Shown here in pieces: positions 1 through 35,896 of a DNA stretch of 35,896 nucleotides. Source of the DNA: a virus. Location of the stretch: the IMG/VR virus record IMGVR_UViG_3300032893_000187, positions 1 to 35,896 of that record; one strand, 5' to 3'. A program made the position numbers and the translations under genes. Each line of letters opens with the position of its first letter. Position 1 is the stretch's first letter. Below the pieces are notes generated by a model. The model did not search any database, was not told the origin of the DNA, and saw nothing but the letters and a program-made list of their open reading frames with translations.

Positions 1-10
1 GTCGCATAAT

Positions 11-23
11 TGACATTATGTCA
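11..23. promoter_or_regulatory. Perfect inverted repeat, operator-like
   Basis: The bases read TGACAT-T-ATGTCA, a 6+6 bp palindrome around one central base. It lies in the non-coding left end, 3 bases upstream of the ATG (minus strand, positions 7-5) that would start the leftward operon if the window ends are joined. That position suits a repressor or activator half-site pair, but no regulator gene is recognised in the window. The operator role is inferred from symmetry and position only. Confidence 0.35.
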
Positions 24-180
24 AATCGCTGTTGCACCGCCGCATAATCCAACGCCTGCCATAGCTGTGTGCAGTGCAACATCTGCCCCTGGACAGCAGC
101 TTGCGCGGCAAACTCGGGGACCCCCCGACCCCCCGGACGGGGGTCAAAAAAAGCGCTCACCCCCCTCCGAAATTTGGCCC
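24..180. other. Non-coding left-end control region with GC hairpin
   Basis: No convincing gene is seen between the palindrome and the first promoter. Positions 127-145 form a 7 bp GACCCCC/GGGGGTC hairpin with a 5-base loop, followed by seven A residues (146-152). On neither strand does a T-tract follow the stem, so it is not a normal intrinsic terminator. C-runs at 121-134 and 161-165 make the stretch strongly strand-biased. It is probably the divergent control region between the two operons. Confidence 0.4.
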
Positions 181-208
181 TTGCATCCTTGGTACACTTT
201 GCTATGCT
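181..208 (+). promoter_or_regulatory. Sigma70-like promoter, first rightward promoter
   Basis: A -35 TTGCAT (181-186) and a -10 TATGCT (203-208) are separated by 16 bases. The expected transcript start is about 214-215, which coincides with the ATG of the next gene at 215, so the mRNA may be leaderless. A direct repeat CTTGGTACA occurs at 188-196 and 207-215, 19 bp apart (about two helical turns), and could be a regulator-binding pair. The same -35/-10 design, including GCTATGCTTGG, recurs at 4537-4564. Confidence 0.55.
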
Positions 209-214
209 TGGTAC

Positions 215-487
215 ATGAACCGCCGCAGCTTCCTTAGCTCGATCCTTGCCGCCGGGGTTGCGCCGGCGATCGTGCGTGCCGATGCGCTGATGCGGGTGGT
301 GCCGCGCGAGGCGGTGCTGTTGCCGGCCGGGCGTGTGTGGTCGCTTGACTTCGCGATGGAGCCGTTGCGCGAGGGTGTTGTGCCAGCGCCGGATGAAATG
401 GTGGCGATCATGCACCCGAATGCCTGGAAGGATGTCTACTCGTCGATCGTGCTGAATCAGGGATTTTTGGCGCGGGCGCTGAAGTGA
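215..487 (+). CDS. Tat-like leader protein with capsid-like C-terminal tail
   Basis: This 90-residue protein starts with a twin-arginine-type leader: RRSFL at residues 3-7, a short hydrophobic stretch to about residue 20, then RADA as a possible cleavage site. ATG 215 is chosen because it gives this leader and sits directly after the promoter; no Shine-Dalgarno site is visible. Small phage proteins with this RRxFL leader are often annotated as Tat-signal proteins, but their function is not known to me. Residues 70-87 (AWKxxYxSIxLNQGFLxR) closely match residues 441-458 of the major capsid protein encoded at 12373. That may mean a shared partner or a capsid origin for the tail. The stop overlaps the next start. 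Confidence 0.7.
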   Translation: MNRRSFLSSILAAGVAPAIVRADALMRVVPREAVLLPAGRVWSLDFAMEPLREGVVPAPDEMVAIMHPNAWKDVYSSIVLNQGFLARALK

Positions 488-663
488 AGCCGCACATTGT
501 GATTCGCCGATGGGGTGATGACTACGTTGCGCACCTGTACGCCGATCGTCGTGGGGCGTGGCGCAACGCGCTGATCGGGTACAGCGGGCTTCGGCCGACG
601 TTTGGCGCTGCGTTGCGCGATTTGCGGTATGGCTTGATTTCGCGATGGGGCAGGCGCGCGTGA
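484..663 (+). CDS. Small basic hypothetical protein (59 aa)
   Basis: The frame opens with GTG at 484 inside a GTGA overlap with the preceding stop and runs to TGA at 661-663. The product is short, rich in Arg, Trp and Tyr, and starts MKPHIVIRRWGDDYVAHLY. I do not recognise a family. Reality is supported by the coupled start, the lack of any other use of this stretch, and the 19 bp overlap with the next gene, which is typical here. The start is GTG, so translation probably depends on coupling to the upstream gene. Confidence 0.55.
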   Translation: MKPHIVIRRWGDDYVAHLYADRRGAWRNALIGYSGLRPTFGAALRDLRYGLISRWGRRA

Positions 664-824
664 CGCGGCGGCGCGTGGTCGATCTTGGCAATCATGTGTG
701 TCCGCAGGGTCACAAGGGGCAGTTTTACCGGACGGTGAAGGGGTCGCTGCGGTGTCGGGTGTGCCACCGGGCGAATGTGCGCAAGTACCAGAGGAAGGGG
801 GTGGGTGATGGACGAGCAGCGTGA
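645..824 (+). CDS. Zinc-ribbon small protein (59 aa)
   Basis: The ATG at 645 gives a short basic protein with a CPxGH...CRVC arrangement: C19, H23, C37 and C40 are the likely zinc ligands, followed by a basic helix (ANVRKYQRK). The same ribbon forms the C-terminal tail of HNH-type phage nucleases, including the one at 28485-28922 here, so this could be a free-standing DNA-binding module or the remnant of such a nuclease. No HNH core is present. An earlier ATG at 558 would add 29 residues lying over the preceding gene in another frame, and I reject it. It overlaps the next gene by 17 bp. Confidence 0.6.
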   Translation: MGQARVTRRRVVDLGNHVCPQGHKGQFYRTVKGSLRCRVCHRANVRKYQRKGVGDGRAA

Positions 825-2106
825 GTTGAGCGACGCCGAGTGCGATGCGATTGCGCTGGACGAATGGCACGACTGGCACAAGGAATTAGGCCTGCCCCGT
901 GACGATGATTGGCCCATGACCGAATGGGAGCGTCGCATCATCCGCCGCGCCTTCCGCGCCGGGGCCGCTGCGCGAGCGGTGCCGAGGGAGCCGACGGCGG
1001 CAATGATCGAAGCTTGGCATGTCGCTGACGCCAAGCTACAAGGCGCGAGCTTCGCGGAATACGTCCCGGCAATCTGGCGCGCGATGTACGACGCCGCCCA
1101 CGAGCGTGCTGCGGGGGAGGGGAAACAGGATACCCGTGAGAAGGGGTCGCAGTACGGTCAGGGTGTGGCTGTTGGTGGGCTGCGGGAAAACCGACACGAA
1201 GTGCCTCAAGCGCAGCGACCGGACCCCAAACTTGGAGCGAGCGGCGGGGCGGGCGCAATGGAGTCCGCCCCGCAAGCGCTCACGCCCGCGCCGGTTGCGC
1301 AGGAGCCGTCTGTCCCCATTCCGGAGTCTCTACGCGGAATGGTTGCCGCTCTAGCGCAGCCCGAACCCGACGCGCCGGTTGCGCAGGAGCCGCAGGGAGA
1401 ACGAAACACACCGAGAGGGACGAGCGGCGGCAGTCTCGCCGACGTCGAGTCATGGAGCACGGAGGCTGCGGAAGGCGACCGTGCAATAGCGCATCGTGGG
1501 TGCGCCCCGGCTTCCGCGACGGTCCCTATACGCGAGCAGTGCCACGGACAACCGATCGAGGGCGCGGATACCCCACGCGATGCGAGACCCTCGTCGGCCC
1601 GTGGTGAGCCGCCGCCCGAACCCGACGCGCTGGTCGAGCGGTTGCGCGACTACGCGAGCGATTTGCCGGAACCGATACAGCGCGAGTGCGCGGACTACCT
1701 AGACTTGATTGGGCGACAAGATGACGCAATCCGCCGCGTCTGCGATGCCGTCGCTCCCGGTATAAGTATTCACGATGTGCCGAACAAGATTGAGTTGCTG
1801 CAACGCGAGCGCGATACCCTGCAACAGCGCGTGCGGGAGGCCAACGAATACGCCGATTCACAGCAGCGGCAGGCCATCAAACAAATGGAACGTGCCGAGC
1901 GCGCCGAGGCCGAGCTTGCACAGGCGCGAAAGGCGCTGGAAACAATCATGCGCACAACCGCTAAGCCGTTTCCCGACCCAGGCGCGCATTCGCTCGACGC
2001 TTACGCGCGTGCCGTGCATGCCGCATGGTGCGCTATGAGATTCACGGCTATGCGAGCGCTGGACGCCGCCCGCGCGCAGGCAGGCCAGAGCGGGGGCGAG
2101 GGGTGA
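808..2106 (+). CDS. Hypothetical protein with C-terminal coiled coil (432 aa)
   Basis: The start at ATG 808 is preceded by a GAGGAAGG Shine-Dalgarno site. Residues 1-100 form an acidic, Trp-containing head with a phrase PTAAMIEAWHVADAKL that is common in phage early proteins. Residues about 105-270 are low complexity, rich in Pro, Ala, Glu and Gly, with repeated PVAQEP. The C-terminal third, from about residue 280, has heptad-like Glu/Arg/Gln helices (ERDTLQQRVREANEY) typical of a coiled coil. I cannot assign a function. The mosaic of an ordered head, a disordered linker and a coiled coil resembles small-domain shuffling proteins of lambdoid-type phages, but that is only analogy. Confidence 0.7.
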   Translation: MDEQRELSDAECDAIALDEWHDWHKELGLPRDDDWPMTEWERRIIRRAFRAGAAARAVPREPTAAMIEAWHVADAKLQGASFAEYVPAIWRAMYDAAHERAAGEGKQDTREKGSQYGQGVAVGGLRENRHEVPQAQRPDPKLGASGGAGAMESAPQALTPAPVAQEPSVPIPESLRGMVAALAQPEPDAPVAQEPQGERNTPRGTSGGSLADVESWSTEAAEGDRAIAHRGCAPASATVPIREQCHGQPIEGADTPRDARPSSARGEPPPEPDALVERLRDYASDLPEPIQRECADYLDLIGRQDDAIRRVCDAVAPGISIHDVPNKIELLQRERDTLQQRVREANEYADSQQRQAIKQMERAERAEAELAQARKALETIMRTTAKPFPDPGAHSLDAYARAVHAAWCAMRFTAMRALDAARAQAGQSGGEG

Positions 2107-2109
2107 GCG

Positions 2110-2529
2110 GTGCGTAATCTCGAAGATGCCGATGTAGCTCGTTTCCGCGATTGCTCGCGTTGGGTCTTGGAACTATACGGTAATGTTGGCGACGCCGGCA
2201 ATGGCGTATTCCTCGTTCCGTCGCCGATCGACAATGCTGGCATGCGTGTGATTGCGTCAAACGGGTTGGGGTGGGATCACGTCTCCGTGAGCCGGAAGAA
2301 TCGCTGCCCGAATTGGACCGAACTGGAATACGTGAAGCGGCTATTTTTCCTCGACCACGAAACCGCTATGCAATTGCACGTCCCGTCGTCTGACCACTTG
2401 TCGCTGCACGATTACTGTCTACATCTGTGGCGACCCAACGACGGAGTAGAAATTCCGCGACCGCCCGCGTTAATGGTCGCGCCTCCTGGCCGCGCCATCG
2501 TGACCGCCGCAGAGGAAGCCGGGGCGTGA
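2110..2529 (+). CDS. DUF7694-like phage protein (139 aa)
   Basis: A GTG start at 2110 follows GAGGGG with seven bases of spacing. The core (residues about 45-115) has the pattern MRVIASNGLGWDHVSVS, CPNWTEL, then LHDYCLHLWRP and IPRPP, which I recognise as a small phage family (DUF7694-like) usually found near terminase or replication genes. Its biochemical role is unknown. It lies immediately before terL. The stop is one base away from the terL GTG start, so the two are probably co-translated. It is not similar to a known small terminase by my reading. Confidence 0.75.
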   Translation: MRNLEDADVARFRDCSRWVLELYGNVGDAGNGVFLVPSPIDNAGMRVIASNGLGWDHVSVSRKNRCPNWTELEYVKRLFFLDHETAMQLHVPSSDHLSLHDYCLHLWRPNDGVEIPRPPALMVAPPGRAIVTAAEEAGA

Positions 2530-2530
2530 C

Positions 2531-4525
2531 GTGATCGACGCCGCCCTCCTGCGCCAGCTTTCGGAGGATCGCGCGCTTGCGAGCCAGATGCTTTTCCCGC
2601 ATCGGCATCCGCAATCCTCGCCCGAGTACCACATCGAGATCATCGACCTGTGGCGGGCGTCCGATGAGTTCGTCGTCATCGAAGCCTTCCGCGAGGGGGC
2701 GAAGTCAACGCTGTCCGAGGAATTCCTGACCCTGGAAGGCTGCTTCGGCAACTTCCGCTACTGCCTGCTCGTCGGCGAAACCTACAGCAAGGCGTGCCAG
2801 CGGCTTGCGGCGATCGACTACGAGGCGCGCACCAACATCCGGCTGCATCAGACTTTCGGCGGTCCGGTGCTGGCGCGCAAGTCGATCGAGAACAAGGTGT
2901 GGTTCAAAACCGGGGCGATGATCGAGGCGGTCGGTTGGGAGCAGGAGTTGCAATCGTTCAAGCACAACGACGCGCGGCCGGATCGCGCCTACTTGGACGA
3001 CCCGGAGAATCAGGAGCGCGTGCGCGACAAGGATGCGGTCGACGCGAGCATGCGCAAGCTGTACCTTGAATTGATCCCCGCGCTGGATAAGACGAACCGC
3101 AAGGTGCGCCTGACGCAGACGCGGCGCGCCGAAGATTGCATGGTGACGCGGCTCGCATCCTCGCCGGAATGGCTCTATCGCGCCTTCCCGATCTGCGACG
3201 GCGAGCCGGATGACCCGAAAACGAAGGCGATATGGCCCTCGCGCTACCCGATGGGGTGGGTGCGCGCCGAATACCGCCGCTATCGCGACGCCGGCATGTT
3301 GGGCGAATTCAATCAGGCGTACCGCTTGATCGTCATGGACCCGGCGAAAAAGCCGTTCACCGAGGACATGCTGTCAGCCGCCGACCCCTCGTCGTGGTCG
3401 TTCATGCCGAAGGCGGCGATCTTCGACCCGGCGCGGTCGAGCGATCCGCTGAAATCCGACCGCTACGGCAAGATCGTGGCAAGCAAGGTCGGCACGCGAA
3501 TCTACGTCCACGAGTCCGGCGGGTTCCACTGGTCGCCCGATGAATTCGTCGACGACCTGTTCGTGACGCAGGAGAGGCATGACTGCTTCAAGATGGGGAT
3601 CGAGAAGAATTCGCTCGACGATTGGCTGATGTCGCCGATCAGGCACGCGATCTTGAAGCGCGGGGTTCCGCTTCCGATCGTGACCATGCAAGCCCCGCAG
3701 GATCGCAGCAAGGAGGATTTCATCCGGGGCCTGGAACCGTTTGCCAAGGCGCGTGATATTGTCCTCGTAGGGGGTCGCGTTGCGCATCCGCAGCTTGTCG
3801 CCGAGTGGTGCAACTTCCCGCAAGGCCCGCGCGACGTGCTTAACGCACTGGCCTACGTTCTTCGACTTTTTGCGGGGCAACCTGTGTACGAGGATTTCAG
3901 TGGATCAAACGTCCAAGAAGCCCCCGACGTGGGGCGCGGCGACACAGTTCATGTCGCCTGGAATGCATCTTCGTCGGAAGTGGTCGCGGTCGCAGTTGTG
4001 GCACAAAACCGCCGCTACGCGGTTGCTGCCGACTACGCTCGCGCCGGCCCGACGCGCGATGCTGTCGACGCGATACGTTTCGAGCTACGAGCGAAGTTTC
4101 CTACCGCCGCCTTCCAGCACTACGTTCCGACAGACGTGTTCGACCAATGGCAACGGATCGCTTTGGTCCCCGCGCTGCGCTCCTTTGGTGTCGTACCAAT
4201 GCGGGCTTCGCATGTGGCCGTGGCGCGCGGTTCGCTTGCGGCTCCGATGCGGACTGTGGTCAGAAACGCCCGCTGCCTTACCGTCGATCGACGTGCCGCG
4301 AACACTCTCAACGCGCTTGGCGGCGGCTACTCGTACCCGATTGCCAAGGGAGTTCCGCAGCACGAGCCGGAGCCGGGCATCCCCCGGCTGACCGCCGAGG
4401 CGCTCGAAACCCTCGTGCATACCCTGTCGGCGCAAACCGAGGTCGCCGACCTGCCGGCCGGGGCGAACATCGCCTACAGCCCGTCCGGGGCGCGGTATGT
4501 GACGAGCAACCCCTCCCGGCGCTGA
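2531..4525 (+). CDS. terL: Terminase large subunit with extra C-terminal domain
   Basis: This 664-residue protein is the DNA-packaging motor and nuclease. The ATPase shows a Walker-A-like FREGAKST (residues 53-60), Walker B LDDPE (155-159) and a coupling motif QTRR (196-199). The RNase H-like nuclease has D299 (FDPA), E358 (GIEKN) and D435 (GPRDVLNALAY). Most relatives end soon after this point. Here about 200 residues follow. Residues 472-603 repeat the order of nuclease elements, including NTLNALGGGYSY against DVLNALAYV, but with N591 where D435 should be and no clear first acid, so the copy looks catalytically dead. The start is GTG, and no small terminase lies next to it. An RNA-like element and terminator follow. 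Confidence 0.93.
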   Translation: MIDAALLRQLSEDRALASQMLFPHRHPQSSPEYHIEIIDLWRASDEFVVIEAFREGAKSTLSEEFLTLEGCFGNFRYCLLVGETYSKACQRLAAIDYEARTNIRLHQTFGGPVLARKSIENKVWFKTGAMIEAVGWEQELQSFKHNDARPDRAYLDDPENQERVRDKDAVDASMRKLYLELIPALDKTNRKVRLTQTRRAEDCMVTRLASSPEWLYRAFPICDGEPDDPKTKAIWPSRYPMGWVRAEYRRYRDAGMLGEFNQAYRLIVMDPAKKPFTEDMLSAADPSSWSFMPKAAIFDPARSSDPLKSDRYGKIVASKVGTRIYVHESGGFHWSPDEFVDDLFVTQERHDCFKMGIEKNSLDDWLMSPIRHAILKRGVPLPIVTMQAPQDRSKEDFIRGLEPFAKARDIVLVGGRVAHPQLVAEWCNFPQGPRDVLNALAYVLRLFAGQPVYEDFSGSNVQEAPDVGRGDTVHVAWNASSSEVVAVAVVAQNRRYAVAADYARAGPTRDAVDAIRFELRAKFPTAAFQHYVPTDVFDQWQRIALVPALRSFGVVPMRASHVAVARGSLAAPMRTVVRNARCLTVDRRAANTLNALGGGYSYPIAKGVPQHEPEPGIPRLTAEALETLVHTLSAQTEVADLPAGANIAYSPSGARYVTSNPSRR

Positions 4526-4536
4526 CTCGAAACGGG

Positions 4537-4564
4537 TTGCAATCCGCCCCCGGCGTGCTATGCT
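4537..4564 (+). promoter_or_regulatory. Sigma70-like promoter downstream of terL
   Basis: TTGCAA (4537-4542) and TATGCT (4559-4564) are separated by 16 bases, the same geometry and the same GCTATGCTTGG extension as the promoter at 181-208. Transcription would begin near 4571, immediately before a string of hairpins that ends in an intrinsic terminator at 4677-4699. It may drive a short structured RNA, the head-gene operon by read-through, or both. Confidence 0.55.
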
Positions 4565-4570
4565 TGGGAT

Positions 4571-4700
4571 ACCCATTCCGCTGAACAGCGCCCGGCGGAA
4601 ACGCCCCGGCTGCGCGGGCAACGCAGTCGGGACTCGGTAGGTCGCAAGTTCGCTGACCCCTTCCTTGCGACCGGGGAAAGGCCCCTTCGGGGGCTTTTTC
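4571..4700 (+). ncRNA. Candidate structured small RNA or attenuator leader
   Basis: Between terL and the head operon there is no reading frame, but five consecutive hairpins can be drawn: 4579-4590 (CGCT/AGCG), 4594-4605 (GGCG-GAAA-CGCC, a GNRA tetraloop), 4606-4630 (9 bp with one G-U pair), 4640-4672 (GGTCGCAAG/CTTGCGACC, 9 bp perfect with a 15-base loop) and the terminator stem at 4677-4697. A promoter lies just upstream. Together these define a transcript of about 130 nt. It could be a free small RNA, or a leader that attenuates transcription of the structural genes until an antitermination event. I do not recognise a known RNA family. Confidence 0.5.
4677..4699 (+). terminator. Intrinsic terminator before head-gene operon
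   Basis: AAAGGCCCC and GGGGGCTTT pair around a TTC loop, followed by a T-run (4695-4699). The stem and T-tract are those of a strong rho-independent terminator. It lies between the promoter at 4537 and the first head-region gene at 4777, so downstream genes need read-through or another promoter. Confidence 0.75.
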
Positions 4701-4776
4701 CTTTCCGCTTGACACCTTGCGGGGTCCGTCGCATGATTCCCGGCGAATTCCCCTTCTCCTTGCAAGGAGTCGCATC

Positions 4777-4956
4777 ATGGCCGTTTCGCGTGTCCTCGGT
4801 CGCAAGGCCCCGTCGCAGGACGGAACAAAGTTCTTCGAGTGCCAGCAACAGGGCGGTCCGATGGGCAAGCCGTCGAGCGTGCCCGACAAGCCCCGCAGCG
4901 GCCCCATGCGCGAGAAGATCATGGGCAACCCGAAGCTGAACAAGTCGCAAACGTAG
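4777..4956 (+). CDS. Small hypothetical protein (59 aa)
   Basis: ATG 4777 is preceded by AAGGAG with an eight-base spacing, a strong ribosome-binding site. The product is Lys-, Pro- and Gly-rich (GKPSSVPDKPRSGPMREK) with no predicted membrane segment, probably flexible. I recognise no family. It is the first gene after the terminator and the first of three genes leading to the portal, a position often taken by small head-assembly or DNA-binding proteins, but no function can be claimed. Confidence 0.7.
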   Translation: MAVSRVLGRKAPSQDGTKFFECQQQGGPMGKPSSVPDKPRSGPMREKIMGNPKLNKSQT

Positions 4957-4962
4957 GCGATC

Positions 4963-5193
4963 ATGGGGCTTCGTAACCACAGCGGGCGCAGTTCGCCCAA
5001 GCTGTCGCATCCGCCGAAAGTGCAGAAGGCGAGCGGGCCGGCGGCGAAAAAGATTTTCAGCGCCGATCCCAAGCAAGCCGAGAACGACAACATCCCGCGC
5101 AAGATGCGCCCCGCCGCGCACGATGCGAAGCAAACCGCCATCGCAAAGCGCGCCCGCAACACGGTCAAGAAGCTGTCGAATCAGGTAATCTGA
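4963..5193 (+). CDS. Small basic hypothetical protein (76 aa)
   Basis: The protein is strongly basic (many Lys and Arg, e.g. KRARNTVKKLSNQ at the end) and lacks hydrophobic runs. It sits six bases after the preceding stop and one base before the portal start, so it is clearly part of the head operon. Such small basic proteins may bind nucleic acid or the portal, but the sequence shows no defined motif. No family is recognised. Confidence 0.65.
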   Translation: MGLRNHSGRSSPKLSHPPKVQKASGPAAKKIFSADPKQAENDNIPRKMRPAAHDAKQTAIAKRARNTVKKLSNQVI

Positions 5194-5194
5194 T

Positions 5195-7366
5195 GTGGCG
5201 AAGAAAAAGCGTGAGCTTCCAATCGCCGCCGCTACATCGGTAGCCGATCCCGATCGCAATTGGGCAGACGACCCCGATAGCAAGGCGTACAAGGACGCCG
5301 CCGAACTATACGATGTCGTCGAAAAGGCGTTCCAGAACAAAGAAGAACAGGCCGACAAGATCGAGGAATACTGGTCGATCTATAACGCCGAGCCTGACGA
5401 CAACCAAATGTACGCGGGCAACACGCAGGGCTACATTCCTGCCGTCCGCGACGCGATAAACGCGCGCACCAAGCGCTGCCTGCGCCAGCTTTTCCCGAGT
5501 AACGGCAAGCATGTCGACGGCCTGGGGGCCGATGGCAAGATTCCCTATCCGCAGCTTGCGCTCATCGAGCATTACATCCGCAAGACGAACCTGAAAAACA
5601 TCGTCCGCACCGACTTGATCGCGGGCGACGTGACCGGGCAGTGGAATCTGATGCTCGATTGGACGACGAGCGCGCGTTCAGTCACCAATCTCGTGAAGAA
5701 AAACCCGGTCGTCGAGATGATCGACGGCGAGGACGCGACCGAATTGGGATTGAGCGACCCGACCGACGAGTACGACGACACCGAGGATCAGGAAATCGTC
5801 GAAGAAGGCCCCGAAGTCGTCGATTTCGCGACCGAGGACATCGCCGTGATCCCGCCGACATGCACCGATCTGCAAAAGGCGCGTGCGGTCGCGATCCGGT
5901 TGCGCATGTCGCGCGATAAGGTCGAGGAAATGGTCGAGCAGGGCGTGTTCATCCTGCCCGAGAACACCGAATTGAAGCAGTTTTGCGAGCCGGACAAGGG
6001 CCGCGACAAGCGACCCCCGCCGAAACGGCAGGTATCCGGCGTCGGCATCAAGGAACAGGGCACGAACAAGTACGCGCTCATCTATCTCGTCTACACGAAG
6101 CTCGATCTTGGCGGCGACTTCAAGCAAGAGGCGATGGTCTACTACGGCACGCCTCGCGTTCCGTGCGGGATCATCAGGAATCCGCTATGGAGCGGCAAGC
6201 GCCCCATCCTTTCCAAGCCCGTCGATCGCGCGCAGGGCAGTTTCTTCGGCCGCAGCAAGATCGAGCCGGTGAAGTTCCTGCAATGGAACCTGACCGACTT
6301 CTGGAACATGGGGCAGGACTCCGCGCTGTACTCGCTCAACCCGATTTGGGCGGTCGATCCGGTCAGCACGCCGCAGTGGCAGACGCTTGTCATGGGGCTT
6401 GCGGCCGTGTGGCCGGTCGATCCCGCGAAAGTGAAGCCCATCACTCAACCGCAGCTTTGGAAGGACGCGGTTTCCATCTGCAACGAAATGAAGCGGCAGA
6501 TTTGGGAGTCGATGGACGTGAACGAAATGATGATGGGCAAGATGCCGCAGGGGCGGAAGAACAATCAGCTCATGGGGGCCATGTCGCAGGAGCAATCGAC
6601 CAACATCGTCGATCACGCCATGCGGTACGAGGAAGAAATGCTCAACCCCCTGGTCGAGATGCTTTTCGAGTTCGACCAGCAGTTTCGCACCGATGAAATC
6701 GTCATCGAGCAGCGCGGCCCGTTGGGCACGCGCGCCGCATTCTCGCCGATTCCGCCGCAGCAGTGGGGCACGCGCTACACGTTCTCGTGGCAGGGCACGG
6801 AATTCCAGCAGTCGATGCAGCGCCAGCAACAGGCGATCGCCTGGATGAACGTGCTAAAGGGCATCCCGCCGCAGCAGATGAACGGCCGGCGCTTGGATGT
6901 GACGCCGATTCTGGAAGCGGGGACCGAAATGATGTTCGGTCCCGAGCTTGCCCCGCGCATTCTGGTCGACGAGCGCGAGATGTACACCGTCCCGGCCGAT
7001 GTCGAGGACGAAATGATGTGGAACGGATGGGATGTGGAAGTTCACCCGTCCGACAACGACATCGAGCATTTGCGCACGCACATGCGCGCGGCGACGCAAT
7101 CGAGCGACCCGCACGGCTTGTTCAAGAAGCACATGCAAGAGCATGCGCAGGCGATCATCAAGAAGCGGCAGGCCAATCAGCAACCGCAGCTACCGCCGCC
7201 TGGGCAACCGGGCGTTCCCGGCGCTCCGGGTGGGGCAGGGCCGGGGCAGGCCGGCGCTCCGGGTGGGCCGCGACCGGGGGCGATGCCGGGAATGCCGCGC
7301 GGCGGCCAGAATCCGCCGGGGGCGATCCACCCCGACGCGATGGCCGGCATGCCGGGTAGGGGCTAG
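5195..7366 (+). CDS. P22-type portal protein (723 aa)
   Basis: The portal forms the dodecameric ring at the capsid vertex through which DNA enters and leaves. The size, the position after terL and the pattern of an acidic N-terminus (ADDPDSKAYKDAAELYDVV), a long alpha/beta middle (GQWNLMLDW, AVDPVSTPQW) and a helical segment with MGKMPQGRKNNQLMGAMSQEQ fit the P22-like portal group. The C-terminal 60 or so residues (from about 660) are a Gly-Pro-rich, collagen-like tail (GQPGVPGAPGG) that is probably disordered. The start is GTG at 5195, one base after the previous stop. Confidence 0.88.
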   Translation: MAKKKRELPIAAATSVADPDRNWADDPDSKAYKDAAELYDVVEKAFQNKEEQADKIEEYWSIYNAEPDDNQMYAGNTQGYIPAVRDAINARTKRCLRQLFPSNGKHVDGLGADGKIPYPQLALIEHYIRKTNLKNIVRTDLIAGDVTGQWNLMLDWTTSARSVTNLVKKNPVVEMIDGEDATELGLSDPTDEYDDTEDQEIVEEGPEVVDFATEDIAVIPPTCTDLQKARAVAIRLRMSRDKVEEMVEQGVFILPENTELKQFCEPDKGRDKRPPPKRQVSGVGIKEQGTNKYALIYLVYTKLDLGGDFKQEAMVYYGTPRVPCGIIRNPLWSGKRPILSKPVDRAQGSFFGRSKIEPVKFLQWNLTDFWNMGQDSALYSLNPIWAVDPVSTPQWQTLVMGLAAVWPVDPAKVKPITQPQLWKDAVSICNEMKRQIWESMDVNEMMMGKMPQGRKNNQLMGAMSQEQSTNIVDHAMRYEEEMLNPLVEMLFEFDQQFRTDEIVIEQRGPLGTRAAFSPIPPQQWGTRYTFSWQGTEFQQSMQRQQQAIAWMNVLKGIPPQQMNGRRLDVTPILEAGTEMMFGPELAPRILVDEREMYTVPADVEDEMMWNGWDVEVHPSDNDIEHLRTHMRAATQSSDPHGLFKKHMQEHAQAIIKKRQANQQPQLPPPGQPGVPGAPGGAGPGQAGAPGGPRPGAMPGMPRGGQNPPGAIHPDAMAGMPGRG

Positions 7367-7368
7367 GC

Positions 7369-7842
7369 ATGAGACGCGGCATCCGCTACGTCCCGCAGGG
7401 CATGCAGGAATTGCCGGCGGGGTATTCCGTCCTTGGCATTCCGGTCACGCTGCGCCGCGACTCGCCGCATCACGCAAGAACAGCCGGGTTCTTCGGCATG
7501 TACTGGATCGAAGTCAACGAACACTTTTTCTATCTCCCGTTCGACGAGCAGCACGCCATCCTGCTACACGAGTGCGGGCACGTTCGGCTGCATCACTTGC
7601 TGTTTCGACTGTTGCTCCTGCCGCTCGCGTGGACGAATTGGGTCAAAACGCTTTGCTGGAAGCAGGAGTTCGACGCCGACACGTTCGCCTGCAAGCAGGG
7701 CTACGCGCGCCCGATGCTGCAATACCTTCGGCGCGCTCGCGATGACACTGCCAGCGAATATCACCCGCCGCCTTCGATGCGCCGCAAGGCGATCGAGTTC
7801 TTCATGCACAACGGAGTACCGCTATGCGAATCAAGCTGCTAA
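7369..7842 (+). CDS. M48-like zinc metallopeptidase in head operon (157 aa)
   Basis: HECGH at residues 67-71 gives the two zinc histidines and the catalytic Glu, and EFDAD at 100-104 supplies the third ligand in the E-x-x-A-D form of the M48 family. A hydrophobic stretch (LLFRLLLLPLAW, about 77-88) between them may sit in or on the membrane or pack in the core. It follows the portal by two bases (SD AGGGG) and overlaps the next structural gene by 19 bp. Its place in the head module suggests a maturation or virion protease, but no substrate is known. The catalytic residues look intact. Confidence 0.75.
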   Translation: MRRGIRYVPQGMQELPAGYSVLGIPVTLRRDSPHHARTAGFFGMYWIEVNEHFFYLPFDEQHAILLHECGHVRLHHLLFRLLLLPLAWTNWVKTLCWKQEFDADTFACKQGYARPMLQYLRRARDDTASEYHPPPSMRRKAIEFFMHNGVPLCESSC

Positions 7843-8195
7843 AGCGCTTCACGATCCGCGATTTCCTGTCGCCGCGCGCAGTTCGCGACGGCGCTACCGT
7901 TTCCGCCTACCGCCGCCCGATGGGCTACCAGCAAATCACGCTATCGACGGCGACGTTCCTGACGGTTCCGACGCTTGCGAATTCGGGGTTGGTCCCCGGC
8001 TACGTCATAATCCAGTGCATCGGCGCGGCGTCGACCGATTACGCCGCGTGGCGCGACGATGGCGTTGCACCGACCAACACCATTTCGATGCGACTGTTCA
8101 GCGGGCAGGAATTGGACTACAGCGGCGATCTGTACTCGATTCAGTTCATTCTCGGATCGGGTTCGCCAGTTTTGAATATTTCGTACTACGGATGA
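7824..8195 (+). CDS. Small virion-associated beta protein (123 aa)
   Basis: The start ATG 7824 follows GGAG. After a basic N-terminus carrying the FLSP form of the shared motif (IRDFLSPRAV, residues 11-20), the protein has the pattern GYQQITL...VIIQCIGAASTDYAAWRDDG...SMRLFSGQELDYSGDL...ISYYG. I recognise this as a common small phage structural protein found beside tail or fibre genes. Its exact role is unknown; a decoration or stabilising beta-barrel is plausible. The stop overlaps the next start (ATGA). Confidence 0.7.
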   Translation: MRIKLLKRFTIRDFLSPRAVRDGATVSAYRRPMGYQQITLSTATFLTVPTLANSGLVPGYVIIQCIGAASTDYAAWRDDGVAPTNTISMRLFSGQELDYSGDLYSIQFILGSGSPVLNISYYG

Positions 8196-9163
8196 CCACA
8201 CTCGCATTCGCCGACCGCGTACAGGAAACGACCACGACGGTCGGCACTGGCGATTACACCCTACTCGGCGCAGTCACCGGATTCCAGACGTTCAACGCAG
8301 GCATCGGCGTCGGGCCGACGTTCGACTACGCGGTAACGGACGGAACGAATTGGGAAGTCGGCCGATCGGTGCTGTCCGCGCCGACGACGCTATCGCGCAC
8401 CACAATCCTCGCTAGCAGCAACGGTGGCGCTGCGGTCAACTGGCCCGCCGGCACGAAGAACATATGGCAGGACATCAGCGCGCAGCAGGAGTTGAATGCG
8501 AATCTCCTGACCGCGACGCTGAACAATGGCACGCTGACGGCGAACGCTCCGGCATTGCAGGTTGCGCAGACGTGGAATAACGCCGCCGTTTATTTTGATG
8601 CGGTCGTGGTTAATCCGACCAATACGGCGTCGCAACTGAACGGGCCGTTCTATGGCTCTACGATGTTCGATGTTCAGGTGGGCGGCGCGTCTAAGTTTGC
8701 GGTATATCCAAACGGCATAGGCAGGTCGTCCGACCGCTCCCCCACTTATGCTGTGGAGTCGTTGGGCGGCGTTTCGTTCTTCGATACCGGGGGAACCGGT
8801 AGGCACAACGCCCAATATAGCGGGGCTACCGGGGCAACTCGTTGGGCGCTAGAGAGCGGCGGCATCTTTTGTTGGGGCGCGACCACTGCCGATGACTCGA
8901 AAGATTCGGGGATTGGCCGTGTCGCCGCAGGTGTTACCGAGGCGAATAACGGAACCAAGGGTTCGTATACAGGCAGCGCATTCGGCGCGGGTTCGCAGAT
9001 TGTTTCCCAGCTTCCTGCCGCATCAGCGACGATCAAAGGCGCTCGTTCCTGCGTGACGGATTCGACCGTGGCGGCGTCTGGCAACTTCGGCGCGATTGTT
9101 GCCGGCACTGGCACTAACTTCGTTCCCGTCTACTGTGATGGCACTAACTGGAGAATCGGCTGA
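8192..9163 (+). CDS. Fibre-like structural protein (323 aa)
   Basis: The N-terminal part (LAFADRVQETTTTVGTGDYT, then VTDGTNWEVGR and TILASSNGGAAVNW) is the standard opening domain of many phage tail and fibre proteins. The C-terminus (ARSCVTDSTVAASGNFGAIV...PVYCDGTNWRIG) is a typical terminal module of the same proteins. The central region is beta-rich and probably trimeric. Its location inside the head operon rather than next to the tailspike suggests a capsid-borne fibre or head-associated appendage. The start overlaps the preceding stop. Confidence 0.75.
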   Translation: MTTLAFADRVQETTTTVGTGDYTLLGAVTGFQTFNAGIGVGPTFDYAVTDGTNWEVGRSVLSAPTTLSRTTILASSNGGAAVNWPAGTKNIWQDISAQQELNANLLTATLNNGTLTANAPALQVAQTWNNAAVYFDAVVVNPTNTASQLNGPFYGSTMFDVQVGGASKFAVYPNGIGRSSDRSPTYAVESLGGVSFFDTGGTGRHNAQYSGATGATRWALESGGIFCWGATTADDSKDSGIGRVAAGVTEANNGTKGSYTGSAFGAGSQIVSQLPAASATIKGARSCVTDSTVAASGNFGAIVAGTGTNFVPVYCDGTNWRIG

Positions 9164-9447
9164 TGGCGAGCAAGCGCATTACGATCAATGCAAACAGCGT
9201 CGGCGGCAAGCAGGTGGCGCTCGCGGTCTACTACATGCAACTGGCGAACGACTTGCTGGTGAAAACGAAAACGCTCGCCAACGAAGTCACAGGCGACGGC
9301 GGCGTGACGACGGCGAACCTTGAAGGCTCGCCCGAGTTCGGCATCGGAACGGGCCAGGGGGCTACGTTCTACAGCGACCTGACTTCGCTCAACGCCGCGT
9401 TCACGCCTGCGCTCCTGAATATCATCGCCGACATGATCCAGCAATAG
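9163..9447 (+). CDS. Small hypothetical structural-region protein (94 aa)
   Basis: The ATG overlaps the preceding TGA by one base (TGATG), giving tight coupling. The protein begins with a beta-like stretch (KRITINANSVGGKQVALAVYYMQ) and continues as an amphipathic helix, then a Gly/Thr-rich middle and a hydrophobic C-terminal helix (LLNIIADMIQQ). No family is recognised. Its position after the fibre-like gene suggests a chaperone or minor virion part, but this is only contextual. Confidence 0.65.
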   Translation: MASKRITINANSVGGKQVALAVYYMQLANDLLVKTKTLANEVTGDGGVTTANLEGSPEFGIGTGQGATFYSDLTSLNAAFTPALLNIIADMIQQ

Positions 9448-9449
9448 CG

Positions 9450-9626
9450 ATGCTAGGCTTCAACCCGATTTCGACGTTGCCGATTTCCGCGATCCCGAGC
9501 GCGGCCCCTGGACCGCCGCCGTCGACCGGGCTTGGCTATCATTCCTGGCACGTCAAGGGTATTGGCATCAAAACCAAAATGGGTTCACACTCTCAAGTTA
9601 ACGCCGACACGGCAGACGTTCCATAA
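9450..9626 (+). CDS. Short Pro-rich hypothetical protein (58 aa)
   Basis: The ATG at 9450 lies two bases after the preceding stop. The sequence opens MLGFNPISTLPISAIPS, a pattern I have seen for short conserved phage proteins at this kind of position, then PGPPPSTG and a hydrophilic end. There is no clear ribosome-binding site, so translation probably relies on coupling. Function unknown. Confidence 0.5.
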   Translation: MLGFNPISTLPISAIPSAAPGPPPSTGLGYHSWHVKGIGIKTKMGSHSQVNADTADVP

Positions 9627-9643
9627 CCATCGGAGCGATTTCC

Positions 9644-10162
9644 ATGCAAACCCGAAACATGCTCGACACCGCATTGCAGGCAAGATCGGATGCCGTCGTG
9701 GTCGGCGCTGTCATGGCCGGTCTGTGCGCGGACGAATTGAAGCGCGTTCAGGAAGCGCGCGATGCGCTCGCCGCCGAGCAGGGGGCGGTAACGGATGCCA
9801 AGACGGCGAAGGCGATGCTCGCCGAGGCGCAGGAGAAGATGGATTCGGCTAGGGCCGCTCTCGCGCAGGCGCAGAAGGATGCGGCCGCGCTTGTCGCCAA
9901 GGCTGCGGCCGAGCGGCAGGAGGTTGCCGCGCAGAAGTCGACGCTCGATGCGCAGGCGGCGGCACTGGCCGATGCGGTCAAGTCGTTCGACGCCGCGAAG
10001 GCCGAAGCCGAGGACGACCTTGCCGCTCGCCAGCGCGACGCCGCCGCTCGCGAGGCACAGATTCAGTCCCGCATGCACGACCTTGCCGTGGGCCTGACGC
10101 AGCTTGCGACCGACCGCGCTGCACTTAATGCGCGTTTGGAAGCCCTGAAATCGCTTCCCTAA
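9644..10162 (+). CDS. Ala-rich coiled-coil protein (172 aa)
   Basis: ATG 9644 follows GGAG at a good distance. After a short globular start (MQTRNMLDTALQARSD), residues about 35-165 are a continuous Ala/Glu/Lys/Gln helix with heptad-like spacing, predicted as a long coiled coil, containing QARDALAAEQ-type repeats. Such proteins near the capsid gene are often scaffold-like or internal rods. A separate, better scaffold candidate lies directly before the capsid gene at 11596, so the role is left open. Confidence 0.7.
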   Translation: MQTRNMLDTALQARSDAVVVGAVMAGLCADELKRVQEARDALAAEQGAVTDAKTAKAMLAEAQEKMDSARAALAQAQKDAAALVAKAAAERQEVAAQKSTLDAQAAALADAVKSFDAAKAEAEDDLAARQRDAAAREAQIQSRMHDLAVGLTQLATDRAALNARLEALKSLP

Positions 10163-10242
10163 CCCCTTGTGTTGACAATGTGATTTTTCCCATCCACACT
10201 TTTGCAGCGATCCGGCCATAGCCGGCGTACAGGAGAAGCAAA
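10163..10242 (+). promoter_or_regulatory. Intergenic stretch with TTGACA and a small hairpin
   Basis: An exact TTGACA lies at 10172-10177, but 17 bases on the sequence is CACACT, a poor -10 box, so promoter activity is uncertain. CCGGC-CATA-GCCGG (10212-10225) forms a 5 bp hairpin without a T-tract. AGGAG at 10231-10235 is the ribosome-binding site for the gene at 10243. Confidence 0.25.
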
Positions 10243-11097
10243 ATGAAAGTTCGCAGCAAACTCCTTCCCGCGCACCTTCGTCGCTTCCTGTACCCGGCCA
10301 TCATCGGCCAAACCCCGCTGACGAGCCTCGCGATCCCCCCCAATATCGAAGTCGACGGCGTGATGGTTCCCGCCGGGGCGCTGTTGAGCGCCATCAATCA
10401 GGGGTTGCTCGCCTCGATCAACGAACCGCCGGGCAGTCAGTTCGTCAATTCCGCCGCCGCGTCGATCACGCTGACGACGCTGTACGGAAGCTTCATCAAG
10501 CTCACCAACGGCGGCGCGGTCACGGTCACGTTGGACTACGCCTACAACATCGTTTCGAACATCCTCAACCCGTACGTCGGCGACGTGTTCGTGTTCGAAA
10601 TCGGCACGACCGCCTCGACAACGGTCGCGACCCCGACGCTTTCCGATACGGCCGTTACCCTGGCCGGCGTGACGACCGTCACGACCGGCGGCTGGCGGCG
10701 CTATCAGGGCGCGATCACGCAACTGTCGACCACGGTCGGCATGCCGGTTTCGACCGGCACCACGTTCACGTCGATCGCACAGGTCGGCTCGACCAACGCC
10801 TTCACGGTCACACTCGGCACGAACACCCTGGTCCCGACCGTGGGGCAGGCGATCTTCATCAACGTCACGACAGGCACGCTTCCGTCCGGTTGGTATCCGA
10901 TCGTCAAGGTCACGTCGGCGACTTCGTTCGTCATCGCGACCCCGCCGGGAACGGTGTGGACGGCCACCGCCGGGACCGTGCCGGGCACCACGACCATCCC
11001 GAGTTCCGCCTACACGACGGGCCTGCCGGGCCTGTACTCGCCGCTCGTCACCATCACCGGCTTGATGGGGATGGCGGCGGGCGTGATGGTGACCTGA
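10243..11097 (+). CDS. Beta-rich structural protein, decoration or fibre-like (284 aa)
   Basis: The start is fixed by AGGAGAAG upstream. The N-terminus carries the shared motif LRRFLYPAII (residues 12-21). The body is a Thr/Val/Gly-rich beta protein with TLAGVTTVTTGGWRRYQ, which aligns with TLTGTMTVANNTRRTF in the next gene, so the two appear paralogous. The last 100 residues are an added beta domain (AFTVTLGTNTLVPTVGQ). It is a plausible capsid decoration or fibre protein; no enzymatic motif is seen. It lies just upstream of scaffold and capsid genes. Confidence 0.7.
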   Translation: MKVRSKLLPAHLRRFLYPAIIGQTPLTSLAIPPNIEVDGVMVPAGALLSAINQGLLASINEPPGSQFVNSAAASITLTTLYGSFIKLTNGGAVTVTLDYAYNIVSNILNPYVGDVFVFEIGTTASTTVATPTLSDTAVTLAGVTTVTTGGWRRYQGAITQLSTTVGMPVSTGTTFTSIAQVGSTNAFTVTLGTNTLVPTVGQAIFINVTTGTLPSGWYPIVKVTSATSFVIATPPGTVWTATAGTVPGTTTIPSSAYTTGLPGLYSPLVTITGLMGMAAGVMVT

Positions 11098-11104
11098 TCG
11101 GGGG

Positions 11105-11599
11105 ATGAACATGCTTGCACGCATCAAAGCGTTCGTTTGGCCGCGCGTCATCTTCCCCTTCCCTGCGGGCATGACGGCGGATAGGTCGTCGATGTTCGGC
11201 CTGCAAGGACTCATCAACAACGTCAATAACTACTCCGAGGCGTTCACCGCCCCGATCAACGCGGGCGCGGGCTTCACCATCGCGCCGGCACAGATCGGGC
11301 AGGGGATCATCCTCATCACGGCGGCGTCGGGCGGCTTCAACGCCACTCTGCCGACAACGGCGCAAATCCTGTCGTTCATCGGCGCGGGCAATTCCGTCCC
11401 GACCGATGGCAGCTACGCGGAACCGCTGTCGATTCAGAATGACGGTTCGGGCCAAACCTGCACCCTCGTCGCGGGCGATGCCAGCACGACGTTGACCGGC
11501 ACCATGACGGTCGCCAACAACACGCGCCGCACGTTCCTGATGACGGTCACGAGTTCGACCACGATCACGATCCGCAACACCGGGAGTTTGGCCCTATGA
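11105..11599 (+). CDS. Beta-rich structural protein, paralogue of preceding gene (164 aa)
   Basis: The start codon follows GGGGG. The N-terminal IKAFVWPRVI (residues 7-16) is another version of the shared motif. The remainder aligns in order with the gene at 10243 (a GG-x-x-x-TL strand pair, then the D-x-x-TTLTG / RR-F element) but lacks that protein's extra C-terminal domain, so it represents the minimal form. It is probably a virion surface or decoration protein. The stop overlaps the scaffold-like gene by ATGA. Confidence 0.7.
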   Translation: MNMLARIKAFVWPRVIFPFPAGMTADRSSMFGLQGLINNVNNYSEAFTAPINAGAGFTIAPAQIGQGIILITAASGGFNATLPTTAQILSFIGAGNSVPTDGSYAEPLSIQNDGSGQTCTLVAGDASTTLTGTMTVANNTRRTFLMTVTSSTTITIRNTGSLAL

Positions 11600-12357
11600 G
11601 CGACCTGCTTCGCCGTCTGTTGTCGTACCTGTTCCCCCAAGTTGGCGGCGAAGGCGATCCGCCCACGGAGCCTGCGCCCGACGACGCGGCCCCGCCCGAG
11701 GGCGACGAGCCGACGATCGACGACCTCGTTGGGGACGAGCCGGAACCGACCCCTACGCGCGAAGCAGAAACAGCGCGCGAGCGCGAGGCCCGCGAACGCG
11801 CCGAGCGCGCCGAGCGCGACTTGGCAGCGGAACGTTCGCGCCAGCAGCCCGCCGCCGCGCCTGCCCGCGCTACCGACCCGGATTTCGAGCGCGAAGAACA
11901 GCAGCTTCGTGAGGCGCAGCAGCGCGGAGCCACGGAAGCCGAAATCTATTGGCTTCGGTACAAGATCGACAACGATCGCAACACCCGCATGGCGCGGCGC
12001 GAGGCGTACATCGCCCGCGAAGAAGCCCGCGACACGCGCGACAGCGTTGCGTTCTACCGGGAAACCGAGCAGGCGGTCGTCAAGAAGTACGCCAAGCGCA
12101 TCGAGGAAGCCATCGCAGAGTCGCGCCGCCGGGGCGAGCAACCCATTCCGCGCGCCGCGCTGCTTCGGCTGTTCGTCGGCGACGACATGCTGGCAGGCAA
12201 AACGAAGAAGTCGAAACCGGCGTCGGCGGCAAGTTCCGCTGCGGCCGTACCGCGAGGCAAGATGCCCGGCGCACGTTCCGACGTGAGCGGGCGTGGCAGT
12301 GGCGGGCAGACCGAGCGCGACAAACTGCGCGCCCGGCTTGAAAATGTGAATATCTGA
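11596..12357 (+). CDS. Scaffold-like protein (253 aa)
   Basis: It lies immediately before the capsid gene, the usual scaffold position. The layout is typical: an acidic, Pro-rich N-terminal part (DEPTIDDLVGDEPEPT, about 35-55), a long Arg/Glu coiled coil (about 56-190) and a basic C-terminus (GKTKKSKP, about 200-207, then GRGSGGQTERDK) that could bind the capsid protein. The first 17 residues carry LLSYLFPQVG, the shared FLFP-like motif also found at the capsid protein's N-terminus. The scaffold role is inferred from layout and position, not from a sequence match. Confidence 0.65.
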   Translation: MSDLLRRLLSYLFPQVGGEGDPPTEPAPDDAAPPEGDEPTIDDLVGDEPEPTPTREAETAREREARERAERAERDLAAERSRQQPAAAPARATDPDFEREEQQLREAQQRGATEAEIYWLRYKIDNDRNTRMARREAYIAREEARDTRDSVAFYRETEQAVVKKYAKRIEEAIAESRRRGEQPIPRAALLRLFVGDDMLAGKTKKSKPASAASSAAAVPRGKMPGARSDVSGRGSGGQTERDKLRARLENVNI

Positions 12358-12372
12358 AACGGAGTGAAGCGC

Positions 12373-13800
12373 ATGAAACCGTCTATCATCCTCGCGAGCT
12401 TCCTGGGATTCCTCTCGGCGTTTCTGTTCCCGAGGGTGGTAAACACGTCGACCAACCCCGGCTTTCAGTCGGACGTTGAGGCGTACATCCAAGAGGAAGT
12501 CGAACCTTTGGCGCGGCGCCAGCTCGTCGCGTACCAGTTCGGGAAGCCGCTTCATCTGGATACCAATCGCGGCGTGACCTACACCGCGACGCGCTTCGAA
12601 CGTCTGCCGCTGCCATACGCGCCGTTGCAGGAAGGCGTAGCCCCGGCCGGCGAATCGGTCACGTTGTCCCAAGTCGCCGCGACCGCGCAGCAGTGGGGCG
12701 ATTCGGTGACGGTGACGGACGTTGCCAACCTGACGATCAAGCATCCGATCTTCCAGCAAGCGATTCAGCTTGTCTCGATCCAGATGCCCGAGACGCTGGA
12801 ACGCAACACGCTCAACACGCTTCTGGCCGCGAATCAGGTGAACTACGCCAACGGCCGCGCCTCGCGCGCCACCCTGGTGTCGACCGATGTCATGTCGCCG
12901 CACGAGTCCAACAAGGTCGTCGGCTCGCTCCTGACCTACGGTGCGCCGCGTTTCAACGGCGACGAGCGCGAGGACATGATGATCGAGGCGGGCGCGTACC
13001 GCGACCCGTCGAAGTCGCCGAGCATGATGCAGCACTACGTTGCGCTGATCCATCCGCTCGTCGCGCAGGACATGCGGGAAAACTCGCAAGTCAACACCGC
13101 CTGGGCGTTCTCGGACGTGAACCGGCTCTACAACAACGAGCTTGGCCCGTTCGGCGGCGTGCGCTTCTGCGAAACCAACATGATGCCGTATTGGGTCGGC
13201 AACGCGCTCGTGACGGGCACGCCAAGCACGACTGGCGGCACGCTGGCAACCTCGGCGACGTACAACATCATCGTCACCGGCTCGCCGATCCTGACGAGCG
13301 TCGAACAGCAAATCTATCAGGTCAGCGGCAACATCAGCGTCACTGGCCCGACCGGCTCGATTTCGGTGACTCTGCCGACGAAGCCGGGCTATGTGTTCAA
13401 CGTCTACATCGGCACCACGTCAAGCCCGGCGAACCTGGGCCTGTGCGCGACGGGACCGACGAGCGGCCCGCTGGCGGGACAGGCAACGCAGCTTGCATCC
13501 GGCTCGACGGCCGTCATCACCGGCATCGGCATCGCGCAGACGCCGCCGGCAGCACCCGCAACCGGCGTTACGGTGTTCCCGACGATCTTCATCGGCAATC
13601 ACAGCTACGGGCAGGTGATCCTCGAAAATCCCGAGTTCTTCTACCTGACCGGGGCAGACAAGAGCGACCGCCTGAATCAGACGCGCGTGGTCGCGTGGAA
13701 AGTGTTTTACGGTTCGATCATCCTGAATCAAGGCTTCTTGGTTCGCGTCGAGTCGTCGAGCGCCTTCACGCCGGGCTACAGCGCGGGCACGCAAGCGTAG
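12373..13800 (+). CDS. Major capsid protein, N4gp56 family (475 aa)
   Basis: Start ATG 12373 follows GGAG by eight bases. After a hydrophobic opening with the shared motif LSAFLFPRVV (residues 14-23), the protein has the N4gp56-family pattern: a long N-arm, GVTYTATRFERLPLP, VTVTDVANLTIKHPIFQ, MPYWVGNALV, and the C-terminal AWKVFYGSIILNQGFLVR (441-458). Residues about 281-397 form a Thr/Gly/Ser-rich insertion (VSGNISVTGPTGSISVTLP) that reads as an Ig-like surface domain. A strong terminator follows, as expected for the most heavily expressed gene. Confidence 0.88.
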   Translation: MKPSIILASFLGFLSAFLFPRVVNTSTNPGFQSDVEAYIQEEVEPLARRQLVAYQFGKPLHLDTNRGVTYTATRFERLPLPYAPLQEGVAPAGESVTLSQVAATAQQWGDSVTVTDVANLTIKHPIFQQAIQLVSIQMPETLERNTLNTLLAANQVNYANGRASRATLVSTDVMSPHESNKVVGSLLTYGAPRFNGDEREDMMIEAGAYRDPSKSPSMMQHYVALIHPLVAQDMRENSQVNTAWAFSDVNRLYNNELGPFGGVRFCETNMMPYWVGNALVTGTPSTTGGTLATSATYNIIVTGSPILTSVEQQIYQVSGNISVTGPTGSISVTLPTKPGYVFNVYIGTTSSPANLGLCATGPTSGPLAGQATQLASGSTAVITGIGIAQTPPAAPATGVTVFPTIFIGNHSYGQVILENPEFFYLTGADKSDRLNQTRVVAWKVFYGSIILNQGFLVRVESSSAFTPGYSAGTQA

Positions 13801-13823
13801 ACCTAGCAGTTTCACGTTCGGCG

Positions 13824-13852
13824 GGGGCGGGCCTACTAGCCCGCCCCTTTTT
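13824..13852 (+). terminator. Strong intrinsic terminator after capsid gene
   Basis: GGGGCGGGC and GCCCGCCCC form a perfect 9 bp stem around CTACTA, directly followed by five T residues. It lies 24 bases after the capsid stop and 14 bases before the next start codon, so transcription is cut between capsid and tail-joining genes. The ribosome-binding site of the next gene (GGAGG) follows immediately. Confidence 0.88.
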
Positions 13853-13866
13853 CATGGAGGAAGCAA

Positions 13867-14412
13867 ATGGCACGGCAAGACGACACGAAGGGTTCGGATC
13901 ACTTCACGCGCATCGCCTCAACCGAGAACGTCAGCACCGACGATCGGTCGAAACTGTACGAGCAGATCGCCAACCTCGAAGCGCAGTTGGCGACCGAGCG
14001 GACGAAGCGCAGCGAAGCGGAGAAGCAAGCGCTCGCGCTCGCGGAATCGGACGGCACGATCCTGCAACCCGAAGTCGAGGAACGCCCGACCGGGCGAACC
14101 GTCACCGTGCAGAAGTACCGCGAGTACGACGATCGCGGCCGGCGCATCGCGAAGCCGGAATGGGAAGATGTCGAAGTCCCGACCTACTTCTACAAGATCA
14201 ATCTCGCGCCCAACGGCGGCATGGACTTGAAGATCAACGGCATGCCGATGTATCACGGCACAGTCGTCGAGCTTGACTTGGACACGCTGCGATCGGTCAA
14301 GGAAATCGTCGCTCGCGGCTGGAAGCACGAGGCCGAAATCCGGGGCAGCAACGAAAACGCCTATCGCGGCAAGTACGGCAACACCGCGACCAACAAGCTG
14401 CGGGCGTGGTAG
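13867..14412 (+). CDS. Conserved phage protein downstream of capsid gene (181 aa)
   Basis: SD GGAGGAAG precedes ATG 13867. Residues about 25-65 are helical and charged. The core has TYFYKINLAPNGGMDLKING, YHGTVVELDLDTLRSVKEIV, then HEAEIRGSNENAYR. I recognise this pattern as a protein commonly placed directly after N4gp56-type capsid genes. Its function is not established; a head-completion or capsid-binding role is suggested by position only. Confidence 0.7.
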   Translation: MARQDDTKGSDHFTRIASTENVSTDDRSKLYEQIANLEAQLATERTKRSEAEKQALALAESDGTILQPEVEERPTGRTVTVQKYREYDDRGRRIAKPEWEDVEVPTYFYKINLAPNGGMDLKINGMPMYHGTVVELDLDTLRSVKEIVARGWKHEAEIRGSNENAYRGKYGNTATNKLRAW

Positions 14413-14414
14413 TC

Positions 14415-14822
14415 ATGAGCGAAGAAATCAACGGCAAGCGGCAGGCGCTTGGGCATTTCACCCTGACGCTGAACTTGACCGACCGGCGCGGAATTCAGGT
14501 GCAGGCGGTGCAGTATTCGGACGACACACCCGAGGAATTGAACAAGCGCCTCGATGCCTTGCAGGACGTGCTTGACCGGCAGGCGGTGCGCTTCGACATC
14601 ATCGACAAGCAGGCGCGCATCCGCAGCTTCGAAACCGGCCTGGAAGCGATGAAGGAAACGATGGAAGGCATGTCGGCAAAGCAGAAGAAGGGCATGAAAC
14701 TGACCAGTTCCGAGAAGGAACACGTCGGCAATTACTCGCGCCAAGTCGATCACGCCAAGAAGCAGATCGCTTCCCTGGAAGCCGACATCGCAGAAGCAAG
14801 GAAGAAGTACGGGATCGCATGA
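14415..14822 (+). CDS. Coiled-coil head-region protein (135 aa)
   Basis: ATG 14415 is chosen over a GTG nine bases earlier because it avoids an overlap and gives a normal N-terminus (MSEEINGKRQALGHF). After a beta-like start (TLTLNLTDRRGIQVQAV), most of the protein is helical with heptad-like Lys/Glu/Ala pattern (GLEAMKETMEGM, HAKKQIASLEADIAEARKK). Its position between capsid and adaptor suggests a head-assembly accessory protein. No defined family function. Confidence 0.65.
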   Translation: MSEEINGKRQALGHFTLTLNLTDRRGIQVQAVQYSDDTPEELNKRLDALQDVLDRQAVRFDIIDKQARIRSFETGLEAMKETMEGMSAKQKKGMKLTSSEKEHVGNYSRQVDHAKKQIASLEADIAEARKKYGIA

Positions 14823-15583
14823 ATCTTCAAGCAATCTGTTTGCTGGCAGCGCAAATCGCCAAGGGCGGGCCGGGGATGGTTAGCATCGCCGGCCAGATGC
14901 TTACGATCGTGCTGGAAGATTTGAAGTTGGTCCGCAACCTGAAAATGAACCGGATCACGACGACGTTGAGCGTGACGCCGACGCAAGCCTATGGTCCGTT
15001 CCCGCTGGAAGCGGACTATCTGCGGACGTACGACATGTACTACCCGATCCCCAACAGCGCCGTGGCCGGCGGCACGACACCGGGCGGGATCACGCAATTC
15101 CTGACGCTCATTTCGATGGAAGCGTGGGACGCTGAATTCAAAGACCCGTCGACCGCAAATTACCCGTACGAGTTCGCCACTGACACGTCGACACAGGCGC
15201 AAGTGTGGACCGGCGGCACGCCCGGCAACGGCACGATGACGAGCGCTGGCTATTTCAACATCTACCCGATGACTTCCGGCACGATCCAGTTGACGCATCG
15301 GTACATGAAGAATCAGCCCGACTATGCGACCCCGGAATCCTCTACGCTGCAACCGTGGTTCCCGCATACGATGTATCTCGTCACGGCAACGGCGGCTCAC
15401 CTGATGGGCGTTACCGGCGACGACCGCAAAGATAAATTCCACGCCGAGGCGGAGCATTTTCTTGCTCCGTATTTGATAATGGAATCCGACGAGGTTAATA
15501 CGACACATTCGGTGCGCCTAGACCCTAGACGATTTAGGTTCTCGAAAGCGCTGAAACCTGTGAAAGCTTTCCCCTTCTCATAG
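14819..15583 (+). CDS. P22 gp4-like head-tail adaptor (254 aa)
   Basis: The N-terminal helical half (AICLLAAQIAKGGPG, QMLTIVLEDLKLVRNL), followed by PLEADYLRTYDMYYP and a beta part with FNIYPMTSGTIQLTHRY and QPDYATPES, matches the gp4-type adaptor that closes the portal in P22-like phages. The C-terminal end (PWFPHTMYLVTATAAHLMG, then a charged helix) is also consistent. It lies before the tail-hub gene, as in P22-like phages. The stop converges with the minus-strand HNH gene, with a 6 bp overlap. Confidence 0.78.
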   Translation: MNLQAICLLAAQIAKGGPGMVSIAGQMLTIVLEDLKLVRNLKMNRITTTLSVTPTQAYGPFPLEADYLRTYDMYYPIPNSAVAGGTTPGGITQFLTLISMEAWDAEFKDPSTANYPYEFATDTSTQAQVWTGGTPGNGTMTSAGYFNIYPMTSGTIQLTHRYMKNQPDYATPESSTLQPWFPHTMYLVTATAAHLMGVTGDDRKDKFHAEAEHFLAPYLIMESDEVNTTHSVRLDPRRFRFSKALKPVKAFPFS

Positions 15584-16045
15584 CCATGTTTTTCTGTGTT
15601 TGATGCACCAAACATTTTGACGAGTAATGTTGAACTGCCTAGCTACAGTTTCGCCGTCTATGCCAGATTCAAGCATGGCGCGGATTGTATCTACATCATT
15701 GGCTGACAGCTTGTGTGTGGGGCTATTTTCGCCGCTGATCCTCTTTCGTATTGTCTTGTCACGCATGTTGTCGGCGTGCGTGCCCAACCGCAAATGCGAC
15801 GGATTGACACAGGAAGGAACATCGCAGGAGTGTAGTACCTGCGCGCCTTTCGGTATTTCCCCGAAGTGCAATTCCCACGACACGCGATGCGCACGGCACG
15901 GCCTTGCCTTGTATGTAAGGTATTGCATGCCGATGCTGATAACTCCGTACCCATCTTTGTCGACAGGTCCATTCCAAAGCCAGCAGGTCGTGAACGGAAC
16001 GAGTTCGACTCTGTTCCAAAACTTCTCTAGAATTGGCGAAGCCAT
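15578..16045 (-). CDS. HNH homing endonuclease, antisense insertion (155 aa)
   Basis: The HNH fold is clear: CWLWNG (21-26), RAHRVSW (51-57), then LHSCDVPSCVNPSHL (71-85), with C74, C79, N81 and H84 as structural or catalytic residues. A C-terminal helix-turn-helix (SANDVDTIRAML...VARQFNITRQNV, about 114-145) would bind DNA. It is read on the strand opposite to its neighbours, between adaptor and tail-hub genes. On the minus strand, GGAAGGAG sits seven bases before the ATG. The DNA is visibly more AT-rich than the flanks, so recent transfer is likely. It appears intact. Confidence 0.9.
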   Translation of the reverse strand: MASPILEKFWNRVELVPFTTCWLWNGPVDKDGYGVISIGMQYLTYKARPCRAHRVSWELHFGEIPKGAQVLHSCDVPSCVNPSHLRLGTHADNMRDKTIRKRISGENSPTHKLSANDVDTIRAMLESGIDGETVARQFNITRQNVWCIKHRKTWL

Positions 16046-16114
16046 TGCCGGACTCCTTCCCGAGTCGGTGATTGGTCAGAGGCCGGGGGCGCTACAACGC
16101 TCTCGGCTTCGCTC

Positions 16115-16143
16115 ATTATAGGCTACCTCATGGCGATAGATAA
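16115..16143 (-). promoter_or_regulatory. Minus-strand promoter for HNH gene
   Basis: On the minus strand an exact TATAAT (complement of 16115-16120) lies 17 bases downstream of TTATCT (complement of 16138-16143). This would start transcription near 16108 and lead into the HNH gene at 16045 with a 60-base leader. The -35 box is weak and lies within the first codons of the tail-hub gene, so the promoter seems to have used existing sequence. Confidence 0.5.
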
Positions 16144-18835
16144 GTCGGTCGCGATGCGGTTCACCCCGAAGGGGCTTTCCGACGCCTACGATTCAACCGA
16201 TGCCTTCCCCGGCGCGTGCCAAGCGCTGACGAATCTCGTATTCGATCAGGGTCAGCCGGAACAGATCGTTGCTCGCGCGGGCGTACTGCCCGTTGCCAAC
16301 CTGAATCAAATCCTGAATCCGCCGGTCGGCGTGATTTCGATTTTCACCGTCATCGGCAACATCATCTACGGGATGTGCGGCGGCAATACGGGGTACGACT
16401 TCCCGTTTTGCTACGACCTGAACATCAACGGGTTCCGCGCAGTCGCCTACGGCGTGCATGGCAACGAACTTCCGAAAACGCAGCCGACGACCGGGGCCTG
16501 GACTCCGCCCACGATGGCATCGGCGGGGGTGTACCTCGTCGTCACGCATCCGGGATGGGATGCGACTGTCACGCCGCGCAAGTTCGGAACGTTCGACCTG
16601 ACGACCCCGACCGCGCCCATCTTCAACGTCACCGACTTGGCGACCAATGCGCTGACTGGATACCCGACATCGGTTTCGAACTTCAACAACCGTCTGTACT
16701 TCGCGGTCGGGAATCAATTGCAGTACAGCGACGTGTTGACGCTGACGCGGACCAACGCATCGCAGTTCCTTGTCATCGGCGACGTGTCCAACATCACGGC
16801 GCAGTCGGGCCTGCCGCTGCAAACGACATCGAGCGGTATCGCGCAGTCGCTTTTGATCTTCAAGGCGTTGCAGACGTGGCAGCTTACGGGCGATTCCGCG
16901 CTTCAAACCCTCGCTCTGCAATTCCTGTCCTTGTCGGTCGGAACCGTCGCGCCGCGCTCCGTCGTGCCGACATCGTACGGAACGTACTTCGTCGCGCCGA
17001 CCGGGCCGTACATGGTCGACCAATTCGGAACGATCCGACCGATCACGAACAGCGCGGACGACACGACACCCGACATCGTTCAGCCGTTCCTCAACTGCAC
17101 GCAACCCTCGCGCGTCGCGGCGGCTTATACGGGGTCTGTGTACCGCATCTGCATTGATTCCGTCGTCAATGGCGTGGCGTTCCGTGGCGACTATTGGTTC
17201 GACGAGCATGTGCGCCGCTGGACCGGGCCGCATTCGTTCTCATATGACTGCGGCGGCGCGGTTACGAATCCGATTTCGGCATCGCTCAACGCGACCCCGG
17301 CGACGTTCATCCTCGCGTCGAACAACTATCCGGCTCAACTGTTCTCGGGGCGTGTAGTGCCCGACTTGCTGTCGGTGCAAAGCGATGGGTACGTCAGCCC
17401 CTTCGGATGCACGATGGTTACGTCGTTCTTCCCAAAGACGGGACGGATGGCGATCAAGCAAGTCGTCGAGTCGACGGTCGAGTTGGCCGCTGGCGGCAAC
17501 CCGGTCACGTTCACGCTCACCGCTGCGGCCGAGGGAAACCTGAATCTCGGTTCGGTCGCGATGACGGTAACGCGACAGGGAACGCTTTGGGGGTCGAATA
17601 ATTGGGGCGATGGCAGCACTTGGCAGGCTTCGCTCGCGGGCGTGATTACCTATGCCGTGCCGTGGGCGACCCCGCTCGTGTTCGAAAAGATGCGCCTCAC
17701 GATCACGACGCCGCCGTCCAGCACGATCGGTCTGACGATCGGATCGTTCTTCGCGCGGTATCAGGAAACCGGCTATCAGACTATGCAGCAGCCGGGCGCG
17801 TCGATTTCCAATGCGGGCGCAGTGCCATCGCCGCCTTACGGCGCGGTCGCCTACGGCACGACGGGACTGAACGCCTACTACGTCTCGCCTACACTGATTG
17901 CCCCGTTGTCGTGGCTTAACACGACGCTGAACCTGACCACGTTCACGACGACGCAGCGCGGCGTTGTTCCGCCGCCGAATGCGGTAAATGGATATTTTCT
18001 GCGCGACGATGGGACGTGGGCGCAAGGCGGCGGTGGCGGCGGCGGGAGCGGAACGGTCAACTTCGGGACGATCAATCAGCTTGCGTATTACCCCGGAAAC
18101 GGTACGGCCGTGTCGGGCGAGACGCGGCTCCAAGCGGTCAACATGCCAGCGCTGACGGGGGATGTGACGACAGCGGGCGGCACGCTGACGACGGTGATTC
18201 CGACAAATCAGGTACAGCTCACACAGATTCAGCAAATTTCGGGCAGCGGCGGCCCCGGAATTCCGTTCCGCGTATTGGGTAATCCGGGCTACTTCACAGA
18301 CAACATTCAACTGATTGATACAGGTACCATATGGGCGAACATCGTTAGCACTGGGTCTGCTGGCGTATTTGGTCCGCTTGTGAGTGGCCTGGCCCCTAGC
18401 ACGGGAGGATCGAGCGGCAGATTCCTGCGCGACGATGCTACTTGGCACTCCGTTCCGGGACTAGGATCAGCGCCCGCTTATACCTACGTCGCCAACTTCA
18501 CGAACGGGCTTGCAACCCCGACGAATGTGCAGCTTGCCGCATTGCCGATCACGAGCTACGCGGCCAACGTTACGCTTGGAACGGCGGTCGACTTCGTCGT
18601 GTTCCTGAACGCCAACGCCGGATCGTTCGTGGTCACGCTTTCCGCAGCGAATGCGCTAGGCGCTGGAATCGCCAAGGTCTACTCGCTTCGTCGCATCGAC
18701 AGCAATGCGAGCAACACGATAACGATCAATCGAGCGGGATCGGACTTGATCGAGGGCGCGACATCCTTCAACCTCTTGCCTAATACTGCGATCAAGATCG
18801 CCTCTGACGGTTCGTCTAATTGGTGGATCATATGA
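16130..18835 (+). CDS. P22 gp10-like tail hub fused to fibre-like domain (901 aa)
   Basis: Residues 1 to about 570 fit the tail-tube/packaged-DNA stabilisation protein of P22-like phages (beta-propeller type): AFPGACQALTNLVFDQG, YFVAPTGPYMVDQFG, GDYWFDEHVRRWTGP. Residues from about 620 are different: a Gly run (632-641), fibre-type motifs YFLRDDGTW (about 622-630) and FLRDDATW (about 765), and MPALTGDVTTAGGTLTTVIP. So a hub appears joined to a fibre domain. No clear Shine-Dalgarno site precedes ATG 16130. The stop overlaps the tailspike start. Confidence 0.75.
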   Translation: MAIDKSVAMRFTPKGLSDAYDSTDAFPGACQALTNLVFDQGQPEQIVARAGVLPVANLNQILNPPVGVISIFTVIGNIIYGMCGGNTGYDFPFCYDLNINGFRAVAYGVHGNELPKTQPTTGAWTPPTMASAGVYLVVTHPGWDATVTPRKFGTFDLTTPTAPIFNVTDLATNALTGYPTSVSNFNNRLYFAVGNQLQYSDVLTLTRTNASQFLVIGDVSNITAQSGLPLQTTSSGIAQSLLIFKALQTWQLTGDSALQTLALQFLSLSVGTVAPRSVVPTSYGTYFVAPTGPYMVDQFGTIRPITNSADDTTPDIVQPFLNCTQPSRVAAAYTGSVYRICIDSVVNGVAFRGDYWFDEHVRRWTGPHSFSYDCGGAVTNPISASLNATPATFILASNNYPAQLFSGRVVPDLLSVQSDGYVSPFGCTMVTSFFPKTGRMAIKQVVESTVELAAGGNPVTFTLTAAAEGNLNLGSVAMTVTRQGTLWGSNNWGDGSTWQASLAGVITYAVPWATPLVFEKMRLTITTPPSSTIGLTIGSFFARYQETGYQTMQQPGASISNAGAVPSPPYGAVAYGTTGLNAYYVSPTLIAPLSWLNTTLNLTTFTTTQRGVVPPPNAVNGYFLRDDGTWAQGGGGGGGSGTVNFGTINQLAYYPGNGTAVSGETRLQAVNMPALTGDVTTAGGTLTTVIPTNQVQLTQIQQISGSGGPGIPFRVLGNPGYFTDNIQLIDTGTIWANIVSTGSAGVFGPLVSGLAPSTGGSSGRFLRDDATWHSVPGLGSAPAYTYVANFTNGLATPTNVQLAALPITSYAANVTLGTAVDFVVFLNANAGSFVVTLSAANALGAGIAKVYSLRRIDSNASNTITINRAGSDLIEGATSFNLLPNTAIKIASDGSSNWWII

Positions 18836-20193
18836 CGGATCGCATTCCATTCTTCAAGTCGACGCAGACCGGCGGGGTTGCTAGGGCGTTTCAACCGCGC
18901 CTGGAGGAATACATCAGCGTCAAGGACTTCGGCGCGAAGGGCGACGGCGCGACCGATGACACCGCCGCGATACAGTCGGCGATCAACTATGCGAATAGCA
19001 TCGGCGGTGGGGCAGTAATGTTCCCGCCTGCGCTGTATTACACGACCGGCACGCTATCGTTGAAGCGCAACGTGGCGCTTTGCGGCGTCGGTGACGGTCC
19101 CTATGACACCGCAGGGCCGACCAATCCGCTGACGACGTGCTGCGGTCCTACGTTGCTCGTCACTAGCACGGCGGGGCCGTTCATCGACCAACCCGGAACC
19201 GGCGTCGGCTGCAATCAGATCAGTGATTTGATCTTCGGATATCCAAGTCAGGTGTCGCCGACGACAAGCCCGCCGACCGTGTACCCGGTCACGATCCGCA
19301 TCAAGCAAGGCGCAACACACGTCGAGCGCTGCCTGTTCATCAACCCGTACGACGCAATCGCGGTGCAAACCGTCAGCGGAACCGCCCCTGGCCGAGTGGT
19401 CATCAACAACTGCAACATCGGAGCGATTCACACTGGCATCATCATCGACGGCGCGCAGGATTACATAGGCCTGTCTAACATCCTGTGGGAACCGTACTAC
19501 GATTACGCTCCTAATCTGTCATTCCCGCAAGGCGTGGGTAGTTTGGACGTGTGGCGGCAGACGAACGGCGTCAATTTGCAATGCCTGCGGTGCGACGCAA
19601 TAGAGGCCGTGAATTTAATGATGTTCGGCAATTTCAGTGCCGGCATCGCGTTCGACGATAGTTCTTTGGTGACGCCGAAAACGACGTACGGAAACTTCTC
19701 AAACGTCGACATTGATATGTACGCCGGGCAGTACGGCATCAACTGCAAATCCGTGCGCGTATCTGGTGGCGGCGTTCACTTCGCCAATCTGAACGTAGGA
19801 CTCGGAACCGTCAACGGCGGGACGGTCGGCATCTGGCTTCCTGCCGGCGGAAGCGAAACGCCGTTGATGACGGTCAACGGCGGCGCTATTCGTGGCACAT
19901 GGACGACCGGATACACGCTGGTCGCGGCAGGTACGCTTTGGGTTCAGAACGTCTATCAGCTTGACTTGCCCGGCGGCGCGGTGACGACGCCGGGATTCCC
20001 GGCCAGCGGAACGCCGGTCACTAACACGTTTCCCTATACGGTGCAGATTTGCATGAACGGCGGAACGGTGTCGGACGTTCAAATAAACGGGTCGAGCAGC
20101 GGAGGGACGCGAGGCTTGCTGTTGTTGAAACCGAATCAGACCGTCACCGTCATCTATACCGTCGCCCCGACTTGGACGTGGTTTACGGCATGA
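18832..20193 (+). CDS. Tailspike with pectate-lyase-type beta-helix (453 aa)
   Basis: Start ATG 18832 overlaps the previous stop (ATGA). After about 30 residues comes ISVKDFGAKGDGATDDTAAIQ, the signature entry of the pectate-lyase-3 type right-handed beta-helix used by many tailspikes, followed by beta-helix coils rich in Gly, Asn and Val to about residue 400 (e.g. INNCNIGAIHTGIIIDGAQ). It probably recognises or degrades a surface polysaccharide of the host. A catalytic site cannot be assigned from the sequence alone. Confidence 0.85.
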   Translation: MTDRIPFFKSTQTGGVARAFQPRLEEYISVKDFGAKGDGATDDTAAIQSAINYANSIGGGAVMFPPALYYTTGTLSLKRNVALCGVGDGPYDTAGPTNPLTTCCGPTLLVTSTAGPFIDQPGTGVGCNQISDLIFGYPSQVSPTTSPPTVYPVTIRIKQGATHVERCLFINPYDAIAVQTVSGTAPGRVVINNCNIGAIHTGIIIDGAQDYIGLSNILWEPYYDYAPNLSFPQGVGSLDVWRQTNGVNLQCLRCDAIEAVNLMMFGNFSAGIAFDDSSLVTPKTTYGNFSNVDIDMYAGQYGINCKSVRVSGGGVHFANLNVGLGTVNGGTVGIWLPAGGSETPLMTVNGGAIRGTWTTGYTLVAAGTLWVQNVYQLDLPGGAVTTPGFPASGTPVTNTFPYTVQICMNGGTVSDVQINGSSSGGTRGLLLLKPNQTVTVIYTVAPTWTWFTA

Positions 20194-20201
20194 GGCTCAC
20201 C

Positions 20202-21059
20202 ATGAATCTACGCGACTACCTGTTCCCGGCCGTCATCATCGGCGGTTTCCCGGTCACGCTGACCAACGGCACGCTGGAAGATGCCAATCAGGTGATGCAG
20301 GATTTCAACTGGATTCAGTCGCAAGTCAACACGAACGTCCCCGCGCTGATTCCGGCGGCGGCGTTCGTCTACGTCCCGCAAGTCAACGTCGGCGGCACGG
20401 CGAACGCGATCACACTGACCCCGGCCCCGGCCGTGGCGTCCTATACCGATGGGCTTTCGTTCCGGTTCGTGGCGACCAATACCAACACCGGCTCGACCAC
20501 GATCGCTGTGAGCGGGCTTGCGCCGGTCAACGTCGTCGTCCCGGCCGCAACCGCGCTGACGGGCGGCGAGATTCGAGTCAACGGCGTTTACGACATCACC
20601 TACTCGTCGATCAGCGCGAGTTGGTTCCTGCAAAACGCCGCACAGGGTTCCGGCTTCTTCTCGGCGGGCACGTTCTCGCCCGGAATCCAGTTCGGCGGCG
20701 CGAACGTCGGCATGACGTTCTCGGTGAACACCGGGCAGTATTACGTCCTGAACGGACTGTATGTGTTCGCGATCGCGCTGACGCTGACCGCCAAGGGATC
20801 GTCGACCGGGGTTGCGACGATCACCGGCCTGCCGTATCAGGCTCCGTTGTCCCTGGGCGGTTCGGGGAACATCCCGTTCGGCGTGTGCCAAGCGGCGAAC
20901 CTGACCTATGCGGGGCAAATCTCGCCATGCCTGCAACCGTCGACCAACACGTTCAAGATTCAAACGTCGGCAACCGGCAGTGCGTTCGCGTTCCTGTCGG
21001 ATACTGCCTTCGCCAACAACACGTCACTGAACATAAGCGGAGTGCTGCCGAGGATTTGA
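20202..21059 (+). CDS. Receptor-binding or fibre-tip protein (285 aa)
   Basis: ATG 20202 has a GAGG site six bases upstream; an earlier ATG at 20190 overlaps the tailspike stop and is less likely. The N-terminus contains the shared motif LRDYLFPAVI (3-12), then PVTLTNGTLEDANQVMQDFN, a phrase common in phage fibre proteins. The C-terminal half (SAGTFSPGIQFGGANVGMTFS, LTLTAKGSSTGVATITGLP) resembles fibre-tip domains. It follows the tailspike directly, so it may attach to it or form a second binding protein. Confidence 0.72.
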   Translation: MNLRDYLFPAVIIGGFPVTLTNGTLEDANQVMQDFNWIQSQVNTNVPALIPAAAFVYVPQVNVGGTANAITLTPAPAVASYTDGLSFRFVATNTNTGSTTIAVSGLAPVNVVVPAATALTGGEIRVNGVYDITYSSISASWFLQNAAQGSGFFSAGTFSPGIQFGGANVGMTFSVNTGQYYVLNGLYVFAIALTLTAKGSSTGVATITGLPYQAPLSLGGSGNIPFGVCQAANLTYAGQISPCLQPSTNTFKIQTSATGSAFAFLSDTAFANNTSLNISGVLPRI

Positions 21060-21060
21060 C

Positions 21061-21267
21061 ATGGACATAGACTGGTCGACTATCGTGACGAGCCTTGTTA
21101 CTGCCGGCGCAGTGTACGGCGGCATCCGCGCCGATCTTCGCAACATGAAGGAGCGGATTACGCTGGCCGAGAAGTCGGTTTCGCGCGCACACGAGCGCAT
21201 CGACGACTTCCTGAACAGCACCGGATCGCATCTGCCGTACAGGCACAGAAACGGGGCCGATGAATGA
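21061..21267 (+). CDS. Small membrane-anchored helical protein (68 aa)
   Basis: A hydrophobic segment (IVTSLVTAGAVYGGI, about 8-22) is followed by a charged helix (LRNMKERITLAEKSVSRAHERID). This one-membrane-pass, coiled-coil layout resembles small phage lysis accessory proteins such as XhlA-type or pinholin-like partners, but no defined family is recognised. SD GAGG precedes the ATG, and the stop overlaps the endolysin start. A holin accessory role is only inferred from its neighbours. Confidence 0.65.
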   Translation: MDIDWSTIVTSLVTAGAVYGGIRADLRNMKERITLAEKSVSRAHERIDDFLNSTGSHLPYRHRNGADE

Positions 21268-21707
21268 ACATCAGCCCGGTTGGCATCGCGCTCGTCGAGG
21301 AAGTCGAGCAATGTCGGCTGGTGGCGTATTGGGATGCGATCGGCAAGGTCTGGACGATCGGTTGGGGCCATACCGGAGCGCACGTTCAGGAAGGATTGGT
21401 TTGGACGCAGGAGCAAGCCGACGCCGTACTGACGACCGACCTTGCCGGCGCGCAAGGGTGCATCAACAGGCTCGTGCGCGTGCCGTTGAAGCAAAATCAG
21501 TTCGATGCTTTGTGCAGCTTTGTTTACAACGTGGGGTGCGGGGCATTCACGACTTCGACATTGCTGCGCGATATAAACGCCGGGAAGTTCGATCTAGCGG
21601 CGGGGCAATTCCCGTTGTGGTGTCACGACCATGCGGGCAACGTCGAGCAGGGTTTGCTGGATCGCCGATTGAAGGAACAGGCGCTATTTACGGGAGCAAC
21701 GCCATGA
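21264..21707 (+). CDS. T4-type endolysin, glycoside hydrolase 24 (147 aa)
   Basis: It cleaves the glycan strands of peptidoglycan. The catalytic triad pattern of GH24 lysozymes is seen: E15 (VEQC), D24 (YWDAIGK) and T31 (TIGWGHT). The helical remainder (QFDALCSFVYNVGCGAF, about 76-92) contains the usual NQFDALxSFxxNVG stretch. No signal peptide is seen, so release depends on the holin at 22662. The protein looks complete. It overlaps its neighbours at both ends. Confidence 0.93.
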   Translation: MNISPVGIALVEEVEQCRLVAYWDAIGKVWTIGWGHTGAHVQEGLVWTQEQADAVLTTDLAGAQGCINRLVRVPLKQNQFDALCSFVYNVGCGAFTTSTLLRDINAGKFDLAAGQFPLWCHDHAGNVEQGLLDRRLKEQALFTGATP

Positions 21708-22021
21708 GACTGATTTCCCTGTTCGTCGCCTTACTGTTGGCCGGATGCGCCACGACCGGAACGGTCACACAGCAACAGGCCGCCATCGAGAACGTACTGC
21801 TTGCGCTCGCGGGGCAAGCTGCCGGCGTGTACTTGGGCGGGACGTGCAACCCGCCGCCCATTCCGGCGGAATTGCTCAATCCTTGTCAGCCGCAGCCGGC
21901 GAACGCTACGCAACAGCAATTGCAAGACGCTTTGACGACGTGCATAACATCGACGGCCGTGTTGATAGCGGTCGCGAAGTACCAGCAGAAAGTTTGCACT
22001 CCAACCGCAAAGACACAGTGA
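21704..22021 (+). CDS. Lipoprotein of lysis block (105 aa)
   Basis: A signal peptide MRLISLFVALLLAGC ends in a lipobox (LAGC, Cys at 15). The mature part has a Pro-rich section (CNPPPIPAELLNPCQPQP, about 47-64) and four further Cys residues in total. It directly follows the endolysin, the place of outer-membrane spanins (Rz1-type), which are also Pro-rich lipoproteins. No inner-membrane spanin was found, and the C-terminal hydrophobic part is too weak for a clear unimolecular spanin, so the role is uncertain. Confidence 0.72.
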   Translation: MRLISLFVALLLAGCATTGTVTQQQAAIENVLLALAGQAAGVYLGGTCNPPPIPAELLNPCQPQPANATQQQLQDALTTCITSTAVLIAVAKYQQKVCTPTAKTQ

Positions 22022-22028
22022 GGCAATC

Positions 22029-22412
22029 ATGGACTTCCTACATCAAGTGTTGATCGCCCTGGGATGGACGCCGCCCGCCACGACGCCGACGCCGCCGCCC
22101 GCGAAGAACCCGACTGCGGGATTCAAGGGGCCGCCGCCGGCCTTCGTCGCATGGTGGAAGGACAACGCAGATTCGTTCCGTGGTCCGGCGGGCCTTGTCA
22201 AGGCGCAGGCGCTTGAAGCGGGCTATCTCGCGGGCGATCCTACCGCGACGTGGCAGTGGATTGCCCTCGCCTCGATGCTGACAACCGAGTACCCGAATCC
22301 GGCCTATACCGGGCGCGACGGCATTACGGCGACGTTGCCGCCGCTGTACCAGACCGACCCGGATTATGCGTGGTGGGGCACGCTCGGAACGCCATCGGTG
22401 GCGACGCGATGA
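22029..22412 (+). CDS. Hypothetical protein of lysis block (127 aa)
   Basis: SD GAGG precedes ATG 22029. The N-terminus is hydrophobic (MDFLHQVLIALGW) and is followed by a Pro/Thr linker (ATTPTPPPAKNPT, about 17-30). The rest is a Trp/Tyr-rich globular part (FVAWWKDNADSFRG, TWQWIALASMLTTEYPN). Tentatively, this is a membrane-proximal protein with a flexible stalk. No family recognised. It overlaps the next gene by ATGA. Confidence 0.65.
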   Translation: MDFLHQVLIALGWTPPATTPTPPPAKNPTAGFKGPPPAFVAWWKDNADSFRGPAGLVKAQALEAGYLAGDPTATWQWIALASMLTTEYPNPAYTGRDGITATLPPLYQTDPDYAWWGTLGTPSVATR

Positions 22413-22690
22413 ATTGGTGGCGAAACTTCTGGGTAGCGACCGATGTTTGGGTCAGCAATTGGATTTGGGCCGACCCAAACATCACGATCTCGTCCAAAAC
22501 GGCCGAGGCTCGCGCTGACGGGAAATGGTGGGGCAAGGCGGGGTGCAAGGTGCTGAACTTCCTGTTCCAGACGCAGGATCATTGCTCCGGGGCGATCGAC
22601 GGCGACATCGACCGCGCGAAGAAAGCGGCGCAAGAATTGGAAAGGTACAAGGATGGCGGCGATGGACAACCAACCCAACACGACGGCTAA
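22409..22690 (+). CDS. Conserved small phage protein (93 aa)
   Basis: A Trp-rich start (MNWWRNFWVATDVWVSNWIW) leads into a pattern DPNITISSKTAEARADGKWWG, then CKVLNF and a C-terminal charged helix (DGDIDRAKKAAQELERYK). This resembles a small phage family found between tail and lysis genes, of unknown function. The N-terminal aromatic segment could contact the membrane. The gene overlaps both neighbours, including 29 bp shared with the holin. Confidence 0.65.
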   Translation: MNWWRNFWVATDVWVSNWIWADPNITISSKTAEARADGKWWGKAGCKVLNFLFQTQDHCSGAIDGDIDRAKKAAQELERYKDGGDGQPTQHDG

Positions 22691-22850
22691 ACTCATTGCC
22701 GGCGGCGGTTCCGGCGCGATCGTCATCATCATCGTGTGGGCGCTGCGTACCTGGGCGCACGTCGACATGCCGACCGAAGTCGCGATGGCGCTGTCGACAG
22801 TCATCTCGCTTGGGGCGGCGCACTTCACCCCCGTTGGCCCGTCACCATGA
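22662..22850 (+). CDS. Holin with two membrane segments (62 aa)
   Basis: Start ATG 22662 is preferred because an AAGG site lies about eight bases upstream; an ATG nine bases earlier is possible. Two hydrophobic segments (about 10-30, GSGAIVIIIVWALRTW, and about 36-56, PTEVAMALSTVISLGAAHF) with a short loop match small two-segment holins. It would form the inner-membrane lesion that releases the endolysin encoded at 21264. The stop overlaps the next start (ATGA). Confidence 0.78.
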   Translation: MDNQPNTTAKLIAGGGSGAIVIIIVWALRTWAHVDMPTEVAMALSTVISLGAAHFTPVGPSP

Positions 22851-23419
22851 CTGCGCACCCGTTCCTGATTACCGGCCTGCCGCGCTCCCGTACAGCATGG
22901 ATGTCCGTGCTTTGCACGACGGGCCGGTCTTTTTGCGCGCATGAACCGTCAGCCAAGTTTCGGACGGTCGACGATATCGCGGACTTCTACGACACCGACG
23001 CCTACGACTACATCGGCGCGTCGGACGCGACCTTGGGGCTTTTCCTGCCGTGGATACTGGAACACATCAAGCCGCGCGTCCTCATCATCGACCGGCCGTT
23101 GGAGGACTGCCAGCTATCGTTCGAGAAGGCGATCGGCCTGCCGCGCACGACGCTGGTCGATCAGGAATACGAAATGCTGCAATCCCTGCCGGCGAATCCC
23201 CTGGTCAAGCGGGTGTGGTACGAGCATCTTGACCTGCCTCGGGTGGTCGCCGGGTGCTTTTTCCATCTCCTGCCCGGCCTGCCATTCGATGAAGAACGGG
23301 CGGCGGAACTCGCGCGGCTGAACATTCAGGTCGACCCCGACAAGTTGATCCTGCGGACCATTCGGGCGCAAGATTCGTTGCGGGAGCTTTTGCGGGACTT
23401 TCTTCAAGAGGCGGCGTAA
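22847..23419 (+). CDS. PAPS-dependent sulfotransferase-like protein (190 aa)
   Basis: Both cofactor sites of the sulfotransferase fold are visible: the 5'-phosphosulfate loop GLPRSRTAW (10-18) and the 3'-phosphate site R83 with S91 (IDRPLEDCQLSF), eight residues apart as in the family. The length is short but sufficient for a minimal core. Phage sulfotransferases are known, but their substrates are mostly not. Its place between the holin and the ejection proteins gives no hint. The gene is coupled to the holin by ATGA. The activity is inferred from motifs only. Confidence 0.72.
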   Translation: MTAHPFLITGLPRSRTAWMSVLCTTGRSFCAHEPSAKFRTVDDIADFYDTDAYDYIGASDATLGLFLPWILEHIKPRVLIIDRPLEDCQLSFEKAIGLPRTTLVDQEYEMLQSLPANPLVKRVWYEHLDLPRVVAGCFFHLLPGLPFDEERAAELARLNIQVDPDKLILRTIRAQDSLRELLRDFLQEAA

Positions 23420-24787
23420 ATGGCGATCCTCGGAGCAATTGCGGGTGGGCTTGCAACCGGAGTCGGCGGGTCGCTTCTCAATCGCTTTCTCGGGCACGGC
23501 GGCGGCGGTAGCTCGCAAGGCTCGACGCAGCCCTGGTACGTCCCGACCGGGTTGAGCGCGGCGGATCAGCAGTGGCAACGCCTCTACGGCGGCATGGGCG
23601 GCTACGCGCAGGGGCAGGCTGGCCTTGTGCAGCCCAACCTCGCGGCCGCGTACGCCCAAATGCAGGGGATCGACCCGACCGGGTACCTGTCGGCGGCGAA
23701 CTACGCCGGGAATCAGTACGCCGGGCTTGCCGGGCAGGCAAATCAGTTCGGCGACGTGGCGAACTATTGGGGGAATCAGGCAAATCAGAACATGCAGGGT
23801 TTGTACGGGGCCGGGCAGACGATGGGCGGCTACGCCCCCGGCGCGATCGGCATGGGTCAGTCGGCGGCGAATCTCGCCCCTGGTGCGCTGCAATACGGCG
23901 CGCAGGCGGCGGGGCTTGCCGGCGGCGCGGCGGGGCTTGGCAACCGGCTGGCGGGGTACGGCGATACCGTGATGAACGCGGCGATGGACCCGCAAAGCGC
24001 GCTGTACAACAAGTACCTGCAACAGACGGTCGACACGTCGCGTGCGGGCACGTCGGCGCGCGGGATCGGCATGAGCGGGGAAGCCGCCGGGCTTGAAAAC
24101 GAGGCGGTCAACAACTTCAACCAACAGTGGCAAAACCAACAACTCGGCCGGATGACGAGCGCGCTCGGTGCGACGACCGGGGCCTACGGAACCGGGTTGA
24201 GCGGGTACGGCACGGCCGGCGGGTTGCTCGGAACGGGGCTACAGGGCTACGGCACGGCGGGCGGGTTGATCGGTACGGGCTTGGGCGGTTACGGCGCGGC
24301 GGCGGGCCTGGGCGGGGCGCAAGCGGCGCTTTCGAACGCCGGCCGAGGCTACGGCCAGCTTGGCGGCGCGGATCAGTCGGCCGCGATGGGGTACTACGGG
24401 ATGTCGCCGCAGTACGCGATGGCGATGGGGCAGGTTCCGTACGAGGCGCAGATCAACGCGGCCGGGTTGCCGTTCCAAGCGGCACAGATGTACGGGCAGG
24501 GCATGCAAAGCAACGTCTACGGCCCGTATGGTCAGACGATGGGGCAGGCAATCCCGTACATGAATTACGGGCAGGGCGCGCAGCAGGGCGCATACAATCA
24601 GTTCATGGGCAACATGGGCATGCTCGGCTCGGGGTTGAGCGGACTCGCGCAGTACGGGCCGCAGGCATGGAACGCGGTGAGCAATTGGTTCGGGAATCAG
24701 GGTCAGCCGACGTACGACCCCAACTCCGGGAATTACGGCGGCGGGTACGTCGATCCTGGCGCTGGCGGCGGCTTGGCGTACCCATAG
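23420..24787 (+). CDS. Gly/Ala/Tyr-rich ejection-type internal protein (455 aa)
   Basis: The N-terminus MAILGAIAGGLATGVGGSLL is a Gly-rich hydrophobic helix of the type found at the start of DNA-ejection (gp7/gp20-type) proteins of P22-like phages. The remainder is rich in Gly, Ala, Gln and Tyr, with imperfect repeats such as GYGTAGGLLGTGLQGYG and GGYAPG. Three such proteins lie in a row (23420-28488), the layout of the P22 ejection proteins. No enzyme motif is seen. SD AGAGGCGG precedes the ATG. Confidence 0.7.
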   Translation: MAILGAIAGGLATGVGGSLLNRFLGHGGGGSSQGSTQPWYVPTGLSAADQQWQRLYGGMGGYAQGQAGLVQPNLAAAYAQMQGIDPTGYLSAANYAGNQYAGLAGQANQFGDVANYWGNQANQNMQGLYGAGQTMGGYAPGAIGMGQSAANLAPGALQYGAQAAGLAGGAAGLGNRLAGYGDTVMNAAMDPQSALYNKYLQQTVDTSRAGTSARGIGMSGEAAGLENEAVNNFNQQWQNQQLGRMTSALGATTGAYGTGLSGYGTAGGLLGTGLQGYGTAGGLIGTGLGGYGAAAGLGGAQAALSNAGRGYGQLGGADQSAAMGYYGMSPQYAMAMGQVPYEAQINAAGLPFQAAQMYGQGMQSNVYGPYGQTMGQAIPYMNYGQGAQQGAYNQFMGNMGMLGSGLSGLAQYGPQAWNAVSNWFGNQGQPTYDPNSGNYGGGYVDPGAGGGLAYP

Positions 24788-24796
24788 GAGCCTGCG

Positions 24797-25525
24797 ATGG
24801 CAAACAGACCCTTCGATGCCTTCGCAGGCGGAACGCCGAATTTCAACGAAATGACGGCCGGCATGTCGTCGCCAGACGATCTTTACCCGCGCCCGCAGCA
24901 GTCGAACGATCAGCAGCAAGCGCAGCCGTTCGGTATGCCGCCGCCGCCCAACTACGCCGGCTATGGCGGGGGCTATGGCGGGGGCTATGGCAGCGGCGGG
25001 TATGGGGGCTACGGCGGGTACGGCGGGTACGGCGGGTTCGGGGGCTACGGCGGGTACGGCGGGTACGGCGGGTTCGGGGGCTACGGCGGCGGGTTCGGTG
25101 GCGGGTACGGCCAGTTCCCGCAGATGTGGGGCGGGGGCATGATGCCCTACGGCTTCGGCGGCAACATGGGCGGGTATCAGGGCGCGTTCGCGGCGCAGCG
25201 TCCCTTCCAGATGGGGCAACAACAGCAGCAGGGTGGGCAGCAGCAGATGTCCAGCGGGCAGGGCGGAGTCCCGCCGATGGATCAACTCGTGAGCTACTTC
25301 CAATCCCTGCCGGCGAACGAACAAGGCAACTTCTACAACGCGCTCGGGCAGTACGGCGCGCTGCATGGAGGGAACCTCGGGGGCAACTTCGATTCCGCGC
25401 TGCGCGGGGCGATGGGCGATCAAGCGGCGAAGAATTGGGTGAACACGATGGATACGCAGCAGGGATCGGGATTCCAAGGCACGGCCGGCATCCCGTCGTG
25501 GCTCCTGCAAGGCTTGGGGGGGTAG
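24797..25525 (+). CDS. GYGG-repeat internal protein (242 aa)
   Basis: AGGAG lies seven bases before ATG 24797. Residues about 53-105 are an almost pure Gly-Tyr-Phe repeat (YGGYGGYGGFGG), and residues about 137-155 are Gln-rich (GQQQQQGGQQQMSSGQ). The C-terminal part is globular (LVSYFQSLPANEQGNFYNAL, SALRGAMGDQAAKNWVN). Such composition marks a disordered, possibly phase-separating segment. Position points to an internal or ejected virion protein. The repeat is exact at the DNA level in two 36-base units, suggesting recent expansion. Confidence 0.68.
   Translation: MANRPFDAFAGGTPNFNEMTAGMSSPDDLYPRPQQSNDQQQAQPFGMPPPPNYAGYGGGYGGGYGSGGYGGYGGYGGYGGFGGYGGYGGYGGFGGYGGGFGGGYGQFPQMWGGGMMPYGFGGNMGGYQGAFAAQRPFQMGQQQQQGGQQQMSSGQGGVPPMDQLVSYFQSLPANEQGNFYNALGQYGALHGGNLGGNFDSALRGAMGDQAAKNWVNTMDTQQGSGFQGTAGIPSWLLQGLGG
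24955..25110 (+). repeat. Tandem GYGG-coding repeat
   Basis: A 36-base unit encoding GYGGYGGYGGFG occurs twice, exactly and head to tail (25007-25042 and 25043-25078), flanked by shorter degenerate copies on both sides. The unit is itself built of GGCGGGTAC steps. Copy number is likely to vary between relatives. It is a coding microsatellite, not a CRISPR array, since there are no spacers. Confidence 0.9.
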
Positions 25526-25531
25526 CGCGCT

Positions 25532-27130
25532 ATGGCGATCATGGCGGGGTTCCAGAACGTCGAGCAGAACAAGCTGCGCGCGGACGCGCTGCGGCAGGCG
25601 ATGGACGAGCGCAAGTTCCAGCAGGAATTCGAGCAGTGGCTTGCGGAACAGTCGAAGATGGATCGCGCGAAGAAGTTGCGCGAGCAAGCCGCAGCGTCGA
25701 CACCGGCCGCACTGGAAGCCGCTTTCGGAGGCGACAGCGCGCCGCCGGTCCCGCCCGACATCTTGCAAGGCATGCCGCCGCCGCCCCCGCAGACGGGGCC
25801 GCAACCGCCGCCGCCGGGGCAGGCTTCGATGCCGCCGCCACCGCCACCGCAGGCAGGACCGCCGCAGGGAATGCCCCCTGGCGGGCCGCAAAGCGCACCG
25901 CCTGGACCCCCGCCGCCGCCGCCACAAGCAGGCCCGCAGGGCGCACCGCCGCCCCCGCCGCAGGGGTTTCAGCCCCGGCCGGGTGGACCGCTCGCGCCCG
26001 GCGCGCAGCCGCCGCCCCCGCCGCAACCGCCCATGCCGCAGCCGCAGATGCCGCAGGCGACGCCCGATTGGCACAAGCAGTTGTACGCCAAGATGAAGGC
26101 GCAGGGGGCCGATCCGGGGCAAATCCTCGATGCGATCAACGGGCTTGAACCGATCATGTCGAAGGTTCAGGCGAACGAAATCTCCGAGATGAAGATTCAA
26201 CTCGGGGCGACGCGCGCCGGTCTGGAAGCAGCGAAGGCGTACATCGCACAGAATCGAGCGGAAACCTATGAGAAGGACGTTGAGAGCAAAGCGGCAACGC
26301 GCGAGTCGGGATTGGAGCAGCGCGAGGCCAAGTTGAAGGAGCAGCAGCGCGAGTTCAACGTGAGGCACGCGGCAGGCGCGGGCGGCGCAGCGGGCGGTAA
26401 GGCTGGCTCGATTTTGGACAAGGAAACGCGTGAGTTCATGGCCGACCAATACCTTGCCGGCGATAAAAGTGTATTGAGCGGGCTTGGATACGGAAACGTG
26501 GGCGCGCAGAATCGTGCTGCGCTACGACAAACCATCAAAGACAAGGCGATCGCGGCCGGCATGAGCGGTGCGGACGTAGCCGCCACTCTGGCCGAATATT
26601 CCGGCATCACGGCGGGCGAGCGCACGGCCGGCGTGCGCAGCGCGAACATCGAAATGGCCGTCACCGAAGCAACGAAGATGGCCGATTTGGTCAAGGCGCA
26701 GTCGGCCAAGGTCAACCGGACCACGTTCATGCCGATCAACAAGGCGATCATCGCGTTCAACGAGGGGACGGGCGACGTTGAAACCCGCAAGCTCGGCGCG
26801 TCGCTCAACTCGTTTATGAACGCCTACGCCCGAGCCGTTTCGCCTTCCGGCGTGCCAACCGTTGCCGACAAGGAACACGCTCGCGCCGTCATGTCGACGG
26901 CCGACAGCAACGAAGCGCTTTTCGGCATCATGGATCAGTTGCAGCTTGAAATGAAGGCCGCGCAAGCCGCGCCGCCGGAAGTGAGGCGGCAACTGCGCGA
27001 GGCGGTTACGGGCAAGTCGACCGCCAAGCCGCGCGAGTTCAAAACGGAAGCCGAGGCCGAGAAGGCGAATCTGGACGACGGAACGAAGGTCATCATCGGC
27101 GGCGTGCCGGGGACGTGGCACAAAAAATAA
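25532..27130 (+). CDS. Pro-rich ejection-type internal protein (532 aa)
   Basis: Residues 1-65 are a basic coiled helix (NKLRADALRQAMDERKFQQEF), residues about 70-180 a Pro/Gln/Gly tract with repeated PPPPPQ, and the remainder a helical protein with FMADQYLAGDKSVLSGLGYG, GAQNRAALRQTIKDKAIAAG, EYSGITAGERTAGVRSANIEM and TVADKEHARAVMSTADSNEA. The last block is a pattern I recognise from internal virion proteins of short-tailed phages. It probably enters the host with the DNA. The final codons overlap the next start (TAATG). Confidence 0.72.
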   Translation: MAIMAGFQNVEQNKLRADALRQAMDERKFQQEFEQWLAEQSKMDRAKKLREQAAASTPAALEAAFGGDSAPPVPPDILQGMPPPPPQTGPQPPPPGQASMPPPPPPQAGPPQGMPPGGPQSAPPGPPPPPPQAGPQGAPPPPPQGFQPRPGGPLAPGAQPPPPPQPPMPQPQMPQATPDWHKQLYAKMKAQGADPGQILDAINGLEPIMSKVQANEISEMKIQLGATRAGLEAAKAYIAQNRAETYEKDVESKAATRESGLEQREAKLKEQQREFNVRHAAGAGGAAGGKAGSILDKETREFMADQYLAGDKSVLSGLGYGNVGAQNRAALRQTIKDKAIAAGMSGADVAATLAEYSGITAGERTAGVRSANIEMAVTEATKMADLVKAQSAKVNRTTFMPINKAIIAFNEGTGDVETRKLGASLNSFMNAYARAVSPSGVPTVADKEHARAVMSTADSNEALFGIMDQLQLEMKAAQAAPPEVRRQLREAVTGKSTAKPREFKTEAEAEKANLDDGTKVIIGGVPGTWHKK

Positions 27131-28488
27131 TGCCGTTCGTTCCCGACACCGAAGAACCGGCCGCGCCAAAGGGGCATTTCGTTCCCGACGCCGCGCCTAC
27201 CCCGGAACCGGCGAAGCCGAAATCGTCGCTCAAATCGTTTTCGGAGCATCCGGTCGAGAACGTCATTGAAGCCGTGCCGGAAGCCGCAGCGGCGACCGCA
27301 AGCGGGCTTGCCGGGCACTACGGCGGTTTGCTGGCCGGCGCAGGCTCGATCCCTTTGCACGCGGCCGGCATCATCAAAACGGAACCGCAGGACGTGCGGC
27401 GCAACGTCGAAAGCGCGCTGACGTACAAGCCGCGTACGCAGTGGGGACAGAATCTTGCCGAATACAATCCGGCCGCGCTCGTCGGCAAAGGGCTCGATTA
27501 CGCGGGCGAGGGCTTGCAAAACAAGATCAAGCAGGTTCCGGTCCCGCCGGGATTTCGCAGTGCGCGCGACGCCCTTGCGGCCGGCGCTCGGGAAGCAGTA
27601 GGCGCGGCCCCGATGTTCATGGGCGAGGCTGCGCCGCGAGCGGTGCGCGGTACTGGCGAGGCGATGAAGGCCGGCGGCGAGCGCGTCATGCAAAGCGCGC
27701 TGAAACCGGATTTGCCGTCGCGCCGCCTCACGATGCCGGGCACGGATATGTCGAAGGCCGAGGCGGGGGTCAAAACGCTGTTGGAGGAAGGCGTCAACGT
27801 CACGAAAGGCGGCGCTGAAAAGCTGCACGAGCGCGTGACGGACCTGAACGATCGCATCAAAACCGTCATTGAGAATTCGCCCGCACGCATCGACAAGGGT
27901 AGGGCCGCGTCGGCATTGCAGGACGTGGTGAACAAGTTTGAGAAACAGGTCAACTCGACCAAAGACTTGAAGCGGATTGAAAAGGCGTGGGACGACTTTC
28001 TGAATCACCCGTTGCTGTCCGGTCGGCAGACGATGCCGATCCAACTCGCGCAGGAATTGAAGCAAGGAACGTATCGCGTCCTGAAAGACAAAGCCTACGG
28101 CGAATTGAAGGGCGCAGACATCGAGGCGCAGAAAGCGCTTGCACGCGGCTTGAAGGAAGAAATCGCCGCAGCCGCGCCGGAAGTTCGCCCGCTCAATGCC
28201 GAGGAATCGAAGTTGCTCAACGCCCTTAGCCTCGTCGAGCGGCGCGTATTGCAGGAAGCCAACCGCAACCCGATCGGCTTGGGATGGCTTTCGCAGAACG
28301 CAAAGCAGTTCGCCGGATGGATGGCGGATCGCAGCGATCTATTCAAGTCGCTCGTCGCGCGCATGCTCTACCAGACCGGAGAAGCAACGCGCGGCGCGGC
28401 TCCCGTTGCCGGGCCTGGAATGGGCCTGACGATGGCGCACGGCGCGGAAGAACGCAACAGAGTCATTCCGCCGATCCCGCCGCAATGA
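27130..28488 (+). CDS. Ejection-type internal protein (452 aa)
   Basis: ATG 27130 overlaps the preceding TAA. After a Pro-rich start (FVPDTEEPAAPKGHFVPD), the central part is Ala-rich and amphipathic (about 45-175), suited to membrane passage. It is followed by a helical domain with LLEEGVNVTKGGAEKLHERVTDLNDRI, MPIQLAQELKQGTYRVLKDKAYGELKG and EEIAAAAPEVRPLNAEESKLLNAL. This last domain is common in phage internal proteins. It is the third member of the ejection block. The stop is shared with the start of an HNH gene. Confidence 0.72.
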   Translation: MPFVPDTEEPAAPKGHFVPDAAPTPEPAKPKSSLKSFSEHPVENVIEAVPEAAAATASGLAGHYGGLLAGAGSIPLHAAGIIKTEPQDVRRNVESALTYKPRTQWGQNLAEYNPAALVGKGLDYAGEGLQNKIKQVPVPPGFRSARDALAAGAREAVGAAPMFMGEAAPRAVRGTGEAMKAGGERVMQSALKPDLPSRRLTMPGTDMSKAEAGVKTLLEEGVNVTKGGAEKLHERVTDLNDRIKTVIENSPARIDKGRAASALQDVVNKFEKQVNSTKDLKRIEKAWDDFLNHPLLSGRQTMPIQLAQELKQGTYRVLKDKAYGELKGADIEAQKALARGLKEEIAAAAPEVRPLNAEESKLLNALSLVERRVLQEANRNPIGLGWLSQNAKQFAGWMADRSDLFKSLVARMLYQTGEATRGAAPVAGPGMGLTMAHGAEERNRVIPPIPPQ

Positions 28489-28922
28489 AAGGAACCATCA
28501 AAGAAAGGTTCGATGCGAAGTTTATTCGCATTCCATTCTCCGGGTGTTGGCTATGGACGGCATCTGTTGATCGTGGCGGGTATGGAACATTCGTGATTGA
28601 TGGAAGAACAATAGGTGCGCACCGGATTGCGTATCAGATTTATCGTGGCGAAATCCCCAATGGACTAGATGTTTGTCATCATTGCGATGTTAGATGTTGC
28701 GTGAACCCAGATCACTTGTATTGCGCCAGCGCACAAGAAAACATGAAGGATATGGTTTCGCGTGGTCGTTATGCCATACCAAAACATCAAACTGAAAAAA
28801 CGCATTGTCCGCACGGGCATGAGTATTCGGTAGAAAACACTCGCCATTACCGCACGGGTAGATGGTGCAGACAGTGTGACCGCGAGCGTAACCGCGAGCG
28901 GAGGAAAAAATCAAAGTTTTAA
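28485..28922 (+). CDS. HNH homing endonuclease with zinc tail (145 aa)
   Basis: The HNH core shows CWLWTASVDRGGYGTF (21-36), GAHRIAYQIYRGEIP (44-58), then VCHHCDVRCCVNPDHLYC (63-80), with H65/H66, N74 and H77. A C-terminal zinc ribbon follows: CPHGHEY (108-114) and CRQC (128-131), ending in a basic tail. The DNA is AT-richer than its neighbours. It sits exactly at the junction of the ejection gene and the ATP-grasp gene and appears to have taken over the latter's ATG (see findings). It appears intact. Confidence 0.9.
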   Translation: MKGTIKERFDAKFIRIPFSGCWLWTASVDRGGYGTFVIDGRTIGAHRIAYQIYRGEIPNGLDVCHHCDVRCCVNPDHLYCASAQENMKDMVSRGRYAIPKHQTEKTHCPHGHEYSVENTRHYRTGRWCRQCDRERNRERRKKSKF

Positions 28923-30250
28923 TCCTAGACACCGAGTTCGTCGGTGTTGATTTTGCCATTCGTTGCCAAGCGGCGGGGCACGATGTCTATTACTACCAAG
29001 CGCCAGCTAAGAACGGGAGTGATCGCAAGGATGGTGATGGCATCCTGACTAAGATTCGCAAGTTTGAGGATTTGCGTAAGAAGTACATCGGACTTGCCGA
29101 CCTGATTTTCACGACCGACAACACGAAGTACGTCGAGCTACTAGAGCCTTACCGCGCGTTGGGCTACCCCGTGTTCGGCCCCGGCGTCGAGGGCGCGGAA
29201 TTGGAAGTCAACCGCGAAACCGGCCAGCAGGCGATGAAGAAGTACGGCATCGCGACGATCCCGTACAAGACGTTCCACGACTACGATTCGGCAATCGCCT
29301 ACGTCAAGAAGCGCGGGGTCGCGATGGTCAGCAAGCCCTCGGGCGAGGCGGACAAGGCGCTATCCTACGTCGCCAACGATGCGGCCGATTTGATCTACAT
29401 GCTGGAGCGTTGGTCGAAGAACCCGAAGTACGTCACGAGCGCCAAAGAGTGCGGCTTCATCATTCAGGACAAGGTTGCCGGCACGGAAATGGCGGTCGGC
29501 GGATGGTACGGCCCCGGAGGATGGTCGTCGCACTTCTGCGAAAATTTCGAATACAAGAAGCTGCACAACGGCGACCTGGGCGTGAACACTGGCGAGCAGG
29601 GTACGCTCGTGCGCTACACGAAGAAATCCAAGCTGGCAGAAAAAATCCTGCTACCCGTCACGCCACTCCTGAAACGGATCGGTTACGTTGGATACATCGA
29701 CAACAACGCCATCATCGACGCTGACGGTACTCCGTGGCCTATGGAGTTTACCTGCCGACCCGGCTGGCCCCTATTCCACAATCAGGTCGCGCTACACGTC
29801 GGTGATCCCTGCGAATGGATGGTTGATTTGCTCAATGGACGCGACACTCTGCAAGTTCTTGACGATCAGTGTTCTATATCTGTTGTCGTGAGCATTCCCG
29901 ACTATCCGTACTCGCATTTCACGGCGAAGGAAGTCGAGGGCATCCCCGTCTACAATGCGACCGACATGGATCACATTCACCCGCAGCAAATGATGATGGG
30001 CGAGGCTCCCGTACAGGTGGGCGACAAGGTAATCGACATGCCGAATTGGCTCACGAGCGGCGACTATGTATTCGTCGCGACCGGGACCGGAGAAACGATT
30101 ACCGGCGCGCGGCGCTCGGCGTATGCGGCGGTTAAGAAAGTGAAGATTCCCAACAGCCCGTCGTACCGCACCGACATCGGCGTGGGGCGGCTCGTGAAGC
30201 AGCTTCCCGAATTGCAGGCGATGGGATATGCGCGTGGCTTCACTTTTTAG
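28910..30250 (+). CDS. PurD-like ATP-grasp enzyme with apparent AUC start (446 aa)
   Basis: The frame is open from 28892 (in-frame TAA at 28889), but no ATG, GTG or TTG occurs until TTG 29072. The natural N-terminus KVLILDTEFVGVDFAIRCQ begins after ATC at 28910, which lies five bases after GGAGG, so initiation at AUC is likely. The remainder matches the ATP-grasp fold annotated as phosphoribosylamine-glycine ligase-like in phages: MVSKPSGEADKALSYV, FIIQDKVAGTEMAVGGWYGPGG, YIDNNAIID, WPMEFTCRPGWP. It would join a carboxylate to an amine using ATP; the substrate is unknown. The C-terminus looks natural. Confidence 0.8.
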   Translation: MKVLILDTEFVGVDFAIRCQAAGHDVYYYQAPAKNGSDRKDGDGILTKIRKFEDLRKKYIGLADLIFTTDNTKYVELLEPYRALGYPVFGPGVEGAELEVNRETGQQAMKKYGIATIPYKTFHDYDSAIAYVKKRGVAMVSKPSGEADKALSYVANDAADLIYMLERWSKNPKYVTSAKECGFIIQDKVAGTEMAVGGWYGPGGWSSHFCENFEYKKLHNGDLGVNTGEQGTLVRYTKKSKLAEKILLPVTPLLKRIGYVGYIDNNAIIDADGTPWPMEFTCRPGWPLFHNQVALHVGDPCEWMVDLLNGRDTLQVLDDQCSISVVVSIPDYPYSHFTAKEVEGIPVYNATDMDHIHPQQMMMGEAPVQVGDKVIDMPNWLTSGDYVFVATGTGETITGARRSAYAAVKKVKIPNSPSYRTDIGVGRLVKQLPELQAMGYARGFTF

Positions 30251-30710
30251 AGAAAGGTTGGCGTGGGCTGCCGGTTTGTATGACGGTGAGGGTTGCTTTT
30301 CTGGAAAGTGTCAGCTTGTAAATACCGATTTGGAATTGATAGAACGATTCAAGGAAATTGTTGGCTTTGGGACAATCAGACCAAGAGCAAAAAGCCCTAA
30401 TATTAAGCACAAGCCACAATGGCTTTGGGTATCAAGTTCGTTTGAAGAACAACAGGCGTTGATCTGTTTCTTGTGGGAATGGCTGTCAGAAAAAAGAAAG
30501 GCGCAAGCACTGAAGTTGCTTGCCAAGAAACGCGAACAGGGATGCAGGCCAGGAGGCATCATGTGTCGAAAGGGGCTTCATAGATTAGAGGGTGACAATG
30601 TCTACATCAACCCCAGGAAAAATCGAGAAGGCGGAAAGTCCTTCAGAAGTTGTCGAGCGTGCAGAAAAGCGTGCTCCCTCGGCCACTATTACCGATCAAA
30701 GGAGAAATGA
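30228..30710 (+). CDS. LAGLIDADG homing endonuclease with zinc tail (160 aa)
   Basis: One LAGLIDADG motif (LAWAAGLYDGEG, 11-22) indicates a homodimeric endonuclease. The core contains GFGTIRPR and QWLWVSSSFEEQQALICFLWEWL. The C-terminus has a CRKGLH...CRACRKA zinc ribbon (about 113-146), like the tails of the HNH gene and the gene at 645. It overlaps the last 23 bases of the ATP-grasp gene, and the DNA is AT-richer than the surroundings. With the HNH gene, it brackets the ATP-grasp gene. It appears intact. Confidence 0.82.
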   Translation: MRVASLFRERLAWAAGLYDGEGCFSGKCQLVNTDLELIERFKEIVGFGTIRPRAKSPNIKHKPQWLWVSSSFEEQQALICFLWEWLSEKRKAQALKLLAKKREQGCRPGGIMCRKGLHRLEGDNVYINPRKNREGGKSFRSCRACRKACSLGHYYRSKEK

Positions 30711-31356
30711 TGCCTCGCAACACGGCAGTGGACCGCATCTACCAAGCGATCAAGCGGGAAACGGGCGACAAGGGGAAGGCGGCTCGGATAGCGCAGGCGA
30801 AAACCGGGAAGTCGCTCAAAACGGGCAAAGCGCCCAAGCACAAGCGCCGCTAGTCCCGCCGCTTTCGCGCGAGTCGATCAAGGACGCGATCGACAAGGCG
30901 GGTGGTGACATGATTCTCGCCTGTTCGTTTCTCGGTCACATTACGTTGCGCCGGCTGCATCAAACGATCCGCAATGATGCCTATCTGCAAGCGTATGTTG
31001 TCGAGGTCGCGAAGGCTGTTGACGCGGGGGCCTTCGACAAATTGACCCGGAAGCAGATCGAGGATGATCTTGCGTCCCGCGCACTCGTCTACAAGAGTGA
31101 TGCGCTCGATGCGCTGCACGACTTGGCGACCATGCCGATCGACGACAATTCCGCGCAGAATCAGATCAAACTCGCAGCCGCCGCGAGGCTTGTCGGCCCC
31201 GGTGCGGAAGCCGCTCATGCCAGCACCGACACCGACGCGATCCTGCGCCAGTTGCAAGAGGAATACCATCGCAGCGCGCCGCGCATCAAGGAAATCAGGG
31301 AACGCATCGTCGTCATGGAGTCGGGAGAAGCGGAGCGTCCAGCAATCGAGCCTTGA
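30598..31356 (+). CDS. HTH protein, possible displaced small terminase (up to 252 aa)
   Basis: The clear domain begins near residue 95: SIKDAIDKAGGDMILACSFLG followed by RRLHQTIRND, a helix-turn-helix of the kind found in small terminases, then a helical middle (LTRKQIEDDLASRALVYKSDALDALHDLATMP) and a coiled C-terminus. ATG 30598 has GAGGG five bases upstream, but its first 85 codons overlap the LAGLIDADG tail and the small gene at 30707. The next in-frame ATG (30910) lies inside the HTH. The true start is thus unclear. A TerS role is inferred from fold, size and the lack of another candidate. Confidence 0.6.
   Translation: MSTSTPGKIEKAESPSEVVERAEKRAPSATITDQRRNDASQHGSGPHLPSDQAGNGRQGEGGSDSAGENREVAQNGQSAQAQAPLVPPLSRESIKDAIDKAGGDMILACSFLGHITLRRLHQTIRNDAYLQAYVVEVAKAVDAGAFDKLTRKQIEDDLASRALVYKSDALDALHDLATMPIDDNSAQNQIKLAAAARLVGPGAEAAHASTDTDAILRQLQEEYHRSAPRIKEIRERIVVMESGEAERPAIEP
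30707..30853 (+). CDS. Small basic conserved phage protein (48 aa)
   Basis: AAAGGAG lies directly before tandem ATG codons at 30707 and 30710. The product contains DRIYQAIKRETGDKGKAARIAQAKTG, then SLKTGKAPKHKRR, a conserved pattern of small phage and plasmid proteins that I recognise but cannot assign a function. It is strongly basic and may bind nucleic acid. Its whole length overlaps, in another frame, the long frame at 30598, so one of the two is probably not translated over this stretch. Confidence 0.72.
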   Translation: MMPRNTAVDRIYQAIKRETGDKGKAARIAQAKTGKSLKTGKAPKHKRR

Positions 31357-32206
31357 CGTTTTCCAAGTTCTCGAAAGCCGCTAGGCGCTCGTGCTTGATC
31401 GAAATGTAGTCGGGTAGCATGCCGTTGTCGCGGAACGTGTAGAGCGCGGTCGGGATGGAAATGTTTCCGCGCGAGCAAAGCATCGCGAGCATCCGCGCCC
31501 ATGATCCATGCGTTTTGTGCAGACTCCATCCGATGACGGCCTTTGCCCCGCGCCAATCGGGCGCTTGAAGGATCGCGTTGTAGACCGCCAGTAGCGCTAG
31601 ATCATGCTCGGGCGGCACGCGCGGGTAGATCATCAGCACGCGATGCGAGCAGTAGAAGTTGACCGCTCGCCGCATCGCCGCGCGCATGGTGCGGATGTCG
31701 ACGTTGAGTGCTGCGCAAAGATCATCCTCGGCCACAACACCGCATGGCGGGACGCCTAGCGTTTCCGCGAATTGGGAATTGCGAGGAAGCGCATAAAGGT
31801 GATTCCACAAAGATTGACATAGATCAACCTCGGGGAACTTCGTGCGAATCACGTCCTCGTGCTTCTCCCAGGTCGGCGGTTCGAACACGACGGCCACGGT
31901 CGCATCGAGCGTCATGCCGTGCAGCAATTGCTCCGTGGGCGGGCACTCGACGATGTACTGCGCATCGTGCGGCGGCAGGCGTTCGAACGCGCACGGCCGG
32001 GCGGAATACACGACCGGCACATCGGGGGCGAACTTCCACGGCCCCTCGGGCCGGCGCACCCGGAATGCCCCTAGTTTCCGGGTTTCGTGCGACGAGAAGC
32101 GGAACGGGTCGCGCGTGGCGCAGTAGGGCCGGATCACGACCCGCTCGTGCGCCTTGCACAGCGCCCGCACCGCCGCCGCGTGGTCCGTGGCCCGGTACAG
32201 GTTCAT
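31313..32206 (-). CDS. Unrecognised leftward-operon protein (297 aa)
   Basis: ATG 32206 on the minus strand is preceded by GGGAG at six bases. The protein starts MNLYRATDHAAAVRALCKAH and has a central part with DDLCAALNVDIRTMRAAMRRAVNFY, which reads like a helix-turn-helix, and a conserved-looking block GWSLHKTHGSWARMLAMLC. No enzyme motif is recognised. It is the last gene of the leftward operon and overlaps the end of the rightward operon by 44 bp. A DNA-binding role is possible but not shown. Confidence 0.72.
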   Translation of the reverse strand: MNLYRATDHAAAVRALCKAHERVVIRPYCATRDPFRFSSHETRKLGAFRVRRPEGPWKFAPDVPVVYSARPCAFERLPPHDAQYIVECPPTEQLLHGMTLDATVAVVFEPPTWEKHEDVIRTKFPEVDLCQSLWNHLYALPRNSQFAETLGVPPCGVVAEDDLCAALNVDIRTMRAAMRRAVNFYCSHRVLMIYPRVPPEHDLALLAVYNAILQAPDWRGAKAVIGWSLHKTHGSWARMLAMLCSRGNISIPTALYTFRDNGMLPDYISIKHERLAAFENLENVKARLLDAPLLPTP

Positions 32207-32385
32207 AGGCACTCCCTGAACATCGCGCCGAAGTCGGCGTAGGACACTTCCTTGTGGGTCACGATCACGCAATCCGTCCCGTTGCGATCGACGTGCGGCG
32301 GCTCGTCGGATTTGATCCAAGTCAAATGAACGACGGTCGGGTTGCTCGCGCATCCGGCCAGCAGGAGGATCACTGCATATCGCAC
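32203..32385 (-). CDS. Small lipoprotein (60 aa)
   Basis: The GTG start at 32385 gives MRYAVILLLAGCASN, a signal peptide with lipobox (LAGC, Cys 12). The mature part (HLTWIKSDEPPHV, DCVIVTHKEVSYADFGAMF) has two further Cys residues. It overlaps the HExxH gene upstream by 16 bp and the next gene by ATGA. It may sit at the outer membrane and act during infection (e.g. on exclusion or host surface), but there is no evidence for a specific role. Confidence 0.65.
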   Translation of the reverse strand: MRYAVILLLAGCASNPTVVHLTWIKSDEPPHVDRNGTDCVIVTHKEVSYADFGAMFRECL

Positions 32386-32726
32386 GGCAGATCGAAGCCG
32401 AGGAAATGGAAGTCGTGCGGGGGGAAAACGTGCCGCAGTTCGTGGCCTAGCATGCCGTCCGACGTGGCGCCCGGCAGGATGATGATCCGCGCCCGCTCGC
32501 CGCTCTGGACGACCGCGCAGGCGTAGTACACGGTCCCCAGGGCGGTTGCCACGAGCGGCAGCACGTCCCCGTTGCCTAGCGCCTCGATCGGGCATTGCAG
32601 GGCGGGAATGGCCGAAACGACTTCGATCCTGGCGTACTGCGGTGCAGCATTGCACGCCTCGAACGATTCCGTCGTTTCGGCCAGCGGCCACAGAAGCGCG
32701 GCCGCAATGAACAGCGCAGGGATCAC
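32370..32726 (-). CDS. Exported HExxH putative metallopeptidase (118 aa)
   Basis: The GTG at 32726 forms a GTGA overlap with the preceding stop and opens with a signal peptide or membrane anchor (MIPALFIAAALLWPLAETTES). Near the C-terminus is GHELRHVF, an HExxH zinc motif, followed by HDFHFLG; His or Asp there may be the third ligand. An earlier GTG at 32756 is possible. I recognise a resemblance to small phage proteins with a GHExxH end, of unknown target. It is translated together with the lipoprotein next to it. Confidence 0.6.
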   Translation of the reverse strand: MIPALFIAAALLWPLAETTESFEACNAAPQYARIEVVSAIPALQCPIEALGNGDVLPLVATALGTVYYACAVVQSGERARIIILPGATSDGMLGHELRHVFPPHDFHFLGFDLPCDMQ

Positions 32727-33139
32727 GGATTGAGCGATGCCAACGCGGACGACCACGTTCCGGCTTGGTCGATCTTGATGTAGACCGGGCCGGCGGGAAC
32801 GGCCAGCGGCGGCGTCGTGCCAGCGCCGAAGGACGTTTTCGACTGGTCGTTCGGGAACGTCGGGTCGGTCGATGCCCAACACGGCGGGCTACCGCCCGGT
32901 GCCCAGGTGAACGATCCGGCTCCGTTGCACTGGACGTAGTAAATCGTGTCGCCGTTGACCGCGAAGGGCGCGGACGGCACGCCGTTGGGGTCGAGGGTGG
33001 CGACGAGCGGCACGTCACCCGGCGGCGGATTCGGGTTCGGCGTGGGCGGCGGCGGGGTCGGTACGGGTTGCACGCCGCAAATCTGCGCTTGCAAGGTTGC
33101 GAATTGCTCGGGGGTGAGGTCGATCGTGATAGCGGTCAT
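32723..33139 (-). CDS. Pro-rich hypothetical protein (138 aa)
   Basis: The start (MTAITIDLTPEQFATLQAQI) is a short helix, followed by a Pro/Asn linker (PTPPPPTPNPNPPPG, about 27-41) and a beta-like C-terminal part (GDTIYYVQCNGAGSFTWAPGG, IKIDQAGTWSSALASLNP). The layout suggests a helix for oligomerisation or binding, a flexible stalk and a small domain. AGGA lies upstream of ATG 33139, which overlaps the previous stop (ATGA). No known family. Confidence 0.65.
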   Translation of the reverse strand: MTAITIDLTPEQFATLQAQICGVQPVPTPPPPTPNPNPPPGDVPLVATLDPNGVPSAPFAVNGDTIYYVQCNGAGSFTWAPGGSPPCWASTDPTFPNDQSKTSFGAGTTPPLAVPAGPVYIKIDQAGTWSSALASLNP

Positions 33140-34149
33140 TTCGCGTTCCTTTTCTCGATGACGGTTTCAATCCAAGCCTTCGACCGCTCGTAGGCATCGG
33201 CCGGAAGGGACTCCAAGGTTTTCACCTTCGCTGCATTGCACAACGCCTGAACGGCGATGTTGTTCTCCTTGCACAGATCGGACAGGTAAATCGCTTGATC
33301 CGCCGTGATGGTGGGGCTACTCGCTACGGCATCGGATTCCCGCATGGGAGATTTAGGAACCGGGCCATCCGCTTTCGCCCCATGACTCCATGCGGCCAAC
33401 CGCTCGCCGCTCGATTCGTCGACTTGCCGATCGCGGGGGAAGAAGTCTCGCATCTGTTCTTCCAGCTTGATGGGGACCGGCTTGCCTGGATCGCTCGCGA
33501 GGAACAAGAGGCTCGCCGTGAGTTCGAATGGGATGGACTTTTCGCATACAGGCAACCACCCGTCAAGCCCGGTCAGCGACCGTTTCGGCCGCACGACCAT
33601 CTTTCCATCCTCTTTGACCATCTCGATCTTTTCCTCGGCGCGGAAGCAGAGGATCAGGTGCGCGCGAAGCTGCAACAGCTTCGACATCATTTCCTTGTGC
33701 GACATCTTCGGCTTGATCCATGCCGCCATCTTGCACGCTTCGCGTTTCTTCCAATCGTCGCCGGCCATGCGATCGAGTTCTTCGTCGTGCCAATCGAGCA
33801 AGCCCCCGTCGCCGGCATGCTCGTGGCTCATGCTGTCGACCACGATAACGGGATATTGCGCCTTGTCCGCTGCCTGGATTGCGTCGAGGTACGCGGACGG
33901 CCGGAACGGCGGGCGCAGCGCACCGTGGTCGAATTTGAAGCGATCCGCATAATGCAGCGCGCGGCCGGATTCGGTGTCGATCACGGCGAACGGCTTGCCG
34001 CCGGATAGGCCGGTCGCAAGGCGCATGGCGGTATAGGTTTTTCCGCCGCCGGTTCCAGACACCAGCCCGATTAACAATGGCACATTTTCACGGATGGCCG
34101 GTTTGAAAATGAAACTCACTTCGGCCACCTGTATTCCCAAGGCTTCCAC
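33136..34149 (-). CDS. Sak4-like RecA-fold recombination ATPase (337 aa)
   Basis: A P-loop SGTGGGKT (31-38), the following AVIDTESGRALHYADRF and a Walker B YPVIVVDSMS (about 98-107) match the Sak4-type phage recombinases, which bind ssDNA and promote annealing. The remaining part has CFRAEEKIEM and LDGWLPVCEKSIPFELTASLL. It sits near a PD-(D/E)XK exonuclease in the same operon, the usual pairing of nuclease and annealing protein. The start is GTG 34149; a later GTG giving MSFIFKPAIREN is also possible. Confidence 0.82.
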   Translation of the reverse strand: MEALGIQVAEVSFIFKPAIRENVPLLIGLVSGTGGGKTYTAMRLATGLSGGKPFAVIDTESGRALHYADRFKFDHGALRPPFRPSAYLDAIQAADKAQYPVIVVDSMSHEHAGDGGLLDWHDEELDRMAGDDWKKREACKMAAWIKPKMSHKEMMSKLLQLRAHLILCFRAEEKIEMVKEDGKMVVRPKRSLTGLDGWLPVCEKSIPFELTASLLFLASDPGKPVPIKLEEQMRDFFPRDRQVDESSGERLAAWSHGAKADGPVPKSPMRESDAVASSPTITADQAIYLSDLCKENNIAVQALCNAAKVKTLESLPADAYERSKAWIETVIEKRNAK

Positions 34150-34174
34150 GCCGGGATGACGCCTGGAATGCCTA

Positions 34175-34381
34175 TCATTTGTCGCGGGCCACCATCATCG
34201 CGTCGGCGTACATATAGCAGACCGTCGCGACGCCTTGAATGTTACGCATCGCCTCCTCGTCGCTATTGCACCGCGCCGCTGCTGCTACTGCTGGCAGGAT
34301 TGCCGCCGCGAAATAGTCGCGTAGATACATCCCTCGGATGCCTAGATTTGGCATCGGAAACGCCGGATCGTCGCGCCTCAC
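34175..34381 (-). CDS. Small conserved phage protein (68 aa)
   Basis: A GTG start at 34381 overlaps the exonuclease stop (GTGA). The pattern GMYLRDYFAAAILPAVAAAAR and YMYADAMMVARDK is a family of short phage proteins usually found among early genes, of unknown function. It is probably cytoplasmic and helical. The 25 bases to the next gene hold no obvious ribosome-binding site. Confidence 0.72.
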   Translation of the reverse strand: MRRDDPAFPMPNLGIRGMYLRDYFAAAILPAVAAAARCNSDEEAMRNIQGVATVCYMYADAMMVARDK

Positions 34382-35319
34382 GCCTGACTCCCGTAGTCGA
34401 TTCCGTCGTTCGTCGTCGTCTGGCGCTCCGTCCAGCGGGTTAGCTCATACGCCGGCATTTCGGGATAGACGATCTTCAACGGATAGCTCGGCCAGTAATT
34501 CGCCTCGACGCATTCTGCCCAACGCGAGAGCGCCCATCGGCACTTTTCCTCGGCGATGGCGAGCATTTCCTTGTTGACTCCGCAGAGGGAACACAGATAC
34601 GGCGGGTCGCACTCCTGATTCAGGAAGATGTATTCCGGCTGCACGCCATGCAATGCCTGCACCGCGCGCCTATACCATGCGGCGGTGACGTGGTATCCCT
34701 GCTGCACAAGCTGCACGCGGCCCCATCGGTTCGGCTCGACCGACATCGCGGACGTTTTGTAGTCGCAGATCAGGGTTGCGTCAGCGGCGATCCGGTCGGG
34801 CCGGGCCTTGCACAGAACTCCGTGTTCGTCCCAAAGCAGGGTGACTTCCGAGTGATTCGCCTTGTCCGCGAATAGGCGATGCACGTTCTCGGCTTCGGTC
34901 CCGTCGAGCGCCAGCAAGTAGTCCATGACGGCATCGTTCATGTCGATCACCGTCTGGAACTTGGCGGCGAGCATCGGAATCCGGCCGGCGGCTCGTGCGG
35001 CATCGCGCGCCTCGCGGATGGCATCGTTCGTCCATCCGACCGGCACACCGCCGCGCTTGCCGACGTAATCCTCGGGGTTGAATACCGCGACGCGATCGGC
35101 GTTGCCGTCCATCAGGAGCATGTGCGCCGCCTCGCCCCGGTCGGTTTCGTCCGTGTTGTCGGCCGGTCGCTGCGGGTTCCACGGCGATTCGAACCGCGCT
35201 TTCGCCGGGCACTCGTCGACCATTGTTTTCACGAGTGAGGCCGACATCGCCTTGATGGCGAGATATTCGGCCATCGACACTTGATCCGACGTGTAGACGC
35301 CGGGAGCGGTGGGGATCAT
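34378..35319 (-). CDS. PD-(D/E)XK exonuclease, YqaJ/RecE-like (313 aa)
   Basis: It would resect DNA ends to supply ssDNA for the annealing ATPase at 33136. The nuclease core has a GEAAHMLLM stretch (62-70), E158 (SEVTL), then KARPDRI (171-177, D175) and CDYKTS (185-190, D186 and K188), the PD-(D/E)XK signature. A later QLVQQGYHVTAAWYRRAV is the usual Q-x-x-x-Y helix. No helicase domain is present. It overlaps both neighbours by ATGA or GTGA. The catalytic residues appear intact. Confidence 0.85.
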   Translation of the reverse strand: MIPTAPGVYTSDQVSMAEYLAIKAMSASLVKTMVDECPAKARFESPWNPQRPADNTDETDRGEAAHMLLMDGNADRVAVFNPEDYVGKRGGVPVGWTNDAIREARDAARAAGRIPMLAAKFQTVIDMNDAVMDYLLALDGTEAENVHRLFADKANHSEVTLLWDEHGVLCKARPDRIAADATLICDYKTSAMSVEPNRWGRVQLVQQGYHVTAAWYRRAVQALHGVQPEYIFLNQECDPPYLCSLCGVNKEMLAIAEEKCRWALSRWAECVEANYWPSYPLKIVYPEMPAYELTRWTERQTTTNDGIDYGSQA

Positions 35320-35504
35320 TCCGCGCCGACCTTTTCGGGAAAGACGCCGGCCTGCACGAGGGCCGCAACATCGTGCGGCTTGGCGACTTCGACATCGTAT
35401 TCCGCCCGCGCGCAGTGATTGCGCGCCTGCGCCGGGTTGCCGGCGTCGATCAAACGGATGCGTCCCGCGCGATCCGTCACCTTGTAAAGTCGCGTTTCCA
35501 TCAT
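35316..35504 (-). CDS. Small conserved early protein (62 aa)
   Basis: The pattern LYKVTDRAGRIRLIDAGNPAQARNH and VAALVQAGV fits a family of short phage proteins with a single beta-alpha unit, seen in early operons; the role is unknown. AAGGCGAA precedes the tandem ATG codons. It overlaps the gene before and after by ATGA. Confidence 0.7.
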   Translation of the reverse strand: MMETRLYKVTDRAGRIRLIDAGNPAQARNHCARAEYDVEVAKPHDVAALVQAGVFPEKVGAE

Positions 35505-35662
35505 TTCGCCTTTCGTTGGATTTGCTTCACGTTCGGCGGCAACGGCTTTTGCGCGGCCCGTCGCCGTTCTTCCTGGCGAGCCTTGAAGGCATCGCTTGTG
35601 CTATGTGACGACGCCGGTATCCACTTGAAGGCCGGATCGTGAATCGGCACGGTCGGTTTCAT
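35501..35662 (-). CDS. Small basic early protein (53 aa)
   Basis: ATG 35662 is preceded by GGGGGTG; an upstream extension would overlap the neighbouring tiny gene and is rejected. The protein starts MKPTVPIHDPAFKWIP and ends in a Lys/Arg-rich helix. It resembles short phage early proteins with a PAFKW/YxP motif, of unknown function. Confidence 0.62.
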   Translation of the reverse strand: MKPTVPIHDPAFKWIPASSHSTSDAFKARQEERRRAAQKPLPPNVKQIQRKAK

Positions 35663-35742
35663 GCGATCACCCCCATGAGATACAGCACGATTGCGATCAC
35701 GCAAACGAGGATCACAAGCCGGTCGCCGACGCGGTCGCTCAT
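35659..35742 (-). CDS. Tiny single-pass membrane peptide (27 aa)
   Basis: The frame begins with ATG 35742 inside an ATGA overlap and ends with TGA inside another. The product is MSDRVGDRLV followed by a hydrophobic stretch (ILVCVIAIVLYLMGVIA) that would span the membrane once. Both coupled junctions and the clear charged-then-hydrophobic layout support it. Function unknown; the position at the start of an early operon is like that of small superinfection-exclusion or host-modulating peptides. Confidence 0.5.
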   Translation of the reverse strand: MSDRVGDRLVILVCVIAIVLYLMGVIA

Positions 35743-35896
35743 TGCAGCAATTGAATCGGCGACTCGAAACGCTGCCAGTTGTGGATCAGCACTTCGATCT
35801 TCGCGGGCGTGAAATCGCGGTGCTTGTTGCACCAATCGGCCGCGATGGATTGCTTCATCGCCTCGACGACCTGCATGTTCGAAATCGCCACTTCCA
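35739..35896 (-). CDS. Partial small early protein, cut by window edge
   Basis: The minus-strand frame enters from the right edge and ends with TGA at 35741-35739 (ATGA with the tiny gene). 51 residues are visible: EVAISNMQVVEAMKQSIAADW, then FTPAKIEVLIHNWQRFESP. If the window ends are joined, the frame gains an ATG at 7-5 (minus) and becomes a complete 54-residue protein directly downstream of the palindrome at 11-23. No family recognised. Confidence 0.55.
   Translation of the reverse strand, partial: EVAISNMQVVEAMKQSIAADWCNKHRDFTPAKIEVLIHNWQRFESPIQLLQ

Follow-up and report, generated by a model that had tools for sequence, protein, structure and literature searches.

A candidate accessory RNA unit between the terminase and head genes of an uncultured phage

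The DNA analyzed here, 35,896 bases long, is the IMG/VR record of an uncultured phage, and the whole of it is called the window. Its terminase large subunit gene, terL (2531-4525, plus strand; phrog_38, E 1.8e-35), is followed on the same strand by a 59-residue ORF (4777-4956) that is conserved in relatives, and by the portal protein gene (5195-7366; phrog_1216), for which relatives were also found; the gene of the major head protein lies at 12364-13800. The 59-residue product (MAVSR...KAPSQ...) of this first head-side ORF has no PHROG match, and the ORF follows terL immediately in every relative scored. Between the end of terL at 4525 and the start of this ORF at 4777 is a gap of 251 bp (4526-4776) in which no credible gene was found among the ORFs of the window, in agreement with the initial annotation. 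A 26-codon frame from an ATG at 4560 was rejected as a gene; it overlaps a -10 box and is without a ribosome site. The long minus-strand frames 4085-4765, 4308-5168 and 4558-5358 were judged to be GC-driven because they oppose conserved plus-strand genes. A perfect 14-bp palindrome, CTCCTTGCAAGGAG, at 4756-4769 overlaps the first head-side ORF's ribosome-binding region, and a similar one, CTTTGCAAGGAG, precedes the corresponding ORF of one relative (L007). Elsewhere in the window, the strongest terminator (13823-13852; a 10-bp stem and five T) is found 22 bases past the major head protein gene, and two ORFs judged by eye from their translations to be HNH homing endonuclease-like (15578-16045, minus strand, FTTCWLWNGPVDKDGYG...; 28484-28922, plus strand, FSGCWLWTASVDRGGYG...) stand amid the structural genes.

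The gap contains two predicted plus-strand promoters. The upstream one, P1 (4537-4564), pairs TTGCAA (4537-4542) with TATGCT (4559-4564) across 16 bp and has an extended -10 element (TGC before TATGCT); as a sequence match it bears out the sigma70-like promoter named by the initial annotation. Scored with an approximate sigma70 matrix, P1 ranks third on the plus strand of the window, or second when the extended -10 is credited, and fourth to sixth when both strands are taken together. A site as good as P1 arises in 1.8% of dinucleotide-shuffled spacers without the extended -10 credit and in 0.4% with it. The second promoter, P2 (4709-4737; TTGACA-17-CATGAT), 172 bases downstream of P1, had been overlooked; it is the best plus-strand match of the whole window, and once the extended -10 is credited no other plus-strand site scores above P1 and P2.

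Between the two promoters a predicted non-coding RNA of ~128 nt (4571-4699, plus strand) extends from P1 to an intrinsic terminator, being recognized by its promoter and terminator anatomy. Its folding ensemble contains an 8-bp stem (4576-4600, i.e. 4576-4583 paired with 4593-4600; probabilities of 0.97-0.99 for the seven inner pairs and 0.73 for the outermost), a 10-bp stem with a 7-nt loop (4605-4631; 0.97-1.0) and a perfect 9-bp stem enclosing a pyrimidine-rich loop of 15 nt at 4649-4663 (4640-4672; 0.98-1.0). The five hairpins originally described are accordingly retained in part: those at 4606-4630 and 4640-4672 (9 bp, perfect) are sound, while the 4-bp hairpins at 4579-4590 and 4594-4605 (the latter with a GAAA loop) are replaced by the helix 4576-4583/4593-4600. 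The terminator, here placed at 4676-4699 (4677-4699 in the initial annotation), is of canonical form, GAAAGGCCCC-UUCG-GGGGGCUUUUU, with a UUCG loop and a five-U tail; its core pairs have a probability of at least 0.97 in the predicted P1 transcript, in whose ensemble no stable competing anti-terminator was found. The 3' tail of the RNA, UUUUUCCUUU, has five U followed by CC. In the first head-side ORF, 4797-4807 is complementary to 4663-4673 over 11 nt; this match is near chance (~0.03 expected locally, an estimate) and lies within the third stem, and it was set aside as a weak lead only.

The folding energy of the whole RNA is low (z = -2.55, with 3 of 276 other plus-strand stretches of the window as extreme), and this depends on the terminator. 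Without it, z is -1.8 for 4571-4672 (17 of 276 as extreme), and for 4565-4676 it is -1.0 (55 of 276). With the terminator left aside, the RNA has only a slight folding advantage over shuffled sequence, and a GC content of 64% accounts for most of the packed stems. The base composition of the unit (GC 0.657 vs 0.637 for terL) gives no sign of foreign origin, and ARAGORN found no tRNA remnant in the spacer.

Relatives were gathered by IMG/VR scans with the portal, the head protein, the small ORF and terL, and by scanning bacterial genomes with the portal, which yielded three Paraburkholderia and an uncultured beta-proteobacterium; the hosts are probably of the Burkholderiales and not enterobacteria. 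The resulting set comprises 75 distinct terL-to-small-ORF junctions, the window's own included, with gaps of at most 15 bp in 51 and of at least 50 bp in 24 (again counting the window). None of the 74 other junctions scored has the RNA at this position, nor do additional junctions found with terL; conservation of the stems in relatives, whose lack the initial annotation had itself named as refuting, was thus looked for with a negative outcome. The larger gaps instead hold a variety of genes: a tRNA-Met in one relative (L017:2046-2121), ORFs directly after terL recognized by eye as HNH endonuclease-like in five (L010, L045, L092, L139 and L172), a 209-aa ORF in L002 and short ORFs in L157 and L176. 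On this sequence evidence the junction is therefore considered an insertion hot spot.

Comparison of the junctions also bears on the origin of the two promoters. TTGACA or TTGACT occurs at the terL end of 15 relatives with longer gaps. In 11 of them (L003, L006, L007, L009, L012, L016, L017, L029, L033, L048 and L129) this -35 box overlaps the terL stop codon TGA, its first base lying 4 before the first base past the stop; in the remaining four (L005, L019, L020 and L133) the box begins 10 to 15 bases past the stop. Three further terL ends (L254, L258 and L259) resemble the overlapping arrangement. The terL stop of the window carries the hexamer CTGACT, one change from TTGACT, and no -10 box follows it at the appropriate spacing. 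P2 is by its sequence the counterpart of the ordinary head-gene promoter of the relatives, since its -10 box is 39 bases from the first head-side ORF, as in L033 and L029, and its -10 hexamer is identical to the CATGAT of L033. As the counterpart of the terL-end promoter of the 15 relatives, P2 would therefore allow the predicted RNA to start and stop separately from the head operon. P1 lies at +11 from the terL stop, close to the site of the head promoters of the four relatives (+10 to +15). P1 may be a left-over head promoter; it may have arrived with an insert, or the RNA, terminator and P2 may have been inserted behind an old promoter.

Searches for homologues of the RNA gave consistently negative results among the records covered, from which near-identical ones may have been missing. 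With the spacer and the RNA as queries, blastn against phage and plasmid records returned only short chance or terminator-like matches, and exact-stem patterns in IMG/VR gave 5 and 30 matches with flanks unlike the RNA. When 399 genomes belonging to the order and 369 from the class were screened, the only matches were of ~27-50 nt, to terminators, promoter-like stretches or GC-rich stretches. No homologue was recovered either by the covariance-model search suggested at the outset, whose model is weak because it was built on one sequence; the search covered 69 loci (809 kb), 25 complete records or genomes and another seven loci. A 21-nt match in the contig of L007 is isolated and hence was discounted. 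The lack of a homologue thus leaves the stems without support from covariation or selection. In the window nothing reaches an Rfam gathering score, the best sub-threshold match being isrB (RF01386) at 21.8 bits (E 0.068; gathering cut-off 35).

The preferred explanation, held at about even odds (a probability of roughly 0.5), is that 4537-4699 constitutes an autonomous, moron-like non-coding transcription unit that makes a small trans-acting regulatory RNA. In this view host sigma70 RNA polymerase would make the ~128-nt RNA from a start at P1 (~4571) to the terminator (~4699), the head genes would be transcribed separately from P2, and the RNA would act in trans by pairing through exposed stretches, e.g. 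the pyrimidine-rich loop. Arguing for this are the anatomy of the unit with its canonical terminator, the ranks of P1 and P2 and the separateness of the head promoter, the near-certain pairing of the longest stems, the absence of the RNA from the 74 relatives and its place in a hot-spot slot. What the sequence shows is the anatomy, the separate head promoter, the absence from relatives and the insertion hot spot; use of P1, accumulation of the RNA and any regulatory effect are inferences. Arguing against it are the unexceptional fold without the terminator (z of -1.8 to -1.0), the lack of a homologue, the nearness of P1 to the relatives' head promoter site, and a terminator U tract only five long. 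The free small RNA of ~130 nt proposed in the initial annotation is thus supported as a discrete unit by its anatomy, and the suggested roles tied to terminase or the head operon are not supported.

The main rival is that the region is a boundary only, the terminator ending the terL transcript and the head operon restarting at P2, with P1 and the stems incidental and any short RNA a functionless by-product. A terminator directly followed by a promoter is a usual form of operon boundary, the stems are not conserved, and the fold stands out only through the terminator. However, relatives do without a terminator at this place, the gap being 15 bp or less in 51 of the 75 junctions, and a boundary has no need of P1, which few other sites of the window outrank and which is rare in shuffled spacers. 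A boundary and nothing more is a possible but less likely reading. Distinctly unlikely is a decaying or chance insert, in which the spacer would be a remnant in the hot spot and its promoter-like and stem sequences now meaningless. The slot takes varied genes, the fold without the terminator is unexceptional and no homologue exists among the records searched, all of which would fit such a remnant, but the rank of P1 and its shuffle frequency of 0.4-1.8%, together with an intact canonical terminator and the failure of ARAGORN to find a tRNA remnant, speak against it.

The initial annotation had also raised an attenuator of the structural operon, in which P1 would drive the head genes and the stems and terminator would form a leader controlling read-through. 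The promoter, stems and terminator do all lie upstream of the operon, and P1 is near the usual head promoter place of four relatives; but P2, beyond the terminator, would bypass it, the terminator pairs are near certain in the predicted P1 transcript, and the leader contains no peptide ORF preceded by a ribosome site. Attenuation is considered quite improbable because of the separate P2 and the lack of a stable anti-terminator. An RNA that this phage group requires for packaging, or otherwise for head assembly, has in its favor the position between terL and the portal region and nothing else. It is very improbable: the RNA is missing at this place from 74 of 74 relatives whose terL is homologous, which contradicts a conserved packaging RNA, and the relatives searched gave no structural match elsewhere. 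The packaging RNA (pRNA) of phage phi29 is a phage non-coding RNA of a size similar to that of the predicted RNA unit, which differs from it in that the window lacks an Rfam match at gathering score and the relatives are without this RNA here. Rather than a conserved packaging RNA, the unit is probably an accessory RNA gene that was acquired, a plausible but fairly ordinary finding.

Comparison with known elements helps to place the proposed accessory RNA. Morons are described as genes of fairly recent acquisition that frequently travel with promoters and terminators of their own (PMC2147016). The RNA unit resembles them in having a promoter and terminator of its own, as judged by sequence, in its absence from relatives and in its accessory-gene slot; unlike them it codes for no protein, hence "moron-like" rather than a classical moron, and it does not have the foreign-like base composition that is frequent, but not obligatory, among morons. 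Some small RNAs encoded by phages, AgvB among them, act on host RNAs (PMC4104026; reviewed in PMC12197685). The unit shares with prophage small RNAs of the AgvB/AsxR type (PMC4104026; PMC12197685) a short, structured, terminator-ended form predicted in a phage genome, but it has no demonstrated sequence relationship to them and its host is probably not an enterobacterium. A feature of Hfq-dependent small RNAs is a long U-rich 3' end after the terminator; the tail of this RNA has five U and then CC, which speaks neither for nor against such dependence. The likeness to isrB consists of a hairpin followed by a UUCG-loop terminator and, at a score below the cut-off, rests on generic stems. The unit might also represent a new family of regulatory or sponge RNAs borne by phages, which would sit in the terL-head hot spot with a promoter and terminator of its own and act on host RNAs or on competing phages; this reading is rather unlikely.

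An accessory RNA at this locus is likely but unproven. If made, it would be an accessory non-coding gene in an uncultured phage clade, lying where tRNA, endonuclease-like and other small genes are found in relatives. The comparison exposes a conserved feature of this group, in that the terL stop codon of 11 relatives is overlapped by the -35 box of the head promoter, and the slot from the terL stop to the head promoter is a useful place in which to seek further accessory RNAs and genes.
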